Positions 1 to 64,000 of a stretch of 64,000 bases of DNA are shown in pieces. The stretch spans positions 62,001 through 126,000 of the forward strand of contig NZ_NPFY01000008.1 in NCBI RefSeq assembly GCF_002259415.1. Direction: 5' to 3'. The notes under the pieces are model-generated. The model was not told the origin of the DNA. It ran no database searches and saw only the letters and a list, made by a program, of their open reading frames with translations. The DNA is from Rhodococcus sp. 14-2470-1b. Lineage in GTDB: Bacteria > Actinomycetota > Actinomycetes > Mycobacteriales > Mycobacteriaceae. The translations under genes and the position numbers were made by a program. Within the stretch, counting starts at the first letter, position 1. Every line of letters starts with the position of its first letter.

Positions 1-962
1 ATTGGCGTTGGATGTTCTGGCTCGTACTGCCCATCGCGTTGATCGCGTTCGGCATCGGCGTCGGTTTGGTCAAGAACGTGACGCCGACCAGCAGGCCGTC
101 CTTCGACGGACTGTCCGTCGTACTGTCCGCGCTGGCATTCGGTGGACTCGTCTACGGGTTGAGCAGCATCGGCCACTCGGCCGAGGGATCGTCGATCCCC
201 GTGTGGGTTCCGCTGACGGTCGGCGTCGTCGCACTGGCCATCTTCGTGATGCGACAGATCGCGCGTCAGGACTCGGAGCGTGCACTGCTCAACATGCGGC
301 CGTTCTCGACACCGACGTTCACCATCGGCCTCGGCATGCTGATGATCAGCATGATGGCGCTGTTCGGTGCGTTGATTCTGCTGCCGATGTACCTGCAGAA
401 CATCCTCGGGCTCGACACGCTGACCACCGGTCTGATGCTCCTGCCGGGCGGTCTGACGATGGGCTTGCTGGCGCCGTTCGTCGGACGCGCGTTCGACCGA
501 ATCGGCCCGCGGCCGCTCGTCATTCCCGGTGCGATGATCGTCAGCGCCGCTCTCTGGGCGATGACCCTGCTCGACGCCGAGTCCTCGCTCCCGATGGTCG
601 TCGCGATCCATTGCGTCCTCTCGGTCGGTCTCGCCACGATCATGACGCCGCTGATGACGTCGTCGCTGGGATCGCTGCCGAAGCACCTGTACTCGCACGG
701 CAGCGCGATCTTCAACACCCTCCAGCAGCTGGCGGGTGCCGCCGGTACCGCACTGTTCGTGACCGTCATGTCCACGACAGCGGCCTCGCGCGTCGCGTCC
801 GGTGTCGCGGAGACCGCCGCCAGCCAGGACGGCATCCACACCGCGTTCCTGTGCGGCGGCGTCGTCTCCCTCGTCGCGGTGGCGGCCTCGTTCTTCATCC
901 GCAGGCCTGCAACCGACCAGCCGGCCGAGCACGTTCAGCCGGAGGAAGTTCGGACCGCCTAG
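1..962 (+). CDS. MFS multidrug efflux transporter (DHA2/EmrB-QacA type), 5' truncated
   Basis: C-terminal part of a proton-driven drug exporter in the inner membrane. The open frame enters from the left edge (first full codon at base 3) with Trp-Arg-Trp just before the first visible helix, which matches the WRW motif of 14-helix DHA2 transporters. An ATG at base 12 exists but lies inside this motif, so it is not the start. The visible 316 residues contain roughly eight to nine hydrophobic segments, and the fragment ends in a short polar tail. The substrate cannot be told from this part. Family assignment is firm; the upstream half and any regulator are outside the window. Confidence 0.85.
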   Translation, partial: WRWMFWLVLPIALIAFGIGVGLVKNVTPTSRPSFDGLSVVLSALAFGGLVYGLSSIGHSAEGSSIPVWVPLTVGVVALAIFVMRQIARQDSERALLNMRPFSTPTFTIGLGMLMISMMALFGALILLPMYLQNILGLDTLTTGLMLLPGGLTMGLLAPFVGRAFDRIGPRPLVIPGAMIVSAALWAMTLLDAESSLPMVVAIHCVLSVGLATIMTPLMTSSLGSLPKHLYSHGSAIFNTLQQLAGAAGTALFVTVMSTTAASRVASGVAETAASQDGIHTAFLCGGVVSLVAVAASFFIRRPATDQPAEHVQPEEVRTA

Positions 963-1017
963 CTCCCGCACCGTGCCCGGCGGTTGAAGCCGCTGGACAA
1001 CGGTTACTCCAGTCGGC

Positions 1018-1215
1018 ATGACCGACAACGCTGACCACAGCAAGACCGACGACAGCAACACCGACGACAGCAGTATCAGAGCCCGCCCCGAGGATTCTCC
1101 GAAGGGCGGGCATCCTGGTCCCGTCGACGAAGGCAAGAACGGCGGCATGGCCACCCGCGAGCTCGCTCCGGATCTCGCCGACGGGGATGCAGCTGAAGGC
1201 AAGTCCTCGGACTGA
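1018..1215 (+). CDS. small Asp/Ser-rich hypothetical protein
   Basis: A 65-residue hydrophilic protein of unknown function. The first 25 residues are Asp, Ser and Thr rich and carry a short repeated Asp-Asp-Ser pattern, encoded by a 15-bp duplication at 1042-1071. The rest holds Lys-Gly-Gly, Gly-Lys-Asn-Gly-Gly and a Leu-Ala-Pro-Asp-Leu-Ala-Asp-Gly-Asp stretch, with no membrane segment or cysteine. Third codon positions are strongly GC, which supports coding, but no good ribosome binding site precedes the ATG. It lies between the exporter and the HAD gene on the same strand. I do not recognise a family; it resembles small disordered stress-type proteins of actinobacteria only in composition. 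Confidence 0.5.
   Translation: MTDNADHSKTDDSNTDDSSIRARPEDSPKGGHPGPVDEGKNGGMATRELAPDLADGDAAEGKSSD
1042..1071. repeat. 15-bp tandem duplication (2 copies)
   Basis: Two adjacent 15-bp units ending in ACCGACGACAGC, differing at one base, inside the small Asp/Ser-rich gene. The duplication is in frame and adds one five-residue copy. It is one of several short tandem duplications in the window. Confidence 0.7.
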
Positions 1216-1299
1216 CGCCCGCCGTCGACCTCGCACCGCGTGCGGTCCGCGGAGCTCGGCGTTACGGTGATGAGCCGAGCCGAGCAGTGAGGACCGTCC

Positions 1300-2019
1300 G
1301 TGGATCTGGCCCAGTACGACGCCTTGAGTTTCGATTGTTACGGCACTCTGATCGATTGGGAAACCGGAATCGCCGCGGTTCTCGCGCCCTGGGCGCGCGA
1401 TGTCGGGCTGACGATGTCCGACGAGGAACTGTTGCTCGCGTACGCCGCGAACGAGGCGCAGGCCGAGGTGGATTCACCCGGTTCGCTGTATCCCGACATC
1501 CTCGCCGACGCGTTCCGTCGCACCGGCGAGGTCCTCGGGGCTCCGGTATCCGATACGTGGGCGGCGCGCCTGGGCAGTTCGGTCCCCGAGTGGCCCGCGT
1601 TCGCAGACAGTCACGACGCTCTGGCGGCTCTCGCGTCGCGATACTCGTTGATCATCCTGTCCAACGTCCACCGCGACGGATTCGCCGGAAGCAACGCCCG
1701 TCTCGGCGTTCGATTCGATCGGATCATCACCGCGGAGGACGTCGGCGCCTACAAGCCGGCATCCCAGCACTTCGACGCTCTGGAAACCACGCTGGCGGAT
1801 CTCGGCATCCCGAGGACCCGACTACTGCATGTCGCGCAGAGCCTGTTCCACGACCACGTCCCTGCTGCGCGCCACGGCCTCGACTCCGTGTGGATCAACC
1901 GTCGACACGCACGACCGGGGTGGGGCGCGACACCCGAGCCGACGGGCGACGTCGGCTACGGTCTCGAGTTTCCGTCCATGGCGGACTTCGCTGCAGCAGC
2001 ATTAGAGTCGAACGACTGA
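1300..2019 (+). CDS. HAD-superfamily hydrolase, haloacid dehalogenase type II-like
   Basis: Cytoplasmic hydrolase of 239 residues, the usual size for type II haloacid dehalogenase-like proteins. Motif I is Ser-Phe-Asp-Cys-Tyr-Gly-Thr-Leu-Ile-Asp near residue 10, giving the nucleophilic Asp. Motif II is Ile-Leu-Ser-Asn near residue 119, and the motif III lysine is in Gly-Ala-Tyr-Lys-Pro. The region after motif III reads His-Val-Ala-Gln-Ser-Leu, as in the dehalogenase branch rather than the GDxxxD phosphatase branch. The start is the GTG at 1300, preceded by TGAGGA. The substrate may be a 2-haloacid or a phosphate ester; sequence alone does not decide. Confidence 0.8.
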   Translation: MDLAQYDALSFDCYGTLIDWETGIAAVLAPWARDVGLTMSDEELLLAYAANEAQAEVDSPGSLYPDILADAFRRTGEVLGAPVSDTWAARLGSSVPEWPAFADSHDALAALASRYSLIILSNVHRDGFAGSNARLGVRFDRIITAEDVGAYKPASQHFDALETTLADLGIPRTRLLHVAQSLFHDHVPAARHGLDSVWINRRHARPGWGATPEPTGDVGYGLEFPSMADFAAAALESND

Positions 2020-2078
2020 TGACGGCGGACGACCCGCTGACGCACACTGCTTTCTCGACACCAGCGTGAGGGAGCGTG

Positions 2079-2750
2079 ATGGCAGGGCTGCGGGTAGTGA
2101 TCGCCGACGACGACGTGCTGCTGAGGGAAGGGCTCTCCAGCCTTCTGACTCGGGCAGAGCTCGACGTGGTCGGCACGGCAGGTGACGGGGAGGAACTGCT
2201 CGCGCTGGTAGGCCGTGAGCGACCGCAGTTGGCGATCATCGACATCAGAATGCCGCCGACCTACACCGCGGAAGGGCTCGACGCCGCACTCCGCATTCGC
2301 AGCGAGTTCCCCGGCGTCTCGATGCTTCTGCTCTCCGCTCACGTCGAGGTGGAGCACGCCTTGGAACTGCTCGACGACATGAAGAACGGGTCGGTTCAGG
2401 GCATCGGGTATCTGCTCAAGAGTCGCGTCACCGACGTCGACGACTTCGTCGGCGTCGTCGAACGCGTCGCCGCGGGATCGTCCGTGATCGATCCCGCGCT
2501 CGTCTACGAGTTGGTTGCCGCGAAACGCCGCGACGATCCGCTGGGCGCGCTGACCACGCGGGAACGAGACGTGCTGACTCACATGGCCGAGGGGCTCTCC
2601 AACGCCGGTATCGGCCGTCGCCTGTGGATCACCGAGGGCACCGTCGAGAAGCACGTCCGCAGCATTCTCACCAAGCTGGATCTGGCCGAGACGGCGGACG
2701 ACCACCGACGGGTGCGCGCCGTGATCATGTATCTCGACACGCTGTCGTGA
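2079..2750 (+). CDS. NarL/LuxR-type response regulator
   Basis: Cytoplasmic transcription factor of 223 residues. An N-terminal receiver carries the acidic pair Asp10-Asp11, phospho-acceptor Asp55 in Ile-Ile-Asp-Ile-Arg-Met-Pro, Ser86 and Lys114. A LuxR-type helix-turn-helix covers about 155-205, beginning Leu-Thr-Thr-Arg-Glu-Arg and containing Glu-Gly-Thr-Val-Glu-Lys-His-Val. GAGGGAG lies four bases before the ATG at 2079, which is preferred over the GTG one codon upstream because that leaves no room for the ribosome site. It is probably the partner of the kinase at 3187. Its 3' end overlaps the convergent receiver gene by 26 bp. Confidence 0.88.
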   Translation: MAGLRVVIADDDVLLREGLSSLLTRAELDVVGTAGDGEELLALVGRERPQLAIIDIRMPPTYTAEGLDAALRIRSEFPGVSMLLLSAHVEVEHALELLDDMKNGSVQGIGYLLKSRVTDVDDFVGVVERVAAGSSVIDPALVYELVAAKRRDDPLGALTTRERDVLTHMAEGLSNAGIGRRLWITEGTVEKHVRSILTKLDLAETADDHRRVRAVIMYLDTLS

Positions 2751-3147
2751 GCAGTGTTCGAATCGACTGGGCCGACAGGTCGAACTTCGGCAGGAACCCG
2801 ACGGCCGAGCTCGATTCCACGAGGTCAGCGAAGTCGTCCTCGTCGTGCGTGGACACCAGGATGATCGACGGCCGTGATTCAGCGCTCGCCTCGGCGATTG
2901 CTTCCACCACGTCGAACCCGCTTTCGTCACCGAGGTCGATGTCGACGAGGACGAGATCGGGGCGCGACCCCAGGACGATCTCCACCGCCTGCGCGAGCGT
3001 CGACGCAGTCCCGACGACAGTGACATCTGCCGCCTCCAGCATTCGGCGCGCCGACATGCAGAACGCGTCGCTGTCGTCGACGATGAGGCAGCTGCGGGCG
3101 AAGGACTTCACTTCACCCAGGGTGTCAGACGCCGCCGCGGGCAACAT
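2725..3147 (-). CDS. stand-alone receiver-domain protein (CheY-like)
   Basis: A 140-residue single-domain response regulator. The receiver core is complete: Asp24-Asp25 in Leu-Ile-Val-Asp-Asp, acceptor Asp69 in Val-Leu-Val-Asp-Ile-Asp, Thr100 and Lys121 in Leu-Pro-Lys. No output domain follows, so it would act by phosphate relay, as a phosphate sink or by protein contact. It lies between the DNA-binding regulator (tail-to-tail, 26-bp overlap) and the kinase (head-to-head, 39-bp gap). The ATG at 3147 is used; a GTG at 3111 is possible and would trim the leader. The longer antisense frame upstream of 3147 is a shadow of the kinase gene. Confidence 0.75.
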   Translation of the reverse strand: MLPAAASDTLGEVKSFARSCLIVDDSDAFCMSARRMLEAADVTVVGTASTLAQAVEIVLGSRPDLVLVDIDLGDESGFDVVEAIAEASAESRPSIILVSTHDEDDFADLVESSSAVGFLPKFDLSAQSIRTLLTTACRDT

Positions 3148-3186
3148 GCCCGCTAGCCGGAATACTCGTCCCGCGGGTTCGCACCG

Positions 3187-4761
3187 ATGACGACGTCCGT
3201 TGCGCGCAAGGAGCGCCTCGTCACCCTGGTGCTGCGTCCCAGCTCCCCTCCCGTCGCCTGTGGAATCGCCCTGGCGGCGGCGCTCGTTCTGATCGAGATC
3301 GTCGTTGTTCTGATGCTCAAACGGATCGCACCCGAGAACGCCTTCGGCGCGGTCTTCCTGTTCGGTGTGCTGGTCGTCTCCGCCGGTTGGGGATTTCGGT
3401 TGTCGATCGCGACCTCGATTGCCAGCGCCGCGGCATACGCGTACATCCACGTCATCGAAAGCAGCGAAAGCCTGGTCCCTGCAGTCGTCGTCTTCCTGGC
3501 TCTCGCGCTGCTGACGAACATGCTCGTCGGGCAGTCCCGTTTGCGCGCCGTGGAATCGGCGCGGCAGAACCGCCGTGCCACGGCGTTGGCGCGACAGCAA
3601 GCCTCGCTCCGACGGGTCGCCACCCTCGTCGCCTCCAGAGCCGAGCCGGACGAGGTCTACGCCGCCGTCACCGACGAGCTCGCCGGGGGCCTGGGCATCG
3701 AGCACGTCTCCGTCGTGCAATTCGACCTCGTGCATTTCGACCCCGTGCATTTCGACCCCGTGCAGGCTCGTTCGGGGCTGGACAGCTCGACGCTGGGGAC
3801 GTACGTGGTGCTCGCGGGGCGCGATACCACCGAGGGGCATCGGCTCACTCCCGGTGAAAGGCTCACGCTCGGCGGGCACAACGTGTGCACCGCGGTGGCC
3901 GCGACGGGCCGACCCGCGACGATCGACTTCGCCACCGCAACAGGCGATATCGTCGATCGTCTCGATGGCCGAGGAATAGCCGTCGGACTGGGTGTACCGA
4001 TCAACGTCGACGGCAGAATCTGGGGTGCGATCGTCGTCGGCTCCACCGAGAGCTCGGTCGAGCCCGATCTGCAAGACAGACTGACCGACTTCGCGGACCT
4101 CCTCGCCACCGCCGTCTACAACAGCGAAACGCGAGAAGAGCTCACCCGGTCGCGGGCTCGTGTCGTCGCCGCCGCGGACCAGGCCCGACGGAGCATCGAA
4201 CGAGACCTGCACGACGGCGCGCAACAGAGAATCGTCTCTCTCGGAATGGAATTGAGAACAGCACAGGCCGTCGTTCCCGAGGATCTGCGCGAGCTGAGAC
4301 AGAGCCTGGACCGCAGTGTCGACACACTCGCACAGATTCACACCGATCTTCGCGAGCTCTCGCGCGGCATACACCCCGCCATCCTCTCTCGCGGCGGGCT
4401 GGCACCGGCGCTCAAGACGCTCGCCCGTCGCAGCCCGGTGCCGGTGTCGCTCACGACCGACATTCCGGTTCGCCTGGACGACTCCATCGAAGTGGCAGCG
4501 TATTACGTCGTCGCCGAGTCACTCACCAACACAGCCAAATACGCCGATGCCTCCCATATCAGGGTGACCGCGGTCGTCACCGACGGGGACCTGACGCTCA
4601 CCGTCAGCGACGACGGTCGTGGCGGCGCAGACCCTGCCCTCGGATCGGGCCTGATCGGCCTGCAGGACAGGGTGGCCGCAGCAGGGGGCACACTGGCACT
4701 GAACAGCCCTGCAGGTGAGGGCACATCCGTCACGGTCACGATCGCGGCGTCTACCGGCTAG
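3187..4761 (+). CDS. membrane sensor histidine kinase, NarX/DesK-like (HisKA_3) with GAF domain
   Basis: A 524-residue sensor kinase. Residues about 20-115 form three or four membrane helices without a large outside loop, similar to DUF4118 sensors. A GAF-like domain follows at about 140-312, then a HisKA_3 dimerisation domain with phosphorylation site His342 in Asp-Leu-His-Asp-Gly-Ala-Gln-Gln-Arg. An HATPase domain has its N box near 435 (Glu-Ser-Leu-Thr-Asn-Thr-Ala-Lys-Tyr) and a G box Asp-Asp-Gly-Arg-Gly-Gly. HisKA_3 kinases normally phosphorylate NarL-type regulators, which fits the gene at 2079. The GAF part contains a three-fold five-residue repeat (179-193). The signal sensed is unknown. 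Confidence 0.88.
   Translation: MTTSVARKERLVTLVLRPSSPPVACGIALAAALVLIEIVVVLMLKRIAPENAFGAVFLFGVLVVSAGWGFRLSIATSIASAAAYAYIHVIESSESLVPAVVVFLALALLTNMLVGQSRLRAVESARQNRRATALARQQASLRRVATLVASRAEPDEVYAAVTDELAGGLGIEHVSVVQFDLVHFDPVHFDPVQARSGLDSSTLGTYVVLAGRDTTEGHRLTPGERLTLGGHNVCTAVAATGRPATIDFATATGDIVDRLDGRGIAVGLGVPINVDGRIWGAIVVGSTESSVEPDLQDRLTDFADLLATAVYNSETREELTRSRARVVAAADQARRSIERDLHDGAQQRIVSLGMELRTAQAVVPEDLRELRQSLDRSVDTLAQIHTDLRELSRGIHPAILSRGGLAPALKTLARRSPVPVSLTTDIPVRLDDSIEVAAYYVVAESLTNTAKYADASHIRVTAVVTDGDLTLTVSDDGRGGADPALGSGLIGLQDRVAAAGGTLALNSPAGEGTSVTVTIAASTG
3721..3765. repeat. 15-bp tandem repeat, 3 copies, inside kinase GAF domain
   Basis: Three consecutive 15-bp units of the form TTCGACCYCGTGCAY/G encode Phe-Asp-Leu/Pro-Val-His/Gln three times in the GAF-like domain. 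Copies differ by one or two bases. The repeat keeps the frame and probably lengthens one loop or strand of the sensor domain. Confidence 0.9.
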
Positions 4762-4891
4762 CAGGTATCGCGACCGGCCGAAACCAGGCACACGGTGTGG
4801 ACGCCAGCCGCGACGACATCGACGCGCGTGTGGACGAGTGTTCTCGGTACCACCCTGTCGAACCCCAGCCTTCCGATTCGAGGAGCTCCCC

Positions 4892-5713
4892 ATGCCGTAC
4901 ATCACCACGACCGACGGAACCGAGATCTACTACACCGAGCAGGGCACCGGCAAGCCGGTGTTGCTCAGCCACGGATGGCCGCTGTCCTCGGATGCGTGGC
5001 AGCTCGAACTCAAACTGCTCGCCGACGCCGGGTACCGGGCAATCGCGCACGACCGTCGCGGTCACGGACGCTCCTCGAAGACGTACACCGGCAACGACAT
5101 GGACACCTACGCACGCGACCTCGCCGAACTCGTCGAGGCACTCGATCTGCAGGAGCTGACTCTCATCGGTCACTCCACCGGGGGCGGCGAGGTCGTCCGC
5201 TACGCGGCGCAGCACGGCGGCAGCCGCGTCGCCCGTGTCATCACTGCGGGTGCCGTTCCTCCGATCATGCTGAAGTCCGACGCCAACCCGGAGGGCACCC
5301 CGATCGAGGCGCTCGACGACATCCGCAACGGTGTCCTGACCGACCGATCGCAGTTCTACAAGGACCTCGCCGAGCCGTTCTTCGGCGCCAACCGCGACGG
5401 TGCCCAGGTGTCGCAGGGAGCGAAGGACGACTTCTGGCGTCAGGGCATGCTGGTGAACCTCGCCGCGGCGTACGACTGCGTGAAGGCGTTCTCCGAGACC
5501 GACTTCACCGAGGATCTGAAGGCACTCACCGTTCCCGTGTTCATCGCCCAGGGCGACGACGATCAGATCGTGCCCATCGCCGCCGCGGCGCTGAAGTCCA
5601 TCGAACTCGTCAAGGACGGCACACTGAAGGTCTACCCCGGGGCACCGCACGGCATCTACGGCGACTACCAGAAAGCCTTGGACGCAGACATTCTCGCGTT
5701 CATCGCGAAGTAG
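4892..5713 (+). CDS. alpha/beta hydrolase, non-heme chloroperoxidase/esterase type
   Basis: A 273-residue cytoplasmic enzyme of the cofactor-free haloperoxidase/aryl esterase branch. The nucleophile is Ser95 in Gly-His-Ser-Thr-Gly-Gly-Gly, the acid lies in the Gly-Asp-Asp-Asp-Gln stretch (222-224), and His253 is in Ala-Pro-His-Gly. The oxyanion region reads Ser-His-Gly-Trp-Pro-Leu-Ser near 26-32, typical of this branch. AGGAG six bases before the ATG fixes the start. Natural substrates of this family are mostly unknown; they hydrolyse esters and can form peracids. It is monocistronic, closed by the hairpin at 5727-5782. Confidence 0.88.
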   Translation: MPYITTTDGTEIYYTEQGTGKPVLLSHGWPLSSDAWQLELKLLADAGYRAIAHDRRGHGRSSKTYTGNDMDTYARDLAELVEALDLQELTLIGHSTGGGEVVRYAAQHGGSRVARVITAGAVPPIMLKSDANPEGTPIEALDDIRNGVLTDRSQFYKDLAEPFFGANRDGAQVSQGAKDDFWRQGMLVNLAAAYDCVKAFSETDFTEDLKALTVPVFIAQGDDDQIVPIAAAALKSIELVKDGTLKVYPGAPHGIYGDYQKALDADILAFIAK

Positions 5714-5726
5714 CGCCGAAGCGCAC

Positions 5727-5782
5727 TTCCCTCCGCGCGTGTGGAGTCGCCGATCGTCGTGATTCCACATGCGCGGAGGGAA
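5727..5782 (+). terminator. strong stem-loop terminator
   Basis: Inverted repeat 14 bases after the hydrolase stop codon: TTCCCTCCGCGCGTGTGGA at 5727-5745 pairs with its near-perfect complement at 5763-5782, with one wobble position and a 17-base loop. It ends in GGGAAA without a T-run, common for actinobacterial terminators. The AT-richer stretch 5783-5967 that follows contains no gene that I can support. Confidence 0.75.
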
Positions 5783-5967
5783 ACTATCTGATACTGCAAA
5801 TTACATAGTGCAACATGCAGTCACGGGTGTATCGTCATCGCCACAGTGCGCAGCGTCCATCGTCGGGATCGGCGCGCCTGCCAAATCGATCTGTGCTCGC
5901 GGACTCTCGGACAGTGCCGGTGAACCGTCCACGCGAGAACACGTGACGCTTTGGATGGAGCAACTCG

Positions 5968-7626
5968 ATGGTCGGGACATGCACTCCCCTCGTTCGTGCG
6001 CGATTGTCGGCTCTCCCCCTCCTCGCACTCGGGATGACCGTGCTTCTGGCGTGTAGTTCCACCGCCGGCACGGACTCCGATTCCAACACCGATTCCAACG
6101 CCGGATCCGAGACGAACGGGAGCGCACTCGCCGAGACGCCCCCGCAGGTTCCACCGGCATCGATCGACCGGGCAGCCGTCGACGCCGCCGTCGGACAACT
6201 CGACGGGTACGTCGAGGACATGATGGCGCGAACGGGCGCTCCCGGTATCGCCGTCGCGGTCGTCTACCAGGACGAAGTGCTGTATTCGAAGGGATTCGGT
6301 GTACGCAAGGTGGGCGAACCGGACCCGGTGGACACCAACACCATGTTCCAGCTTGCCTCGGTGTCGAAGCCCGTTGCGTCGTCGGTGGTCGCCTCGCTGG
6401 TCGGCGAAGGCAAGCTCGAGTGGGACGAGCCGATCCGCCGGTTCGAACCGGGTTTCGCGGTGTCGGATCCGTACGTCACCGAGAATGCCAGCTTCACCGA
6501 CCTGATGTCGCACCGCTCCGGCCTGCCCGATCACGCAGGCGACCTTCTCGAAGACCTCGGCTACAGCTACGACGAGATCATCGCCCGATTGAATCAGGTT
6601 CCGTTGGAAACGTTTCGAGACAATTACGACTACACCAACTACGGGTTCTCCGCAGCAGGCGTGGCAGCAGCCAAATCCCAGGGCACCACGTGGGCGGAAC
6701 TGTCCGAGCAGAAGATCTACGAACCCCTCGGCATGACCAACACGACGTCGAGTCAGCAGGAATGGGTCGACTCGCCCAACCATGCCTTCAATCACGTTCT
6801 GACGGAACCGGGTTCGACCACGTGGGAGGCGAAGTACGTCAGCGATCCCGAAGGTCAGGCCCCGGCGGGTGGTGCAGCGTCCTCCGTCGGCGACATGGCC
6901 CAGTGGATCCGCATGCAACTCGCAGGCGGAGAGTTCGACGGCACCACCGTCGTCGAGCCCGAAGCCCTGCAGTTCACCCACCAGGCGCATTCTCTCGCCC
7001 ACCCCTCGGAGACGCCAGGAGCGCGAGACACTTTCTACGGCATCGGCTTCAATGTCGGCACCGACAGTCAGGGCCGCGTCGAGGTCAGTCATGCAGGGGC
7101 GTTCGGACTCGGCGCGAGCACCGACGTCGTGATGCTACCGAGCGAGCAACTCGGCATCGTCGTACTTGCCAACACCGCACCCGTCGGTGTCTCGGAAACC
7201 ATTGCGGCACAGTTCATGGATTACGCCAAGAACGGCGAACTCACCGTCGACTGGGCGCCGTTCGTCGCGGGCCAGTTCGAGAAGATGGTCGAGCACGGCC
7301 GTTCCGAGACGGACTACGAGAATCCGCCCGCATCGACGACGCCTGCGCGGGAGCCGAGCAGCTACGAAGGCACGTACACCAGCCCGTTCTACGGCGCCGC
7401 CGAGGTCACCGCCGAGGGAGACGAACTGGTGTTGAACATCGGCAAGGAACTCCAGTCGCGTTATCCCCTCACTCACTACGACGGTGACACCTACTGGTTC
7501 GAACCCGTCGGCGAGAACGCGTCGGGGCCGACGGGTGCCGAATTCATGGTCACCGCCGGGGCACCGACCACACTCACCGTCGAGTATCTCGATCCTCTCG
7601 GACTCGGCACGTTCACCCGCTCCTGA
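5968..7626 (+). CDS. serine hydrolase lipoprotein (beta-lactamase/class C penicillin-binding-like) with DUF3471-type tail
   Basis: A 552-residue lipid-anchored extracellular enzyme. The signal peptide ends in Val-Leu-Leu-Ala-Cys, with Cys29 as lipidation site, followed by an Asp/Ser/Asn-rich linker. The catalytic domain has Ser131-Val-Ser-Lys134 (SxxK), Tyr222-Thr-Asn224 (YxN) and a His-Ala-Gly near the end of the domain, all as in beta-lactamase/D-alanyl-D-alanine carboxypeptidase-like enzymes. The last 90 residues resemble the DUF3471 beta-domain often attached to such hydrolases. Likely substrates are peptides, esters or beta-lactams outside the membrane; the exact one is unknown. A related lipoprotein starts 37 bp downstream, so both are probably co-transcribed. 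Confidence 0.85.
   Translation: MVGTCTPLVRARLSALPLLALGMTVLLACSSTAGTDSDSNTDSNAGSETNGSALAETPPQVPPASIDRAAVDAAVGQLDGYVEDMMARTGAPGIAVAVVYQDEVLYSKGFGVRKVGEPDPVDTNTMFQLASVSKPVASSVVASLVGEGKLEWDEPIRRFEPGFAVSDPYVTENASFTDLMSHRSGLPDHAGDLLEDLGYSYDEIIARLNQVPLETFRDNYDYTNYGFSAAGVAAAKSQGTTWAELSEQKIYEPLGMTNTTSSQQEWVDSPNHAFNHVLTEPGSTTWEAKYVSDPEGQAPAGGAASSVGDMAQWIRMQLAGGEFDGTTVVEPEALQFTHQAHSLAHPSETPGARDTFYGIGFNVGTDSQGRVEVSHAGAFGLGASTDVVMLPSEQLGIVVLANTAPVGVSETIAAQFMDYAKNGELTVDWAPFVAGQFEKMVEHGRSETDYENPPASTTPAREPSSYEGTYTSPFYGAAEVTAEGDELVLNIGKELQSRYPLTHYDGDTYWFEPVGENASGPTGAEFMVTAGAPTTLTVEYLDPLGLGTFTRS
6079..6102. repeat. 12-bp tandem duplication (2 copies) in lipoprotein linker
   Basis: GATTCCAACACC and GATTCCAACGCC lie side by side and encode Asp-Ser-Asn-Thr/Ala twice in the linker after the lipobox. 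The repeat is in frame. Confidence 0.7.
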
Positions 7627-7663
7627 CTTCGTAGACGCCCACGACACGAACGGACCCCAGACG

Positions 7664-8998
7664 ATGCACCGCACTTCAGGCAAACTACTGACCATTCTGT
7701 TCACCGCAGGACTGCTCGTCGCGGCATGTTCGTCGGGCAACGACAGTGCTGTCTCGGAGAGTGCTGTGTCCGAGAGTGCTGTGTCCGAGAATGCTGCCTC
7801 GGAGAGCTCTACCGGTTCCAGCTCTCCTGATTCGTCCTCGGCCCTCGTACCGTTCGACACCGCTGCGATGGACGCGATAGTGGACGAGAAGGCGAAAGAG
7901 TACCGCGCAATCGGCATGGTGGTGTTGGTCCGGACCCCGGACGGCGAGTACGTGAACACCTGGGGCAGCACGGACGCGGGCACAGCGACGCCACCTACGC
8001 TCGACACCAAGGTGCGCGTCGGATCCAACACCAAGACGTGGACGGGCACCGTCATCCTGCAGATGGTTCAGGAAGGCAAGATCTCCGTCGACGACCCGGT
8101 GAGCAAGTATCGCCCCGATGTCCCCAACGGTGAGAACATCACCATCGGACAACTCCTCGACATGCGCAGCGGTCTCTACAGCTACACCCAGACCGTCGAG
8201 CTCAACCGAGCGCTCGACGAGGATCCCGAAAGGGTCTGGGAACCAGAGGAACTGGTTGCGCTCGGGCTCTCGAATTCGCCGACGTCCGCGCCGGGCACCG
8301 AATACAACTACTCCAACACCAATACCGTGCTGCTCGGGCTGATCGCGGAGCAGTTGGACGGAAAGCCGATTGCGCAGATCTACCAGGATCGACTGTTCTC
8401 CGCGCTCGAGTTGACGGACACCTCGTTCCCGGCGAACACCGACACCTCCATTCCCGCGCCGTACACCGCCGGATACTCCTACAGCGGAAACCTCGAAACC
8501 CTGGGCGAGGGAAAGGAATCGCTGTCACCCGAACGCATCGCCGCCATCGACGCAGGCTCCGTCACGCCGAGAACGACGACGAACGACAACCCGTCGTGGA
8601 CGTGGTCGGCCGGACAAGGAATTTCGACGGCGAACGAGATGGCCACGTGGGTGAAGGCTCTCGCCGTCGGCGAACTGCTCGACGCCGACACCCAGCAGCT
8701 GCGGATGGACAGCATCACTCCGAGCGACGACACGGGAACCGCGGCGTACGGCTACGGAATCGCACAGATGGGTCCGCTGTACGGGCACATCGGCGAGATG
8801 CCGGGATACAACTCCTTCATGGGATACGACCCGGAGAACGACGTCACCTTCGTCGTCTGGGCCAACCTCGCCCCCGCGGTCGACGGCAGTGCACCCGCCG
8901 CCAAGGTCGCCCGAGAACTGTTCCCGTACGTGTACGCGACGCCGTCCGCCGAGGCCTCGGACGCCGTCGAGGAGCACAGCGACGACGCCGGCGAGTGA
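7664..8998 (+). CDS. serine hydrolase lipoprotein (D-alanyl-D-alanine carboxypeptidase-like)
   Basis: A 444-residue lipoprotein of the same superfamily as its upstream neighbour. The ATG at 7664 begins a signal peptide ending Leu-Val-Ala-Ala-Cys22. A Ser/Ala/Glu-rich linker built on a four-fold five-residue repeat (about 28-47) leads to the catalytic domain with Ser121-Asn-Thr-Lys124 (SxxK), Tyr216-Ser-Asn218 (YxN) and His-Ile-Gly near 370. The architecture resembles R61-type carboxypeptidases acting on cell-wall peptides. A longer frame upstream of 7664 has no signal peptide at its N-terminus and overlaps the previous gene, so it is not used. The pair may modify or inspect peptidoglycan stems or detoxify lactam-like compounds; neither is proven. 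Confidence 0.85.
   Translation: MHRTSGKLLTILFTAGLLVAACSSGNDSAVSESAVSESAVSENAASESSTGSSSPDSSSALVPFDTAAMDAIVDEKAKEYRAIGMVVLVRTPDGEYVNTWGSTDAGTATPPTLDTKVRVGSNTKTWTGTVILQMVQEGKISVDDPVSKYRPDVPNGENITIGQLLDMRSGLYSYTQTVELNRALDEDPERVWEPEELVALGLSNSPTSAPGTEYNYSNTNTVLLGLIAEQLDGKPIAQIYQDRLFSALELTDTSFPANTDTSIPAPYTAGYSYSGNLETLGEGKESLSPERIAAIDAGSVTPRTTTNDNPSWTWSAGQGISTANEMATWVKALAVGELLDADTQQLRMDSITPSDDTGTAAYGYGIAQMGPLYGHIGEMPGYNSFMGYDPENDVTFVVWANLAPAVDGSAPAAKVARELFPYVYATPSAEASDAVEEHSDDAGE
7745..7804. repeat. 15-bp tandem repeat, 4 copies, in lipoprotein linker
   Basis: Four consecutive 15-bp units close to AGTGCTGTGTCCGAG encode Ser-Ala-Val-Ser-Glu and variants just after the lipidated cysteine. Units two and three are identical and the outer ones have drifted, as expected from slippage followed by decay. 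Copy-number change would alter linker length without a frameshift. Confidence 0.92.
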
Positions 8999-9014
8999 CT
9001 GGCCGGCGAGTGAC
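8987..9014. repeat. 15-bp tandem duplication spanning a stop codon
   Basis: GCCGGCGAGTGAC occurs at 8987-8999 and again at 9002-9014. The first copy contains the last codons and TGA stop of the second lipoprotein gene, and the second copy lies just behind it. Confidence 0.75.
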
Positions 9015-9087
9015 AGCTCGGGCCGATAGTTAGGATCGGGACGTCGGCGCCGATCGGCGATCGGTCTTTCGGCAGGAAGGACCATCG

Positions 9088-9735
9088 GTGGCGCAGGGCG
9101 ATCTGAATACAACCTCGTACGTCATCCTCGGATTGCTCGCCACGCGGGATTGGACGGCCTACGACATCTCGGTGCAGTTCGGCCGTGGAGTCGCCGAACT
9201 GTGGCCCCGGGCCGACCGCCAGCTGTACAACGCGCCGAAGAAGCTGCTCGAACGTGGCCTGGTCTCGGCATCGACGGATCCGGTGGGCACCGGCCGCAGT
9301 CGCACCGTCTACTCGATCACCGACGCAGGTCGCGACGCCCTCGCGTCATGGCTCGCGACCGCGTCGAAGCCGTCGGCCATGGAGTTCGAGGGCATGATTC
9401 GAGTGCTGTTCGCCGAGCAGGGTTCGCTCACCGACCTGCGCAACAACATCACCACGATGCGCGATCACGCTCAGCAGACCCGCGCCCTGTTCCTGGCCCA
9501 CGCCGAGCGTCTACACGACGTCGACAGCTCGACGTTCCCCGAACGCCAACACTTGATGACGCTGGCCAACCGCTTCATGATCGGGCACTTCACCCACATC
9601 TCGGACTGGGCGGAGTGGGCTCTGACCGAGACCGACACCTGGTCGGACACGACGTCTCCGGCCACGACTCACCGCGAGCGCAGCTGCGCAATTCTCGAAG
9701 AATCATTGCAGCAGGATCGGCCGTCGCCCGACTGA
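9088..9735 (+). CDS. PadR-family transcriptional regulator
   Basis: A 215-residue DNA-binding protein. The N-terminal winged helix begins Asn-Thr-Thr-Ser-Tyr-Val-Ile-Leu-Gly-Leu-Leu and includes Leu-Tyr-Asn-Ala-Pro-Lys-Lys-Leu and a wing with Arg-Ser-Arg-Thr-Val-Tyr, as in PadR proteins; the C-terminal helices (about 95-190) form the dimerisation part. The start is a GTG preceded by AGGAAGGA. PadR proteins usually repress a neighbouring detoxification or efflux gene in response to small phenolics or drugs. The downstream antiporter, 19 bp away on the same strand, is the closest candidate target. The effector is unknown. Confidence 0.87.
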   Translation: MAQGDLNTTSYVILGLLATRDWTAYDISVQFGRGVAELWPRADRQLYNAPKKLLERGLVSASTDPVGTGRSRTVYSITDAGRDALASWLATASKPSAMEFEGMIRVLFAEQGSLTDLRNNITTMRDHAQQTRALFLAHAERLHDVDSSTFPERQHLMTLANRFMIGHFTHISDWAEWALTETDTWSDTTSPATTHRERSCAILEESLQQDRPSPD

Positions 9736-9754
9736 ACACTCGGAAAGTGCAAGT

Positions 9755-11446
9755 TTGAGACAACGGAAGGTGGGAATCCATGCTCGTGAACTCACCCAGC
9801 GGCGCGCCCACGTGCTGAGCATCCTCGGACTCGTGTTGGCCGCGACGGCACTGATCGTGCTGGCGCAGGTCGTGTCCGAGAAGTCGTCGATACCCGCCGC
9901 AGCGTTGCTCACCGTGGCAGGTCTTGCGGTGTCGACGTCGTCGCTACCGGACATCGTGCTGGACCCGGAACTCGTTCTGACGCTGGTGATTCCACCGCTG
10001 CTCTACAGTGCAGCGTTGAACTCGTCACTCGTCGCGATCCGCCGCAACGTGTGGACGATTCTGAGCCTGTCCGTCGCGTTGGTCGTGGTGACGGCCTCGA
10101 TCGTCGGCGTCGGGTTGGCACTGCTGATACCCGGGGCGACCCTCGCCGCGGGAATGGCCCTGGGAGCTGCCGTCGCACCGCCCGATCCCGTGGCCGCACT
10201 CGCGGTCGGCAGGCGAGCCGGGATACCGCCGAAGCTGATCACGCTGATCGAGGGCGAGGGACTGCTCAACGACGCGACCGCACTGACGATGCTGACCGTC
10301 GCGGCCACCGCGATCGCGTCGCAGGACATGACCTTCACGCACGCGGGCGGACTCTTCGTGCTGGCCGCGGTCGGCGGAGTCATCGTCGGGTGCGCCATTG
10401 CGCTCGTCATCAGGTTCGTACAGAAGTTTCTCGGAGACGCGCTTCTGCTCAACGTCGTATCCCTGGCCACTCCGTTCGTCGCCTACGTCGCCGCGGAGGA
10501 AGTGCACGCCTCCGGGGTACTCGCTGTCGTCGTCGCAGCCCTCTTCATCGGCCACGACACTCGCCACGCCGTGTCCGGAGCCAGCAGATTGCAGACGGGA
10601 GCCGTGTGGAGATTGATCGATCTACTTCTCGAGGGTTTCGTGTTCCTGCTGATCGGCGAACAGTTGCCGACAGTGATCGAGGGGCTTGCTGCCTACCCGC
10701 TCACCACCGTCGTCGGCGCCGTCGCGGTCACGCTCGCCGGTGTGCTGCTCGTCCGTCCCGTGTGGCTGCTCGGCACCGAGGCAGTGGCACGCATGGTCGA
10801 CCGGTCGTCATCACGGTCCTCATCGCGGTCTTCACGGCTGTCGGGACGCGAGGTCGTGGTGATGAGCTGGGCGGGAACTCGCGGAGTGATCACCGTCGCC
10901 GCCGTGTTCTCGCTACCGCTGACGACGGAATCGGGTGAGCCGTTCGAGATCCGAAATCTGTTGCTGTTCTGCGCATTCGTGGTCGTCCTGGTGACCGTGG
11001 TGGCGCAGGGTACGACCTTCGCTCCTCTCGTGCGGCTGCTGAACGTGCGGGCCGACCCCGCCGCCGAATCGAGGTTGCGCAACGAAGCACGCGTGGGCGT
11101 GACGAAAGCTGCACTGCAACAACTCGATCACATCGCCGACGAAGAAAAGCTCGACGACGACGGCAGAGCACTCATGCGCCGCGAGCTCGACGAGCGCATC
11201 GACCGGTACAACCGCAGGCTCGATCATCTCGACGAAACGAACGACGACGCACCCGTCATCTCCCCCGAGCAGCAGGCCGCGACAACGGTTCGCCGGCGCC
11301 TCATCGACGCCCAACGCGAGGAACTGGTGCGCTGGCGTGACTGCGGACGCCTCCCCGACGCCGGAATGCGGAGTCTCGAGCACGAACTCGACCACGAGGA
11401 GCATTCCTTCAAACAGCACCCGGACGAGACGGACCAACCGGGCTAG
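9755..11446 (+). CDS. Na+/H+ antiporter, CPA1 family
   Basis: A 563-residue membrane exchanger that swaps protons for sodium or potassium and controls internal pH. About twelve hydrophobic helices cover residues 20-420. The ion-binding signature is Ala-Pro-Pro-Asp-Pro-Val-Ala near 145, followed by Glu-Gly-Glu-Gly-Leu-Leu-Asn-Asp-Ala-Thr near 170, both typical of CPA1 exchangers. A cytoplasmic tail of about 130 charged residues, rich in Arg and Glu, follows. The frame opens at a TTG (9755) with GGAAAG upstream; GTG at 9770 is the alternative. A Ser/Arg-rich loop at about 351-364 derives from a 12-bp repeat. Confidence 0.85.
   Translation: MRQRKVGIHARELTQRRAHVLSILGLVLAATALIVLAQVVSEKSSIPAAALLTVAGLAVSTSSLPDIVLDPELVLTLVIPPLLYSAALNSSLVAIRRNVWTILSLSVALVVVTASIVGVGLALLIPGATLAAGMALGAAVAPPDPVAALAVGRRAGIPPKLITLIEGEGLLNDATALTMLTVAATAIASQDMTFTHAGGLFVLAAVGGVIVGCAIALVIRFVQKFLGDALLLNVVSLATPFVAYVAAEEVHASGVLAVVVAALFIGHDTRHAVSGASRLQTGAVWRLIDLLLEGFVFLLIGEQLPTVIEGLAAYPLTTVVGAVAVTLAGVLLVRPVWLLGTEAVARMVDRSSSRSSSRSSRLSGREVVVMSWAGTRGVITVAAVFSLPLTTESGEPFEIRNLLLFCAFVVVLVTVVAQGTTFAPLVRLLNVRADPAAESRLRNEARVGVTKAALQQLDHIADEEKLDDDGRALMRRELDERIDRYNRRLDHLDETNDDAPVISPEQQAATTVRRRLIDAQREELVRWRDCGRLPDAGMRSLEHELDHEEHSFKQHPDETDQPG
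10805..10837. repeat. 12-bp degenerate tandem repeat in antiporter loop
   Basis: About 2.7 copies of a TCnTCATCrCGG unit encode a Ser-Ser-Ser-Arg type stretch in a cytoplasmic loop of the antiporter. The repeat is in frame and the copies are imperfect. Confidence 0.6.
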
Positions 11447-11503
11447 GTTTTCCTCAGTGCAGTTTCCTCAGTGCAGTTTCCTCAGCGCAGTTTCCTCAGC
11501 GCG
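11447..11503. repeat. 14-bp tandem repeat, 4 copies, between convergent genes
   Basis: Four consecutive copies of GTTTCCTCAGTGCA with small changes fill the gap between the antiporter stop (11446) and the lacI-type stop (11496-11498). The last copy supplies that stop codon and the preceding bases. The unit length of 14 is not a multiple of three, in line with its mostly non-coding position. It forms no strong hairpin. Confidence 0.92.
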
Positions 11504-12494
11504 TGGAATCGCGGATGGTGAGCGTCGGCTGGAACTGCACGTGGCGTGGTTCGGCGCGGTGGTCCTGTGCCGATTCCTCCAGCAGATCCACCGCAGCACT
11601 GCCGATGTCGCGGCTGGGCTGCCTGATCGAGGACAGCGATACGACGGCCGACGCTGCGAAATCGATGTCGTCGTAGCCGATCACGGCGATGTCGTCGGGG
11701 ACGACCGAGTTGCCCAGCATCACCAGGCTCTGCAGAACCCCCAGTGCGAGCAGGTCGTTGGCGCAGAATATGGCGTCCGGTCGATCTTTCGGGGCGCGCT
11801 CGGCGATCGAGGCCGCAGCCGCTCGGCCTGCCAGGACACTGGGCTCGCGGGTCGGCACGACCTCGATGACTGCGCCCGCCGCCTCCGCGGCCGTGCGTGC
11901 GCCTCGCAGTCGATCCGCGACCTGCCTCAGCGAGGCGGGCCCACCGACGTAGGCGATTCTGCGCCGGCCCTGCTCACACAGATGCCGGACGGCGAGTTCG
12001 CCTCCGGCGATGTCGTCCACCGCGACGGACGAGAACGACGTGCCCGCTCCGTCTCGGTCGACCAGCACCACCGGGGTGCCTCGGGACTGGAGGAGTTCGA
12101 GTCGCTCGAGATCCTCCCCGACCGGAGACACCAGCAGGCCGTGGACACGTTGCTCGTCGAACGTGTCCAGGTAGAGACGCTCACGTTCCGGGTCGTCGTC
12201 CGTGGACCCCAGGAGAACGGTGAGGCCTCGGTCGGTGGCACTGGACTCGACGCCTCGTGCGATCTCGGTGAAGAACGGGTTGCCGATGTCGAGCACCACC
12301 AGCCCGACGCATCGAGACCGGCCGGCACGCAACTGCCGGGCAGCGTCGTTGCGGACGAAACCGAGTCGGTCGATCGCGGACATGACACGTTTCACCGTCG
12401 CGGGCGCAACCTTGTCGGGTGCATTGAGCACGTTGGACACCGTGCCGACGGACACACCCGCCGCCGCAGCAACCTGCTTCATGCTCTTCGCCAC
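11496..12494 (-). CDS. LacI-family transcriptional repressor, probable rhamnose regulator
   Basis: A 332-residue regulator. The N-terminal LacI helix-turn-helix reads Met-Lys-Gln-Val-Ala-Ala-Ala-Ala-Gly-Val-Ser-Val-Gly-Thr-Val-Ser-Asn-Val-Leu-Asn, followed by the hinge helix with Arg-Gln-Leu-Arg-Ala-Gly and a periplasmic-binding-protein-like sugar domain (60-330). It is the last gene of the rhamnose operon, 27 bp after lldD. A perfect 16-bp palindrome with the CG centre expected for LacI proteins lies upstream of rhaM (20324-20339) and is the likely operator. The inducer is probably L-rhamnose or a pathway intermediate; this is inference from position. Confidence 0.88.
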   Translation of the reverse strand: MAKSMKQVAAAAGVSVGTVSNVLNAPDKVAPATVKRVMSAIDRLGFVRNDAARQLRAGRSRCVGLVVLDIGNPFFTEIARGVESSATDRGLTVLLGSTDDDPERERLYLDTFDEQRVHGLLVSPVGEDLERLELLQSRGTPVVLVDRDGAGTSFSSVAVDDIAGGELAVRHLCEQGRRRIAYVGGPASLRQVADRLRGARTAAEAAGAVIEVVPTREPSVLAGRAAAASIAERAPKDRPDAIFCANDLLALGVLQSLVMLGNSVVPDDIAVIGYDDIDFAASAVVSLSSIRQPSRDIGSAAVDLLEESAQDHRAEPRHVQFQPTLTIRDSTR

Positions 12495-12521
12495 GACAGA
12501 AGTCTTACCAGCCGGCCACGG

Positions 12522-13757
12522 TCACCGTGGGCGCGGGACCAACCGCTCGAGCTGAGTGACGTGGCCAGGGCCCAATTCCTCCAACGCGGTGACACCCAAG
12601 AGACGCATGGTGCGTTCGACCTGCTCGGACAGAATGTCCACGGCACGGTTGACCCCGGCTTCGCCGCCTGCCATGAGCCCGTACAGGTATACGCGACCGA
12701 CGAGGGTGAATCGGGCTCCGAGGGCGATCGACGCCACGATGTCGGCGCCGGACATGATGCCGGTGTCGATCATGACCTCGGTGTCCTTGCCCACCTCGCG
12801 GGCCACCTCGGGCAGAAGATGGAACGGAATCGGAGCACGGTCGAGTTGTCGTCCACCGTGGTTGGACAGAACGAGACCGTCGACGCCCAAGGCGGTGACG
12901 GCCTTGGCGTCGTCGAGTGTCTGGATTCCCTTGACGACGAGCTTGCCCGGCCACTGCTCCTTGATCCACGCCAGGTCCTCGAAGGTGACCGTCGGGTCGA
13001 ACATCGTGTCGAGCAGTTCCGCCACGGTGCCGGACCATCGGTCGATCGACGCGAACGACAGCGGTTCGGTGGTGAGGAAGTCGATCCACCACTGTGGACG
13101 CGGCAGCGCGTTCAACACGGTCCCCGGTGTCAGCGCGGGCGGAATCGTCATGCCGTTGCGCTTGTCTCGCAACCTCGCTCCCGCCACGGGAACGTCGACG
13201 GTGACCAGCAGGGTGTCGTACCCCGCCTTCGCGGCACGGTCCACCAGGCTCATCGACCGCTCGCGGTCCTTCCACATGTACAGCTGAAACCAGTTGCGAC
13301 CGTGCGGGTTGGCGTCGCGCACGTCCTCGATCGAGGTCGTTCCCATCGTCGACAACGAGAACGGGATGCCCGCGCGAGCTGCCGCATGCGCACCGGCGAT
13401 CTCACCCTCGGTCTGCATCATTCGGGTGAAGCCCGTCGGGGCGATACCGAAAGGCTGCGCCACCGGTGCGCCGAGCACGTCCCATCCCGTCGACACCTTG
13501 GACACGTCGCGCAGGATCGACGGCGAGAACTCGATGTCCTGGAACGCCTGACGCGCCCTGGTGATCGACAGTTCGGCCTCCGCCGACCCATCGGTGTAGT
13601 CGAACGCCGCTGTCGGGGTCCGACGCTTGGCGATCCGGCGAAGATCCTCGATGGTCAGGGCGGCGTCGAGCCTGCGCTTCTTGCCGTTCAACTCCGGCTT
13701 CTTGAACTGCATCAGGGGCGCGAGATCGCGCACCTTGGGGATTTGCCTCTTGACCAT
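12522..13757 (-). CDS. lldD: FMN-dependent L-lactate dehydrogenase (LldD2-like)
   Basis: A 411-residue flavoprotein oxidising L-lactate to pyruvate at the membrane, passing electrons to the respiratory chain. It belongs to the alpha-hydroxy-acid dehydrogenase barrel family: Gly-Ile-Ala-Pro-Thr-Gly near 105, Gln-Leu-Tyr-Met-Trp near 158, the catalytic His in Ser-Asn-His-Gly-Gly-Arg-Gln-Leu-Asp near 300, and Asp-Thr-Gly-Ile-Met-Ser-Gly near 335. From memory the N-terminus and overall sequence closely follow mycobacterial LldD2. AAGGA six bases before the ATG at 13757 favours it over the TTG at 13763. Its place after the rhamnose genes suggests it consumes the L-lactate made from L-lactaldehyde. 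Confidence 0.9.
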
Positions 13758-13773
13758 GGTCAATCCTTTGTCG

Positions 13774-13826
13774 TGTGTGTCATAACGCTGTGTGTCATAA
13801 CGCTGTATCTCATGACGCTGTATCTC
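13774..13826. repeat. 15-bp tandem repeat, about 3.5 copies, between rhaB and lldD
   Basis: Units TGTGTGTCATAACGC at 13774 and 13789, TGTATCTCATGACGC at 13804 and a partial copy at 13819 fill the short gap before rhaB ends at 13825. On the minus strand the repeat lies just downstream of the rhaB stop and upstream of the lldD ribosome site, so copy number would change the intercistronic distance. Confidence 0.9.
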
Positions 13827-15285
13827 AAAAAGATGCCGCCCGGCGGGAGGACGCAGGTTCGTGACGAACGGGAGGGAAGGTGGTTGCGACCGTGTGCCGC
13901 AGCCGTGTCAGATCTCCGGAGATCCACCCGTGGGTCCGTGCCTGTACCAGCACGTTACCCAACGCGGTCGCCTCGACGGGCCCGGCCAGCACGTCGAGTC
14001 CGGACCTGTCGGCGAGAATCCGGCACAGCAGCGAATTCTGTGCTCCGCCGCCGACGACGTGGATCCGCCTCACATCGATGCCGGCGAGGTCCGCGGCGTC
14101 GTACACCGCGGCGCTGAAAGCGACGGCCAGGGATTCGACGATCGCCCGAACCATCTCCACCCGCGACGACGGAACCGCAAGGCCACGATCGGAGTACCAG
14201 GCCGCGATTCGTGTCGGCATGTCGCCGCGAGGAAGGAACATCGGGTCTTCGGCGTCGAAGACATGCGTGGGAGCCGGGCAGTGTGCCGCAGCCGCCAACA
14301 TCTCCGGCAGGTCCACCGCCGCGCCGTCGGCTCTGCTCCACTCGCGCACCGATTCCGACAGCAGCCACAGACCCATCACGTTGTGCAACAACCGGTTACG
14401 GCCGTCCACCCCGGCTTCATTGGTGAACCCCGCGTCGCGCACTCGGGAATTCACCACCGGCGAGGAGGTCTCGGCGCCGACGAGGCCCCACGTGCCGCAG
14501 GAGATGTAGACCGCCGAATCCGGATCCATCGGTACCGCGGCGACCGCGGACGCGGTGTCGTGCGAACCGACAGCGGTGACCGACACGGACGGATCACCGT
14601 CCACCACACCGGGCAGGATCGGACCCAGAACCTCGCCCGGGTCGACGACACCGGGAAACAGCGACCTGTCGATTCCCAGGCGATCCAGCAGGACACCGTC
14701 GAGCACGCCGTCGGTACCGAAAATGCCCGTCGTCGACGCGTTGGTGCGCTCGGCGACCTCGCGGCCGGTGAGCCAGTACGAGACGAGATCCGGCACCAGC
14801 AGCACGCGGTCCGCTGGTTCGAGCAGACCGTCGGCCCGGTCCACCGCAAGCTGGTACACGGTGGTGAACGGGAGGAACTGCAAACCGTTGCGGGCGAACA
14901 ACTCCGCACGGTCGACGACGGATTCCACGAGCTCGACGCCCCGCTCGGATCGTTCGTCACGGTAGTGATGCGGCAACCCGACCAGGCGCCCTCCGCGCAT
15001 GAGGCCGTAATCGACGGCCCACGAATCGACTCCGACGCTCACCAGGTTGTCCGCGTCGCGAGCGGCGTCGGCGAGACCACGCCGAACATGCCCGAACAAT
15101 CCGGGCACATCGGTGTGCAGCGCTGCCCGCGACCCGTTCCACAGCCGGCAGGGTTCGTTGGGAAAGCGGGTGACGACGTCCAGACGCAGTACGTCCCTGC
15201 CTGCGGTATCGGTGCCGACGGTGCCGACCACGACGCGACCGCTCGTCGCACCGAGGTCGACGGCCGCGACCTGAGCTGTACTCAT
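13825..15285 (-). CDS. rhaB: rhamnulokinase
   Basis: A 486-residue cytoplasmic sugar kinase of the FGGY family that phosphorylates L-rhamnulose to L-rhamnulose 1-phosphate with ATP. Visible signatures: [10 protein letters not shown] at the N-terminus (phosphate 1), [10 protein letters not shown] near 85 (sugar binding), Gly-Ser-His-Asp-Thr-Ala-Ser-Ala near 242, and Val-Gly-Gly-Gly-Ala-Gln-Asn near 405 (adenosine site). The length fits rhamnulokinases. It starts 7 bp after the aldolase gene on the same strand, so it is co-translated or nearly so. Confidence 0.93.
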
Positions 15286-15292
15286 GCCCGTC

Positions 15293-17326
15293 TCATCTCA
15301 GGAAGGCGGCGGCGACACCCGCGTCGACAGGCACGTGCAGTCCTGTCGTGTGCGAGAAGTCCGACGTGCACAGTGCGAACGCGGCATTGGCGATGTTCTC
15401 CGGCAACACCTCTCGCTTGAGCAGCGTGCGCTGCGCGTAGAACTTGCCGAGGTCGGCCTCGTCGACGCCGTAGACCGCTGCGCGGGACGCTCCCCAGCCG
15501 GCGGCGAAGATGCCCGATCCCTGCACCACCCCGTCGGGGTTGATGCCGTTCACCTTGACACCGTGCTCTCCCAGCTCGGCGGCGAGCAACCGAACCTGAT
15601 GTGCCTGATCGGCTTTCGTCGCCGAGTAGGCGATGTTGTTGGGTCCGGCGAACACCGAGTTCTTCGACGAGATGTACAGGATGTCGCCTCCCATCTTCTG
15701 GGCGATCAGCGCAGCTGCCGCGGCACGCGAGACCAGGAACGATCCGCGAGCCATCACGTCGTGCTGCAGATCCCAGTCCGCGACGGTCGTCTCCAGCAGA
15801 GGCTTCGACAATGAGAGGCCGGCGTTGTTGACCACCAGGTCGATACCGCCGAACGCGAGCACGGTCGCATCGACAGCTGCCTGCACCGCAGCTTCGTCGG
15901 TGACGTCGGCCCGAACTCCGATCGCCACGTCCGTCGATCCGATCTCGGCCGCTACGTCGGATGCCTTCTGCGCGTCGAGGTCGGCGATGACGACGCACGC
16001 GCCCTCCGCGGCCAATCGTGTGGCGATCGCCTTGCCGATGCCCGACGCCGCGCCGGTGACCAGGGCGATGCGCGTCGCGAGCGGCTTGGGTTTCGGCATC
16101 CGAGCGAGCTTGGCTTCTTCCAGCGCCCAGTACTCGATGTCGAACTTCTCCGACTCGTCGATGGGGCTGTAGGTGGACACCGATTCGGCGCCGCGCATCA
16201 CGTTGATCGCGTTGACGTAGAACTCACCCGCCACCCGGGCGGTCTGCTTGTTGGCGCCGTAACTGAACATGCCGACGCCGGGAATCAATACGATCGCCGG
16301 ATCGGCACCGCGCATCGCGGGTGAGTCCTCGGTCGCGAAGCGCTCGTAGTAGGCCTGGTAGTCCTTGCGGTACGCCTCGTGCAGGGTCTGCAAGCGTTCG
16401 ACGGACTGCTCGATCGATGTGTCTGCAGGGAGGTCCAGAACGAGGGGCTTCACCTTGGTCCGCAGGAAGTGGTCGGGGCAGCTGGTGCCGAGCGCGGCCA
16501 GACGCGGATGCTCGGCGGCAGCCAGGAAGTCCAGGACCACGTCGGAGTCGGTGAAGTGCCCGACCTTGGGTTCGTCGGTGGATGCCATCCCTCGGATGTA
16601 CGGGGCCAGGGCTGCTGCCTTGGCGCGTCGCTCGGCCTCCGGCAGGGCCGAGTAACCGTCCAGCGGGGCGCCGAACGGTTCTGCTCGGCCGTGCTCGGCG
16701 AGGTAGGCCTGGGCAGCGCGGATGATCTCGAGCGAGTTCGCCTCCGACTCCTCGGACGTCTCACCCCATGCGGTGATGCCGTGTCCGCCGAGAATGCAGC
16801 CGATCGCCTGCGGATTCTCGGCTTTGATCGCGGAGATGTCGAGTCCGAGCTGGAATCCGGGTCGTCGCCACGGAACCCACACCACCGTGTCGCCGAATAT
16901 CTTTCGGGTCAGTTCGGGGCCGTCCGCGGCGGTCGCGATCGCGATGCCGGAGTCCGGATGCAGGTGGTCGACGTGTGCTGCGTCGACGAGTCCGTGCATC
17001 GCGGTGTCGATCGACGGCGCCGCTCCCCCGCGTCCGTGCAGGGTGTAGTCGAACGCCGCGACCATCTCGTCCTCGCGGTCCAGCCCCGGGTAGACGTCGA
17101 CCAGTGCGCGCAGCCGATCGAGCCGCAGGACGGCCAGGCCGGACTCGGTCAGCGTTCCGAGATCGCCGCCGGATCCTTTCACCCACATGAGTTCGACATC
17201 GGCACCGGTCACCGGGTCGGTGTCGGTTCCCTTGGCGGAGGTGTTACCACCGGCGTAGTTGGTGTTGCTCGGATCGGACCCGAGACGGTTCGATCGTGCC
17301 AACAACGCTGCGACAGTCCGGTTCAT
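15293..17326 (-). CDS. rhaD: bifunctional L-rhamnulose-1-phosphate aldolase / L-lactaldehyde dehydrogenase
   Basis: A 677-residue fusion enzyme. The N-terminal class II aldolase half (about 1-400) has zinc ligands in Asp-His-Leu-His-Pro-Asp-Ser and Gly-Gly-His-Gly-Ile and splits rhamnulose 1-phosphate into dihydroxyacetone phosphate and L-lactaldehyde. The C-terminal short-chain dehydrogenase half has Val-Thr-Gly-Ala-Ala-Ser-Gly-Ile-Gly and catalytic Tyr-Ser-Ala-Thr-Lys, and would oxidise lactaldehyde to L-lactate. The same fusion occurs in rhizobial and Bacillus rhamnose operons. The ATG at 17326 has AGGAAG eight bases ahead; ATG 17353, near the rhaI stop, is the alternative. L-lactate would then feed lldD downstream. 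Confidence 0.9.
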   Translation of the reverse strand: MNRTVAALLARSNRLGSDPSNTNYAGGNTSAKGTDTDPVTGADVELMWVKGSGGDLGTLTESGLAVLRLDRLRALVDVYPGLDREDEMVAAFDYTLHGRGGAAPSIDTAMHGLVDAAHVDHLHPDSGIAIATAADGPELTRKIFGDTVVWVPWRRPGFQLGLDISAIKAENPQAIGCILGGHGITAWGETSEESEANSLEIIRAAQAYLAEHGRAEPFGAPLDGYSALPEAERRAKAAALAPYIRGMASTDEPKVGHFTDSDVVLDFLAAAEHPRLAALGTSCPDHFLRTKVKPLVLDLPADTSIEQSVERLQTLHEAYRKDYQAYYERFATEDSPAMRGADPAIVLIPGVGMFSYGANKQTARVAGEFYVNAINVMRGAESVSTYSPIDESEKFDIEYWALEEAKLARMPKPKPLATRIALVTGAASGIGKAIATRLAAEGACVVIADLDAQKASDVAAEIGSTDVAIGVRADVTDEAAVQAAVDATVLAFGGIDLVVNNAGLSLSKPLLETTVADWDLQHDVMARGSFLVSRAAAAALIAQKMGGDILYISSKNSVFAGPNNIAYSATKADQAHQVRLLAAELGEHGVKVNGINPDGVVQGSGIFAAGWGASRAAVYGVDEADLGKFYAQRTLLKREVLPENIANAAFALCTSDFSHTTGLHVPVDAGVAAAFLR

Positions 17327-17356
17327 CGTGTTCGCTTCCTGCTGTGTCGTCATAGC

Positions 17357-18541
17357 TCATGCACCCCAGGAGGTCTGGGTGCCGCCGACTCGGTCGGCTT
17401 CGATCTGCTGCTGGTAGCCCGATTCCGCGAAGGCTCGCATCGGGTCGGCCGGTAGACCGCGGTTCTCACGCCACTCGGCGAGCCGTGGACGCACGTCGGT
17501 GTAGAAGGCATCCATGAAGATGCCGTTGGCGCCGAGCACGTCTCCGGCTTCCTGCGCCGTGGTGAGTGCCTCGGTGTCCACGAGAGCCGCACGCAACGTC
17601 ATCTCCTGGACGTTGAGGACGGAGCGAATCTGCCCGGGGATCTTCGCCTCGACGTTGTGACACTGGTCCAGCATGAGCGCGAGGTCCGACTCGGGTGCGA
17701 GCCCGCCGCCGCGGATGACCTCGAACAGAATCCTGAACAGCTGGAACGGATCCGCCGCGCCGACGATCAGGTCGTCGTCGGCGTAGAAGCGTGAGTTGAA
17801 GTCGAAGGAACCGAGTTTTCCGAGGCGCAGAAGCTGCGCGACGATGAACTCGATGTTGGTTCCCGGCGCGTGGTGCCCGGTGTCGAGGCACACTGCCGCG
17901 CGCTCACCGAGGGCGACGGTGTGCGCGTAGGACGTGCCCCAGTCCGGTACGTCCGTCACGTAGACGGCAGGCTCGAAGAACTTGTACTCGAGCACCAACC
18001 GCTGGCCGTCGCCGACGTGCTGGTAGATCGCGGCCAGCGATTCCGCGAGACGGTCCTGCCTACCGCGGATGTCGCCCTGACCCGGGTAGTTGGTGCCGTC
18101 GGCCAGCCAGACCTTCAGGTCCTGCGAGCCGATCTCGGTCATGACCTCGAGGCACCGCAGATGGTGGTCGATCGCCTTCTGCCGCACGGCTTTGTCGGTG
18201 TGCGTGAGACTGCCGAACTTGTAGTCGTCGTCCTGGAAGGTATTGGAGTTCACCGTTCCCAGACGAACACCGAGATCGGCGGCGTAGGACTTCAGTGTCG
18301 TGAAGCTGTCGACGTTGTCCCACGGGATATGAAGCGCGACAACGGGGGCCAATCCGGTGAGCCGATGCACGGTGGCTGCGTCGGCGATCTTCTCCTCGAT
18401 CGTGCGGGGTGTGCCGGGAGTGCCGAACACCTTGAAGCGGGTCCCGGAGTTTCCGAAGGCCCATGACGGGAGTTCGATGGCGAGGGCGTCGAGAACGGCG
18501 TCGGGACTGACGGTATGTGTGGTCACGGCTCGTGTAGTCAC
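17357..18541 (-). CDS. rhaI: L-rhamnose isomerase
   Basis: A 394-residue metal-dependent TIM-barrel isomerase converting L-rhamnose to L-rhamnulose. It is of the Pseudomonas/actinobacterial RhaI type, not the longer E. coli RhaA type. Recognisable parts are His-Ile-Pro-Trp-Asp near 91, Val-Asn-Ser-Asn-Thr-Phe-Gln near 116, Leu-Glu-Tyr-Lys-Phe-Phe-Glu-Pro near 203, Asp-Thr-Gly-His-His-Ala near 239 and Phe-Asp-Phe-Asn near 264, supplying metal and base residues. The GTG start overlaps the permease stop by four bases (GTGA), so translation is coupled. Confidence 0.9.
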   Translation of the reverse strand: MTTRAVTTHTVSPDAVLDALAIELPSWAFGNSGTRFKVFGTPGTPRTIEEKIADAATVHRLTGLAPVVALHIPWDNVDSFTTLKSYAADLGVRLGTVNSNTFQDDDYKFGSLTHTDKAVRQKAIDHHLRCLEVMTEIGSQDLKVWLADGTNYPGQGDIRGRQDRLAESLAAIYQHVGDGQRLVLEYKFFEPAVYVTDVPDWGTSYAHTVALGERAAVCLDTGHHAPGTNIEFIVAQLLRLGKLGSFDFNSRFYADDDLIVGAADPFQLFRILFEVIRGGGLAPESDLALMLDQCHNVEAKIPGQIRSVLNVQEMTLRAALVDTEALTTAQEAGDVLGANGIFMDAFYTDVRPRLAEWRENRGLPADPMRAFAESGYQQQIEADRVGGTQTSWGA

Positions 18542-19884
18542 AGTGCAGGCTCTCGGGTCTGGGTGACTCCGTCTCGAGAGTCGGGAAGTTCAGGGGACAC
18601 GACCGCACCGTATCGCTCGGTCTCGATTTCCGGCAGGGACTTTCCACGCGTGTTCGGCGCGAAGATCGCACCGATCGCGAGGGCGACGGTCAGCAGGCCG
18701 ATGAGCAGCAGGCCGACGGTGGTGAGCCCGGTGGCGGCGAGCAGGGTCGGGAAGAAGTAGCTCAGCAGGCCGGTGGCGGTGCGGACGACGAAGAACATGA
18801 AGCCCTGTGCGCTGGCACGGTACGGCGTGGCGAACAGCTCGCTCGCCCAGAGGCTGTAGAACGCCTGGGCACCGATGCCGCTGGAGATGCCCCAGGTGAT
18901 GGCGAAGATCAGCAGTGTCGGAAGTCCGTTGTCGGTGAAGAACACCAGGATCGCCCAGGCCGCGATGCCGAGCAGAGCTCCGATGGAGTAGAGCAGCTTC
19001 TGGGACACGCGATCGGCGAACTTCATGAAGCCGAAGTACGTGGCGAGCACGGTGCAGCCCCACACCAGAACCTGCAGGAGATTCTGTTCGACGGCGCTCT
19101 CGACGCCTGCGCTCTCGTACACACGCGGCATGAAGATGCCTGCCTGTCCCGCGACGGTGTTCCAGAAGCCGTAGATGCCGATGAGGACCAGCAGCGCGGT
19201 GATGTTCACTTTCTTGGTGAACAGACCCTTCAATCCTGCTGCACCGAACGTCTTCTCGCGTGCAGCGGCCCCTGCGGTGTCGCCCGTTTCGTTCTTCCAG
19301 ATCACCGACTCCGGCAGGCCCTGGCGAATCCACCACACCACCGCGGCCACGACGAAGAGGTGCAGGAAAATGATGCGCGAGCCGAGCAGATCCAGGGGCG
19401 CGAGCAACGCGGCGAGTGCGAATCCGACGAACGGCCCGACCGACCACGCCAACTGTGCGGTTCCGACGTGCCGCGCCCGCTCACGTGACGGCGCCTGTTC
19501 GGCGATGTACGTCCACGACGCAGGGACGCCTGCTCCGACGGCGATGCCGGTGATCACGAACGCAGTCAGCAACATCGCGAAGTTCATCGCGAACGCTGCG
19601 ATCAGCACACCGACCATGTACACCATCAGGTCGTAGGTGTAGATCGCCTTGCGGCCGAACCTGTCGCACAGCGGACCGCCGATGCCGGCGCCGATCGCCG
19701 CACCGAATGCATTGGCGCTGAAGGCCGCAAGCAGACCGACGGCGAGGTTGCTGATGCCGAACTCGTTCTGCCACAACGTCAACGACGTGGCGATGGCGAT
19801 GATCGATCCGGCTTCGATGTAGTTGCTCATCGCGACCGATATGGTCGCTCGCCACCCGGTGGTGGACTTGGCGCCGATCTTCAT
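18538..19884 (-). CDS. MFS sugar permease, probable L-rhamnose importer
   Basis: A 448-residue inner-membrane protein with twelve predicted helices and the MFS loop motif Asp-Arg-Phe-Gly-Arg-Lys between helices 2 and 3. It has the sugar/metabolite-porter type Pro-Glu-Ser near 209 and a C-terminal Asn-Thr-Arg-Gly-Lys-Ser-Leu-Pro-Glu-Ile, frequent in sugar porters. It sits between rhaM and rhaI in the operon and overlaps rhaI by four bases. Rhamnose as substrate is inferred from position, since no ABC-type rhamnose importer is present here. Confidence 0.85.
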   Translation of the reverse strand: MKIGAKSTTGWRATISVAMSNYIEAGSIIAIATSLTLWQNEFGISNLAVGLLAAFSANAFGAAIGAGIGGPLCDRFGRKAIYTYDLMVYMVGVLIAAFAMNFAMLLTAFVITGIAVGAGVPASWTYIAEQAPSRERARHVGTAQLAWSVGPFVGFALAALLAPLDLLGSRIIFLHLFVVAAVVWWIRQGLPESVIWKNETGDTAGAAAREKTFGAAGLKGLFTKKVNITALLVLIGIYGFWNTVAGQAGIFMPRVYESAGVESAVEQNLLQVLVWGCTVLATYFGFMKFADRVSQKLLYSIGALLGIAAWAILVFFTDNGLPTLLIFAITWGISSGIGAQAFYSLWASELFATPYRASAQGFMFFVVRTATGLLSYFFPTLLAATGLTTVGLLLIGLLTVALAIGAIFAPNTRGKSLPEIETERYGAVVSPELPDSRDGVTQTREPAL

Positions 19885-19923
19885 GAGGGCTCCGTGTTGT
19901 GAGGGGGTCGTTGTGAGGGGGGA

Positions 19924-20262
19924 TCAGGGGAGATGGAAGTAGTGGTGCAGAAACTCGAGAGGGGCGTCGGGGCGCGCCGCGGGTTCGAAGTACTGGGCCA
20001 TGGTGGCCTGCCAGCGTGCGTCGACGTCGGTCGCGCTCATGGCTGCGGTCATCGCCGTGGGGTCGTCCGACTCGACGTAGCCGACGACGAGACCGTCCTC
20101 GGGTCGAAGGAACAGCGAATAGTTCTTCCACCCCGTCTCGCGCAGAGCATCGAGCATCTCCGGCCAGACGGTCTCGTGCGCGGCCAGGTAGTCCTGCACT
20201 CGCTCGGGGCGCAGTTTCAACAGGAAGCACAGCTTCTTCGTGTCGGACAGAACCGATGCCAT
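19924..20262 (-). CDS. rhaM: L-rhamnose mutarotase
   Basis: A 112-residue cytoplasmic protein of the RhaM family (ferredoxin-like dimer) that interconverts alpha and beta anomers of L-rhamnose. Typical features are Lys-Leu-Arg-Pro-Glu-Arg-Val-Gln-Asp-Tyr near 16, His-Glu-Thr-Val-Trp-Pro-Glu-Met near 29, Trp-Lys-Asn-Tyr-Ser-Leu-Phe-Leu near 45 and a C-terminal His-His-Tyr-Phe. The length is normal. It is the first gene of the rhamnose operon, directly downstream of the palindromic operator. Confidence 0.93.
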   Translation of the reverse strand: MASVLSDTKKLCFLLKLRPERVQDYLAAHETVWPEMLDALRETGWKNYSLFLRPEDGLVVGYVESDDPTAMTAAMSATDVDARWQATMAQYFEPAARPDAPLEFLHHYFHLP

Positions 20263-20323
20263 GGAAGACCTTCTCGACGATCAGAGTGTGGGTGCCGCCA
20301 TCGACTGTTGCACGTTCGAGGAT

Positions 20324-20339
20324 ATTGAAACGTTTCAAT
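20324..20339. promoter_or_regulatory. perfect 16-bp palindromic operator, LacI type
   Basis: ATTGAAACGTTTCAAT, a perfect palindrome centred on CG, lies 62 bp before the rhaM start. LacI-family repressors bind such CG-centred palindromes with an A/T-rich core, and a LacI gene closes this operon. It is the most likely site for rhamnose-responsive control. The gap 20263-20408 holds no gene. Confidence 0.85.
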
Positions 20340-20408
20340 CGATGGCTTGGATCACATTAGGGCCCGCCAGTGCGGCGCGTCAACCCCTTGTCTCGGGAGT
20401 CCGGCCCT

Positions 20409-21599
20409 CTACTCGGCCTCGCGCATCGTCCTGCCCAGACGCGACGCCTGCAACGACAGGTGATGACGCTCGGCGAGATTCGACGCCGCCTGTGCCGCCT
20501 CGGAGTACAGCCGCGCGGCCGAGACCAGGTCACCCACTTTCTCGTGGAGATACGCCGAGGCAGCGGCGAAGCGGGGCACGCCCGGATCCACGGCTCCGAG
20601 AGCCGCCAGACCCGCGGCCGCACCGTCGGCCTCCCCCACTGCGACAGCCCGATTGAGCTGCACGACAGGGCTCGCGGTCACGGCGAGAAGTTCGTCGTAC
20701 CAGCTCACGATCTGCACCCAGTCGGTCTCGTCGACGCTCCTGGCGTCGGCGTGCAGCGCGGCGATCGCGGCGTGCGCCTGGAACTCACCCAGTCGGTCGC
20801 GCGCCAACGCGGCCTGCAGGATGTCGACGCCTTCGGCGATCAGCGTCGTGTCCCACTGTGATCGATCCTGCTCGGCCAGGGGAACGACGCTGCCGTCGGG
20901 GCGTGTCCTGGCACTCCGGCGGGCATGGTGCAGCAACATCAGCGCGAGAAGACCGGACGTCTCCTCGTCGGAGATCGATGCGGCCAACTGCCGGGTCAGC
21001 CGGACCGCCTCGGCCGCGAGGTCGACGTCGCCGGTGTACCCCTCGTTGAAGATCAAATAGAGCACCCGATGAACCGTCGACAGATCCCCGTTCTCCGTGA
21101 ATCGCACGTGCCCGACGGTTTTCTTCGCGCGGCTGATGCGCTGACCCATCGTCTTCTCCGGGACGAGGTATGCGTCGGCGATCTGCTTGGTGGTCAGGCC
21201 ACCGACTGCGCGCAACGTCAACGCGACCGCCGCCGACGGCGTCAACGACGGATGCGCGCACAGGAAGAGCAGCTGCAGGGTGTCGTCGACGTTCTGGGTG
21301 TCCCCCGGTGGCGGCTCGGCCCAGGTCCGCAGCTCCCGTGTTCGACGGGCTTCGTCGGCTCGGTACACGTCCAGGAACTTCCGCCAGGCGACGGTGACGA
21401 GCCACCCCTTGGGGTCCGACGGCATCCTCGTCGGCCAGGACGTCGTGGCCTGGATCAACGCCTCTTGGACGGCGTCCTCGGCTGTCGCGAAATCGAGTCC
21501 GCGACGAGTGAGGACGCCGATCACAGCGGGAGTCAACTGCCGGACCAGGGCGTCGTCCATCCCGGGCTGATCCGGAGTCGTGTCGGCCCCGGGGTGCAT
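20409..21599 (-). CDS. ECF sigma factor, ECF42 group, with C-terminal TPR-like extension
   Basis: A 396-residue sigma factor. Sigma region 2 (about 25-95) contains Ala-Glu-Asp-Ala-Val-Gln-Glu-Ala and Gly-Trp-Leu; sigma region 4 (about 120-165) reads Gly-Gly-Leu-Thr-Thr-Lys-Gln-Ile-Ala and ends Arg-Ile-Ser-Arg-Ala-Lys-Lys-Thr. The remaining roughly 220 residues are helical and repeat-like, as in ECF42 proteins, where this extension is needed for activity. There is no anti-sigma gene. A DGPF protein gene ends one base before this ATG, the standard ECF42 neighbour. A promoter matching the group's motif precedes the pair. Confidence 0.9.
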   Translation of the reverse strand: MHPGADTTPDQPGMDDALVRQLTPAVIGVLTRRGLDFATAEDAVQEALIQATTSWPTRMPSDPKGWLVTVAWRKFLDVYRADEARRTRELRTWAEPPPGDTQNVDDTLQLLFLCAHPSLTPSAAVALTLRAVGGLTTKQIADAYLVPEKTMGQRISRAKKTVGHVRFTENGDLSTVHRVLYLIFNEGYTGDVDLAAEAVRLTRQLAASISDEETSGLLALMLLHHARRSARTRPDGSVVPLAEQDRSQWDTTLIAEGVDILQAALARDRLGEFQAHAAIAALHADARSVDETDWVQIVSWYDELLAVTASPVVQLNRAVAVGEADGAAAGLAALGAVDPGVPRFAAASAYLHEKVGDLVSAARLYSEAAQAASNLAERHHLSLQASRLGRTMREAE

Positions 21600-21600
21600 G

Positions 21601-22008
21601 TCAGTCTTCGATGGTGGTGGGCGTGCTCATCAGCGGGCGGACCTCGAGCCACTCGTGAATCGGCTTACCGCCTGCACCGGGTGCTGCGGACAGCTCGGCC
21701 GCGAGTTCGAGGGCGCGGTCGTAGGAATCGACGTCGACCACCATCCACCCGGCGACGAGGTCTTTGGTCTCGGCGAACGGGCCGTCGGTGACCGGCGGCT
21801 TTCCCTCGCCGTCGTACCGGACCCACGCCCCGGCCTGCTTCAGAGCCTGACTGTCGACGAACTCGCCGGTCTCCTGCAGCGTGGCGGCGAAGTCGTCCAT
21901 GTACTTCAGGTGGGCCTCCACCTCGTCCTGCGTCCATTCGTTCATGGGGACATCGTTGACTGCCTCGGGAGCGCCGCGGTAGTGCTTGAGAAACAGGTAC
22001 TTGGCCAT
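21601..22008 (-). CDS. YCII-related DGPF-domain protein
   Basis: A 135-residue cytoplasmic protein of the YCII/DGPF family. It shows the namesake Asp-Gly-Pro-Phe-Ala-Glu-Thr-Lys near 86-93, followed by Gly-Trp-Met-Val-Val-Asp-Val-Asp-Ser. Genes of this family accompany ECF42 sigma factors and are their main known targets; the biochemical role is unknown, though the fold is a ferredoxin-like dimer shared with some dehydrochlorinases. AAGGAG upstream of ATG 22008 fixes the start; the longer frame to 22098 crosses the predicted promoter and is rejected. The sigma gene follows after one base. Confidence 0.9.
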   Translation of the reverse strand: MAKYLFLKHYRGAPEAVNDVPMNEWTQDEVEAHLKYMDDFAATLQETGEFVDSQALKQAGAWVRYDGEGKPPVTDGPFAETKDLVAGWMVVDVDSYDRALELAAELSAAPGAGGKPIHEWLEVRPLMSTPTTIED

Positions 22009-22063
22009 GATGGTCTCCTTCTGCGTGCGTTCGTGCAGCCCCTTCGGCTGCATCCAACACTGG

Positions 22064-22090
22064 GACGGAACCGGGTGAGTGTTTTCGACA
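22064..22090 (-). promoter_or_regulatory. predicted ECF42-dependent promoter
   Basis: On the minus strand, TGTCGA (22090-22085) is followed by exactly 17 bases and CGTC (22067-22064). The reported ECF42 consensus, from memory, is TGTCGA at -35 and CG[A/T]C at -10. The site ends 55 bp before the DGPF start codon and would make the DGPF-sigma pair autoregulated. Confidence 0.75.
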
Positions 22091-22150
22091 TCATCCACGA
22101 AGATATTTCTCCGATTCGGCGAAGTAGTAGGTGTTACCTCTATTCACAGC

Positions 22151-22156
22151 TACTAT
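22151..22156 (+). promoter_or_regulatory. -10 box TACTAT of a likely leaderless transcript
   Basis: TACTAT ends nine bases before the ATG at 22165, so transcription would start at or near the start codon. No purine-rich ribosome site is present before the ATG, which agrees with a leaderless mRNA. No convincing -35 box is seen. Confidence 0.5.
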
Positions 22157-22164
22157 GTGCTCCC

Positions 22165-22959
22165 ATGAAGATGCGGTACGACGTCGCCGGTAGCGGTCCC
22201 ACTCTCGTCCTCGTTCACGGAGTGGTTCACCGGAGGCAGGCATGGGATCCGGTCCTCGACCTACTCACTCCCTATCGACGGGTGGTCACCGTCGACCTGC
22301 TCGGTCACGGCGAGTCCCCCGCACTCGAGGCGAACGTAACCGATCCGCTCGGCTACGTCGTCGATGCCCTCGACGATCTGCTCGGAGACTTCGACACTCC
22401 GGACGCGAAGCCTCACATCGGGGGTAACTCACTAGGGGGCTGGCTGGCGATCGCCATGGCGTGCCGCGGGCGAGTGGCGTCGGCGACCGCGCTGTCTCCC
22501 GCCGGATTCTTCGTGAACGACCTCGATCGACGTCGCGCGATCGGCACGTTCCGCGTTCTGCGAACCCTGGCCCGCGGAATGGGTGAGCATGCGCCTCGTC
22601 TGCTGTCCTACAAAGCCGTGCGCTACCCGGCCATCTCCGCGTTCTTCGCCCACCCCAGCCGAGTGCCGTATGCCGACGCAGTGGTGGACACCGCGTCCCT
22701 GGTCTCCAACACCTTCGTCGACGAGGGACTGGAGGCTGTGTTCGAACTGCCTGTCGCGGCGGAGCCGCAGGTTCCGATCACCATCGCCTGGGGCCGACGC
22801 GACCTCACCCTGCCGTTCTACGAGCGTGCGGTCGCGAAGCGGAACCTGCCGCACGCCAAGTTCATCACCGTGCCTGGCGTCGGACACGTCCCGATGAGTG
22901 ACAATCCCGAGCTCATCGCGTCGATCCTGTTGGCAGGAAGTGAAACTCGCACGGTCTAG
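22165..22959 (+). CDS. alpha/beta hydrolase
   Basis: A 264-residue hydrolase. The oxyanion strand is Leu-Val-His-Gly near 16-19, the nucleophile Ser89 is in Gly-Gly-Asn-Ser-Leu-Gly-Gly, the acid is in Trp-Gly-Arg-Arg-Asp near 213, and the His is in Gly-Val-Gly-His-Val-Pro near 241. It begins at ATG 22165, probably on a leaderless transcript, divergent from the DGPF/ECF42 pair. Its stop shares the CTAG tetramer with the stop of the convergent TAP-like gene. Substrate unknown; the size and cap region fit small-ester or epoxide-type hydrolases. Confidence 0.82.
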   Translation: MKMRYDVAGSGPTLVLVHGVVHRRQAWDPVLDLLTPYRRVVTVDLLGHGESPALEANVTDPLGYVVDALDDLLGDFDTPDAKPHIGGNSLGGWLAIAMACRGRVASATALSPAGFFVNDLDRRRAIGTFRVLRTLARGMGEHAPRLLSYKAVRYPAISAFFAHPSRVPYADAVVDTASLVSNTFVDEGLEAVFELPVAAEPQVPITIAWGRRDLTLPFYERAVAKRNLPHAKFITVPGVGHVPMSDNPELIASILLAGSETRTV

Positions 22960-24509
22960 TCAAGAGCGCAGCGGGTGCCTTCGGGCGGAGATCTCAGGTC
23001 CACGAGGTACTCGGCCACGACCGTGTCGACGCAGTCGTTCGCTCCGGAGAACGCGACGGTGTGCTGGTCTCCGTCGACGGAGAGCAGTGAACCACCCAGC
23101 GTGTCGGCAAGACTGACACCACCCGCGTACGGCGTGGACGGGTCGCCGGTGATGGAGATGGTCAACGTGTCCGGCAGACCGTCGATGTCGGTTGCGTACG
23201 GGAATCCCAAAGTGGGTTCGACGGGCCAGGATTCACACGGGTCGCGTGCGCCATCCGGCCCCAGACCGGAGTCGGTGAACGGTGCGACGCCCTGAATTCG
23301 CTCCTTGAGCTCGACCTCCTGCTCGGCAGTGTTGCGCTGCTCGTCGTTGCAGTTGATCGCGTACAGCGCCTCGGCGAAGTTCGGGTACGCACCGTCGACG
23401 TCACGCCCGCCGAACACGTCACTGATCTTCAGCAACGTCTCTGCTTGCCCCACCTGTAGTTCCGCGATGCCCTGGGTGATGACGGGCCAGACGGTCGAGT
23501 CGTAGAGACCGGCGATCACGGCCCCGTAGGCGGCGTCGAAGTCCATCTTCCTGCCGCCCGGGGTGACGATCGGATCGTCGATCAGCGGGCGGACGATGTT
23601 CTGGAAATTCTCGACGGACCTCGTCGGATCCTGGCCGAGAGGGCAGTCGGGCTTGGTGGCGCAATCCGCAGCCATGGCGTCGAATGCCTCTTGGAACGCC
23701 GTGAACTGATCGATCCGACGGTCCGCAGTGCTCTGCAGTGGATCGATGGCACCGTCGAGCACCATGGCACGAACGTTCTGCGGGAACATCTCTCCGTAGA
23801 CCGCGCCCAGGCGCGTGCCATAGCTTTGTCCGAGGTAACTGAGCTGGTCGTCGCCCAGCACTTCGCGCAGCACATCCATGTCCCGGGCTGCGTCACGGGT
23901 TCCGACGTTCGCCAGTACGTCCTCGCCGCCGGACCGCTCGGCACACTGCTGAACCAGCGCGCGTGCCCCGTCTTCCGACAGCGTTCTCGCTCCCGTCAGA
24001 ACCGTCGTGTACGCCTCGCCTGCTTCGTTCTCGGAGTCGGTGAAGCAGTCGACAGCCGGCGTCGAGGCCGCGACGCCGCGTGGATCGAATCCGACGATGT
24101 CGAATTTCTCGGTCAACGGGCTGTCTGCCAACGTTGTCGCCGCAGCTGCGGCCATACTCATGCCGGGTCCTCCGGGGCCACCCGAGTTGAGGAGCAAAGA
24201 CCCGATGGGCTCGCCTTTCGCGGGAACTTTCAGCAGCGCGATCTGCGCCGTTCGCCCGTCCGGGTCGTCGTAGTCGAGCGGGACATCCACTCGCGCACAC
24301 TGGAACGTCGGATCGCTGACGAACGCTGCCTCGTCGGTCGACGTCGTGCCATACCCCTCGCATGGCTCGAACGTGACCGCTTGACCGTAGAAGCGATCCA
24401 GATCGGCAGTCGTATCCGGTTCCGGCTCGGCCTGGCTACACCCTCCGAGGACGAGAACTGCTGCGGCCAGGACGCTTACGGTCCGGCGTGGTCGGTGACG
24501 ATAGTTCAC
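22956..24509 (-). CDS. secreted alpha/beta hydrolase lipoprotein, TAP-like (tripeptidyl aminopeptidase family)
   Basis: A 517-residue exported lipoprotein with lipobox Leu-Gly-Gly-Cys24. Near 108-116 lies Asn-Ser-Gly-Gly-Pro-Gly-Gly-Pro-Gly, the hallmark of SlpD/SlpE-type tripeptidyl aminopeptidases. The nucleophile is Ser229 in Gly-Gln-Ser-Tyr-Gly-Thr, the acid is expected in Ile-Thr-Gly-Asp-Pro-Ser-Thr-Pro near 462, and the His in Gly-Asp-Gln-His-Thr-Val near 487. The C-terminal segment after 420 matches the TAP-like domain. It is co-translated with the MerR gene (GTGA overlap) and so is the likely target of that regulator. Known relatives cleave N-terminal tripeptides or act as proline aminopeptidases. 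Confidence 0.88.
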   Translation of the reverse strand: MNYRHRPRRTVSVLAAAVLVLGGCSQAEPEPDTTADLDRFYGQAVTFEPCEGYGTTSTDEAAFVSDPTFQCARVDVPLDYDDPDGRTAQIALLKVPAKGEPIGSLLLNSGGPGGPGMSMAAAAATTLADSPLTEKFDIVGFDPRGVAASTPAVDCFTDSENEAGEAYTTVLTGARTLSEDGARALVQQCAERSGGEDVLANVGTRDAARDMDVLREVLGDDQLSYLGQSYGTRLGAVYGEMFPQNVRAMVLDGAIDPLQSTADRRIDQFTAFQEAFDAMAADCATKPDCPLGQDPTRSVENFQNIVRPLIDDPIVTPGGRKMDFDAAYGAVIAGLYDSTVWPVITQGIAELQVGQAETLLKISDVFGGRDVDGAYPNFAEALYAINCNDEQRNTAEQEVELKERIQGVAPFTDSGLGPDGARDPCESWPVEPTLGFPYATDIDGLPDTLTISITGDPSTPYAGGVSLADTLGGSLLSVDGDQHTVAFSGANDCVDTVVAEYLVDLRSPPEGTRCALD

Positions 24510-25237
24510 GAGTGGCTCACTCCTGGTGTGTTCAGAATGACGGAAATCCTGCGCAGAACATCGTGTTGGGCGGGGTTGTACAGCTCTTCCACTGCTACCG
24601 CGAATGCTCGTGTGGCCCGCTCCTTACCGAGCGCCGAGGTGTTCGCGTCGAACAATCCCGGATACCGCATCGTCAGGTCCTGGATGTGTGGAGCCATCCG
24701 CTCGGCCAAGTCGATGCGGGTGGCCTCGTCCGCGTCTCGCGGAAGCGACTGGAACTCCGTGTCGGTGGATGTACGCGGAGTGTTCCTGATCAACTCGCCG
24801 TACGCATCGAGTGCGGAGGGCGTCAGAATCGTGGTGGCGAACGACACGAACGTGCGGTCCGGTTCGGAGAGCTCCGCGGCCGCGTCTGCGAACTCGGCAG
24901 GCAGATCTGTCGGGACCGAATCGCGAAGAATGATCGCGAGCTCCGTGCGTGCTCGCTGCAACCGTTCGATCGTGGCCTCCAGCTCGGCATCGAGGGTTCG
25001 GAGGGCCTGCTCGGGATGCTCACGACTGTCTCCCAGTGCGGCTATCTGCGCCAACGAGAAGCCGAGGTCGGTCAGCCGTCCGATCTGCAACAGCCGAACG
25101 AGATGCCGAACGCCGTACTGTTTGTAGCCGTTCGACGTACGCTCGGGCTCGTCGAGCAGACCGACGTCGTGGTAGTGCCGTACCGATTTCAATGTCGTCC
25201 CCGCCAGGTCGGCTACCTCCCTGGTGCTCCAGCCCAT
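24506..25237 (-). CDS. MerR-family transcriptional regulator
   Basis: A 243-residue activator. The N-terminal winged helix starts Met-Gly-Trp-Ser-Thr-Arg-Glu-Val-Ala-Asp-Leu-Ala-Gly and includes Val-Arg-His-Tyr-His-Asp-Val-Gly-Leu-Leu and Gln-Tyr-Gly-Val-Arg-His-Leu. A coiled dimer helix (about 75-110) and a helical effector domain without cysteine clusters follow, so an organic ligand is more likely than a metal. GAGGAG eight bases before ATG 25237 sets the start; the GTG at 25246 would abut the ribosome site. It overlaps the TAP-like hydrolase gene by four bases and has a 19-bp-spacer promoter upstream. Confidence 0.87.
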   Translation of the reverse strand: MGWSTREVADLAGTTLKSVRHYHDVGLLDEPERTSNGYKQYGVRHLVRLLQIGRLTDLGFSLAQIAALGDSREHPEQALRTLDAELEATIERLQRARTELAIILRDSVPTDLPAEFADAAAELSEPDRTFVSFATTILTPSALDAYGELIRNTPRTSTDTEFQSLPRDADEATRIDLAERMAPHIQDLTMRYPGLFDANTSALGKERATRAFAVAVEELYNPAQHDVLRRISVILNTPGVSHS

Positions 25238-25274
25238 ACCGGACACTCCTCGCAGATCGGATCTCGTGGGTTTC

Positions 25275-25305
25275 AGTCTGAACTGTGCCCTTACGGCACA
25301 GTCAA
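25275..25305 (-). promoter_or_regulatory. MerR-type promoter with 19-bp spacer and inverted repeat
   Basis: On the minus strand, TTGACT (25305-25300) and CAGACT (25280-25275) are separated by 19 bp. The spacer holds most of a perfect inverted repeat, ACTGTGCC-N5-GGCACAGT (25282-25302). Over-long spacers with a central dyad are the hallmark of promoters activated by MerR proteins through DNA distortion. It lies about 38 bp before the merR start and overlaps the DUF3159 stop codon. Confidence 0.85.
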
Positions 25306-25952
25306 GAGGTTTCGTTCACCAGCCGCTTCGTGGAGCGTCGGAAAGCCCAGACGGTGACCAGGATCGCGAGCGCGAACAACGGGGTGCCCATCGAGATCCT
25401 CGCGAACGCCAGCCATCCGGTGGCGTCGGTGTCGTAGAGGTGGTCCTGCACGATGTAGCGCGCGCCGAACAGCAGCACGAAGGCGCCGGTCGCGATGTCG
25501 TGCGCGCGCAGGGTGTAGCGATTCGATCGCCACTGGTACTTGTTGCCGTGCAGCGCGTTCCACAGGAGGCCGGTCAACGGTCGACGTGCGAGCAGGGACA
25601 GCATCATCAGCGCACCCATGACCAGGCTGGTCCAGATCCCGATCAGGAAGTACCCACCGGCCGAGCCCGTCCATGCCGCTACGGCACCCGCCGTCACGAC
25701 GCCGATCAGTCCACCGCTCGCCTGGACGATCGGTTCACCGCGCACCATCCTCAGCACTGTCAGCACGACGGCGATGGCGACGGCGACTCCGATGGCGATC
25801 GGAAGCGAGACCAACGCATTGGCGGTCACGAAGGCGACCACAGGTACAGCGGTGTAGATCATGCCGCTCACGCCGCCGAGGTTGTGCAGCAGGAGTTGGG
25901 TGGCGTCGACTTTCTTCTCGTCTTGAATCGGTGTGGAATCCGGAGTCGTCAT
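25302..25952 (-). CDS. DUF3159 family membrane protein
   Basis: A 216-residue actinobacterial membrane protein of unknown function. Five to six hydrophobic helices cover residues 25-205, with the family-typical Gly-Tyr-Phe-Leu-Ile-Gly-Ile-Trp near 103 and Arg-Arg-Pro-Leu-Thr-Gly-Leu-Leu-Trp-Asn near 124. AGGAGGA before ATG 25952 sets the start; a longer frame to 26018 lacks a ribosome site. Its stop codon lies in the -35 box of the downstream merR promoter, so the two units are packed but separately controllable. Family members often sit by cell-envelope or tRNA-processing genes, but I infer no role. Confidence 0.8.
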   Translation of the reverse strand: MTTPDSTPIQDEKKVDATQLLLHNLGGVSGMIYTAVPVVAFVTANALVSLPIAIGVAVAIAVVLTVLRMVRGEPIVQASGGLIGVVTAGAVAAWTGSAGGYFLIGIWTSLVMGALMMLSLLARRPLTGLLWNALHGNKYQWRSNRYTLRAHDIATGAFVLLFGARYIVQDHLYDTDATGWLAFARISMGTPLFALAILVTVWAFRRSTKRLVNETS

Positions 25953-26092
25953 CGTGTCCTCCTCGTGTCGAAGTCGTCGCTCTGTCTGTTCCCAGAGTCG
26001 TCGACACGGAGGGTCCACAACAGTGCAGACGGGAATCGAAACTGCGCTACTTCGTCACGGGTCGGGCATGACAGATGTCAGGAACTGCCAGG

Positions 26093-26995
26093 TCAGAGGG
26101 CTTTCACCTCGGGCCGGACAGGTACCGACGCGATGCGCTCGGCCGTCAGGACGGTTCCCACCGTCGCGGCGATGACCAGTCCGATGGCGGTCAGCCGGAT
26201 CGCCCCTGCCGTTTGATGCAGGAGCAGCCACCCGGCCAGTGTCGCGAAGATCGGTTCGAGGGCCAGGAGGACGCCGAAGACGTTGCGCGGAATGATCCGC
26301 AACGCAGCAAGTTCGAGGGTGTACGGAACGACCGACGACAACAGCGCAACCACCGTTGCGAGGGCAAGAGTTTCGGGGTCCGCGAAGGCGGTCAGTCCCT
26401 GCATCATCCCGGCCGGAAGTACGCAGACGGCGGCGATCACCATGGCCGCAGCCAGGCCACCTGTGCCGGGAACCGTTGCCGCTACCCGTGCATTGGTCAG
26501 GATGTAGAGAACCCAGAACGACGCGGCGAACAATGCGAACATGATTCCGACAGGATCGAGACTCGTTGCGTGTACGGCGGATTCGACGCCCAGCAGCACC
26601 ATGCCGACCAATGCGAGGCACGCCCATCCGACGTCGGCGCGCCTGCGTGACAGGACAGCGGCCAGAACGAGTGGTCCGAGAAACTCGATCGACACCGCCA
26701 CGCCGAGAGGGATTCGATCGATCGCGGCGTAGAAGCATCCGTTCATGGCGGCCAATGCGAACCCCAGCGCGGCCATGCTCTTCCATTGCGCCTTCGACCA
26801 TCCGCGCACCCGTGGACGCACCAGGAGAAGCAGCAGAGCGGCTGCGATGGCCAACCGCGCCGCAGTGACGGCCCACGACCCGGCGACAGGAAAGATCTGA
26901 ACGGCAAGAGCTGCGCCGAACTGCAGGGACAAACACGACCCGACCATCATCGCCACTGCTGAGCCCGTGCCGGGTGTCCGGGAGGTTGCCGTCAT
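26093..26995 (-). CDS. EamA/DMT-family exporter (RhtA-like)
   Basis: A 300-residue inner-membrane protein with ten predicted helices in two EamA halves (about 15-145 and 155-290). The pattern, including Ala-Ala-Arg-Leu-Ala-Ile-Ala near 46 and Ser-Ile-Glu-Phe-Leu-Gly-Pro-Leu near 102, resembles RhtA-type amino-acid or metabolite exporters. It is transcribed divergently from the LysR gene 91 bp away. Such exporter-LysR pairs usually work with the exported amino acid as inducer. Substrate unknown. Confidence 0.85.
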   Translation of the reverse strand: MTATSRTPGTGSAVAMMVGSCLSLQFGAALAVQIFPVAGSWAVTAARLAIAAALLLLLVRPRVRGWSKAQWKSMAALGFALAAMNGCFYAAIDRIPLGVAVSIEFLGPLVLAAVLSRRRADVGWACLALVGMVLLGVESAVHATSLDPVGIMFALFAASFWVLYILTNARVAATVPGTGGLAAAMVIAAVCVLPAGMMQGLTAFADPETLALATVVALLSSVVPYTLELAALRIIPRNVFGVLLALEPIFATLAGWLLLHQTAGAIRLTAIGLVIAATVGTVLTAERIASVPVRPEVKAL

Positions 26996-27086
26996 GACAG
27001 TGAATGCTTCTCGTGTAAGTCACGTAAGTCCAGCGAATCATTTTGTAGAATAACAGTCACTATTGCTTACCTATGACGGGAATCCG

Positions 27087-28061
27087 ATGCTCAACGTCCC
27101 TCGCCTGCGGATCCTTCTCGAATTACACCGGCGCGGCACGCTCGCCGAGGTAGCCCGTGTGATGTCCTACACGCCGTCCGCGGTGTCACAGCAGCTGTCG
27201 CTGCTCGAGAAGGAGTCCGGCGTTCGGCTGCTGGAACCGGTGGGGCGAGGGGTGACGTTGACCGACGCCGCAGTCGGACTCGCCGCCCACGCCGAGATCG
27301 TCCTTCGCCAACTCGAGGAAGCCGAGGCGGATCTCGCGTCCGCGCAATCGGCCGTTCAGGGAACATTGCGGGTCGCGTCGTTCCAGACGGTCGTGTTCGC
27401 GATCGTGCCCGCAGTGCTGGACCTGCTTGCCGCCGAGGAACCCTCGCTGACCGTCGAGTTCGACCAGCTACAGGTCTCCGCCGCCTACGACGGTCTGCTG
27501 TCGCACTCCTTCGACCTGATTCTGGGCGAGGAATACCCCGGCATGCCCGAACCCGTCCGAGACAACATCGACCGAGCGGACCTCGCCGCCGATCCACTGC
27601 TGCTCGCCGTCCCGTCCGAGGCCGCCTGGTTGCCGTCCGCGCGTACCGACCTGGCAGGCCTGTCCGACGTGCCCTGGGCGATGGACCCGCCGGACAGTGC
27701 GACGGGCACGTGGGCCCGGTCGGTGTGCCGTGCCGCAGGATTCGAACCCAGGGTCCGCTTCGTCAGCCCGGACCCCCTGATGCATGCGCATCTGGTGCGC
27801 ACCGGCCACGCCGCGGCGTTCATCCCCGCGCTGATCGCCGCGACCCAGTCCGACGGACTCGATCTTCGCGCACTGCCGGGGCGTCCGGACCGAACCATCT
27901 ACACGGCAGTCCGCGCCGGGCGAGCCGGTCACCCAGCAATTCGCGCGTTCCGAGCAGCGCTCGCGTCGACGGCGGCATCTCGAACCTCCGAGTGGAACAC
28001 CGCCGATCGACTTCGCATACAGAATGGACTGGTGACATCCGAAACAAGCCCTGCCCGCTAG
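27087..28061 (+). CDS. LysR-family transcriptional regulator
   Basis: A 324-residue regulator starting at ATG 27087. The winged helix (about 1-60) contains Thr-Leu-Ala-Glu-Val-Ala-Arg-Val-Met-Ser-Tyr-Thr-Pro-Ser-Ala-Val-Ser-Gln-Gln, and a LysR substrate domain spans about 90-295. It has two apparent tasks by position: control of the divergent EamA exporter and possibly of putA, which starts 33 bp downstream on the same strand. The intergenic region 26996-27086 is AT-rich and carries the direct repeat GTAAGTC at 27015 and 27024, a possible binding element. The inducer could be an amino acid such as proline, as inference only. Confidence 0.85.
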   Translation: MLNVPRLRILLELHRRGTLAEVARVMSYTPSAVSQQLSLLEKESGVRLLEPVGRGVTLTDAAVGLAAHAEIVLRQLEEAEADLASAQSAVQGTLRVASFQTVVFAIVPAVLDLLAAEEPSLTVEFDQLQVSAAYDGLLSHSFDLILGEEYPGMPEPVRDNIDRADLAADPLLLAVPSEAAWLPSARTDLAGLSDVPWAMDPPDSATGTWARSVCRAAGFEPRVRFVSPDPLMHAHLVRTGHAAAFIPALIAATQSDGLDLRALPGRPDRTIYTAVRAGRAGHPAIRAFRAALASTAASRTSEWNTADRLRIQNGLVTSETSPAR

Positions 28062-28094
28062 ACGAAGCCCGTCGATCCTTCAGGAGTGTGGACC

Positions 28095-31000
28095 ATGGCA
28101 CCGAGGACGCGCGAACAGCTGGCGGACGACGCGGTTGCCCTGGCACGGAGTTGGGTGACACGCTCCGCCGACCGTCCCGCCGATCGTGCCGCCGTCCGTC
28201 TGGCGGGCCTGCTGCGCGACGAGCGTGGTCTGGAGTTCGCCGTGGGGTTCATCGACGGCGTCGTACGACCGGAGGATGTGCGGGTCGCCGCCAGGAACTG
28301 GGCGCATCTGACGGACGGTGATCTGCCTGAGTTCCTGGGCGTGCATCTGCGCGTCGCCCTTCGGCTCGGCAACGTGGCCGCGAGGATCGCACCGGCACTG
28401 GTCGTCCCCGTCGCGAAGAGGGCTCTGCGAGCGATGGTCGGCCATCTCGTGCTCGACGCCTCGCCGCGCGCACTGTCTAGCGGTCTCGCTCGCATTCGCC
28501 GGGACGGAATGCGTCCGGGCATCAATCTGCTCGGCGAGGCCGTGTTGGGATCGGACGGGGCTCGGGCACGTCTCGACGGAACCACGGCGTTGCTGGCGCG
28601 ATCGGATGTCGACTACGTGTCCGTCAAGGTCTCGGCGGTCGTTGCGCCGCACTCGCCCTGGGCCTTCGAGGAGGCCGTCGCACACACCGTCGACGAGCTC
28701 GCACCGCTGTACTCGGCGGCCGCGCAGTCCGGCACACCCAAGTTCATCAACATGGACATGGAGGAGTACCACGATCTCGATCTGACGATCGCAGTGTTCA
28801 CGACCCTGCTGGACCGACCTGAACTTCTGTCGCTTCAGGCGGGAATCGTGTTGCAGGCATACCTTCCCGATTCGCTGTCCGCGATGATGCGGCTGCAGGA
28901 CTGGGCCGCCCAGCGCACCGCACGCGGAGGCGCCCCGGTCAAGATCCGCATCGTCAAGGGCGCGAATCTTCCGCTGGAGCGAGTCGAATCCGCTCTGCAC
29001 GGATGGCCCCTGGCCACGTGGTCGTCCAAACAGGACACCGACACCAACTACAAGCGCATCGTCGACTACGCGCTCGACTCCGATCGAATCCGCAATGTGC
29101 ACATCGGCATTGCCGGGCACAACCTGTTCGACCTCGCCTGGGCACGGTGTCTCGCCGAACATCGCGGCATCGACTCCGGATACGAATTCGAGATGCTGCT
29201 CGGCATGGCGTCGGCGACGGCACAGGTGATCGCCGAGGACACCGGCGGGATGCTTCTCTACACCCCCGTTGTCGGCGCCGACGAATTCGACGTCGCGATC
29301 GCCTACCTCGTCCGCCGGCTGGAAGAAGGAGCAGCGCCGGAAAACTTCATGCCCTCGATGTTCGAACTGACCACCGCGAGCGGGCAACCGACCCCGCAGT
29401 TCACGATGCAGGAGAATCGATTCCGTGCGTCGCTGACCGCGCTGGACGACTCCGTTCCCGTGCCGCGACGGATCCAGAACCGCACCACCGACAACACCGG
29501 CAGCACCGACAGCACCGACAGCGCCGACAGCGCCGACAGCGCCGATGTCGCAGTACCGTTCGCCAACACTCCCGACACCGATCCCTCCGTGGCCGCCAAC
29601 AGACGGTGGGGCCGCGGCATCCTCGAGCGCGCCGAGGCGTCGGACATCGGGGTGGAGCTCGTCACCGAGTACACCGTCGACGATCCCGTCCGCCTCGACG
29701 AGCTGATTCAGCAGACGTGCGACGCAGGGGCGGGCTGGGGTTCGCTCCCGCCGACCGAGCGAGCACGCATCCTGAGGTCCGCGGCGCGCGAGCTGTCCAG
29801 CGCACGTGCGGACCTGCTCGAGGTCATGGCCGCGGAATGTGGCAAGACCTTGGAGGAGGGCGACCCCGAGGTCAGCGAGGCCATCGACTTCGCCAGGTAC
29901 TACGCCGAACTCGCCGAGGAGCTTTCACGGGTGGACGGCGCACTCCATCGGCCGAGGCGTCTGACCGTCGTCACACCGCCGTGGAACTTCCCGGTGGCCA
30001 TACCGGCCGGATCGACGCTGGCTGCACTCGCTGCGGGTTCTGCCGTCGTGATCAAGCCTGCGCCGCAGGCGAAGCGTTGCGGGTCGGTGATGGTCGACGC
30101 TCTGTGGCGGGCTGGCGTGCCGCGAGAGGTGTTGCGCCTCATGCACGTCGACGAGGCGTCCCTCGCCGGCACCCTCGTCGCGGATCCGCGGGTCGATCAG
30201 GTGATCCTCACCGGTGGCTACGAGACGGCAGAGCTGTTCCACCGGCTGCGCCCCGACATTCGACTGTTCGCGGAAACGAGCGGCAAGAACGCCGTGGTCG
30301 TCACACCCGCAGCCGATCTGGACCTGGCGGTGAAGGACCTTGCGAGGTCTGCCTTCGGCCACGCAGGCCAGAAGTGCTCCGCAGCGTCCCTGGCGATTCT
30401 GGTCGGATCCGTCGGTACGTCGGATCGTTTCCTGGGCCAGCTGGTCGACGCCGTCCGGTCCATGAAGGTTGCGTACCCGACGGACCCCGAATCGCGTATC
30501 GGCCCTCTCGTCGAACCTGCGAGCGGCAAGGTTCTCCGGGGTCTGACCCACCTCGACCCTGGTGAGTCGTGGTTGCTCGAACCCCGTGCACTGGACGACG
30601 AGGGCCGGCTGTGGTCGCCTGGGATACGCGTCGGCGTGTCTCCTGGTTCCGAGTTCCATCGAACGGAGTACTTCGGTCCGATCCTCGGCATCATCACCGT
30701 CGCCACTCTCGCCGAGGCGATCGAGGTGCAGAACGACGTCGACTACGGGCTCACCGCAGGCCTTCATTCCCTCGACGATGCCGAACAGGCGCAGTGGATC
30801 CAGGAGGTCGCCGCGGGCAACCTCTACGTGGGCCGGGGCATCACCGGTGCCGTCGTGCGACGGCAGCCCTTCGGCGGGTGGAAGAAGTCGACGGTCGGCA
30901 CGGGGAGCAAGGCAGGAGGACCGAACTACCTCGTGGGTCTGTCCGACTGGTCTCCTGCGCCCGCGTCCGGCACGACCGTCGGCTGCGTGGTCGACGCGTG

Positions 31001-31595
31001 GGCGGAGAAGTTCCTGCGCGAGACCGCGCTTGTCGGCGACGACCTCGACTTTCTACGGCGTTCTCTGGCAAGCGATCTCGTGGCGTGGGACACGGAGTTC
31101 GGCGTCACCCGTGACGTATCGAATCTCGGGGTGGAGGCGAACGTGCTGCGCTACCTTCCTGCCACGGTGACCGTGCGAGCGGAGGCCGACGCTCGCCCCG
31201 TGGAGGTTCTGCGCGTCGTCGCAGCCGGATTGCGTGCCCGTTCCACTCTGCGCCTGTCCGTGCACGCGTCCGTCGCCCTCGGAGAGGGCGTGCTCGGGTT
31301 CCTGACCACCAACGGCGTGTCGGTCGACACCGAAACGGACTGGGCGCGTGCGGTTTCGCACGGCGGGGCTGACAGAACCCGCGTCGTCGGGTCCGGAACC
31401 GACGTGCCCACCGGGCCGTCGGCCGCAGTGTGGTCGGGCGCCGTGACCGAAGCGGGTCGCGTCGAGATGCTGCCGTTCCTGCGCGAGCAGTCCATCAGCA
31501 TCACCCATCACCGGTTCGGCACCTACCGCGAGATGCCTCGGGTGGACGCTCTGCTGAACATCGCGACAGGCGGCGACCGTTTCGATTCGCCGTGA
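28095..31595 (+). CDS. putA: bifunctional proline dehydrogenase / L-glutamate gamma-semialdehyde dehydrogenase
   Basis: A 1166-residue fusion enzyme oxidising proline to glutamate. The N-terminal proline dehydrogenase barrel (about 90-440, FAD) shows Tyr-Val-Ser-Val-Lys near 174, Asn-Met-Asp-Met-Glu-Glu-Tyr near 216 and Arg-Ile-Val-Lys-Gly-Ala near 280. The aldehyde dehydrogenase half has Pro-Pro-Trp-Asn-Phe-Pro-Val-Ala near 630 and catalytic Cys in Gly-Gln-Lys-Cys-Ser-Ala near 760. A C-terminal extension of about 180 residues follows. No ribbon-helix-helix domain is present, so it does not self-regulate as in E. coli. A Ser-Thr-Asp/Ser-Ala-Asp repeat fills the linker. AGGAG eight bases before ATG 28095 sets the start. 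Confidence 0.93.
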   Translation: MAPRTREQLADDAVALARSWVTRSADRPADRAAVRLAGLLRDERGLEFAVGFIDGVVRPEDVRVAARNWAHLTDGDLPEFLGVHLRVALRLGNVAARIAPALVVPVAKRALRAMVGHLVLDASPRALSSGLARIRRDGMRPGINLLGEAVLGSDGARARLDGTTALLARSDVDYVSVKVSAVVAPHSPWAFEEAVAHTVDELAPLYSAAAQSGTPKFINMDMEEYHDLDLTIAVFTTLLDRPELLSLQAGIVLQAYLPDSLSAMMRLQDWAAQRTARGGAPVKIRIVKGANLPLERVESALHGWPLATWSSKQDTDTNYKRIVDYALDSDRIRNVHIGIAGHNLFDLAWARCLAEHRGIDSGYEFEMLLGMASATAQVIAEDTGGMLLYTPVVGADEFDVAIAYLVRRLEEGAAPENFMPSMFELTTASGQPTPQFTMQENRFRASLTALDDSVPVPRRIQNRTTDNTGSTDSTDSADSADSADVAVPFANTPDTDPSVAANRRWGRGILERAEASDIGVELVTEYTVDDPVRLDELIQQTCDAGAGWGSLPPTERARILRSAARELSSARADLLEVMAAECGKTLEEGDPEVSEAIDFARYYAELAEELSRVDGALHRPRRLTVVTPPWNFPVAIPAGSTLAALAAGSAVVIKPAPQAKRCGSVMVDALWRAGVPREVLRLMHVDEASLAGTLVADPRVDQVILTGGYETAELFHRLRPDIRLFAETSGKNAVVVTPAADLDLAVKDLARSAFGHAGQKCSAASLAILVGSVGTSDRFLGQLVDAVRSMKVAYPTDPESRIGPLVEPASGKVLRGLTHLDPGESWLLEPRALDDEGRLWSPGIRVGVSPGSEFHRTEYFGPILGIITVATLAEAIEVQNDVDYGLTAGLHSLDDAEQAQWIQEVAAGNLYVGRGITGAVVRRQPFGGWKKSTVGTGSKAGGPNYLVGLSDWSPAPASGTTVGCVVDAWAEKFLRETALVGDDLDFLRRSLASDLVAWDTEFGVTRDVSNLGVEANVLRYLPATVTVRAEADARPVEVLRVVAAGLRARSTLRLSVHASVALGEGVLGFLTTNGVSVDTETDWARAVSHGGADRTRVVGSGTDVPTGPSAAVWSGAVTEAGRVEMLPFLREQSISITHHRFGTYREMPRVDALLNIATGGDRFDSP
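29502..29546. repeat. 9-bp tandem repeat, 5 copies, in PutA interdomain linker
   Basis: Five consecutive units AGCACCGAC (twice) and AGCGCCGAC/T (three times) encode Ser-Thr-Asp and Ser-Ala-Asp repeats between the two catalytic halves of PutA. The repeat is in frame and its copy number sets linker length. Confidence 0.92.
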
Positions 31596-32017
31596 ACGGC
31601 TACTCACACCGCATGCGCCTGAACCTTCGTCGCGGGATGCCCGTCGTCGAACTCCCCATGTCCGTTCCGCCTGCCGCGGCATGGGAGGTTCTGGTGGACC
31701 TGACGGCATGGCCGGTGTGGGGTCCGACGGTGGCCGGCGCCGAACTGGACCGACCCGGTCCGCTTGCCCTGGGTTCCCGAGGCCGGGTGTTCACCCCGGT
31801 CGGAGTGCCTCTGCCGTTCCGCATCACCGAGTTCGAGGACGGCCGACTCTGGGCGTGGCGGGTGGCGGGTGTGCCGGCGACTCGGCACGAGGTGATCCCC
31901 GACGGCGAGGGCTGCGTGGTGAGCTTCGGCGTACCGATTTGGGCGCCCGCGTATCTGACGATCATGGCCGTTGCGCTCCCCCGGATCGAGCGATTGGCTG
32001 CGGAACGCGCGCACTGA
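31592..32017 (+). CDS. SRPBCC (START-like) family protein
   Basis: A 141-residue protein with a START/Bet v1-like fold: Glu-Leu-Pro-Met-Ser-Val-Pro-Pro-Ala-Ala-Ala-Trp-Glu-Val-Leu-Val-Asp near 20 and Leu-Trp-Ala-Trp-Arg-Val near 84 fit polyketide cyclase/dehydrase-like members that bind hydrophobic ligands. Its GTG overlaps the putA stop by four bases (GTGA), indicating co-translation; ATG 31613 is an alternative start. The role is unknown. Cotranscription with putA may be incidental. Confidence 0.75.
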   Translation: MNGYSHRMRLNLRRGMPVVELPMSVPPAAAWEVLVDLTAWPVWGPTVAGAELDRPGPLALGSRGRVFTPVGVPLPFRITEFEDGRLWAWRVAGVPATRHEVIPDGEGCVVSFGVPIWAPAYLTIMAVALPRIERLAAERAH

Positions 32018-32120
32018 TCGCGGGAGGCTGTGTAGTCCGTCACGCCCGGACCTAGGTTTGATCGAGTCCAGAAAGCCCACGCTGGATCGATAAGCTCGAG
32101 CTATCGAGATCTGAGCAATC

Positions 32121-32155
32121 ATCGATTGGCCCGATCAATCCAGGATCATTAGGGT
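32121..32155 (+). promoter_or_regulatory. OxyR-like box overlapping a putative ahpC promoter
   Basis: ATC-N9-GAT at 32121-32135 fits the T-N11-A motif reported for mycobacterial OxyR at ahpC. It overlaps a possible -35 TTGGCC (32126-32131), with TAGGGT (32150-32155) 18 bases further as -10. A second imperfect dyad, CGATA-N9-TATCG, lies upstream at about 32084-32102. No oxyR gene is adjacent. Confidence 0.5.
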
Positions 32156-32198
32156 CGTCAACCGACACCAACGCACCCGAATACGAATGAGGCCGTAC

Positions 32199-32762
32199 AT
32201 GTCGCTCATCAACAAGAAGATCAAGCCGTTCACCGCTGAGGCCTTCAAAGACGGTGCCTTCGTTACCGTTTCCGACGAGGACATCAAGGACAAGTGGGCG
32301 GTCTTCTACTTCTACCCCGCCGACTTCACATTCGTCTGCCCCACCGAGCTCGGCGACCTCGCCGACCACTACGACGAGCTGCAGCGCCTCGGCGTCGAGG
32401 TGTTCTCGGTCTCGACCGACACCCACTTCACCCACAAGGCGTGGCACGCGTCGTCCGACACGATCGGCAAGATCAAGTACACGATGATCGGTGACCCGAC
32501 GCTGAAGATCAGCACGGACTTCGAGGTTCTCCGCGAGAACCAGGGCCTCGCCGACCGCGGCACCTTCCTGGTCGACCCGGACGGCGTCGTGCAGTTCACC
32601 GAGGTGACCGCAGAAGGTATCGGCCGCAACGCATCCGAGCTTCTCCGCAAGGTCAAGGCCGCACAGTACGTGCGCAGCCACCCGGGTGAGGTCTGCCCGG
32701 CGAAGTGGGAAGAGGGCGAAGACACCCTCGCACCGTCGCTGGAGCTCGTCGGCAAGATCTGA
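32199..32762 (+). CDS. ahpC: alkyl hydroperoxide reductase subunit C (2-Cys peroxiredoxin)
   Basis: A 187-residue peroxiredoxin reducing H2O2, organic peroxides and peroxynitrite. The length and the N-terminus Met-Ser-Leu-Ile-Asn match enterobacterial AhpC. The peroxidatic Cys47 is in Phe-Thr-Phe-Val-Cys-Pro-Thr-Glu and the resolving Cys166 in Gly-Glu-Val-Cys-Pro-Ala. The ATG at 32199 is preferred to that at 32187 because it restores the conserved N-terminus. It is followed by ahpF as dedicated reductase rather than by ahpD, the more usual actinobacterial partner. Confidence 0.95.
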
Positions 32763-32893
32763 TTCGTTCGGATCGATGCGCAGCGGCACAGGAGCGTCAA
32801 AGCCCTGTGCCGCCTGCGCATCCCCCACGTTCGGATCACTCGGCCCGAGCTGAGAATCCACGACCATTCCTTCCGATCTCAGGAGTACACCTC

Positions 32894-34477
32894 ATGCTCG
32901 ACGCCGCACTCGCCAATCAACTGAAGACCCTGCTCCAGAACGTGACGCAGCCGATCGAGCTCGTGTCCTCTCTCGGCGACGCACCCAAATCCGTCGAACT
33001 CGGCGAACTTCTCGACCAGATCGCCGGACTGTCGGACTCGGTCACCCACTCCCGCACCGGCACCGACCCGCGCAAGCCGTCGTTCGCCATCCGTCGGATC
33101 GGCACCGACATCGAGGTCCAGTTCGCCGGTATCCCGCTCGGACACGAGTTCACCTCTCTCGTGCTCGCGCTGTTGCAGGTCGGTGGCCACCCCTCCAAGG
33201 AAGACGCCGCGCTGCTTGCCCAGGTCCGCGACCTCGAAGGCGACTTCTACTTCGAAACCTACTTCTCCCTCTCCTGCCAGAACTGCCCGGACGTGGTGCA
33301 GGCGTTGAACGTGATGGCTGTACTCAACGCCAACGTCAAGCACATCGCCATCGACGGTGCCCTGTTCCAGGACGAGGTCGACGACCGCGGCATTATGGCC
33401 GTTCCGTCGGTGTTCCTCAACGGTGAGCCCTTCGGGTCCGGCCGCATGACCCTCGAACAGATCGTCGGCAAGCTCGACACCGGCTCCGCGGAACGCACCG
33501 CGACAGCGATCTCCGAGAAGGACCCGTTCGACGTGCTCGTCGTCGGAGGCGGCCCGGCGGGTGCAACCGCAGCACTCTACGCTGCGCGCAAGGGAATTCG
33601 CACCGGCGTCGTCGCCGAGCGCTTCGGTGGTCAGACGCTGGACACCATGGGTATCGAGAACTTCGCGTCCGTTGCGTACACCGAAGGACCGAAGTTCGCC
33701 GCCGAGCTGGAGAACCACGTTCGCCAGTACGACGTCGACATCATGAACGTCCAGAACGCCACCAAGTTGACCCCCGCCGCCACACCGCAGGGACTTGTCG
33801 AGGTCGAACTCGCAAGCGGCGCACGGCTTCTCTCACGTAGCGTGATCCTGTCCACCGGCGCACGGTGGCGCTCGATGAACGTTCCCGGCGAGACCGAATA
33901 CCGCAACAAGGGCGTCACGTACTGCCCGCACTGCGACGGCCCGCTGTTCAAGGGCAAGCGCGTCGCCGTCATCGGCGGCGGCAACTCGGGCGTCGAGGCA
34001 GCGATCGACCTGGCCGGCATCGTCGCGCACGTCACCCTCGTGGAGTTCGACTCGCAGCTGCGCGCCGACGACGTTCTGCAGCGCAAGCTCCGCAGCCTCC
34101 CCAACGTCGACATCCTGGTCAGCACCCTGAGCACCCAGGTCATCGGCGACGGTTCCAAGGTCACCGGGTTGGCGTACACCGACCGCACGAACGACACCGC
34201 GCACACCGTCGACCTCGACGGAGTGTTCGTTCAGATCGGCCTGCTGCCCAACACCGAGTTCCTCTCCGGCACCGTCGATCTCACCCCGCGCGGGGAGATC
34301 ATCGTCGACGATCACGCACGGACATCGGTACCGGGCGTCTTCGCAGCAGGTGATTGCACCACCGCGCCGTTCAAGCAGATCATCGTCGCGGCAGGATCGG
34401 GTGCGACGGCAGCGCTCAGCGCGTTCGATCACTTGATTCGCACCAGCACCCCGGCCGAGGAAGCAGTCTCGGTCTGA
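32894..34477 (+). CDS. ahpF: alkyl hydroperoxide reductase subunit F (flavoprotein disulfide reductase)
   Basis: A 527-residue NAD(P)H-dependent reductase that recycles AhpC. The N-terminal double thioredoxin-fold domain has Cys128-Gln-Asn-Cys131. The FAD-binding Gly-Gly-Gly-Pro-Ala-Gly starts at 218, and the thioredoxin-reductase-type redox centre is Cys344-Pro-His-Cys347. A second nucleotide motif Gly-Gly-Gly-Asn-Ser-Gly lies near 360, and a C-terminal Ala-Gly-Asp-Cys-Thr completes FAD binding. Length is close to E. coli AhpF (521). AGGAG eight bases before the ATG fixes the start. It lies 131 bp after ahpC in the same direction, so the two form an operon or a tightly linked pair. Confidence 0.94.
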
Positions 34478-34499
34478 CGCTCCCGGGTACGCTCGGGCG

Positions 34500-35621
34500 A
34501 TGCTGACCGCCGAACTCGCCCAGCGCGTGGTCGACCAAGTGCGTCCTGTTGTGGCACACAACGTCAACATCATGGATGCGCACGGCATCATCATCGCGTC
34601 CGTCGACCCAGCGCGCCTGGGCACGCTGCACGACGGTGCAGTGCGGGCGCTCGAGCGTGGGGACGTCGTCCGGATCGACGCCGACGGTGCCGATCCGGAC
34701 ATGCGCGAGGGTGTGAACGTTCCGTTCTACCTGGGCGACGACGGGGCGGAACCCGGCGCGGTGAAGAACGAAGCAGCGGAGAGCGAGGCGGTGGGGGTCG
34801 TCGGAATCACCGGCGACCCCGCCGTCGTCGAGCCTCTCGCCCGCATCCTCGTGCTCACCGTGTCGCTTCTGCTGAAGCAGGAGCAGCACCTCGACGACGC
34901 GCGGTGGAGGGAATCGTCGCTGCGCGATCTACTGAACGCGATGATCGTCGACTCCCACGTGTCCGAGGCTCGCGTCGTGGCCAGGCTTCGCGACGTGGGC
35001 AGACCGATCCGGCCGCCGTGGTCGATCGTGACTGCTCGCGGTACGTCGCCCGGCCCGGCTGCGCTCGGTCGGTTCCGCAACAGCGTGGTGGGCATCGGCA
35101 ACGTCGTCGCGTGGGAGCGCGACACCACGCTGTGGCTCCTCGTCGGTTCGTCCGACGCCAGCACCCGCGCGGTCGTCGTCGATCGACTGCGCGCGGCTGG
35201 CGCCTCCGTCGTCGCCGGGCGTGTGGGAGCGTCCACACCCGAACTGGTCGTCGACGTGCAGCAGATGGACGTTCTGCTCCGGCATCACCTTCCGGACGGC
35301 ATCGTCCACGAGCTCTCCGCACTCGACATCGACATCCTCGTCGGTCGTCAGCCCGAGGCCATCGCGCTGGACTCTGCGAGGCGAATCCTCGGACCCCTGT
35401 CGGAGGCGTTGCGCGAGACCGCGGCAGTCCTGATCGAGAACAATCTGTCGATCGTGACGACGGCTTCTGCTCTGCACACCCACCGGAACACCGTCGTGCA
35501 ACGGTTGAACCGCATCGAGCAACTGACGGGGCTGGACCTGCGGGTGTTCGACGACGCCGTGGCCATGAAGCTGGCCCTTGCGTCGGCCCGACGAGTCGAT
35601 GCGGACGAGCTTGTCCGATGA
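34500..35621 (+). CDS. cdaR: CdaR-type sugar-diacid regulator
   Basis: A 373-residue activator. The N-terminal diacid-recognition domain (about 1-135) begins Leu-Thr-Ala-Glu-Leu-Ala-Gln-Arg-Val-Val-Asp and includes Asn-Val-Asn-Ile-Met-Asp and Gly-Val-Val-Gly-Ile-Thr-Gly, typical of CdaR. The C-terminal PucR-type helix-turn-helix (about 315-365) has Thr-His-Arg-Asn-Thr-Val-Val-Gln-Arg-Leu-Asn-Arg-Ile. In E. coli, CdaR responds to glycerate, galactarate or glucarate and activates glycerate kinase genes. Here it lies 94 bp upstream of glycerate kinase, which supports the same role, although no diacid dehydratase is in the window. Confidence 0.88.
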   Translation: MLTAELAQRVVDQVRPVVAHNVNIMDAHGIIIASVDPARLGTLHDGAVRALERGDVVRIDADGADPDMREGVNVPFYLGDDGAEPGAVKNEAAESEAVGVVGITGDPAVVEPLARILVLTVSLLLKQEQHLDDARWRESSLRDLLNAMIVDSHVSEARVVARLRDVGRPIRPPWSIVTARGTSPGPAALGRFRNSVVGIGNVVAWERDTTLWLLVGSSDASTRAVVVDRLRAAGASVVAGRVGASTPELVVDVQQMDVLLRHHLPDGIVHELSALDIDILVGRQPEAIALDSARRILGPLSEALRETAAVLIENNLSIVTTASALHTHRNTVVQRLNRIEQLTGLDLRVFDDAVAMKLALASARRVDADELVR

Positions 35622-35715
35622 GTGTGCGCCGCGCACCGATATCGGCGCCAATTCCGACCGAACAATGTGCACGAAGCCCATACCCCGACCGGAGTCGGTG
35701 ACTTAACCTACTGTC

Positions 35716-36894
35716 ATGGAACAGCACAGAACCGACGCGCGACGCACCACGATCGTCGTTGCCCCGGACTCGTTCAAGGGCTCCGGCACGGCCGCCGAGG
35801 TGGCGTCGGCGATGGCCGCCGGCTTCCGGGACGTACTGGGACCGGACGCGAGGATCGTCGAATGCCCGATGGCCGACGGCGGGGAGGGGACGCTGGATGC
35901 GCTCGCGGCATCTCTCGACGCGCGCATCAGCGAGATCGACACCGTCGACGCGATCGGACGACCCCGAACCGCGCGGATCGCAGTGTCCGCCGACGGCAGG
36001 ACCGGCGTCATCGAAGCTGCTGAAGCCAACGGTCTCCCCCATGTCTCCGACGCCCCGCTGCAGCCTCTGCGAGCGGACAGTCACGGGGTGGGCGTGCTCG
36101 CCCGACAACTTCTCGACGACGGTGTCTCCGAGATCCTGCTGTGCATCGGCGGGAGCGCGAGCAACGACGGCGGTACCGGTTTCCTGTCTGCCCTCGGCGC
36201 ACGTTTTCTCGACGGCGCAGGCAGTGTCGTCGAGCCGGGTGCCGCCGGCCTGGCGAACATCGACAGCATCGACGTCAGCGGCCTGCATCCGCGAGCAGGC
36301 GAGGTGACCGTTCGAATCGCCGTCGACGTCGACAATCCGTTGCTCGGAGACAGCGGTGCCGCAGCGGTGTTCGGGCCGCAGAAGGGCGCAACCCCGTCGG
36401 ACGTGGAGACCATCGACTCCGGTTTGGCGCATCTCGCCGACGTGCTGAAATCCGCCACCGGGACCGACGTCACCACGACCGAGGGCATTGGTGCGGCGGG
36501 CGGGTTGCCTGCGTCTCTCGCGGCCTACCTCGATGTGCAGCTGATGCCCGGGTCGGACATGGTCATGACTGCGATCGGGTTCGAAGAACTGTGCTCCGGC
36601 GCATCGATGATCGTGACCGGTGAGGGATCGTTCGATTCACAGTCGTTGCGAGGCAAGGTAGTTGCCGGTGTACGACGCGCCGCGCCACCCTCGTGCCCCG
36701 TCGTCGTCATCGCCGGACGAGTCGTCCTGACGCCCGCGGAGATACGCGACGCGGGGATCGCCGCGGCCTTCTCCATCGCCGCCGGGCCGTCCACCCTCGA
36801 GGACATGTCCTCGCGGACAACGGAACTGGTACACGACACGGCCGCGCACGTCGCCGGCCTGTACAAGACGCTCGCGCAGCACGCGGCGGTGTGA
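35716..36894 (+). CDS. glxK: glycerate kinase (type I)
   Basis: A 392-residue kinase phosphorylating D-glycerate to 2-phosphoglycerate. It belongs to the GarK/GlxK family: Ala-Pro-Asp-Ser-Phe-Lys-Gly-Ser near 16-23, Pro-Met-Ala-Asp-Gly-Gly-Glu-Gly-Thr near 51, Gly-Gly-Ser-Ala-Ser-Asn-Asp-Gly-Gly near 145 and Thr-Gly-Glu-Gly-Ser-Phe-Asp near 302, all family signatures. Its product enters lower glycolysis, linking glyoxylate, tartrate or diacid breakdown to central metabolism. The CdaR gene is directly upstream. The whiB gene starts nine bases after its stop. Confidence 0.93.
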   Translation: MEQHRTDARRTTIVVAPDSFKGSGTAAEVASAMAAGFRDVLGPDARIVECPMADGGEGTLDALAASLDARISEIDTVDAIGRPRTARIAVSADGRTGVIEAAEANGLPHVSDAPLQPLRADSHGVGVLARQLLDDGVSEILLCIGGSASNDGGTGFLSALGARFLDGAGSVVEPGAAGLANIDSIDVSGLHPRAGEVTVRIAVDVDNPLLGDSGAAAVFGPQKGATPSDVETIDSGLAHLADVLKSATGTDVTTTEGIGAAGGLPASLAAYLDVQLMPGSDMVMTAIGFEELCSGASMIVTGEGSFDSQSLRGKVVAGVRRAAPPSCPVVVIAGRVVLTPAEIRDAGIAAAFSIAAGPSTLEDMSSRTTELVHDTAAHVAGLYKTLAQHAAV

Positions 36895-36903
36895 AGGAGA
36901 ACA

Positions 36904-37395
36904 ATGTCGCTCGATCCGCATTCCGCCGTCACGCGCTACCGTTCGTTGCCGCCGAGCTTGCCTCAGCCCGTGGCCGAGCAGTGGGATTGGCAGCTGCATG
37001 GATCGTGCAGGCACGAGGATCCACTGCTGTTCTACCCGCCGACCAGTGCACGCGGGCGGTCGCTCGCGGCCATGGAGGCTCGCGCCAAAGCCATCTGCAC
37101 CGACTGCCCGGTACTGCACACCTGCAGGGACTACGCGATGGAAGCCGCCGAGCCGCACGGCATCTGGGGTGCCACCACATCGAAGGAACGGGCCCTGGCC
37201 GGTGCCTCGTTGGATATCGGGCCGGCACCGACACCACCGGCACCGACACCACCGGCAGTGGAGTCGATCGCGGAGGCCGAGCAGCCGCCCCGGCGCAAGC
37301 ACCGCATCGGACCACCGCAGCGCCCCTACCGACGCATTCCCCGCCCCGACTCGGCGCAGCCCGTCACCCCGGACCGGCCGCCGACGAAATTCTGA
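36904..37395 (+). CDS. WhiB-family iron-sulfur transcription factor
   Basis: A 163-residue WhiB-like protein. Cysteines 35, 65, 68 and 74 (C-X29-C-X2-C-X5-C) ligate a 4Fe-4S cluster, followed by His-Gly-Ile-Trp-Gly-Ala as the family turn that contacts sigma factor region 4. The C-terminal half is Pro-rich and carries basic residues near 128-145 for DNA contact. WhiB proteins sense redox state or nitric oxide in actinobacteria. The gene starts nine bases after glycerate kinase with AAGGAGA at its start, so read-through transcription is likely. A 15-bp duplication encodes part of the Pro-rich tail. Confidence 0.92.
   Translation: MSLDPHSAVTRYRSLPPSLPQPVAEQWDWQLHGSCRHEDPLLFYPPTSARGRSLAAMEARAKAICTDCPVLHTCRDYAMEAAEPHGIWGATTSKERALAGASLDIGPAPTPPAPTPPAVESIAEAEQPPRRKHRIGPPQRPYRRIPRPDSAQPVTPDRPPTKF
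37222..37251. repeat. 15-bp perfect tandem duplication in whiB tail
   Basis: CCGGCACCGACACCA occurs twice in a row and encodes Pro-Ala-Pro-Thr-Pro twice, in frame, in the Pro-rich segment of the WhiB protein. The two copies are identical, which suggests a recent event or ongoing slippage. Confidence 0.85.
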
Positions 37396-37400
37396 TCGGC

Positions 37401-38297
37401 TCAGTTGAACGGTGTTCCGCCGGTGACGGCAATGGTCTCGCCGGTGATGTAACTCGACTCGTTCGACGCGAGGAACACGTAGGCGGGAGCAAGCTCGGCC
37501 GGCTGTCCCGGCCTGCCGAGCGGAACCGTCTCACCGAACTGTTCGTACTTGCCCGCCGGCATCGTCGCCGGTATCAGCGGAGTCCAGATGGGTCCGGGTG
37601 CAACGGCGTTGACGCGGATTCCCCGCGACGCGAGGTCACCGGACAAGCCCTTCGTGAAGGCGACGATTCCAGCCTTGGTGGTCGCGTAGTCGAGCAGCTC
37701 CGGAGACGGGTTCGACGCCTGGATCGAGGTGGTGTTGATGATGGTCGCTCCGGCGGTCATGATCTCGACGGCACGTTTGCTGATCCAGAACAGCGCGTAC
37801 AGATTGGTCTTGAGCACACGGTCGAACTGCTCGGAGCTGATCTCGGCGATCCCGCCCATCCTGGCCATCTGGAACGCCGCGTTGTTGACGACGATGTCCA
37901 GGCCACCGAGTGCGTCGACCGCGGAATCGACCAACCGGATGCATTGCGACTCGTCGGTGAGATCGCAGGCAACTGCAACGCCGGATCGTCCTGCCGACTC
38001 GATCAGATCCACCGTCACCTGCGCATCGGCGGCCTCGGCGGGCAGGTGGCCGATCACCACGTCGGCGCCTTCGCGTGCGAACGCCAGGGCGACCGCGCGG
38101 CCGATGCCGGAGTCACCTCCGGTCACGAGAGCCTTACGTCCGTCCAGACGTCCGGCACCGCGGTACGAGGCTTCACCGTGGTCCGGTGCCGACACCAGAT
38201 CCGCAGTCAGGCCGGGGTGCTCTATCTCGTCCTGGTCCGCTCGCTCCGGCATCGGGAACGACGTGGTCGGGTCCTGTTTGGTGAACTGGTCTGCCAT
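37401..38297 (-). CDS. SDR-family oxidoreductase (YdaD/YhdF general-stress type)
   Basis: A 298-residue NAD(P)-dependent dehydrogenase. After a polar leader of about 45 residues rich in Gln, Asp and Pro, the Rossmann domain has Val-Thr-Gly-Gly-Asp-Ser-Gly-Ile-Gly-Arg, Asn-Asn-Ala-Ala near 138 and catalytic Tyr-Ala-Thr-Thr-Lys near 205. The leader and Thr-Gly-Gly-Asp-Ser-Gly-Ile-Gly mark the subgroup of Bacillus general-stress proteins and E. coli YghA. AAGGA before ATG 38297 sets the start. It converges on whiB with a five-base gap. Substrate unknown. Confidence 0.87.
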   Translation of the reverse strand: MADQFTKQDPTTSFPMPERADQDEIEHPGLTADLVSAPDHGEASYRGAGRLDGRKALVTGGDSGIGRAVALAFAREGADVVIGHLPAEAADAQVTVDLIESAGRSGVAVACDLTDESQCIRLVDSAVDALGGLDIVVNNAAFQMARMGGIAEISSEQFDRVLKTNLYALFWISKRAVEIMTAGATIINTTSIQASNPSPELLDYATTKAGIVAFTKGLSGDLASRGIRVNAVAPGPIWTPLIPATMPAGKYEQFGETVPLGRPGQPAELAPAYVFLASNESSYITGETIAVTGGTPFN

Positions 38298-38394
38298 CGG
38301 TGTCCTTTCGTCGGGAGAACTGGTTACCCGTCGATGGGACCGGCAACCGTCGCCGGCGACACCGATGCAGGTGTCACTGTTCGAGACCGGTACG

Positions 38395-39114
38395 TCAGAT
38401 CCCTGCGACGCCCGCGAGTTGACCGATGCCGTAGGTGACGACCATAGCCAGCGCACCCCCGAGCACGATCCGCGTCACTGCCGGTCGAGCAGGTGAGTCC
38501 CCGAGCCACGCACTGATCGTTCCCGTCGCGGCCAGTGCAATCAGGACGACGACGAAGGTCACCGGGATACGAACCGACGCCGGTAGCAGAACGATGGCAA
38601 GCAGCGGGAGAAGCGCTCCACTGACGAACGCCACCGCGGACGACGCCGCCGCCTGCCACGGGTTGGTCAGAGCGTCCGGATCGATTCCCAGTTCTGCGTC
38701 GACGTGCGCTGCGAAGGGGTCACTTGCGGTCAATTCCTCGGCGACGGTCATGGCTGTCGCCGGCGACAGCCCTTTGGCCTCGTACAGAGCGGCGAGCTCT
38801 GCCAGTTCTTGCTCGGGCTCGTCCTCGAGCTCACGGCGTTCCTTGTCCAGCAGCGATCGCTCGGTGTCGCGTTGCGTGCTCACGGAAACGTACTCACCGA
38901 GCGCCATCGACACCGCGCCGGCGACCAGACCCGCAACGCCCGCGGTGAGCACAGGCCCACGCTCGACGGTGGCAGCCGCGACACCCACGACGAGTCCGGC
39001 GGTCGACACGATGCCGTCGTTGGCACCCAGAACTCCGGCACGCAGCCAGTTCAGGCGCCCACCGATGTCTCGGTGTGGTTCTGCCTCGTGTGTCCCGGGA
39101 ACAGTGTCCGGCAT
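38395..39114 (-). CDS. VIT1/CCC1-family divalent metal transporter
   Basis: A 239-residue membrane protein of the vacuolar iron transporter family, which moves Fe2+ or Mn2+ out of the cytoplasm. Helix 1 reads Gly-Ala-Asn-Asp-Gly-Ile-Val-Ser-Thr-Ala, and the metal site segment is Met-Ala-Leu-Gly-Glu-Tyr-Val-Ser-Val-Ser near 70. A Glu-rich cytoplasmic region with Glu-Leu-Ala-Glu-Leu-Ala-Ala-Leu-Tyr follows, then three more helices. AGGAGG six bases before ATG 39114 fixes the start. It lies 97 bp upstream of the SDR gene on the same strand. Confidence 0.9.
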   Translation of the reverse strand: MPDTVPGTHEAEPHRDIGGRLNWLRAGVLGANDGIVSTAGLVVGVAAATVERGPVLTAGVAGLVAGAVSMALGEYVSVSTQRDTERSLLDKERRELEDEPEQELAELAALYEAKGLSPATAMTVAEELTASDPFAAHVDAELGIDPDALTNPWQAAASSAVAFVSGALLPLLAIVLLPASVRIPVTFVVVLIALAATGTISAWLGDSPARPAVTRIVLGGALAMVVTYGIGQLAGVAGI

Positions 39115-39268
39115 GCTCGCCTCCTGTGGGCCGTAATCACGATCGATCGGGATCACCCGTCATCGGACTGGTCCATATTGCGCCTGCGCCGAAGCGTCTA
39201 CCTCTTCCCACGCCGCAGGGCACCGTGTTCGATACGTCGCAGTCTCCATGTCCGTACCCGTCGTTGTC

Positions 39269-40177
39269 TCAACTGAGATCCCAGACCGCCGGCTGCCCTG
39301 TTGCATACAATCGCGCTTCGTCCATCAGTTTCTGCGCAGGCGGTGTGAGGTGGGTTTTCCGGCAGACGGCGGCAACGTGCAGGTACGACTCCGGGACGAT
39401 CCGGTGAATTCTGGCGCCCGCCTGCCGCGCCGACGGCGCCCACGACGACGGCATGACCGCCTGACCGAATCCACTGAGCACCATCGGCAGGATCGACGTT
39501 CGATGTGCAACCTCGGCGGCGATGGTGGCGTCGACGCCACTCGCGAGAACCTCGTCGACGAGTGTCCGCATCAACGAACCGTGCTGGGACACGATCAGTC
39601 TCAGTCCGGACAGTTCGGACCGTTCGATGACCGGGCCGTCCGGCGTGCTCGCGCCGGCGCCCGAGATGAGGATCAACGGTTGGCTTTCCAGTGCCACGAC
39701 CTCCAGCTCGGGGGCACGGACGTCACTGGGCGAACCCAGAATTCCCACTTCGCACGCGCCGGTTCGCACTGCGTGCAAAACCTCGTCCGGGGTGAAGGCA
39801 GCCTCGGCGTTCACGGTGACGGACGGATACGACGTGCTGAACCGAGTCAGGATGGTCGTCAACGGCTCGATACCCGGTGAGGGCATCGTGATCAGATCTA
39901 CACGTCCACGACGCAAACCCTTCAACTCCTCGACCGAGGCGGCCGCGTCGTCGAGGTCTCGCAGCACCACCCGCGCGGGGCCGATCAAGGTCTCGCCCGC
40001 ATCGCTCAGGACCAAGCGTCGTCCGATGCGGTGGAAAAGCGGAACACCTAGCTCCCGCTCCAACGATGCGATCGACTGAGACAGAGACGGCTGCGCGATG
40101 AGAAGCGCCTCGGCTGCCCGGTTGATGCCCCCTTCGTCGACGACGGCCAGAAAGTACCTCAGATGCCGCGCGTCCAT
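39269..40177 (-). CDS. LysR-family regulator, probable tartrate/malate regulator
   Basis: A 302-residue regulator. The winged helix begins Met-Asp-Ala-Arg-His-Leu-Arg-Tyr-Phe-Leu-Ala-Val-Val-Asp-Glu-Gly and contains Ala-Gln-Pro-Ser-Leu-Ser-Gln-Ser-Ile; the effector domain covers about 90-295. AGGAGG before ATG 40177 makes this start clear over the longer frame to 40234. It is divergent from the tartrate dehydrogenase gene, with a 15-bp dyad in the 190-bp gap. By LysR custom it would activate the ttuC-dctA genes in response to the imported dicarboxylate. Confidence 0.88.
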   Translation of the reverse strand: MDARHLRYFLAVVDEGGINRAAEALLIAQPSLSQSIASLERELGVPLFHRIGRRLVLSDAGETLIGPARVVLRDLDDAAASVEELKGLRRGRVDLITMPSPGIEPLTTILTRFSTSYPSVTVNAEAAFTPDEVLHAVRTGACEVGILGSPSDVRAPELEVVALESQPLILISGAGASTPDGPVIERSELSGLRLIVSQHGSLMRTLVDEVLASGVDATIAAEVAHRTSILPMVLSGFGQAVMPSSWAPSARQAGARIHRIVPESYLHVAAVCRKTHLTPPAQKLMDEARLYATGQPAVWDLS

Positions 40178-40273
40178 CCGTCGAACCTCCTCGGGTGTGA
40201 TGACGCTCCGTGAAGCCGGTGCCCGAGCACGCACTCTACCTGCGAAAATCCGACTCGATTAGGAAAAACCGAT

Positions 40274-40288
40274 AAGCCGGATCGGCTT
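40274..40288. promoter_or_regulatory. dyad AAGCCG-GAT-CGGCTT in divergent LysR/ttuC region
   Basis: A perfect 6-bp inverted repeat with a three-base centre lies in an AT-richer part of the gap between the LysR gene and ttuC. Position and symmetry fit an operator of the divergent regulator, but the length is not the typical T-N11-A spacing, so the assignment is tentative. Confidence 0.5.
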
Positions 40289-40367
40289 TTGGTCTTGGAC
40301 GCCGATTGCCCTGTCACCCCTTAATGGTTCAAGACAGAATGTGACCTGCACAACAACGGAGGAACTC

Positions 40368-41468
40368 ATGGCAATCGAACCCACCACGTACAAGATCGCG
40401 TCCATCCCGGCCGACGGTGTCGGCCGGGAGGTGGTCGAGGCGGGCCAGCGCGTATTGGACGTTCTGGCCGCGCAGTCCGGCGGCAAGTTCGCCTTCCAGT
40501 GGGACGAGTTCCCCTGGGGCTGCGGTTACTACGCGGAAACCGGCAAGATGATGGCCGACGACGGACTGGACACCCTGAAGGGCTACGACGCCATCTACTT
40601 CGGTGCTGTCGGCTGGGAAAACGTTCCGGATCACATCAGCCTGTGGGGTCTGCGGCTCAACATCACGCAGAACTTCGACCAATGGGCCAACGTGCGTCCG
40701 GTGAAGTTCCTCCCCGGCGTCCAGTCGCCGCTTCGGAAGGCCGATGACACCGAGCTCGACTGGGTCGTCGTTCGTGAGAACAGCGAAGGCGAGTACGCCG
40801 GCCTCGGAGGGCGCAACCTCAGCGGCCGCGGACCCGGGAACGAAGTCGCACTGCAGACCGCGCTGTTCACCGAGAAGGGATGCGAGCGCATCATGCGCTT
40901 CGCGTTCGACCTCGCCCGCACCCGTACCGTGAAGAAAGTCTCCAGCGTCACCAAATCCAACGCTCAGCAGTACGGAATGGTGCTGTGGGACGACGTCTTC
41001 AAGCGCGTCGCACTCGATTACCCGGACGTCACGACCGAAAGCGTGCTCGTCGACGCCATGAGCGCAAAGTTCATCTTGCATCCGGAGGACCTGTCCGTCG
41101 TCGTGGCCTCCAACCTCAACGCCGACATCCTCTCCGACCTCGGGTCGGCTCTCGCGGGAAGTCTCGGCGTCGCCGCGAGCGCGAACCTCAATCCCGAGCG
41201 CCGCTTCCCGAGCATGTTCGAGCCCGTTCACGGCTCGGCCCCCGACATCGCAGGCAAGGGGATCAGTAACCCGATCGGCGCCATCGCCAGCGCAGCGTTG
41301 ATGCTCGATCACTTCGGGCTGCACGAGGAGGCACGCCGCGTCGAAGCTGCGATCGAAACGGCGACCGGTGGCGGCGCACTGACGCGCGACATCGGCGGTA
41401 CCTCGGACACCCACGAGGTCACCGAGGCCATCGTCCATGCACTGCAGAACGCCCTGACACCCGCCTGA
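40368..41468 (+). CDS. ttuC: tartrate dehydrogenase/decarboxylase or D-malate dehydrogenase
   Basis: A 366-residue NAD-dependent enzyme of the beta-decarboxylating dehydrogenase family. Signatures are Ile-Pro-Ala-Asp-Gly-Val-Gly near 13, Val-Arg-Glu-Asn-Ser-Glu-Gly-Glu-Tyr-Ala-Gly near 135, Asn-Leu-Asn-Ala-Asp-Ile-Leu-Ser-Asp near 250 and Glu-Pro-Val-His-Gly-Ser-Ala-Pro-Asp-Ile near 285. The tartrate branch differs from isocitrate and isopropylmalate enzymes in the Trp-Gly-Leu-Arg-Leu-Asn-Ile-Thr-Gln stretch near 91. It makes oxaloglycolate or glycerate from tartrate, or pyruvate from D-malate. GGAGGA lies three bases before the ATG. The dctA gene follows after 80 bp. Confidence 0.88.
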   Translation: MAIEPTTYKIASIPADGVGREVVEAGQRVLDVLAAQSGGKFAFQWDEFPWGCGYYAETGKMMADDGLDTLKGYDAIYFGAVGWENVPDHISLWGLRLNITQNFDQWANVRPVKFLPGVQSPLRKADDTELDWVVVRENSEGEYAGLGGRNLSGRGPGNEVALQTALFTEKGCERIMRFAFDLARTRTVKKVSSVTKSNAQQYGMVLWDDVFKRVALDYPDVTTESVLVDAMSAKFILHPEDLSVVVASNLNADILSDLGSALAGSLGVAASANLNPERRFPSMFEPVHGSAPDIAGKGISNPIGAIASAALMLDHFGLHEEARRVEAAIETATGGGALTRDIGGTSDTHEVTEAIVHALQNALTPA

Positions 41469-41548
41469 TCCACCGCGTCACCCACGTCGGTCGGTAACTC
41501 TCGACCACCAACGAAGAAAAATGCGAACTCTCACCCGAGGTGAATCTC

Positions 41549-42991
41549 ATGGGAACAACAAGCAGCACAGCGAGTTACCAACCGACCACGGTGAAGAAAC
41601 CCTGGTACAAACAGCTCTACTTCTGGGTCATCGTCGCCATCGTCGCCGGCATCGGTGTCGGATGGCTCTGGCCTAGCACCGGCGAAGCGATGGAACCGAT
41701 CGGAACCACCTTCATCACCGCGATGAAGATGCTCATCGGGCCGATCGTGTTCCTGACCATCGTCGGCGGCATCGCCTCGGTCGCAGACCTCAAGAAGGTC
41801 GGCCTGACCGGCATCAAGGCTCTGACCTACTTCCAAGTCGGCACCATCATCGCGATGCTCACCGGCTTGGTGGCCATCAACATCTTCCGACTGGGTGACG
41901 GGGTCAACGCGGACGCAGCATCCCTCGAAACCACCGACTCGGCAAACAGTTTCATCAAGGCAGGCGAGGAGAAGGAATGGTGGGAATTCATCACCCACCT
42001 CGTCCCGGACAGTGTCGTCGGCCCCTTCGTCGAGGGCGACATCCTTCAGGTCATCTTCCTTGCCGTCATCTTCGGCGTCGCCATCAATGCGGTGGGCCAG
42101 ATCTCGGATCCGATCCGAGATGCCGTCGAGCGACTCACTGCGGTCGTGTTCAAGGTCCTGAGCTTCATCATGAAGCTCGCCCCACTGGGAGCCTTCGGAG
42201 CCATGGCATTCGCCATCGGCAAGTACGGCGTGTCCACGCTCACCAGCCTCGGCAGCCTCATCCTTCTCTTCTACGCCACCTCGGCACTGTTCGTCATCGT
42301 CGTACTCGGGTCGGTCATGGCGTACCTGCGGCTCAACATCTTCCGAATGTTGGGCTTCTTCAAAGAAGAACTCCTGCTGATCCTCGGCACATCAACCGCC
42401 GAACCCGCTTTGCCGGGGTTGATGCGCAAACTCGAATACGCAGGCGTCAAGAAGACCACCGTCGGCCTCGTCGTCCCCACCGGCTACAGTTTCAACCTCG
42501 ACGGCGCCGCGATCTACCTCTCCCTCGCTGCGCTCTACATCGCGCAGGCCACCAACACCGACCTGACGATCGCCCAGCAGCTCGGACTCCTCGGCGTCAT
42601 GCTCCTCACCTCCAAGGGAGCGGCAGGAGTGGCCGGCGGCGGATTCATCGCCCTGACAGCGACATTGAGCACACTGGGCACCATCCCCGCCGCAGGCATC
42701 ATGCTCATCTTCGGCATCGACAAGTTCATGTCCGAATGCCGCGCACTGGTCAATTTCATCGGCAACGCCGTCGCCACCCTGTTCGTCGCCAAATGGAACC
42801 ATGAACTCGACGTCGACCGCGCCCGCCGCGTCTTCGCCGGCGAAGTACTTCCCCCTCCCGAGGGCGACACCGAGAACGACTTCGACATGGAAGTCCTCGA
42901 ACACCAGCCGCAACCCGTCACCGCGCGCTCCTCGGCAGTTCACGAACAACTGCAGCCCGCGACACAGTCGAGCAGCTCGAGTCACAGCTAG
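41549..42991 (+). CDS. dctA: dicarboxylate/amino acid:cation symporter (DctA/GltP type)
   Basis: A 480-residue DAACS-family importer with eight helices and two re-entrant hairpins. It carries Gly-Thr-Ser-Thr-Ala-Glu-Pro-Ala-Leu-Pro near 283 (first hairpin tip), Gly-Tyr-Ser-Phe-Asn-Leu-Asp-Gly-Ala near 312 (ion site) and Lys-Gly-Ala-Ala-Gly-Val-Ala-Gly-Gly-Gly near 358 (second hairpin). The polar tail of about 50 residues ends in a Ser cluster. GAGGTGA before ATG 41549 sets the start. Context with ttuC suggests uptake of tartrate, malate or succinate, coupled to sodium or protons. A long hairpin closes the transcript. Confidence 0.92.
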   Translation: MGTTSSTASYQPTTVKKPWYKQLYFWVIVAIVAGIGVGWLWPSTGEAMEPIGTTFITAMKMLIGPIVFLTIVGGIASVADLKKVGLTGIKALTYFQVGTIIAMLTGLVAINIFRLGDGVNADAASLETTDSANSFIKAGEEKEWWEFITHLVPDSVVGPFVEGDILQVIFLAVIFGVAINAVGQISDPIRDAVERLTAVVFKVLSFIMKLAPLGAFGAMAFAIGKYGVSTLTSLGSLILLFYATSALFVIVVLGSVMAYLRLNIFRMLGFFKEELLLILGTSTAEPALPGLMRKLEYAGVKKTTVGLVVPTGYSFNLDGAAIYLSLAALYIAQATNTDLTIAQQLGLLGVMLLTSKGAAGVAGGGFIALTATLSTLGTIPAAGIMLIFGIDKFMSECRALVNFIGNAVATLFVAKWNHELDVDRARRVFAGEVLPPPEGDTENDFDMEVLEHQPQPVTARSSAVHEQLQPATQSSSSSHS

Positions 42992-43013
42992 GGCGCCACT
43001 ACGACCGAGTATT

Positions 43014-43080
43014 ACGAATTGCCCGATACTTCACGAATTCGCGGAATACCGCCGAATCGACGAAGTATCGGGCAATTCGT
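43014..43080. terminator. 67-nt extended hairpin with 19-bp perfect arms, bidirectional terminator candidate
   Basis: ACGAATTGCCCGATACTTC at 43014-43032 is exactly complementary to 43062-43080, and the 29-base centre can pair further (GAATTCGCGG against CCGCCGAATC, imperfect). It lies between the convergent dctA and tetR genes. It lacks a T-run. At 19 perfect pairs it is longer than a usual terminator and could also act in mRNA stability or be a remnant of a mobile repeat. Confidence 0.8.
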
Positions 43081-43106
43081 GTCTCGCGACCACACTCTGT
43101 GCAGCG

Positions 43107-43754
43107 TCAGCCGACAGTCACGTATCCGATGACCATGTCGGTGAGCATTTTTCGAAGGCGCTCCCGGTTCTCGGGCGCGACGGGGTCGAACTGGAACAGC
43201 CAGTCGAAGGTGTACTGGTTGGAGACGCGGAAGAAACTGAAGCTGGTGATGGTGAAGTGGAGGTCGACGGCGTCGATACCGTCCTTGAAGACTTTCGCCT
43301 CGCGGCCGCGTCGGAGGATGTCGGACAGTAGATCCAGTGCCGGGCCGGCGAGTTCGCTTCGCTCCCCGGATTGTCCCAGGTAGAAGGCTTTGAGCGTGTT
43401 CTCGCTCGCCATCAGACGGACGAAGTCGGGGTTGCGCTCGTGGTAGTCGAAGGTCAGCTCGACGACGCGCCGGAGTGCGTCCACGGGGTCGAGTTCGTCG
43501 ACGTGAACCCGCTGCTCCTCGGCGCGAATGTTGACGATCGCGCTCTCCAGCACCGATCGGTAGAGGCCCTTCTTGTCGCCGAAGTAGTAGTAGATCATCT
43601 TCTTCGTCGTCTTCGTTCGCAGCGCGATGTCGTCCATTCGTGCGCCGGTGAAGCCCTTGGCAGCGAATTCCGCCATGGCCTCCGTCAAGATGTTGCCCCG
43701 AACATCCCCGCCGCGTGCACCTCGGCGGCCCTGAACCTCGGACGCTGTCGACAT
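43107..43754 (-). CDS. TetR-family transcriptional regulator
   Basis: A 215-residue repressor. The DNA-binding domain (about 20-65) reads Ile-Leu-Thr-Glu-Ala-Met-Ala-Glu-Phe-Ala-Ala-Lys-Gly-Phe with recognition segment Thr-Thr-Lys-Lys-Met-Ile-Tyr-Tyr-Tyr-Phe. The C-terminal ligand domain is helical, with Phe-Asp-Tyr-His-Glu-Arg-Asn-Pro-Asp near 110. ATG 43754 is used; the longer frame to 43832 has no ribosome site. It is divergent from the ABC importer operon, its most likely target, with an inverted repeat TTCAC-N6-GTGAA at 44033-44048. Confidence 0.87.
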   Translation of the reverse strand: MSTASEVQGRRGARGGDVRGNILTEAMAEFAAKGFTGARMDDIALRTKTTKKMIYYYFGDKKGLYRSVLESAIVNIRAEEQRVHVDELDPVDALRRVVELTFDYHERNPDFVRLMASENTLKAFYLGQSGERSELAGPALDLLSDILRRGREAKVFKDGIDAVDLHFTITSFSFFRVSNQYTFDWLFQFDPVAPENRERLRKMLTDMVIGYVTVG

Positions 43755-44244
43755 CGTGTCGAACCCCCTGGCTGTCTCCACTCGTTCCCTACGCCTGTTC
43801 GGCGACTTACACCAGACAGTGAACCACGGCACAGGCCGATCCGGTGGACGAAGACGTCGATCGCGGGGCCGGAAGGCCGGTACACGCCCATTCTTTTTGG
43901 CATCCGTCGATTCAACTGGGGCATCGACACAGGTAAAGCGGCACGAACAGCCGTCTCCAGCGGTCAGCGCGTGGACATTGTCTGCCGGCGATCTATGGAC
44001 GTGTCGACGATCACGTTGTACGGTTCGCCTAGTTCACCAAAAAGTGAAACCCTGTTCATGCAGACGAAGTAGTCGCTGCCGATCGCGCAATCGGGAGCAG
44101 TCGCACCACCGAGCGGTGCAGGCACGCCGGAATGCCTGCGCCCACCAGTCCTCGTCGAGCCCGCACCGTGTCGGCAACCCCAGTCGTCGTTCGGTCACAA
44201 CGATCCAGCCCTGAATTCGATCCCTCACCGAAGGATGAATGGCC
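43755..44244. other. 490-bp non-coding divergent control region
   Basis: No open frame here shows convincing coding character. The region separates the TetR gene from the ABC importer genes. It contains several AT-richer patches (around 43890 and 44010-44060) and a TTCAC-N6-GTGAA dyad at 44033-44048, a candidate TetR operator about 200 bp before the permease start. I could not identify a convincing -35/-10 pair. Confidence 0.55.
44033..44048. promoter_or_regulatory. inverted repeat TTCAC-N6-GTGAA, candidate TetR operator
   Basis: A 16-bp dyad with A-rich centre (CAAAAA) in the gap between the divergent TetR and ABC operons. Size and position fit a TetR-type operator, but no second copy was found nearer the tetR start. 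Confidence 0.45.
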
Positions 44245-45099
44245 ATGACAGCATCCGAAATACAGACAAGCGCAGCGCCCGCAGGCGTTCCGACTCCTGC
44301 CGCACCGCCGGTTCGAGTACCGACCCGCAGGCCGTGGCCTCGTCGCGACTCGCTCGTCACCGGCACCAAAGCCGTCGTCGGCATCCTCGGGCTGTTGGGC
44401 CTGTGGGAACTGGCAGTGGCGATAACCCGACCTCCTGAATACATTCTGGTCGGACCCGTCGCGGCGTTCGCCGAACTGTTCTCCCGCTTCGACTATTTCG
44501 CGACGAACGCCTGGGTGACGATCGGCGAGGCGCTGGCTGGATTCGTCGGCGGCACGTTGCTCGGCATCGTGTGCGGCGGCCTGCTGCACTATTCACCGAC
44601 GATCCGCACGTTTCTCTATCCGGCCCTCGTCACGATCGACACGATTCCCAAGGTCGCCCTGGCACCTCTGTTCATCGTGTGGTTCGGCTTCGGCTTCGAG
44701 TCGAAAGCGTTCGTCGCCATGGCAATTGCATTCTTCCCACTGGTCATCAACACGTTCGACGGTCTCAGCACCGTTCCGCACGAGCTGAAGGAACTGGCGC
44801 GGATCAACAAGGCGTCGACATGGAAGCGTCTGACGAAAATCGAGTTCATCTACGCACTTCCGTCGATCTTCTCCGGTGCCAAGATCTCGATCTCCCTTGC
44901 TGTGGGCGGCGCCGTCGTCGGTGAGTTCATCGCCGGGTCGAAGGGCCTCGGATACGTGATCATGCTCGCCAACAGTCAGGTGGATCTGGCCGCCATGTTC
45001 GCGGCGTTCTTCGTACTCGCCGCCATCGCGTTGGTTCTGTTCTTCGTCGTCGACTTCGCCGGCAAGAAGCTCATGCCCTGGAAGTCCCACGCGAAATGA
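44245..45099 (+). CDS. ABC transporter permease (SsuC/TauC/NMT1-type)
   Basis: A 284-residue inner-membrane subunit with six helices. The cytoplasmic coupling segment reads Glu-Leu-Lys-Glu-Leu-Ala-Arg-Ile-Asn-Lys-Ala-Ser near 185 and continues to Gly-Ala-Lys-Ile-Ser-Ile-Ser-Leu-Ala, matching BPD_transp_1 permeases of nitrate/sulfonate/pyrimidine importers. A Pro-rich polar leader of about 40 residues precedes helix 1. AAGGA spaced nine bases favours ATG 44245; ATG 44239 is two codons longer. The solute-binding lipoprotein and ATPase genes follow. Confidence 0.87.
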   Translation: MTASEIQTSAAPAGVPTPAAPPVRVPTRRPWPRRDSLVTGTKAVVGILGLLGLWELAVAITRPPEYILVGPVAAFAELFSRFDYFATNAWVTIGEALAGFVGGTLLGIVCGGLLHYSPTIRTFLYPALVTIDTIPKVALAPLFIVWFGFGFESKAFVAMAIAFFPLVINTFDGLSTVPHELKELARINKASTWKRLTKIEFIYALPSIFSGAKISISLAVGGAVVGEFIAGSKGLGYVIMLANSQVDLAAMFAAFFVLAAIALVLFFVVDFAGKKLMPWKSHAK

Positions 45100-45120
45100 C
45101 CGATCGAACTGGAGACCAGA

Positions 45121-46143
45121 ATGCGTAGGACACGCACTGCGGCGTTGATGATCGCCGCCGCCCTCGTCGCACCGTTGACCGCCTGTAGCGCAACAGGATC
45201 CGGCGAGAAGATGTCGCTGATGGTCGACGTCGGGTACCTGCCCAAGCACGCACCCTTCTTCGCGGCCGTGGATCGTGGATTCTTCGAGGAGGAAGGCCTC
45301 GACGTCACCGTGATGCCCGGATCCGGGTCGGGTAACACCGTCGCCGCCGTGGATACCGGCAAGGTCGACGCCGGGTGGGCCGATTTCGGTGTCACCGTCC
45401 TCAACCAGGGTCGCGGCGCTCAGGTGACGCAGGTGGACCTGCTGCAGGCCCGGTCGGCCTATGCGGTGGTTGCCTTGTCCGACGGCGACATCCACAGTTG
45501 GGAAGACCTGCCGGGCAAAACCATTGCAACCGAGGGTGCAGGCGCGATGACAGCCATGTGGCCGTACGCTCTGAGCAAGTTGGGCCTCTCCGCCGACGAC
45601 GTGAACGTGATCCACGCGGCCAGCAGCGCCAAGATTCCCGGGCTCGTCTCGGGCCAGTGGGACGCCAATTTGGCTCTCTCGGTCTCCGACGGTCCGGCTA
45701 TCGATGCCCTCGGCAAGGAGCCGGTGGTGTTGAAGTGGTCCGACCTCGGCATCGATCTGTACGGCAACGGAATCGTCTTCTCCAACGAGCAACTGCAGAA
45801 CAACCCGGAGCGCGTCGTCAAGTTCAACCGGGCGCTGCAGAAGGCCTACCTGTGGTCCTGCGAGAACCCGGAGGGCGCTGCCGACTCGTTCCACAAGGAG
45901 GTGCAGGGGTACGAGACCAGCACCGTCGTTCTTGCCCTGGACGAACAGTGCGCGCTGAACAATCGCCTCGGCGAGGAGTCGGAGCCCTTCGGCCTCATGA
46001 CCGACGACGGCGTCCAACAGATGATCGACGTCTCCCGAGAGTTTCTCGGTCTCGATCCGAACTCGACGCTGACGCCCGCACAGGTCTACAGCAACGACTT
46101 CATCGACCCACTACCCACTTCCGACGAGATCTCCGCACCATGA
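45121..46143 (+). CDS. ABC transporter substrate-binding lipoprotein (NMT1/THI5-like)
   Basis: A 340-residue lipid-anchored binding protein. The signal peptide ends Pro-Leu-Thr-Ala-Cys22. The body shows Gly-Tyr-Leu-Pro-Lys-His-Ala-Pro-Phe-Phe near 38, Phe-Phe-Glu-Glu-Glu-Gly-Leu-Asp-Val near 54 and Asp-Ala-Gly-Trp-Ala-Asp near 82, as in NMT1-like proteins that bind pyrimidine precursors, riboflavin, sulfonates or aromatic acids. It has two further cysteines (in Trp-Ser-Cys-Glu near 244 and Gln-Cys-Ala near 279) that could form a disulfide. The substrate is not readable from sequence; linked enzymes suggest an N-containing compound. Confidence 0.86.
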   Translation: MRRTRTAALMIAAALVAPLTACSATGSGEKMSLMVDVGYLPKHAPFFAAVDRGFFEEEGLDVTVMPGSGSGNTVAAVDTGKVDAGWADFGVTVLNQGRGAQVTQVDLLQARSAYAVVALSDGDIHSWEDLPGKTIATEGAGAMTAMWPYALSKLGLSADDVNVIHAASSAKIPGLVSGQWDANLALSVSDGPAIDALGKEPVVLKWSDLGIDLYGNGIVFSNEQLQNNPERVVKFNRALQKAYLWSCENPEGAADSFHKEVQGYETSTVVLALDEQCALNNRLGEESEPFGLMTDDGVQQMIDVSREFLGLDPNSTLTPAQVYSNDFIDPLPTSDEISAP

Positions 46144-46168
46144 CCGCCTACCTGACCGGGAGAGAACA

Positions 46169-46942
46169 ATGAACAAGGCAGTTGAAGTCAACAATGTAGG
46201 GGTCTCGTTCCGATCGCGCGACGGCGACACCAACGCGGTCCTCGACGGCGTGAACTTCGACGTCGAGCACGGCCAGTTCGTCTCGATCGTCGGCCAGTCC
46301 GGCAGCGGCAAGACGACCCTTCTGAAAACCATCTCCGGGCTGCAGGCGGCGACGAAGGGCGAGGTGCTCATCAAGGGCGATCCGATCGCCGCGGGTGTCG
46401 AAGAGATCGGCATGGTCTTCCAGAGCCCGGTGCTGCTGCCGTGGCGCAACAACCTCGACAATGTCCTGCTGCCGCTGGAGTTCCGAGGCACTCGCGACAA
46501 CGCATCGAAGGCCAGGGCACTCGAACTCCTGGACATGGTGGGGCTGAAGGACAAAGCCAAGCGCTACTCCTACGAGTTGTCGGGCGGTATGCAGCAGCGA
46601 GTCGCCATCTGTCGGGCTTTGGTATCGGACCCGGAACTGCTCTTGATGGACGAACCGTTCGGTGCACTCGACGCGATGACCCGCGACACCATGAACTTCG
46701 AGATCCAGCGCATCTGGCAGAAGACGGGATGCAGCGTCGTCTTCGTCACCCACAGCATCTCCGAGGCCGTCTGGCTGGGTGACCGCGTCGTGGTCGTCGG
46801 AGACCGCCCGGGCCGGATCATCGCCGACATCACGATCGACTTGCCCCGCCCCCGCGACAAAGAGCACCGCTATTCACCCACGTTCGCCGACTACGTCACC
46901 GAAGTCGAGTCGCACATCGGGGTCACTGCCGGAATCAGCTGA
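46169..46942 (+). CDS. ABC transporter ATP-binding protein (SsuB/TauB type)
   Basis: A 257-residue ATPase driving the import complex. Walker A is Gly-Gln-Ser-Gly-Ser-Gly-Lys-Thr-Thr near 42, the Q-loop lies in Met-Val-Phe-Gln-Ser, the signature is Leu-Ser-Gly-Gly-Met-Gln-Gln-Arg near 137, Walker B is Leu-Leu-Leu-Met-Asp-Glu-Pro-Phe near 157 and the switch His is in Val-Thr-His-Ser near 193. It completes a three-gene importer. The gene for the M24-like protein begins 31 bp downstream. Confidence 0.9.
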   Translation: MNKAVEVNNVGVSFRSRDGDTNAVLDGVNFDVEHGQFVSIVGQSGSGKTTLLKTISGLQAATKGEVLIKGDPIAAGVEEIGMVFQSPVLLPWRNNLDNVLLPLEFRGTRDNASKARALELLDMVGLKDKAKRYSYELSGGMQQRVAICRALVSDPELLLMDEPFGALDAMTRDTMNFEIQRIWQKTGCSVVFVTHSISEAVWLGDRVVVVGDRPGRIIADITIDLPRPRDKEHRYSPTFADYVTEVESHIGVTAGIS

Positions 46943-46973
46943 CCTCGACTAGTTTTCAACGACAGGAGTAATC

Positions 46974-48632
46974 ATGTTGCGTCTATCCGCACATCTCGAC
47001 ACGCTGGCCGACGAGTTCGGCCTGCACCCCCGGAAGAGTCTGCTGTTCTCGGCCATTCGGTTGGACTCCCATCCGCTCGTCACGCCACTGATCGCATCCC
47101 GCGACGGTGAGGACGCCATCCTCCTCGTCCGCCAGCAGGAACAGGGCAACGTCCTCTCGGCCGGCGTCGCCCCCGAGCGCATCCGCTTCTACGCACCGTG
47201 GGTCACCATCGATCCACGTCCCATCGCCGATGTCACCGTCGCGCAGAGTCTTACCTCCCTGGTGAAGAACCTTGCCGACGACGACGCCGTGCATCTCGAC
47301 GCCGACGTGGTCTACAGCCACCAGTTGACGCTCTCGGACAGCCTGACGGTCACCACCGAACCTCTCGCTCCGAGTCCTGTTCGTGTTCACGCGATCTCGA
47401 CGTCGGAGATCGTCGATCGGTTCACCGACTGGCGTCGACGTGGGGCCGACGTCGCCACCGCGCTGATTTCCGACGTGCCGCACCTGCAGGGTCTGACCGA
47501 GGATTTCGGTGCCGCGGACACTCGTTTCAGGGGCTTGGAATCCATTGCCGCCGAACGCGGTGTCGACGGTCTGGTCGTGCTCGCGCCGCCGAACTTCTCC
47601 GAGATCACCGGCAGGTCGGCACGCGGTGACATCGCAGTGTGGTCACCGGGGAGCGACCGGGTGTTCGTGATCACCACCGCCGACGGAAGCGAGTACGGCG
47701 ACGCGGTCGGCCACTATGCCTCTCTCGCCGAGGCCGTCGCGGCACTGGTGCCCGGGAAGCGGATCGGTATCGAGGAAGAATTCATGTCCGTCGGGATCGC
47801 CGGACAGCTCGTGGCCGCCGGGTTGAATCCGGTCTCCGCGTCGATCGATCTGGCGCACTGGCGCGACATCCGCGATCACGAAGACCTACCGTTCCAGGTC
47901 ATCGCGGCCAGGACGAGCGTGTACGCGATCGAGGAGGCGCTGGCCTGGGCCGAACAGGAAATCGACGCAGGCAACGAGTTCACCGAACTGGACATCTACG
48001 GCCGCTACGTCGACTTCATCGACAAGTTCACGACCGAGAATGCCATCGGGTTCGTCGTCGAGCCGTATTTCACCAACCTGCACTCGTCGAACCGCATGCT
48101 GTTCCCTGGCCCACCCGTCGACTTCCCGATCAACGGGGACACCACGTGCATTCAGCTCGACGCCGGTGTGCAGGTGACCATCGACGGCGTCGTCGTCGCG
48201 ACGTCCGACATGGCTCGTTCGCTTCCGCGCACCCCTGCGGCCAAGGAAGCGTACGAGTTCTTCTTCACGGTCGTACGGGAGGGCATCATCGGCCAACTCC
48301 GCCCGGGTGTCGTGTGCGAGGACGTCCACGAGGGAACGCTGCAGTTCCTGGCCCCGCACCTCCCCCGCATGATCGAGATCGGAATGCTCGGCGAGGACAC
48401 CGATTTTAACACCATCTATCGTCGCCGCAACGTCGGCCATCTCATGGGCAAACAGGAGTCCTTCGCCAACGAGCTGCGTCCCGGCTACAAACACGCGCTC
48501 GACGTGGGCTCCTTCGGTGCTGCCGAGATCCCCTGGCGTTACGGAGATGTGGCCATCGGTACCGAAGATCTCTGGTTCATCGGCCGGAACGGAACGTACA
48601 ACCTCACTCGACGCGACAGGACCACGGCATGA
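46974..48632 (+). CDS. M24 (pita-bread) metallopeptidase-like protein with divergent metal site
   Basis: A 552-residue protein, longer than common M24B aminopeptidases (about 360-440). The N-terminal 230 residues are creatinase/prolidase-N like. In the C-terminal half, Leu-Asp-Ala-Gly and Thr-Ser-Asp-Met-Ala-Arg give the two Asp ligands, but 16 residues apart instead of the usual 11. Gly-His-Leu-Met-Gly provides the His, and Ala-Ala-Glu-Ile-Pro and Gly-Thr-Glu-Asp give the Glu ligands, in unusual contexts. Relatives hydrolyse creatine, Xaa-Pro peptides or ectoine derivatives. It overlaps ridA by four bases. A C-N hydrolase for the imported solute is plausible but inferred. Confidence 0.8.
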   Translation: MLRLSAHLDTLADEFGLHPRKSLLFSAIRLDSHPLVTPLIASRDGEDAILLVRQQEQGNVLSAGVAPERIRFYAPWVTIDPRPIADVTVAQSLTSLVKNLADDDAVHLDADVVYSHQLTLSDSLTVTTEPLAPSPVRVHAISTSEIVDRFTDWRRRGADVATALISDVPHLQGLTEDFGAADTRFRGLESIAAERGVDGLVVLAPPNFSEITGRSARGDIAVWSPGSDRVFVITTADGSEYGDAVGHYASLAEAVAALVPGKRIGIEEEFMSVGIAGQLVAAGLNPVSASIDLAHWRDIRDHEDLPFQVIAARTSVYAIEEALAWAEQEIDAGNEFTELDIYGRYVDFIDKFTTENAIGFVVEPYFTNLHSSNRMLFPGPPVDFPINGDTTCIQLDAGVQVTIDGVVVATSDMARSLPRTPAAKEAYEFFFTVVREGIIGQLRPGVVCEDVHEGTLQFLAPHLPRMIEIGMLGEDTDFNTIYRRRNVGHLMGKQESFANELRPGYKHALDVGSFGAAEIPWRYGDVAIGTEDLWFIGRNGTYNLTRRDRTTA

Positions 48633-49105
48633 CCGACACGAGCACCATCGATCCCCGGCAGCGTCTCGCAGAACGGAACTTGACTCTGCCCGAGCTCGGC
48701 GCCCCGGCCTACTCCTACTACGCCTGGACGCAGCACCGCGATGTGCTGTATCTGTCGGGACAGATCTCGCGCACCCCGAGCGGAGAGATCCTCGGCGGCA
48801 AGGCAGGCGTGGACGCCACCACCGAAGATGCCGCGGCCGCCGCCGAGGTCGCCGCGCTCAATCTGCTGGCCAGAATCGATCAGGCCGTCGGACTCGAGAA
48901 CGTGGCTCAGGTTCTCAAACTGAACGTCTGGATTGCCAGCGGACCGGACTTCACGGACCAACCGGCCGCCGCCGAATCCGCGTCGGGGCTCCTGATCGAC
49001 GTGTTGGGACCTGCGGGTCGTCACGCTCGAACGACGTTGCCGACGCACGTCCTACCGAAGAATGCACTGGTGGAACTGGAAGCCGTCGTCGCTGTCCGGC
49101 AGTAG
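48629..49105 (+). CDS. RidA/YjgF family protein
   Basis: A 158-residue trimer-forming protein of the Rid family. It shows Leu-Gly-Ala-Pro-Ala-Tyr-Ser-Tyr near 22, Leu-Tyr-Leu-Ser-Gly-Gln-Ile-Ser near 40 and a conserved region Val-Leu-Lys-Leu-Asn-Val-Trp-Ile near 93. It lacks the canonical Arg105 context (here His-Ala-Arg-Thr-Thr-Leu-Pro), so it may be a Rid-like subgroup rather than an enamine deaminase. ATG overlaps the M24 stop (ATGA), giving translational coupling. Rid proteins hydrolyse reactive imines or enamines, or assist catabolism of N-heterocycles. Confidence 0.83.
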   Translation: MTDTSTIDPRQRLAERNLTLPELGAPAYSYYAWTQHRDVLYLSGQISRTPSGEILGGKAGVDATTEDAAAAAEVAALNLLARIDQAVGLENVAQVLKLNVWIASGPDFTDQPAAAESASGLLIDVLGPAGRHARTTLPTHVLPKNALVELEAVVAVRQ

Positions 49106-49108
49106 CGT

Positions 49109-50245
49109 TCAGCTACCGACCGAGGCCAGGATCGGCGACGGTACGGCCACGAACAGTTCGGCGGTGGCGATGCGGCGAACCGCCCGACGCAGCGTGACCG
49201 AGTGCAGCAGTCCGGCCGAGTCCAGGGCGATGTCGACGTCGAGAACCCCTGCTGCGGTGCCGATTCGGATGGAACCTGGCCATCCGATACGGGCATTGGT
49301 GGCGACCACCCCACCGGACACGGTGGCTGCGGCGGCAACGGCGACAGCGGAGGTCAGACCGATGGCCGGATGGGGCGCCATCATCGACAGCATGCGGACG
49401 GAGATGTCGTAGTCGGCTGCGTCGACGTCGACACCAGCGGTTGTGCGGTAGTCCCGGGGCGGTCCGACGACCCCCACCTTGGGGATCGCGTGGGTGATCG
49501 GCTCGTCGGGTGCGCTGAGTCCCATGCGTAGCGCTGCTTGTCTGCGCAGCGCTACGAGAACCGGCAGATGCAGGCCGAGAACGTCGTTGAGTTCGGACCC
49601 ACCGAGTCCCAGGTCCGAGGCGTCGAAGAGAGCCGCCGGGGCGCCCGCTCGAACAAGGGTGCCCCGGTAGTCCTTCCCGTCCAGTTCGATCCTGTCGACG
49701 GCTTCACCCGTCGGCAGAAGCGAGACCCGATCGGCAGCGAGGTCCGTGAAGGTCAGACCGACGGGGACGCCGAGTGCGGTGGTGCCGGGCACTGCGGCGT
49801 CGCCCTCGGTGGGGACTCGGCCGTCGGGTGTCGCGATGTCCGCGGCGAGAATGGCACCGGTGTTCTCGTTGCGCATCCGGACGACGGTGACCGTGTTGCC
49901 TACGGGAACCAGTCCCGCCTGCACCGCGTAGAGACCGATCGCGGTGGCGCAGTTGCCGCAGTTGCTTCCCCATTCGACGGTTCGATTCTCGACGGCGACC
50001 TGCGCGAACAGGTAGTCGACGTCGATGCCGGGGGTGGCCGAGCGTCGCACGATCGCCGCTTTGGACGTTGTCGAGCTTCCCCCGCCCACTCCGTCGAGTT
50101 GGCGGGGATCTCCCGACCCGAAGGCCGCGGTCAGGATTGCGTCCAGTCCCCCGGCGTCCGCGATGTAGGGGTCGATGTCCACGGCATTGAACAGCCAGCA
50201 CTTGCTGGTGCCGCCGCGCATCCAGGTTCCTCGAAGAGTGAACAT
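49109..50245 (-). CDS. PrpF-family isomerase (4-oxalomesaconate tautomerase / aconitate isomerase type)
   Basis: A 378-residue enzyme of the PrpF fold (two diaminopimelate-epimerase-like halves). The N-terminus has Thr-Trp-Met-Arg-Gly-Gly-Thr-Ser-Lys near 7-15, Gly-Gly-Gly-Ser-Ser-Thr-Thr-Ser-Lys near 54 and Ser-Asn-Cys-Gly-Asn-Cys near 94; a second part near 285-300 has Met-Met-Ala-Pro-His-Pro-Ala. PrpF members isomerise cis/trans unsaturated tricarboxylates or keto-acids. AAGG before ATG 50245 marks the start. It follows a MatC-like carrier gene on the same strand after 108 bp, and it converges with ridA (3-bp gap). Confidence 0.88.
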   Translation of the reverse strand: MFTLRGTWMRGGTSKCWLFNAVDIDPYIADAGGLDAILTAAFGSGDPRQLDGVGGGSSTTSKAAIVRRSATPGIDVDYLFAQVAVENRTVEWGSNCGNCATAIGLYAVQAGLVPVGNTVTVVRMRNENTGAILAADIATPDGRVPTEGDAAVPGTTALGVPVGLTFTDLAADRVSLLPTGEAVDRIELDGKDYRGTLVRAGAPAALFDASDLGLGGSELNDVLGLHLPVLVALRRQAALRMGLSAPDEPITHAIPKVGVVGPPRDYRTTAGVDVDAADYDISVRMLSMMAPHPAIGLTSAVAVAAAATVSGGVVATNARIGWPGSIRIGTAAGVLDVDIALDSAGLLHSVTLRRAVRRIATAELFVAVPSPILASVGS

Positions 50246-50353
50246 CCGATGTGCCTTTCGATCATGTTCTGAAGCTTGATTCCAGCGTGCGTTCTCGGCG
50301 CGTCAAGGACAATTACGAAATATGTTCGCGAGGTTCAGGAGAACTTAACGCGA

Positions 50354-51751
50354 TCAGAGCATCTCCGGGATGACGACGAGGATCAGCCAGCACAGCGCAG
50401 GTGCGATGGCGACGACGATGCCTGCGTTGAGGAGAAGCTGGCGGTAGAAACGCGGTCGCTCGATGTTCTGAGCGTTGGCCAGCACCAGTGCGCCGTTGGT
50501 GGAGAACGGGGAGACGTCGACGACGGTCGCCGAGATCGCGAGGGCAGCGACTACTCCGACGACGGGCAGTGCGCCTGTTCCGAGCAGCGGCATCGCGAGC
50601 GGGATGATCGCGGCCAGCAGCGCCGTCGACGACGCGAATGCCGAGGTGACGCCGATGACGTAACAGAGAACGATCGCGACGACGATCGGTGCGCCGATCG
50701 TGATTGCCATCTCGGCCAGGTGATCGATGGTGCCGACCTCTTCGAGGATCGAGATGTAGGTGACCATGCCTGCGACCAGCAGGACCGTCGACCAGCTTAT
50801 GTCCGCGATCGCCTCGCTCTGCTTCTTCAAGTCCGTGAAGGCCAGGACGGCGCCCGCGCCGATCGCGATGAAGCTGATCGGCAGATGCAGGACCAGGACG
50901 AGAACGAGAAGCGCGCCGATGAGGAACAACGTCAGCTTCTGCACTGCCGTGACGGGCTCGGGCGCGCCGAGCACTGCGGTGCCGCCTGGCCTGGCGAGAA
51001 CCTGCGTGGCCTGACGACCACCGCCGGCCGGGATTCTCGCACCCCCGTCGCCGCCGGTCCGGGGAGTCAGACGAGGCGAACCGTCACGCGACCCGCTGGT
51101 GGGCTCGGGTTCGCTGGTGCCGGTGGCGGTGTACTCGAGACCGCGGACACGAGCCACCGTGGCGTAGCCGACGACGGTCAGTACCGAGAGCAGCAGGTTG
51201 ATGCCGTAGCTGGCGAAGAAGAGGGTCCACGGGTTGATGGACAACCCGTTGGATTCGACGATGTCGCGGACCAGCACGCCCGACACGGAGATCGGTGAGA
51301 ATGCGCCTGCATGAGCGCCGTTGATGGCCATGATGCCCATGACCAGAGGGCTCATCCTGGTGCGAGCGGCGAATCCCATCGCGGCGGGTGTGATCAACGC
51401 GACGGCCGCCGGGCTGAACGTTCCCAACGCGGTGAGTACCGACGCGGCGAAGAAGAACACCCACGGCACCACCGTCACTCGGCCGTGAACGGCCCGGATA
51501 CAGCTGTTCACCAGTAGGTCGATAGTGCCGTTCTTCTTCGCCATTCCGAAGAAGTAGGTGACGCCGACGATGGTCAGGACGATCGAACTCGGGAAGGCCG
51601 TGAGGATTTCCTTGTCGTCGTATCCGAGCGCGAAGTACCCGACGGCGAACGCGCCGATGAAGCCGAGGATTCCGATGTTGATCGGGAAGAAGGTTGCAAT
51701 CACGAACATCGCGACCAGGGCGACGAGTGGCAGTAACTCGATGGAGGTCAT
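50354..51751 (-). CDS. MatC-type dicarboxylate carrier (SLC13/ArsB-NhaD superfamily)
   Basis: A 465-residue membrane permease with about twelve helices. The N-terminal part follows the MatC_N domain (Leu-Val-Ala-Leu-Val-Ala-Met-Phe-Val near 8, Gly-Val-Thr-Tyr-Phe-Phe-Gly-Met-Ala near 63). A soluble Gly/Pro/Arg-rich loop of about 50 residues (215-265) separates the two halves. MatC relatives import malonate or other dicarboxylates. It is divergent from a LysR gene and upstream of the PrpF gene, which suggests an unsaturated di- or tricarboxylate as cargo. The start at ATG 51751 lacks a strong ribosome site. Confidence 0.82.
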   Translation of the reverse strand: MTSIELLPLVALVAMFVIATFFPINIGILGFIGAFAVGYFALGYDDKEILTAFPSSIVLTIVGVTYFFGMAKKNGTIDLLVNSCIRAVHGRVTVVPWVFFFAASVLTALGTFSPAAVALITPAAMGFAARTRMSPLVMGIMAINGAHAGAFSPISVSGVLVRDIVESNGLSINPWTLFFASYGINLLLSVLTVVGYATVARVRGLEYTATGTSEPEPTSGSRDGSPRLTPRTGGDGGARIPAGGGRQATQVLARPGGTAVLGAPEPVTAVQKLTLFLIGALLVLVLVLHLPISFIAIGAGAVLAFTDLKKQSEAIADISWSTVLLVAGMVTYISILEEVGTIDHLAEMAITIGAPIVVAIVLCYVIGVTSAFASSTALLAAIIPLAMPLLGTGALPVVGVVAALAISATVVDVSPFSTNGALVLANAQNIERPRFYRQLLLNAGIVVAIAPALCWLILVVIPEML

Positions 51752-51821
51752 GGGAGGTCTTTCGGTGGCTGGGTCGATCCTTGGTTACATTCAGCGCTTG
51801 AACGTTGTCCACGTCACATTA

Positions 51822-51854
51822 TTGACCTGTGCCGTTCAGAACAATATCGTTCTG
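51822..51854 (+). promoter_or_regulatory. LysR promoter with overlapping CAGAAC-N6-GTTCTG dyad
   Basis: TTGACC (51822-51827) and TATCGT (51845-51850) with a 17-base spacer form a good promoter for the LysR gene. The perfect inverted repeat CAGAAC-N6-GTTCTG (51837-51854) covers its -10 box, as expected for an autorepressing LysR protein that also activates the divergent MatC-PrpF operon. Confidence 0.7.
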
Positions 51855-51892
51855 CTACCAACTCGTTTAGCTCAACTGAAAGCAGACCGGCT

Positions 51893-52825
51893 GTGCAGCA
51901 TTCCTTCGATGTGGTGACCCTGTTCCTCCTGCTCGACATTGCCGAGGCGGGTTCGCTGACCGCAGGCGCCGAACGCGCGAACATGACCCCGTCCGCTGCG
52001 TCCCAACGCATCGCCAAGCTCGAACACAGCATCAAGCAGCCGGTCCTGACGCGGCTCCCCCGCGGCGTGCAGTTGACGGAAGCAGGAGAGATCCTCACGA
52101 GCAGGGCCCGACTGTTCCGCCGTGAGATGCGCGCGGCAAGCGGTGATCTCGAAGCAATCCGGGGATTGACGCGTGGATCGGTGCGACTCGGCTCGTTCCC
52201 CACAGTCAGCGCGTCACTGCTCTCGGACGCGTTGAAGGACTACCACGCGCGATGGCCGGGGGTCGACGTCCGAGTCAGGTCGGCGGTACGCCCTCAACTG
52301 CTGGACATGCTTCACTCCAGCGAAGTGGATCTGGCCCTGCTGTGGAGTTACGCATGGACGGAGGAAGCCGAAAGGTCGCTGTCGCTCGAATCGTTGATGG
52401 AGGACGAGACTCTCCTGCTGCGCCCGATCACCGACGTTCACGCAGACAGGGAAGTTGCCCTGTCCGACCTCGAGAAGTCGAGGTGGATCATCCGTAGCAG
52501 CGACCACCCGGCCGCCGAGGTATTGTTTCGCAGTTGCCGCGCAGCAGGATTCGAGCCGGAAGTGGTGTACGAGGCCCACGATTATCAGGAGATCGAAGCC
52601 ATGGTCGCCGCCGGAGTCGGCATTGCTATGGTTCCCAGACTTGCAGTGGTGCACCATCGCCCGGATGTGCAAACCGTTCGCTTCCGAGCACAGGACAACG
52701 TTCCGACACGCGTCATCTACATCGCGTCGCTTGCTCGCCGCCAGTACACACCCGCGATGTACGCGATCTCCAGCGCCCTGCGGGGTGCCGCGGACCGAAT
52801 CGCAGGAGCCCCTGCAACGGCGTGA
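51893..52825 (+). CDS. LysR-family transcriptional regulator
   Basis: A 310-residue regulator starting at GTG 51893. The winged helix contains Ala-Gly-Ser-Leu-Thr-Ala-Gly-Ala-Glu-Arg-Ala-Asn-Met-Thr-Pro-Ser-Ala-Ala-Ser-Gln-Arg; the effector domain (about 90-300) begins Val-Arg-Leu-Gly-Ser-Phe-Pro-Thr. It is divergent from the MatC-like carrier gene, with a dyad at 51837-51854 in the gap, so it most likely controls matC-prpF by sensing the transported acid. The 60-bp gap to the following ggt gene leaves co-transcription possible. Confidence 0.87.
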   Translation: MQHSFDVVTLFLLLDIAEAGSLTAGAERANMTPSAASQRIAKLEHSIKQPVLTRLPRGVQLTEAGEILTSRARLFRREMRAASGDLEAIRGLTRGSVRLGSFPTVSASLLSDALKDYHARWPGVDVRVRSAVRPQLLDMLHSSEVDLALLWSYAWTEEAERSLSLESLMEDETLLLRPITDVHADREVALSDLEKSRWIIRSSDHPAAEVLFRSCRAAGFEPEVVYEAHDYQEIEAMVAAGVGIAMVPRLAVVHHRPDVQTVRFRAQDNVPTRVIYIASLARRQYTPAMYAISSALRGAADRIAGAPATA

Positions 52826-52885
52826 GCCGGGCCGATCACGCCTGAAGCGACGCGTCACCATCACACCGTGAGGTAGCGTCGGGCA

Positions 52886-54814
52886 ATGGGTGTCTCGGAG
52901 TTCAGTGCGAAGAAACTGACGATTGCGGCGTGCGCTCTGGTGCTGATTCCCATCACCGCCTGCACCACATCACAGGACGACGCCTCCGCGCCCGAGCCCT
53001 GTACGTTGCCCGCATCGGACTCGGTGACCACGGTGGAGGCGGCGCCGCCGGCCGGAGGTGACATCGGTACCAATCCGGAGATCGCAACCGGCTACCGCTC
53101 CGGAATGGAACCGGTCGACACCGCGGACTTCGCAGTGTCGACGGCCAATCCGATCTCCACCGACGCTGCGTGCGAGGTGCTGGCGGACGGCGGAACCGCC
53201 GCCGACGCGTTGATCGCCGCGCAGACCGTCCTCGGTCTGGTGGAACCTCAGTCGTCGGGAATCGGAGGAGGAGCATTCCTTCTCTACTACGACGCGGCGT
53301 CGGGTGACATACAGGCGTACGACGGACGCGAGGTCGCACCCGCGGCAGCAACCGGTGACTACTTGCGGTACATCGACGACGTGAACAGGACGGTGCCCCA
53401 GCCCGACGCACGGTCCAGCGGCAGATCGATCGGCGTGCCGGGCGTCATGCGTATGCTCGAGCAAGCCCACGCCGACCACGGAAAGCAGGACTGGGCGGAG
53501 CTCTTCGATCCGGCAGTCGCGCTCGCGGACAACGGCTTCGAGATCAGTCCGCGAATGGCACAGTCCATTGCCGATTCCGCGCCGAAGCTCGCGCTCGACC
53601 CGTCGTCGAAAGAGTACTTCCTGAACCCGGACGCGTCCCCGAAGGCCGAGGGAACGGTACTGACCAATCCCGGGATGTCGAAGACGTTGTCCGCCATCGC
53701 AACAGGCGGCGCCGACGCCTTCTACACCGGCGACATCGCGCAAGCGATCGTCGACGCCACCGCGGACACCTCCGCCGGCCGCACACCGGGATCACTGACC
53801 CTGGAGGACCTGGCCGCCTACGAGCCGAAGACCAGAACCGCCGTCTGCACCGAATACCGAGACCACGACATCTGCGGAATGCCCGGGCCGTCGTCCGGTG
53901 GGATAGCCGTCGCGTCGACGATGGGGATTCTGTCCAACTTCGATCTCGGCCAGTACGCGCCCACCGACATGGATGCCGACGGCGGTGTCCCGACGGCCGA
54001 GGGCGTACATCTGATCTCCGAAGCGGAACGACTCGCCTACGCAGACCGCGACTTCTACGTCGCCGATCCGGATTTCGTACCGCTTCCCGGTGGTTCACCC
54101 GACGCCCTTCTCGATCCCGAGTACCTTTCCGGGCGTGCGGCTCTCATCGATCCTGCGCGCAGCATGGGCAAGGCCGAGCACGGCGACTTCGGCCCCGTGC
54201 AGTTCGCGTCGTCCACCGACCAGGAGCACGGGACCAGCCACATCTCCGTCGTCGACAGCTACGGAAACGCCGCATCCATGACGACGACCGTCGAGTCCGC
54301 GTTCGGCTCGTTCCACATGGTCGACGGCTTCCTGCTGAACAATCAGTTGACGGACTTCTCCGCCGAGCCTGTGTCGCCCGACGGCACGCCGTTGGCCAAC
54401 CGAGTCGAGCCAGGTAAGCGCCCACGTAGCTCGATGGCGCCGACGCTCGTCTTCGATCGAACCGACGACGGTAGCCGCGGCGACCTCGCACTGGTCGCGG
54501 GTTCGCCCGGCGGATCAGTGATCATCCAGTTCGTGGTCAAGACACTTGTCGGCGTGCTGGATTGGGGGATGAACCCCCAACAGGCCGTCTCCATGGTGGA
54601 TTTCGGGGCCGCGAACTCCCCTGCCACCAATTACGGCGGTGAGCACCCCAATGTGTCCGGACCTGACGACCCCGTCGTCCGCCAACTCGAACAATGGGGA
54701 CATCAAGTGTCCACAGCGGACCAATCCAGTGGGCTCAGCGCGCTCCAGCGCACCGACGACGGCTGGACCGGCGGCGCCGATCCTCGTCGAGAAGGCATCG
54801 TGTTGGGGAACTGA
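52886..54814 (+). CDS. ggt: gamma-glutamyltransferase lipoprotein
   Basis: A 642-residue exported Ntn-hydrolase that cleaves gamma-glutamyl bonds of glutathione-like compounds or transfers the glutamyl group. The signal peptide ends Pro-Ile-Thr-Ala-Cys26, so it is membrane-anchored outside. The autocatalytic cut should fall before Thr450 in Glu-His-Gly-Thr-Ser-His, which becomes the nucleophile of the small subunit. Downstream, Arg-Pro-Arg-Ser-Ser-Met-Ala-Pro-Thr and Gly-Ser-Pro-Gly-Gly-Ser are family signatures, as is Ser-Ser-Gly-Ile-Gly-Gly-Gly near 125. As actinobacteria of this group use mycothiol, the natural substrate may be an external peptide. It ends 22 bp before the convergent esterase. 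Confidence 0.92.
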   Translation: MGVSEFSAKKLTIAACALVLIPITACTTSQDDASAPEPCTLPASDSVTTVEAAPPAGGDIGTNPEIATGYRSGMEPVDTADFAVSTANPISTDAACEVLADGGTAADALIAAQTVLGLVEPQSSGIGGGAFLLYYDAASGDIQAYDGREVAPAAATGDYLRYIDDVNRTVPQPDARSSGRSIGVPGVMRMLEQAHADHGKQDWAELFDPAVALADNGFEISPRMAQSIADSAPKLALDPSSKEYFLNPDASPKAEGTVLTNPGMSKTLSAIATGGADAFYTGDIAQAIVDATADTSAGRTPGSLTLEDLAAYEPKTRTAVCTEYRDHDICGMPGPSSGGIAVASTMGILSNFDLGQYAPTDMDADGGVPTAEGVHLISEAERLAYADRDFYVADPDFVPLPGGSPDALLDPEYLSGRAALIDPARSMGKAEHGDFGPVQFASSTDQEHGTSHISVVDSYGNAASMTTTVESAFGSFHMVDGFLLNNQLTDFSAEPVSPDGTPLANRVEPGKRPRSSMAPTLVFDRTDDGSRGDLALVAGSPGGSVIIQFVVKTLVGVLDWGMNPQQAVSMVDFGAANSPATNYGGEHPNVSGPDDPVVRQLEQWGHQVSTADQSSGLSALQRTDDGWTGGADPRREGIVLGN

Positions 54815-54836
54815 ATCGAAGGCAGCGTGTCTCGAG

Positions 54837-55754
54837 TCAGGCCAGCCAGTGCAGTAGGTGTTCGACGATGGACTTCCCCGCACTACGTTGAGCAGTGTCG
54901 TTCGCTGTCGAGGCCATGACAGGGAAGTCGTGATCGACTCCAGGGACGATCTGTTGTGTCACATCGGCCCCCGCAGCGTGCGCCTTGACGACGAAACTCT
55001 CGGCTTGCGACCGCAGTGAGTCGTCCTCGGCGGCCAGGACGAGCAGAGGCGGAAGCGCAGCGAGCTCTTCGGCGTCCAGCAGAAGCGGCGAGGCGAGAGT
55101 GTCCGATCGGCTCGAAGCGTCGGCGAAGTAACTCACGTTGATCGTTCGGATCAATGCTTCGCTGACGAAATGCTTCCCGGGTAGAGAGGCGAAGTACTCC
55201 GGTGGAACAGTGGAGTCCACGAGTGGGACTGTCAGGACCGCTGTACGCACGGTCGGTTTGCCTGCTCGACGGAGGAGTTCGATCACCCCGAGCGAGAGGT
55301 TCGCGCCGGCGCTTCCGCCGCCGATGGACATGCGCTCGGTGTCCCACCCCATGCGACTGCCCTCGCGACGTACCCATTCGAACACATCGAAGCATTCTTC
55401 GTGAGCACGGGGGAACCGCTGTCGAGGACTTGTCGTGTAGTCGATGTTGACGACCACGGCGCCCACGTCACCTGCGACGGCTCGGACGATCTGGTCGTCC
55501 TGACGAGGGTTGCCGATCAGGAATGCGCCACCGTGGATGTTGATGTGCACGGGAGGCGCAACTGTGTTCGCGGACAAGGGGGCATCCGACGCAGGCCGGG
55601 TGACGAAACAGCGAATCTCGCCGTGACGCGTCGGCACCATCAGTTCTTCCGGCTTGCCCACCGGGCGAGTGGTCAGATCGAGCTTGGGCGCTTTGATCAC
55701 ACGGGTGACGAACTTCGACAGCACCACAGCGCGAATCTGTGCAGTGAGGTCCAT
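54837..55754 (-). CDS. alpha/beta hydrolase, hormone-sensitive-lipase family
   Basis: A 305-residue esterase. The HSL oxyanion motif is His74-Gly-Gly-Ala77, and the nucleophile Ser148 is in Gly-Gly-Gly-Ser-Ala-Gly. The acid lies in Ala-Glu-Asp-Asp-Ser-Leu-Arg near 254 and the His in Gly-Val-Asp-His-Asp-Phe-Pro near 283. It is the last gene of the nine-gene catabolic operon, beginning two bases after the SMP-30 stop. It could release an acid or alcohol from an ester substrate of the pathway. Substrate unknown. Confidence 0.87.
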   Translation of the reverse strand: MDLTAQIRAVVLSKFVTRVIKAPKLDLTTRPVGKPEELMVPTRHGEIRCFVTRPASDAPLSANTVAPPVHINIHGGAFLIGNPRQDDQIVRAVAGDVGAVVVNIDYTTSPRQRFPRAHEECFDVFEWVRREGSRMGWDTERMSIGGGSAGANLSLGVIELLRRAGKPTVRTAVLTVPLVDSTVPPEYFASLPGKHFVSEALIRTINVSYFADASSRSDTLASPLLLDAEELAALPPLLVLAAEDDSLRSQAESFVVKAHAAGADVTQQIVPGVDHDFPVMASTANDTAQRSAGKSIVEHLLHWLA

Positions 55755-55756
55755 TC

Positions 55757-56824
55757 TTACAGTTCCCTTCCTGTCGTCGGTTGCTTTGTCGAACTCCAAT
55801 GCGCCAGCGGTGCACCGGCGATCGGCGATCTGAACGTGGGCAACGACGTTCCGTTGAGTGAGCCGATGTACACGGTACGCAGGTCGGGCCCGCCGAAGGT
55901 GATGCTTGCCATGCGCGGGGCCAGACCGTCACCGGGCTTGGCGGCGAGTGTGGTCCCGATCCCGTTGTCTTCGAGATCGTCCGACGCGTTGTCGCCGTCC
56001 TGCCAGATGGTGACAACGCGCCCCTGAGGGGTGATTGCGACGAGACGGTCGGCGCCGATCAGTGTCGTCCACAGATTTCCGTCTGCGTCGAACGCGAATC
56101 CGTCCGGACCACCGCCGAGTCGATCGGGTCCGTAGACCTCACGGTCGGTCAGTGTCGCATCGGGCCCGACCCGATAGCGGGTCATGTGATCGGCGCCCGT
56201 TTCTGCGACGAACAACTCGGTACCGTCGGGGGAGAACCGCATCTCGTTGGTCCCACACAGACCGTCGGCGACCACCCGGGCCGATCCTGGTCGACCCGGT
56301 TTCCAGTCGTCGATCACCGCGATGTATCCGTCCGACGCGAGAGGGGCCGGTCGCCGACTCCAGGTGTCCGTCGACGAGGTCACCGAGAACCACAGCCGCC
56401 CCTCGGAATCGAACGCCGGAAAGTTGGCCTTCCCGATGGGAGTCGTGCGCCCGTCCGGCCAGCGGACCGAGTCGGCGATGAGCGTGTAATGGCCGTCCCG
56501 CGTGAGGTGTTCGATCACGTTGGTCCCGAAGTTGGCGATCACGAAATTTCCGTCGGGGTCGAAACACAACCCGTTCGGCAGGGAAAAGCCCTGATTTCCG
56601 TCGATGTTCGGGTTCACCTCCGGCGCGAACGGTCCGCCGCCGTCGAGGGGGCCGATGAGTTCTTGACGGCCGTCGGCGTCGATGTGCAGTACGCCGCCCG
56701 ACAGGTCCGCAATCCATAGATCCCCGGACGGTTCGGCGAGTACGCATTCCGGTCGGGACAGGCCCGATCCGGTCAAGGTGATGTCGGCCGGATCGAGTGT
56801 CCAGTCGTCCAGCGAGACGCTCAT
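55757..56824 (-). CDS. SMP-30/gluconolactonase family lactonase
   Basis: A 355-residue six-bladed propeller hydrolase. Metal ligands fit the family: Glu in Arg-Pro-Glu-Cys-Val near 24, Asn in Gly-Thr-Asn-Glu-Met near 192 and Asp in Gly-Gly-Pro-Asp-Gly-Phe near 246, with a divalent cation opening a lactone ring. Leu-Pro-Asn-Gly-Leu near 95 and Ser-Pro-Asp-Gly-Thr-Glu-Leu near 199 mark two blades. ATG 56824 overlaps the stop of the upstream hydrolase (ATGA). In the operon it would open a lactone formed after ring cleavage or dehydrogenation; this is inference. Confidence 0.87.
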   Translation of the reverse strand: MSVSLDDWTLDPADITLTGSGLSRPECVLAEPSGDLWIADLSGGVLHIDADGRQELIGPLDGGGPFAPEVNPNIDGNQGFSLPNGLCFDPDGNFVIANFGTNVIEHLTRDGHYTLIADSVRWPDGRTTPIGKANFPAFDSEGRLWFSVTSSTDTWSRRPAPLASDGYIAVIDDWKPGRPGSARVVADGLCGTNEMRFSPDGTELFVAETGADHMTRYRVGPDATLTDREVYGPDRLGGGPDGFAFDADGNLWTTLIGADRLVAITPQGRVVTIWQDGDNASDDLEDNGIGTTLAAKPGDGLAPRMASITFGGPDLRTVYIGSLNGTSLPTFRSPIAGAPLAHWSSTKQPTTGREL

Positions 56825-58002
56825 GACTTGTCCACCGCGGTGAACGTCTCGTCGATCCAGTCGGCGACGAACGACGACGCGAGTGGGAGATGGTCGAGGC
56901 TGACGTGCTCGGCACCGCCCTCCTCGGCAGTGAAGACCCGTAGTTCGCGCTTGGGGCTGTTGATTGCCTGCTCGTACGAGCGGTGCGCATACCGCAGCGG
57001 AATCTGGCGATCGTTCTCGCCGTGAGTGATCAGGAACGGAACGGTGATCTTCTCCACGACACCGTCGAGGTTGATCTGGTCGGCGAACTCGATGAAGGTG
57101 TCGAGATCGTCGTGTCCCCACACCCACAGGACATGCTCCCAGTAGTGCGGAACCGGCCGCTCGCCTTCGCGCTCGAGCCTGCTTCGTTGCACAGCGCCCC
57201 AGTCGTGGTTCGCTCCCCAGGCGACGACGAGCGCCAACCGCTTCTCGAATGCCGCCGCACGGGGGGCGTAGTAACCACCGAGCGACCATCCGACGAGACC
57301 GATCCGGTCGACGTCCACGTCGTCGCGTTCTTCGAGCCAGTCGACGCAGGCACTGGCGAAGACTTCACTGTCGGGACGCGCCACCAGTCCCTGCAGCCGT
57401 AGTGCTTCACCCGTCCCCGGTGTGTCGACCATGAGCGTGGAAATACCCCGCGCGGCCAGTTCATGGCAGAAGCCCGAGGTGTACTGATGCTCTTTGGTCG
57501 AGTCCAATCCGTTCCACTGGATGACCACGGGCGCGGGCGAGCCGTCGGCTCGTACGGCTTTGGTGAAGTACGCGGGCAGAAACGCGCCCGGCGCCGCATC
57601 GTCGGCGGTGTAGGGGATCTCGACGCGGGTGGTGGCCGGATCGATCAACCGCTGAGCCTTGTCGGTCAGGTCCAGGATTCGTTCGTAGGTCGGAATGCGG
57701 TCGGGATTGGAGTTCGACAGCATGCGCTCGGCGACCGAGAGGTAGCTGCTGGACCGGAAATACAACTGCCCGGCGGTTCGAAGCCGGCCGGCGGCTTCGG
57801 CGGCGTCCGCATCGGTGGTCAGCTGGTCGACGAGGGTGGACCAGGCTCGCAGGAAATCCTCGGTGCCTGCGTCCTCACCTCGCGTTGCGGCGTCACGGAT
57901 GGGGCGGCACGCACGATCGACCTCGTCGATCGTTCCGCCACTGTTGAGGGCGGCGACGACGGAGAGATTCCACACATAATTTCCGGGGAAGTATTCGAAC
58001 AC
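56821..58002 (-). CDS. alpha/beta hydrolase resembling 2,6-dihydroxypseudooxynicotine hydrolase (C-C hydrolase type)
   Basis: A 393-residue two-domain hydrolase. A helical N-terminal cap (about 1-125) precedes the alpha/beta core with nucleophile Ser240 in Gly-Trp-Ser-Leu-Gly-Gly, the acid in His-Gly-Glu-Asn-Asp near 328 and His in Gly-Gly-Ala-Glu-His near 365. Cap size and motif context match 2,6-dihydroxypseudooxynicotine hydrolase of Arthrobacter and related FrsA-like enzymes, which break a carbon-carbon bond next to a ketone. It is co-translated with the SMP-30 gene. In this operon it could split the ring-fission product or a side chain. Confidence 0.82.
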   Translation of the reverse strand: MFEYFPGNYVWNLSVVAALNSGGTIDEVDRACRPIRDAATRGEDAGTEDFLRAWSTLVDQLTTDADAAEAAGRLRTAGQLYFRSSSYLSVAERMLSNSNPDRIPTYERILDLTDKAQRLIDPATTRVEIPYTADDAAPGAFLPAYFTKAVRADGSPAPVVIQWNGLDSTKEHQYTSGFCHELAARGISTLMVDTPGTGEALRLQGLVARPDSEVFASACVDWLEERDDVDVDRIGLVGWSLGGYYAPRAAAFEKRLALVVAWGANHDWGAVQRSRLEREGERPVPHYWEHVLWVWGHDDLDTFIEFADQINLDGVVEKITVPFLITHGENDRQIPLRYAHRSYEQAINSPKRELRVFTAEEGGAEHVSLDHLPLASSFVADWIDETFTAVDKS

Positions 58003-58038
58003 GTACTTGTCCTTCGCTATTGGTTACTTCTGGTGCGC

Positions 58039-59433
58039 TCAGGCGCCGATCCAGGTGGTACGGATGTTGGTGAATTCGCGTATGCCTTCTTCGGAGAGTT
58101 CTCGACCGTGGCCGCTCCGTCTGGTTCCGCCGAAGGGCAAGCGAGCGTCCGAGGCCACAACGGCGTTGACGAACAATGCGCCGGAGGTGATTCGGCGTCC
58201 GACCGCCAGGGCTCGTTCGAGGTCGGCAGACCACACGCTCGCACCGAGTCCGAAGGCGCTGTCGTCCGCCAGACGTGCGGCGTGGTCGTCGTCGACGGCA
58301 CGAATCACGGCTGCGACCGGACCGAAGGTCTCCTCCCTGAACGCCGGCATGTCGGTGGTGACGTCGGCGAGGACGGTCGGCTCGAAGAATGCTCCTGGGC
58401 CGGGGCGACGTGCACCGCCGGTGAGGATCTTTGCGCCACCGGAGACCGAGCGTTCGACCAGTCCTTCGAGCGCCGTGACCTGATCGAGTCGCGCCAACGG
58501 TCCGACCTGGGTCTGCGGGTCGGCGGGATCTCCTACCCGGAGCGCTGCGACGGCGTCGGTGAAACGACTCGTGAATTCCTCGGCGATCGACCCGGCGACG
58601 ATGAACCGCTTTGCGGCAAGGCAACTCTGGCCGCTGTTGAGGAACCGAGACCGAACCGCCCCCTCCACTGCTCGCTCCACATCAGCGTCGTCGAGTACCA
58701 CGAACGGATCCGATCCGCCCAGTTCGAGAACGGTCTTCTTCAGTGCGGACCCGGCCGCGGTCGCGACCGCGATCCCGGCTCGTTCGCTACCGGTCAGGGT
58801 GACCGCGGCGACGTGGGGGTCGTTGATCAGTGCGGTGGTCACCGCACCCACCTGCGCCTCGTCGACGAGCAAGGTGGTGAACAGCGATCGGGGTGCGTTC
58901 ACCGATTCCGCAGCGTCGTGGAAGATTTCTTCTATTGCCAGCGCGCATCCGGTGACGGACGGGGCATGTTTGAGGAGCGCTGCGTTGCCTGCCGCGATTG
59001 CCGGTGCGCCGAAGCGGACGACCTGCCAGAACGGGAAGTTCCACGGCATGACCGCCAACACGACACCGAGAGGTTCGTAGCTGACCCAGCTCTGCGCTGC
59101 CGGCGAATCCACGATGCGGTCGGCGAGGAAGTCGGACGCATTCTCCGCGTAGAAGCGCGCGGTCCACGCGCACTTGTCGACCTCGGCCAGTGCCTCGGCT
59201 GTGGGTTTTCCCATCTCGGAGGTAGCCAGGGCAGCCAAGGCCTCGCGGCGCTCGGTCAGGCGATCTGCAACGGCGACGAGCATCGCGGTGCGCTGCTCCC
59301 GATCACTGGTGCGCCAAGCCTGGAAGGCCTCGTGCGCAGCGTCGACGCTCCGCTGGATGTCGTTGTCGCTGTGGGTGTTCCAGGTACCCAGGACATCACC
59401 GGTCGCTGGATCGATACTGGTCAGAGTTCCCAT
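58039..59433 (-). CDS. aldehyde dehydrogenase, succinate-semialdehyde dehydrogenase-like
   Basis: A 464-residue NAD(P)-dependent dehydrogenase. The base Glu237 is in Leu-Glu-Leu-Gly-Gly and the nucleophile Cys271 in Asn-Ser-Gly-Gln-Ser-Cys; Pro-Trp-Asn-Phe-Pro near 130-134 and the C-terminal Phe-Gly-Gly-Thr-Arg-Arg-Ser-Gly are standard. Overall it resembles NAD-type succinate-semialdehyde dehydrogenases (GabD/Sad), but the same fold oxidises hydroxymuconic semialdehyde in meta-cleavage pathways. Position between the SDR and the C-C hydrolase genes supports a semialdehyde intermediate. It starts one base after the SDR stop. Confidence 0.87.
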   Translation of the reverse strand: MGTLTSIDPATGDVLGTWNTHSDNDIQRSVDAAHEAFQAWRTSDREQRTAMLVAVADRLTERREALAALATSEMGKPTAEALAEVDKCAWTARFYAENASDFLADRIVDSPAAQSWVSYEPLGVVLAVMPWNFPFWQVVRFGAPAIAAGNAALLKHAPSVTGCALAIEEIFHDAAESVNAPRSLFTTLLVDEAQVGAVTTALINDPHVAAVTLTGSERAGIAVATAAGSALKKTVLELGGSDPFVVLDDADVERAVEGAVRSRFLNSGQSCLAAKRFIVAGSIAEEFTSRFTDAVAALRVGDPADPQTQVGPLARLDQVTALEGLVERSVSGGAKILTGGARRPGPGAFFEPTVLADVTTDMPAFREETFGPVAAVIRAVDDDHAARLADDSAFGLGASVWSADLERALAVGRRITSGALFVNAVVASDARLPFGGTRRSGHGRELSEEGIREFTNIRTTWIGA

Positions 59434-59434
59434 G

Positions 59435-60298
59435 TCACTTAAATCCTTCGGTGGGAGTCGGCTGGGACATGACTGCGTCGGCTGGGGGCATGACTGCGTC
59501 GGCTGGGGGCATGACTGCGTCGGAGAGGAACTTCACTCCGCCTTGGCTGGAGAATCCGCCGTCCACGGCGATCTCGGCACCGGAGATGTAGGTCGATTCG
59601 TCGCTCAACAGAAAGACGATGAGGTTCGCCATGTCGTCCACACTGCCGACTTTCCCCAGGGGCGTGCTGTCGATGTTGGCCTGGCGGAAGGTAGCGGGCG
59701 CGTTCGCGACCATCGGGGTTTCGATGTAACCGGGGTGAACGAGGTTGACGCGAATACCACGTGGCCCGAGTTCGAGACTTGCCACTTTCGACAGCCCCCG
59801 TACTGCCCATTTCGACGCCGTGTACGCGACTGTGTAATGGGGTGTGACAGCCGCGACGCTTCCGATCGTGACGATGGACGCCCCGGACTTCATCAGCGGC
59901 GCCATTGTCTGGATACCGAGAAGTGCGCCGGTGGTATTGACCCGGAACATGCGTTCCCAGTCCGCCACTTCGACGTCCATCAAGCGTGCGCGGTGGGTGA
60001 GTCCGGCGTTGTTGACCAATCCGTGAACCTCGCCGTACGTCTGGCTCAATTCTGCGCCGAGCGCCGCCCATGCCGCGGGATCCCCGACGTCGAGCTGGCG
60101 GTAGACGATGGCGCCGCCGAGGTCACCGAACTGCTGCGGATCGAGCTCCTCGGGGCGGGTGATGTCGGTGGCGACGACTCTCGCTCCCTGTGCTGCGAGT
60201 GCAAGCGCCTCCGCTGCGCCCTGCCCGCGGGCAGCACCGGTCACCACGACGACTTTGCCTGCCATACGTCCTGCCGCACCAGGTGTCGCGACGTTCAT
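59435..60298 (-). CDS. SDR-family NAD(P)-dependent oxidoreductase with repetitive C-terminal tail
   Basis: A 287-residue short-chain dehydrogenase. The cofactor motif is Val-Thr-Gly-Ala-Ala-Arg-Gly-Gln-Gly near 20, followed by Asn-Asn-Ala-Gly near 96 and catalytic Tyr-Thr-Ala-Ser-Lys near 160. The normal fold ends near residue 262; beyond it is a tail with Asp-Ala-Val-Met-Pro-Pro-Ala repeated, encoded by a 21-bp tandem repeat (59468-59523). ATG 60298 overlaps the FAH stop (ATGA); an internal ATG at 60265 is less likely. It would oxidise an alcohol or diol intermediate of the operon's pathway. Confidence 0.88.
   Translation of the reverse strand: MNVATPGAAGRMAGKVVVVTGAARGQGAAEALALAAQGARVVATDITRPEELDPQQFGDLGGAIVYRQLDVGDPAAWAALGAELSQTYGEVHGLVNNAGLTHRARLMDVEVADWERMFRVNTTGALLGIQTMAPLMKSGASIVTIGSVAAVTPHYTVAYTASKWAVRGLSKVASLELGPRGIRVNLVHPGYIETPMVANAPATFRQANIDSTPLGKVGSVDDMANLIVFLLSDESTYISGAEIAVDGGFSSQGGVKFLSDAVMPPADAVMPPADAVMSQPTPTEGFK
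59468..59523. repeat. 21-bp tandem repeat, about 2.7 copies, at SDR 3' end
   Basis: Units of the form CATGACTGCGTCGGCTGGGGG at 59468 and 59489 and a partial copy at 59510 encode Asp-Ala-Val-Met-Pro-Pro-Ala repeats in the C-terminal tail of the SDR. The repeat is in frame, and the two full copies are identical. Confidence 0.92.
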
Positions 60299-61269
60299 GC
60301 TCGGGCCTCCCTTGCTGCCTTGAGTGCGTCGAGGTCGGCGGCACGGGTAACCAGCTGCCGATCCGGGCGAGCTGCTACCACCTCGTTCGAGACGGTGCCG
60401 AGGATGTCGACCGTCATGGTTACGACGTCCCCGGTGCGCAGGGGCGGAGGATCCTGAACACCGCTACGCCCCCAGAACTCCGACAGTGCGCCGCGCCCAC
60501 AGGTTCCCGATGCGACGAGGTCCCCTGCGCGTACCCATGCGGCACGAGATGCGTGCGCTATGAGCTCGGGAAAGGACCACCCCATGTGGGCAAGAGAATC
60601 CTCGCCGATGACCGCGTCGTTGACCTTCACCTGCATGCGCAGATCGTGTCGATCACCGATGCGGAACCCCTCGATCTCGTCGGGCGTGACCAGCCACGGC
60701 CCGATCGTCGTCGCGAAATCCTTGCCCTTGGCAGGGCCGAGACCGACTGCCATCTCCCGACGTTGGATATCGCGAGCCGACCAATCGTTGACCACGAGAT
60801 AGCCGGCGATGCACTCTCGTGCCTCGTCGGCGGTGAGGTCACGTCCGTCCCGCCCGATCACCACGCCGACTTCGAGTTCGAAGTCGAGACTGTCGGTGTC
60901 GGACGGGGGGACCACCGGCTCGTCGGCGCCGATCATGGCGTGGGGGTTGCCGAACAGAAATGTCGGTGCCTGTGCCCACGCGTTCATCGCAGCGGCCGGG
61001 TCGGGGCTCATCGACGACGCGCCTTGGACGTGTTCCTCGAAGGCCACGAAATCACGGAAGCTCCCGGGGTGAATCGGGGGGAGCAGTTCCACGTCCGTCA
61101 GCGCGACGCGGGGCGCATCGGCACCCGGAACGGCGCGTCGGACTGCGACGTCGAGGAGGTCTGTGCCGAGGGGGAACAACTCGAGGTGGTCGGGGGTCTC
61201 ACCGTCCGGTGAGACCCCCACGATTGCCACTCGTGTTCCGGACTCGTGTCGTGCACGGGCGTACTTCAT
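60295..61269 (-). CDS. fumarylacetoacetate hydrolase family protein
   Basis: A 324-residue metal-dependent enzyme of the FAH superfamily. Acidic ligands are visible in Asp-Phe-Glu-Leu-Glu-Val-Gly near 134 and Val-Val-Asn-Asp-Trp-Ser-Ala-Arg near 162; Ser-Gly-Thr-Cys-Gly-Arg-Gly near 253 corresponds to the Gly-Thr-Gly loop. Family members hydrolyse C-C bonds in fumarylpyruvate or acylpyruvates, or hydrate and decarboxylate meta-cleavage products. Together with the extradiol dioxygenase this supports a ring-fission pathway. It overlaps the SDR gene by four bases. Confidence 0.88.
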   Translation of the reverse strand: MKYARARHESGTRVAIVGVSPDGETPDHLELFPLGTDLLDVAVRRAVPGADAPRVALTDVELLPPIHPGSFRDFVAFEEHVQGASSMSPDPAAAMNAWAQAPTFLFGNPHAMIGADEPVVPPSDTDSLDFELEVGVVIGRDGRDLTADEARECIAGYLVVNDWSARDIQRREMAVGLGPAKGKDFATTIGPWLVTPDEIEGFRIGDRHDLRMQVKVNDAVIGEDSLAHMGWSFPELIAHASRAAWVRAGDLVASGTCGRGALSEFWGRSGVQDPPPLRTGDVVTMTVDILGTVSNEVVAARPDRQLVTRAADLDALKAAREARA

Positions 61270-61354
61270 GACCGTTCTACCTTCGTTGGGCGCACTACCG
61301 CAGGACGCGACGTGATGTCGACGGTGCGCTGGGGAGGATGGGCGTCGTCTCGGG

Positions 61355-61648
61355 TCAGACGTCGAGGACCGTGCTGAACGCGCGCTCGCGGTTGGCCAGC
61401 GCCGGGATGGCCTTGCCGAGTGCGTACGTCTCGAAGTGCGGGTACGTACCGTGAGCCTTGAATGCGGCCTCGTCGTCGTACACCTCGAAAATGCGGAAGA
61501 TCGAGGGCTGCTCGGGATCCTGGTGGACGATGTACGTCTGGCAACCCGGCTCGTTGCGGGAGGCCGGAGCGAGCTCGACGAGTGCTTCGTGCACGGTGCT
61601 CTCCTGGCCGGGCTGAGCGGTCCAGGTTGCGGAGCAGACGAACGACAT
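61355..61648 (-). CDS. antibiotic biosynthesis monooxygenase (ABM) domain protein, quinol monooxygenase-like
   Basis: A 97-residue ferredoxin-like dimer protein. The ABM pattern is seen in Glu-Ala-Leu-Val-Glu-Leu-Ala-Pro-Ala-Ser-Arg-Asn-Glu-Pro-Gly-Cys near 21, Tyr-Ile-Val-His-Gln-Asp-Pro near 39 and Phe-Glu-Val-Tyr-Asp-Asp-Glu-Ala-Ala-Phe near 53, as in YgiN/quinol monooxygenases. Such proteins oxidise quinols without cofactor or help dissociate the product. It lies between the FAD monooxygenase and FAH genes, with an 85-bp gap downstream. A likely role is oxidation of a hydroquinone made by the FAD enzyme; this is inference. Confidence 0.85.
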   Translation of the reverse strand: MSFVCSATWTAQPGQESTVHEALVELAPASRNEPGCQTYIVHQDPEQPSIFRIFEVYDDEAAFKAHGTYPHFETYALGKAIPALANRERAFSTVLDV

Positions 61649-61689
61649 GATGAATCTCTTTCTGTTGAAGGGTGTCGAGCGAAATTGAG

Positions 61690-62826
61690 TCAGAACGGTT
61701 GTGCGAGAATGCCCATCGACGCGCCCATGAGCGCTGCCGGGTCAGCTCCGGGGGTGTCCGGTTCGAGTTCCCACCGGGCGAGTTGTACCGAGTTCTCCAC
61801 CACCATCTCGGCCCTGGCTTGTCGGCGTTGCATGAACAAGTCCAGGAGGGTCTCCACGTCGTGGTCCTGGCCGAGGAGCTCACCGAGCACGGCTCCGTCC
61901 TCGGTCGCCATGGCTGCACCTTGTGCGAGCATCGGGGGGCACGCATGTGCGGCGTCGCCGATGAGCAGGACGCGGCCGCGGTGCCACGGTCCGTCGATGC
62001 GCAACGCTTCGAGGGTGCGGTAGTCGACCAGCGTGTCGGGGCCCATGTCCGCACGGATGTCGTCCCACAGTCCGTGGTAACCCTCGGTCCGTTCGGACAT
62101 GATCTCGGGCAACGAGCCGGTGCCGAAATCGCTCAGCGGCAGATCGTCGTCGATGATGTAGGCGTACATGCGCTCCGGGCTGGTCGGGGTGAAACCGGCC
62201 TTGTACCGCGGGCCGCCGTAGAAGATCTGCGAGCACGTCATGTCCGCGGGCCGTGGACCTTCCATCCTGAAGATGGACATCCCGACCGACTGCGGTTGCG
62301 CATCGATGCCGATCGAACGGCGTACGGTGGAGCGGATCCCGTCGGCCCCGACGACGAGATCGAAGGTGTCTTCGGAACCGTCCGAGAACCTCACGGTGAC
62401 ACCGTCACTCGTGCTGTCGTCGTCGATCCCTTGGACGCACAGATTCATTCGAACGTCCACCCCGGATGCATCGACGGCGGTGCTGAGCACCCGCTGCAGA
62501 TGGAACCGCATCGATCCCATGCCGGGAGGCAAGCCGGGGCCGCCCATCGGCGGCATGGGCATGTCGTTGATCAGGTTCCCGTCGGCGGTACGAAACTGAA
62601 CGTGATCCCACGGATAGCCTGCCGCGAGGATGTCGTCGACTACTCCTACCCGGTCGAGCGCCATGAGCGCATTGCCCTGCAGGGTGATGCCGTGGCCGAG
62701 AGTAGGCCAGGCGCTCTGGCGTTCGGCCAGGACGACATCGATGCCATTGCGACGCATGGCAAGTGCTGCGACGGAGCCGGCGGTACCGCCTCCGACGACG
62801 AGCACACGATTGATGGATCGGGACAT
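61690..62826 (-). CDS. FAD-dependent aromatic monooxygenase
   Basis: A 378-residue flavoprotein of the PHBH-like group A hydroxylases. The dinucleotide motif is Val-Gly-Gly-Gly-Thr-Ala-Gly-Ser near 11-18, the second NAD(P)H/FAD motif is Gly-Ala-Asp-Gly-Ile-Arg-Ser near 165, and Gly-Asp-Ala-Ala-His-Ala-Cys-Pro-Pro lies near 290. These enzymes hydroxylate phenols or hydroxypyridines. AGGAG seven bases before ATG 62826 fixes the start. Being next to an extradiol dioxygenase gene, it likely makes the catechol-like diol that the dioxygenase opens. Whether the ring is benzene or pyridine is not decided by sequence. Confidence 0.88.
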   Translation of the reverse strand: MSRSINRVLVVGGGTAGSVAALAMRRNGIDVVLAERQSAWPTLGHGITLQGNALMALDRVGVVDDILAAGYPWDHVQFRTADGNLINDMPMPPMGGPGLPPGMGSMRFHLQRVLSTAVDASGVDVRMNLCVQGIDDDSTSDGVTVRFSDGSEDTFDLVVGADGIRSTVRRSIGIDAQPQSVGMSIFRMEGPRPADMTCSQIFYGGPRYKAGFTPTSPERMYAYIIDDDLPLSDFGTGSLPEIMSERTEGYHGLWDDIRADMGPDTLVDYRTLEALRIDGPWHRGRVLLIGDAAHACPPMLAQGAAMATEDGAVLGELLGQDHDVETLLDLFMQRRQARAEMVVENSVQLARWELEPDTPGADPAALMGASMGILAQPF

Positions 62827-62973
62827 GGGTTTTCTCCTGGGAAGGACACGCGGACGCGCATCGTTGCGTGGCTGCCGGGCCCACGCGTCGTGTTTGCGGG
62901 CGGGTGTCCAGCACGTGAGATTCACTGACGATAGGAAGAACTCGACACAGGGTGTCGGTCGACGCTCGGAAGA

Positions 62974-63909
62974 TCAGACCGGCGGCGCGACGAAGAGTGG
63001 GTCAGGGGTGTTGAACAGCTTCTTGGCGATCAGCTCGCCCATTTCGTCCGCAGTGCCCCACTGGTCTTGATTCTCGGGCTGGCTGATGTCGTAGACATGT
63101 GGATGCCAGGTGTCCTCGTCCAAAGTCTCGACGCCGTAGGTGTATTCGTGACCGTTGCCGTGGGGATCCAAGAAGTACATGAACACGTTGTCGCCGGCCA
63201 TGTGGCGTCCCGGTCCCCACACCTTCTCCGTCCCGGCCCTCATTGCGCGGCCCGATCCGCGCATCCACTCTTCCAGTCCGCGCATCTCGAACGACGCGTG
63301 GTGCAGAGATACGTGCGGCGCTCGCGTGATGGCCAAGTTGTGGTGGTACGGGTTGCACCGCATGAAATACATCATCTCGCCGGCCTGAGGGTGAGCGAGC
63401 GTGTCCGACAGGTCGAAACCGAGTTGCTGCTCGTAGAAGCCACGGGTGCGCAGCGGGTCGGGCGAATTGATCACCGCGTGGGCCAGTCGCACCGGGATGG
63501 CTTCTCGCTCTTCGACCTTCCGGTGCCGGCGCGCAGCGACGTCGGAGGACACCTCGATCACGCGACCGTCGATGTCGAAGAATCGGAAGCCGTAACCGCC
63601 TCCTGGCGTCTGCATCGCCTGCGGTTCGGACACGATGCGGATGCCGTTGGCGATGAGCTGCTCGGCGAGCTTGTCGACGTCGGCCTCGTTGGCGGCACCG
63701 AATGCCAGCAGATCCAGTCGCTTCTCGGTGTCCTTGCGCAGACGGACGACATACTGCTCGGGCGAACCTTCTGCGGCGAAGAACGAGATACCCGTGTCCG
63801 ACTCGGTCTGAGTCAAGCCCCAGGTGGTGCGATAGAACTCGACCTGATCCTCGTAGTCGGGGACCGCGAAGTCGACGTGACGCAAGTGCGTGATCAACCG
63901 GTTGCTCAT
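62974..63909 (-). CDS. extradiol ring-cleavage dioxygenase (VOC family, type I)
   Basis: A 311-residue two-module dioxygenase. The second VOC module holds the iron ligands His144 (Leu-Ala-His-Ala-Val), His204 (Leu-His-His-Ala-Ser) and Glu255 (Gly-His-Glu-Tyr-Thr). Asn-Pro-Tyr-His-His near 186-190 matches the conserved acid-base His of BphC-type enzymes. It should open a diol ring next to the hydroxyls using Fe(II) and O2. GGAGAAG lies before ATG 63909. It is the first gene of the minus-strand operon visible here; a promoter or regulator may lie beyond the right edge. The 147-bp gap to the monooxygenase gene holds no obvious gene. Confidence 0.9.
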   Translation of the reverse strand: MSNRLITHLRHVDFAVPDYEDQVEFYRTTWGLTQTESDTGISFFAAEGSPEQYVVRLRKDTEKRLDLLAFGAANEADVDKLAEQLIANGIRIVSEPQAMQTPGGGYGFRFFDIDGRVIEVSSDVAARRHRKVEEREAIPVRLAHAVINSPDPLRTRGFYEQQLGFDLSDTLAHPQAGEMMYFMRCNPYHHNLAITRAPHVSLHHASFEMRGLEEWMRGSGRAMRAGTEKVWGPGRHMAGDNVFMYFLDPHGNGHEYTYGVETLDEDTWHPHVYDISQPENQDQWGTADEMGELIAKKLFNTPDPLFVAPPV

Positions 63910-64000
63910 GAAACTTCTCCTATTTGGACGGGCTTCTGTCGACGCCTCGTTCGATGGCCGGTAGGTCGCTTGGTGAGACACAGCCTGTGGTGTGGGGCGA
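63910..64000. other. upstream edge of the ring-cleavage operon
   Basis: Only 91 bases remain before the window ends. They include the ribosome site of the dioxygenase gene (CTTCTCC on the plus strand at 63914-63920). I see no clear promoter, so the operon may extend further right. Confidence 0.4.

Follow-up and report, generated by a model that had tools for sequence, protein, structure and literature searches.

Which aromatic compound is degraded by the nine-gene ring-cleavage operon of Rhodococcus sp. 14-2470-1b? The operon was found in a stretch of 64,000 nucleotides that was analysed as a whole, hereafter the window. An earlier note on this DNA had described nine closely packed minus-strand genes with an unassigned substrate. 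All nine frames were confirmed to be open, without internal stops and closely packed, and the enzyme families that the note had named match the Pfam assignments of the proteins. In the order of transcription, the features are as follows.

63910..64000, no strand assigned: window part of the divergent LysR-EDO promoter region, which runs on to the LysR start at C8:126082
62974..63909, minus strand: EDO, two-domain vicinal-oxygen-chelate extradiol dioxygenase, 311 aa (PF00903; PDB 3b59; XylE 1mpy)
61690..62826, minus strand: FMO, group A FAD aromatic hydroxylase, 378 aa, start ATG 62826 (PF01494; NCBIfam PRK06847)
61355..61648, minus strand: ABM, dimeric alpha+beta barrel protein of the quinol monooxygenase/isomerase type, 97 aa (PF03992; PDB 1x7v, E 7.9e-09)
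60295..61269, minus strand: FAH-family hydrolase/tautomerase, 324 aa (PF01557, E 2.8e-53)
59435..60298, minus strand: SDR oxidoreductase, 287 aa, overlapping the FAH gene by four bases (PF13561)
58039..59433, minus strand: ALDH, succinate-semialdehyde-dehydrogenase-like aldehyde dehydrogenase, 464 aa (PF00171)
56821..58002, minus strand: C-C hydrolase, alpha/beta hydrolase of the 2,6-dihydroxypseudooxynicotine hydrolase / Ayg1 type, 393 aa, GTG start (PDB 8qd7, 2jbw)
55757..56824, minus strand: SMP-30/gluconolactonase-family lactonase, 355 aa (PF08450)
54837..55754, minus strand: HSL-type alpha/beta esterase, 305 aa, with an N-terminus common to the related locus L101 (PF07859)

The successive junctions from EDO to HSL measure 147, 41, 85, -4, 1, 36, -4 and 2 bases. 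The SMP-30 frame ends at 55757, and the most likely HSL start is ATG 55754. The 147-base gap between EDO and FMO (146 in L101) contains a terminator-like hairpin; 5 such sites were counted across the region, where shuffled sequences gave 4.5±2.1. A sigma-70-like promoter was sought in this gap and none was found.

Concerning the individual enzymes, EDO matches PDB 3b59 with an E value of 2.7e-66. In agreement with the full set of Fe ligands claimed for it, H144, H204 and E255 align with the Fe ligands of XylE (1mpy). The C-C hydrolase has Ser240, Asp331 and His366 in the expected motifs. ALDH scored 521.6 bits against PRK09406, under the cut-off of 730.

A search for the gene order, which the note had suggested, showed that another genus of the family (locus L101) has all nine genes in identical order, accompanied by a divergently oriented LysR gene. 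The proteins of the two loci are 74-96% identical (EDO 94%, ABM 96%, FAH 90%, SDR 85%), and the flanks of the L101 unit differ from those of the window. We thus regard LysR and the nine genes as a unit, clustered more than by chance. The regulator sought to the right of position 64000 is this LysR, with 172 bases separating its start codon from the start codon of EDO; the note had missed it because the gene is located beyond the window. LysR probably responds to the substrate of the pathway. CoA-type genes further to the right were ruled out as members of the unit, the neighbours of LysR in L101 being other genes. In the LysR-EDO intergenic region, 113 of 168 aligned bases are identical to L101, and an ATAG-N7-CTAT dyad is present in both. 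As a general operator this dyad was rejected, occurring in only 3 of 57 intergenic regions (L003, L101 and L039).

We then consider the FMO, which passes the NCBIfam model PRK06847 with 388.4 bits (cut-off 372), as do the FMOs of Herbaspirillum sp. AP02, Burkholderia and a soybean-nodule Bradyrhizobium plasmid. In the window's own genome only 2 of 24 PRK06847 matches were above the cut-off, both within EDO ring-cleavage clusters of this type. Twenty-seven further genomes gave 20 passes, 17 of them within 3 kb of a window-type EDO, one within 9 kb and two elsewhere; with passes and EDO places paired by eye, a pass was present in 16/17 EDO-positive and 0/10 EDO-negative genomes. The FMO is 37-38% identical to the FdeE-like hydroxylases of fde-type operons from Herbaspirillum and Burkholderia (AP02, 37%), and the C-C hydrolase 51-53% identical to the hydrolases of those operons (AP02, 51%). 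In a tree whose root is unsettled, and in which two outgroup rows duplicate rows of the set (L107, L118), the FMOs of the window and L101 form a deep pair of their own outside the main actinobacterial and FdeE-like clades, and the substrate may therefore differ from that of fde.

A window-type EDO (E ≤ 1e-60) was present in 45 of 249 sampled genomes of the order, the window's own genome counted. From 52 EDO places, 40 were taken as 20-kb stretches, two of the own genome were treated separately and ten were omitted without a fixed criterion. Of the 40 EDOs, three show less than 50% identity to every reference. FMO, C-C hydrolase, FAH and LysR surround the EDO in 23 of these 40 loci, which were picked by EDO alone. 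In 28 of the 40 the C-C hydrolase is no more than 9 kb away, as it is in 67 of 69 loci chosen by an FdeC-like EDO (drawn from the best 80 of 501, at least 17 kb long and with a match to that EDO type); a full-length match to this DHPON-like hydrolase was seen in the 12 loci checked, with L201 the exception. Among the 40 loci, 27 had the C-C hydrolase and 7 an amidohydrolase, one had both and five neither (p 2.9e-4, kinship ignored); the 67-locus version of this count is biased, as it takes in loci picked by the hydrolase itself. C-C hydrolase and FMO showed no significant association in the same 40 (both in 24, p 0.21), since both are common.

The earlier description of an operon for ring hydroxylation, extradiol cleavage and C-C hydrolysis thus stands, and no characterised cluster with the whole gene order was found. 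To call the substrate unassigned, on the other hand, understated the case: the FMO and C-C hydrolase are homologous to fde-type enzymes, and the core recurs in more than half of the EDO-selected loci. We consider it probable, with considerable reserve, that the nine genes code for a distinct actinobacterial version of the fde/ifc-type pathway, in which the A ring of flavonoids is cleaved. Judged from the protein sequences, the substrate most likely belongs to the flavonoids, with resorcinols, acylphloroglucinols, chromones or xanthones as further possibilities.

Several other pathways were weighed. An orcinol- or alkylresorcinol-type meta pathway would start from a monocyclic resorcinol or acylphloroglucinol; the FMO would yield a trihydroxyarene, EDO a 2,4,6-trioxo acid, and the C-C hydrolase with FAH as acylpyruvase would give acids, acetate and pyruvate, the lactonase and esterase acting upstream on esters or depsides. 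The enzyme classes are compatible with the classical orcinol scheme, and the C-C hydrolase matches 2,6-dihydroxypseudooxynicotine hydrolase, an enzyme that takes an acyl chain off a dihydroxylated ring. However, the closest hydrolase and hydroxylase homologs of known setting are found in fde-type operons, and we regard this pathway as unlikely. The hydrolase also brings to mind two further settings, as its solved matches include PDB 8qd7 (E 3.5e-23) and 2jbw (E 2e-20). A hydroxypyridine or nicotine pathway would combine a hydroxylase of the MHPCO or 6-hydroxynicotinate type with an enzyme like 2jbw, and the FMO indeed has MHPCO, salicylate hydroxylase and 6-hydroxynicotinate 3-monooxygenase among its highest-ranking solved relatives. 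The scores nevertheless point elsewhere, with 83 phmmer bits for the FMO and 76 for the hydrolase (to 2jbw) against 215 and 393 BLAST bits, respectively, with their fde-type counterparts from B. anthina, values from two programs that are only roughly comparable; an amidase or molybdenum hydroxylase is absent among the nine genes. We regard this route as highly improbable.

Detoxification of a quinone or aromatic polyketide, with a naphthoquinone- or anthraquinone-like compound as substrate, by the ABM quinol monooxygenase and a retro-Claisen hydrolase of the Ayg1/AntI type would account for the ABM protein and for the Ayg1-type and AntI chains among the solved matches of the hydrolase. ABM is present in only 2 of the 40 EDO-selected loci, though, and belongs to a functionally broad family (LsrG is among the matches), and we hold this to be very unlikely. 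As to a bph/xyl-type meta pathway, the note had remarked on the lack of a Rieske oxygenase, ferredoxin and pentadienoate aldolase, and a Pfam search of the nine proteins detected none of them; Rieske dioxygenase, 2-hydroxypentadienoate hydratase and aldolase are all absent among the nine. Both the bph/xyl-type and the nicotine-type pathways fit worse than the flavonoid A-ring-cleavage variant.

Further leads were followed and dropped. No gene for a C-glycoside deglycosidase (PF19906), considered as a substrate clue, is present in the genome of the window, a point against the fde/ifc reading. PF19906 adjoins the cluster in Novosphingobium P6W, and in actinobacteria it was found in 11 of 72 genomes searched (11/52 EDO-positive, 0/20 EDO-negative), an association that reflects kinship because all 20 negatives come from the own family, whose EDO-positive members also lack it. 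It lay near EDO in one of the 52 (G182, about 15 kb), a count limited by contig breaks. A literature search on the juglone pathway gave nothing useful.

Under the flavonoid A-ring-cleavage reading, the FMO would hydroxylate a resorcinol- or phloroglucinol-type ring beside an existing hydroxyl, and EDO would cleave the ring at the vicinal diol newly made. The C-C hydrolase may then detach the opened chain from the remaining ring in a retro-Claisen reaction, releasing a short oxo acid, and the diketo or oxo acid would be hydrolysed or tautomerised by the FAH-family enzyme. A lactone or ester remaining from the heterocycle is predicted to be opened by the SMP-30 lactonase and HSL esterase, replacing the cupin and cyclase of fde, with SDR and ALDH as candidates for oxidation of the alcohol and aldehyde and ABM as a putative isomerase or monooxygenase helper. 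More tentatively, and on balance doubtfully, actinobacteria may share a "lower" module (EDO, C-C hydrolase, ABM, FAH, SDR, ALDH and SMP-30) that works with exchangeable hydroxylases, opens a heterocyclic lactone with SMP-30 where proteobacteria use a cupin, and so breaks down plant phenolics of a class with no actinobacterial pathway in the literature surveyed. The hydroxylase beside the module is of the PRK06847 type in the window and L101 and another FMO in L107. The operon narrows the possible substrates to a few and supplies a hydroxylase that could serve as a marker and be assayed directly.

How does the operon compare with known systems? The structurally defined hydrolases 2jbw, 8qd7 and 8qd1 (the latter two fungal Ayg1-type) are of the same family as the C-C hydrolase and have the same Ser-Asp-His motifs, but are distant (59-85 bits) and belong to other pathways. 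A second cluster of the own genome (C29, L004) has the order FAH1-FMO-AMH-EDO-FAH2-CYC with a convergent LysR (EDO 63%, FMO 46%, FAH 46% and LysR 49% identical); it harbours an amidohydrolase where the window has the C-C hydrolase, as well as a cyclase, and ABM, ALDH, SMP-30 and HSL were not found in the stretch examined. The earlier note had named neither fde nor ifc. The fde operon is responsible for naringenin A-ring cleavage, with the dioxygenase FdeC, FdeE with the Rieske protein FdeD, and FdeA. We used Herbaspirillum sp. AP02 as a stand-in for H. seropedicae SmR1, and the soybean Bradyrhizobium plasmid for Variovorax sp. V35. The AP02 locus consists of LysR and, divergently, a Phenol_MetA_deg protein, C-C hydrolase, EDO, Rieske protein, FMO, MFS, cyclase, cupin, FAH and epimerase; its content agrees with published fde, which supports the fde/ifc reading. 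Shared with the window are the divergent LysR, PRK06847-type FMO, extradiol dioxygenase, C-C hydrolase and FAH-family enzyme. The Rieske carrier, cyclase, cupin, epimerase, MFS and porin of fde are all missing from the window, which has ABM, SDR, ALDH, SMP-30 and HSL instead. The absence of FdeD, cyclase, cupin and epimerase among the nine genes counts against the reading, as does EDO, which is not of the FdeC/IfcB type (30% identity to the AP02 enzyme, 62-63% to its own subfamily). In its favour, a sphingomonad EDO from operons otherwise fde-like resembles the subfamily of the window's EDO more closely (40% identity against 29%), and SMP-30 is part of fde-type operons in Azospirillum, Telluria and Caenimonas, that of Azospirillum B510 being 49% identical. 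Cupin and SMP-30 never co-occur, either in window-type loci (6 cupin, 3 SMP-30, n=67, Fisher p 1) or in those with an FdeC-like EDO (44 and 3, n=77, p 0.075), which is only suggestive of mutual replacement. A similar alternation of a DapA-type aldolase with the C-C hydrolase was unsupported (of 74 FdeC-like EDO places, 9 had both, 62 the hydrolase alone, 1 DapA alone and 2 neither of them; p 0.36).

For isoflavone catabolism (ifc) in Variovorax sp. V35, the published report (PMC11069340) describes an FMO followed by a glyoxalase-type dioxygenase, and a DHPON-like alpha/beta hydrolase in the cluster, as in the window; it differs in having two cupins and an FdeC-like IfcB (65.8%). The published account also gives 36.3% identity between IfcA and FdeE, mentions IfcA homologs from Proteobacteria only, and states that deletion of the homologous hydrolase gene left daidzein degradation unaffected, which counts against the fde/ifc reading. 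In the literature surveyed, genetically defined flavonoid A-ring cleavage is confined to Proteobacteria; the window suggests that actinobacteria have a parallel version assembled in a different way, with a core found again in many genomes of the order.

The nine genes of the ring-cleavage operon are all present with open reading frames, as the earlier note had described, and each gene family that it had named was backed by Pfam. The genes are tightly packed, with junctions of -4, +1, -4 and +2 bases at four places. In an alignment with XylE, H144, H204 and E255 of the extradiol dioxygenase (EDO) fall at the Fe-ligand positions, in line with the full set of ligands attributed to it. The window corresponds to C8:62001-126000 of a 5.9-Mb genome, and examination of the sequence to its right for a regulator revealed a divergent LysR gene, with 172 bases separating its start from that of the EDO.

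54837..63909, minus strand: EDO, FAD aromatic hydroxylase (FMO), ABM protein, FAH, SDR, ALDH, C-C hydrolase, SMP-30 and HSL esterase, in this order

The 3'-terminal part of the SDR gene (window about 59455-59522) contains a 21-base repeat, with two exact copies and an incomplete third, that codes for a PPADAVM repeat not found in L101, the window-type locus of another genus.

Of 301 genomes sampled within the family, 16 carried the C-C hydrolase at E <= 1e-60. The gene order, which the earlier note had proposed to look for elsewhere, recurs in one of these, G336, a genome of another genus harbouring LysR and all nine genes in identical order. Identities to the window proteins were 84% for LysR, 94% for EDO, 88% for FMO, 96% for ABM, 90% for FAH, 85% for SDR, 88% for ALDH, 94% for the C-C hydrolase, 86% for SMP-30 and 74% for HSL. 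The flanks of this cluster are unlike those of the window, and the unit can therefore be defined as LysR and the nine genes. In G501, a genome from the genus of the window, EDO, C-C hydrolase, ABM, FAH, SDR, ALDH and SMP-30 are grouped in another order, with an HSL-type gene (28%) on the opposite strand. Its FMO is a different one and fails NCBIfam PRK06847 (118 bits against a cut-off of 372). Thus the lower enzymes stay together while the hydroxylase is exchanged.

To the right of the window, CoA-type genes adjoin LysR on the minus strand (12.0-18.9 kb of L003, the stretch with the operon and its right flank). From our reading of the translations, they encode 3-hydroxyacyl-CoA dehydrogenase, MaoC, quinone oxidoreductase, CaiB, AMP ligase, acyl-CoA dehydrogenase and enoyl-CoA hydratase, and could act on a leftover aromatic acid. 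In L101, such genes do not adjoin LysR.

In the order as a whole, the EDO occurs in 45 of 249 sampled genomes, the window genome counted. Its nearest named matches among plasmids were from Streptomyces, Nonomuraea, Corynebacterium and Rhodococcus, and on this ground the window genome and the others sampled from its order are regarded as actinobacterial. Genes within 9 kb were counted in 40 stretches fetched only by the EDO. LysR (36), FAH (34), FMO (32), cyclase (29), C-C hydrolase (28) and SDR (24) were frequent, an amidohydrolase was found in 8, and FMO, C-C hydrolase, FAH and LysR occurred jointly in 23. ALDH (4), ABM (2) and HSL (1) were seldom present, and SMP-30 was found in 0 of the 40; the window set therefore adds rarely seen genes to a widespread core. 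Contig C29 of the window genome carries another cluster, this one of the amidohydrolase type.

L004 (C29:33000-52000), 4.2-12.3 kb: SDR, FAH1, FMO, amidohydrolase, EDO, FAH2, cyclase, LysR

This cluster is bordered by MarR, NADP-reductase-like and esterase-like genes (L004 13.4-15.8 kb), as is the G336 cluster (L101 0.5-3.4 kb). Judging from this likeness, compared by eye, a single insertion site may be common to these two distinct EDO clusters. A third cluster type, on Corynebacterium occultum pCOCCU (L036 9.8-19.7 kb) and a Rhodococcus koreensis plasmid (L079), comprises a long MhpA-like FMO, an EDO of the window subfamily, FAH, cupin and acetoacetate-CoA ligase. The C. occultum cluster additionally has three genes, for an ornithine-cyclodeaminase-like protein, a DapA-like protein and an aldehyde dehydrogenase, which are seen together again next to FdeC-like EDOs. 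On a Rhodococcus qingshengii J1-2 plasmid (L082 11977-14061), an annotated acetoacetate-CoA ligase gene opens in frame with an EDO-family dioxygenase (78% of EDO covered, 57% identity), an apparent gene fusion.

Plasmid records with the C-C hydrolase pointed to proteobacterial operons containing varying sets of C-C hydrolase, dioxygenase, Rieske ferredoxin, FMO, cyclase, cupin and FAH. According to published work, FdeE with the Rieske carrier FdeD hydroxylates naringenin at C8 (PMC8552027), FdeE accepts flavanones, flavones, isoflavones and flavonols (PMC11303751), and FdeR activates the fde operon in response to naringenin and pinocembrin (PMC6548992). In PMC11069340, the isoflavone (ifc) genes are given as those of IfcA and IfcB, a pair of cupins and a hydrolase of the DHPON-like type, with identities of 36.3% for IfcA-FdeE and 65.8% for IfcB-FdeC. 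Scanning named genomes with eight FdeC-like dioxygenases gave 501 loci, and the best 80 included three from Herbaspirillum. One has LysR and the genes from hydrolase through epimerase (ASV7), another contig ends after FMO, and the AP02 locus was taken as the fde operon, in which any gene letters beyond FdeA, C, D, E and R would be deduced from gene order.

Herbaspirillum sp. AP02: LysR, divergent from Phenol_MetA_deg protein, C-C hydrolase, EDO, Rieske, FMO, MFS, cyclase, cupin, FAH, epimerase

Identities of the window proteins to those of AP02 and of the Burkholderia anthina fde-type operon were 51% and 53% (C-C hydrolase), 37% and 38% (FMO), 32% and 35% (FAH), and 30% and 30% (EDO). Between the FMOs of AP02 and of a Bradyrhizobium plasmid from a soybean nodule, identity is 36%, which matches the published value for IfcA and FdeE. 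PRK06847 was passed by the FMOs of the window, AP02, B. anthina, the Bradyrhizobium plasmid, Sphingomonas R1 and C29, and failed by those of C. occultum and of L107, an actinobacterial locus with another FMO. The family is selective. Only 2 of 24 matches in the window genome pass, both within EDO clusters (next best, 143 bits). Among 20 passing matches in 27 more genomes, paired with EDO positions by eye, 17 lie <=3 kb from this EDO, one within 9 kb and two elsewhere; of the EDO-positive genomes 16 of 17 have a passing FMO, of the EDO-negative ones 0 of 10.

By analogy with these operons, a resorcinol or phloroglucinol ring would first be ortho-hydroxylated and then opened by extradiol cleavage, after which retro-Claisen C-C hydrolysis would free a short oxo acid. 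FAH may carry out hydrolysis or tautomerisation, SMP-30 and HSL the opening of a lactone or ester, and SDR and ALDH oxidation steps. In the ifc pathway, as outlined in PMC11069340, the heterocycle remains as a hydroxypyranone attacked by the cupin IfcD, a step for which the window SMP-30 lactonase and HSL esterase are candidates.

Several observations argue against an fde/ifc-type reading. In an FMO tree (55 rows, quick method, root unsettled), the window and L101 form a separate deep pair. In Variovorax sp. V35, loss of the DHPON-like hydrolase gene left daidzein degradation unaffected, as stated in PMC11069340. Replacement of the cupin by SMP-30, or of the C-C hydrolase by an aldolase, at EDO loci was below statistical significance, and the link of C-glycosides to EDO clusters is weak in actinobacteria. 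Unlike fde, the window EDO is not FdeC-like, and none of the nine window genes encodes the Rieske carrier, cupin, cyclase or epimerase of fde.

Because these defining parts are missing, the window operon lies outside fde proper. Sphingomonad operons are otherwise fde-like but have an EDO closer to the window subfamily; in Sphingomonas R1 it is 40% identical to the window EDO and 29% to that of AP02. Azospirillum, Telluria and Caenimonas have SMP-30 within their fde-type operons, and Massilia has an ABM gene in its own. The earlier note had left the substrate unassigned; its class is likely flavonoid or a related phenolic. Our searches of open-access article listings turned up no account of an fde-like pathway in actinobacteria. 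In its mode of working, the window operon is probably an fde/ifc-type system in an actinobacterial version.
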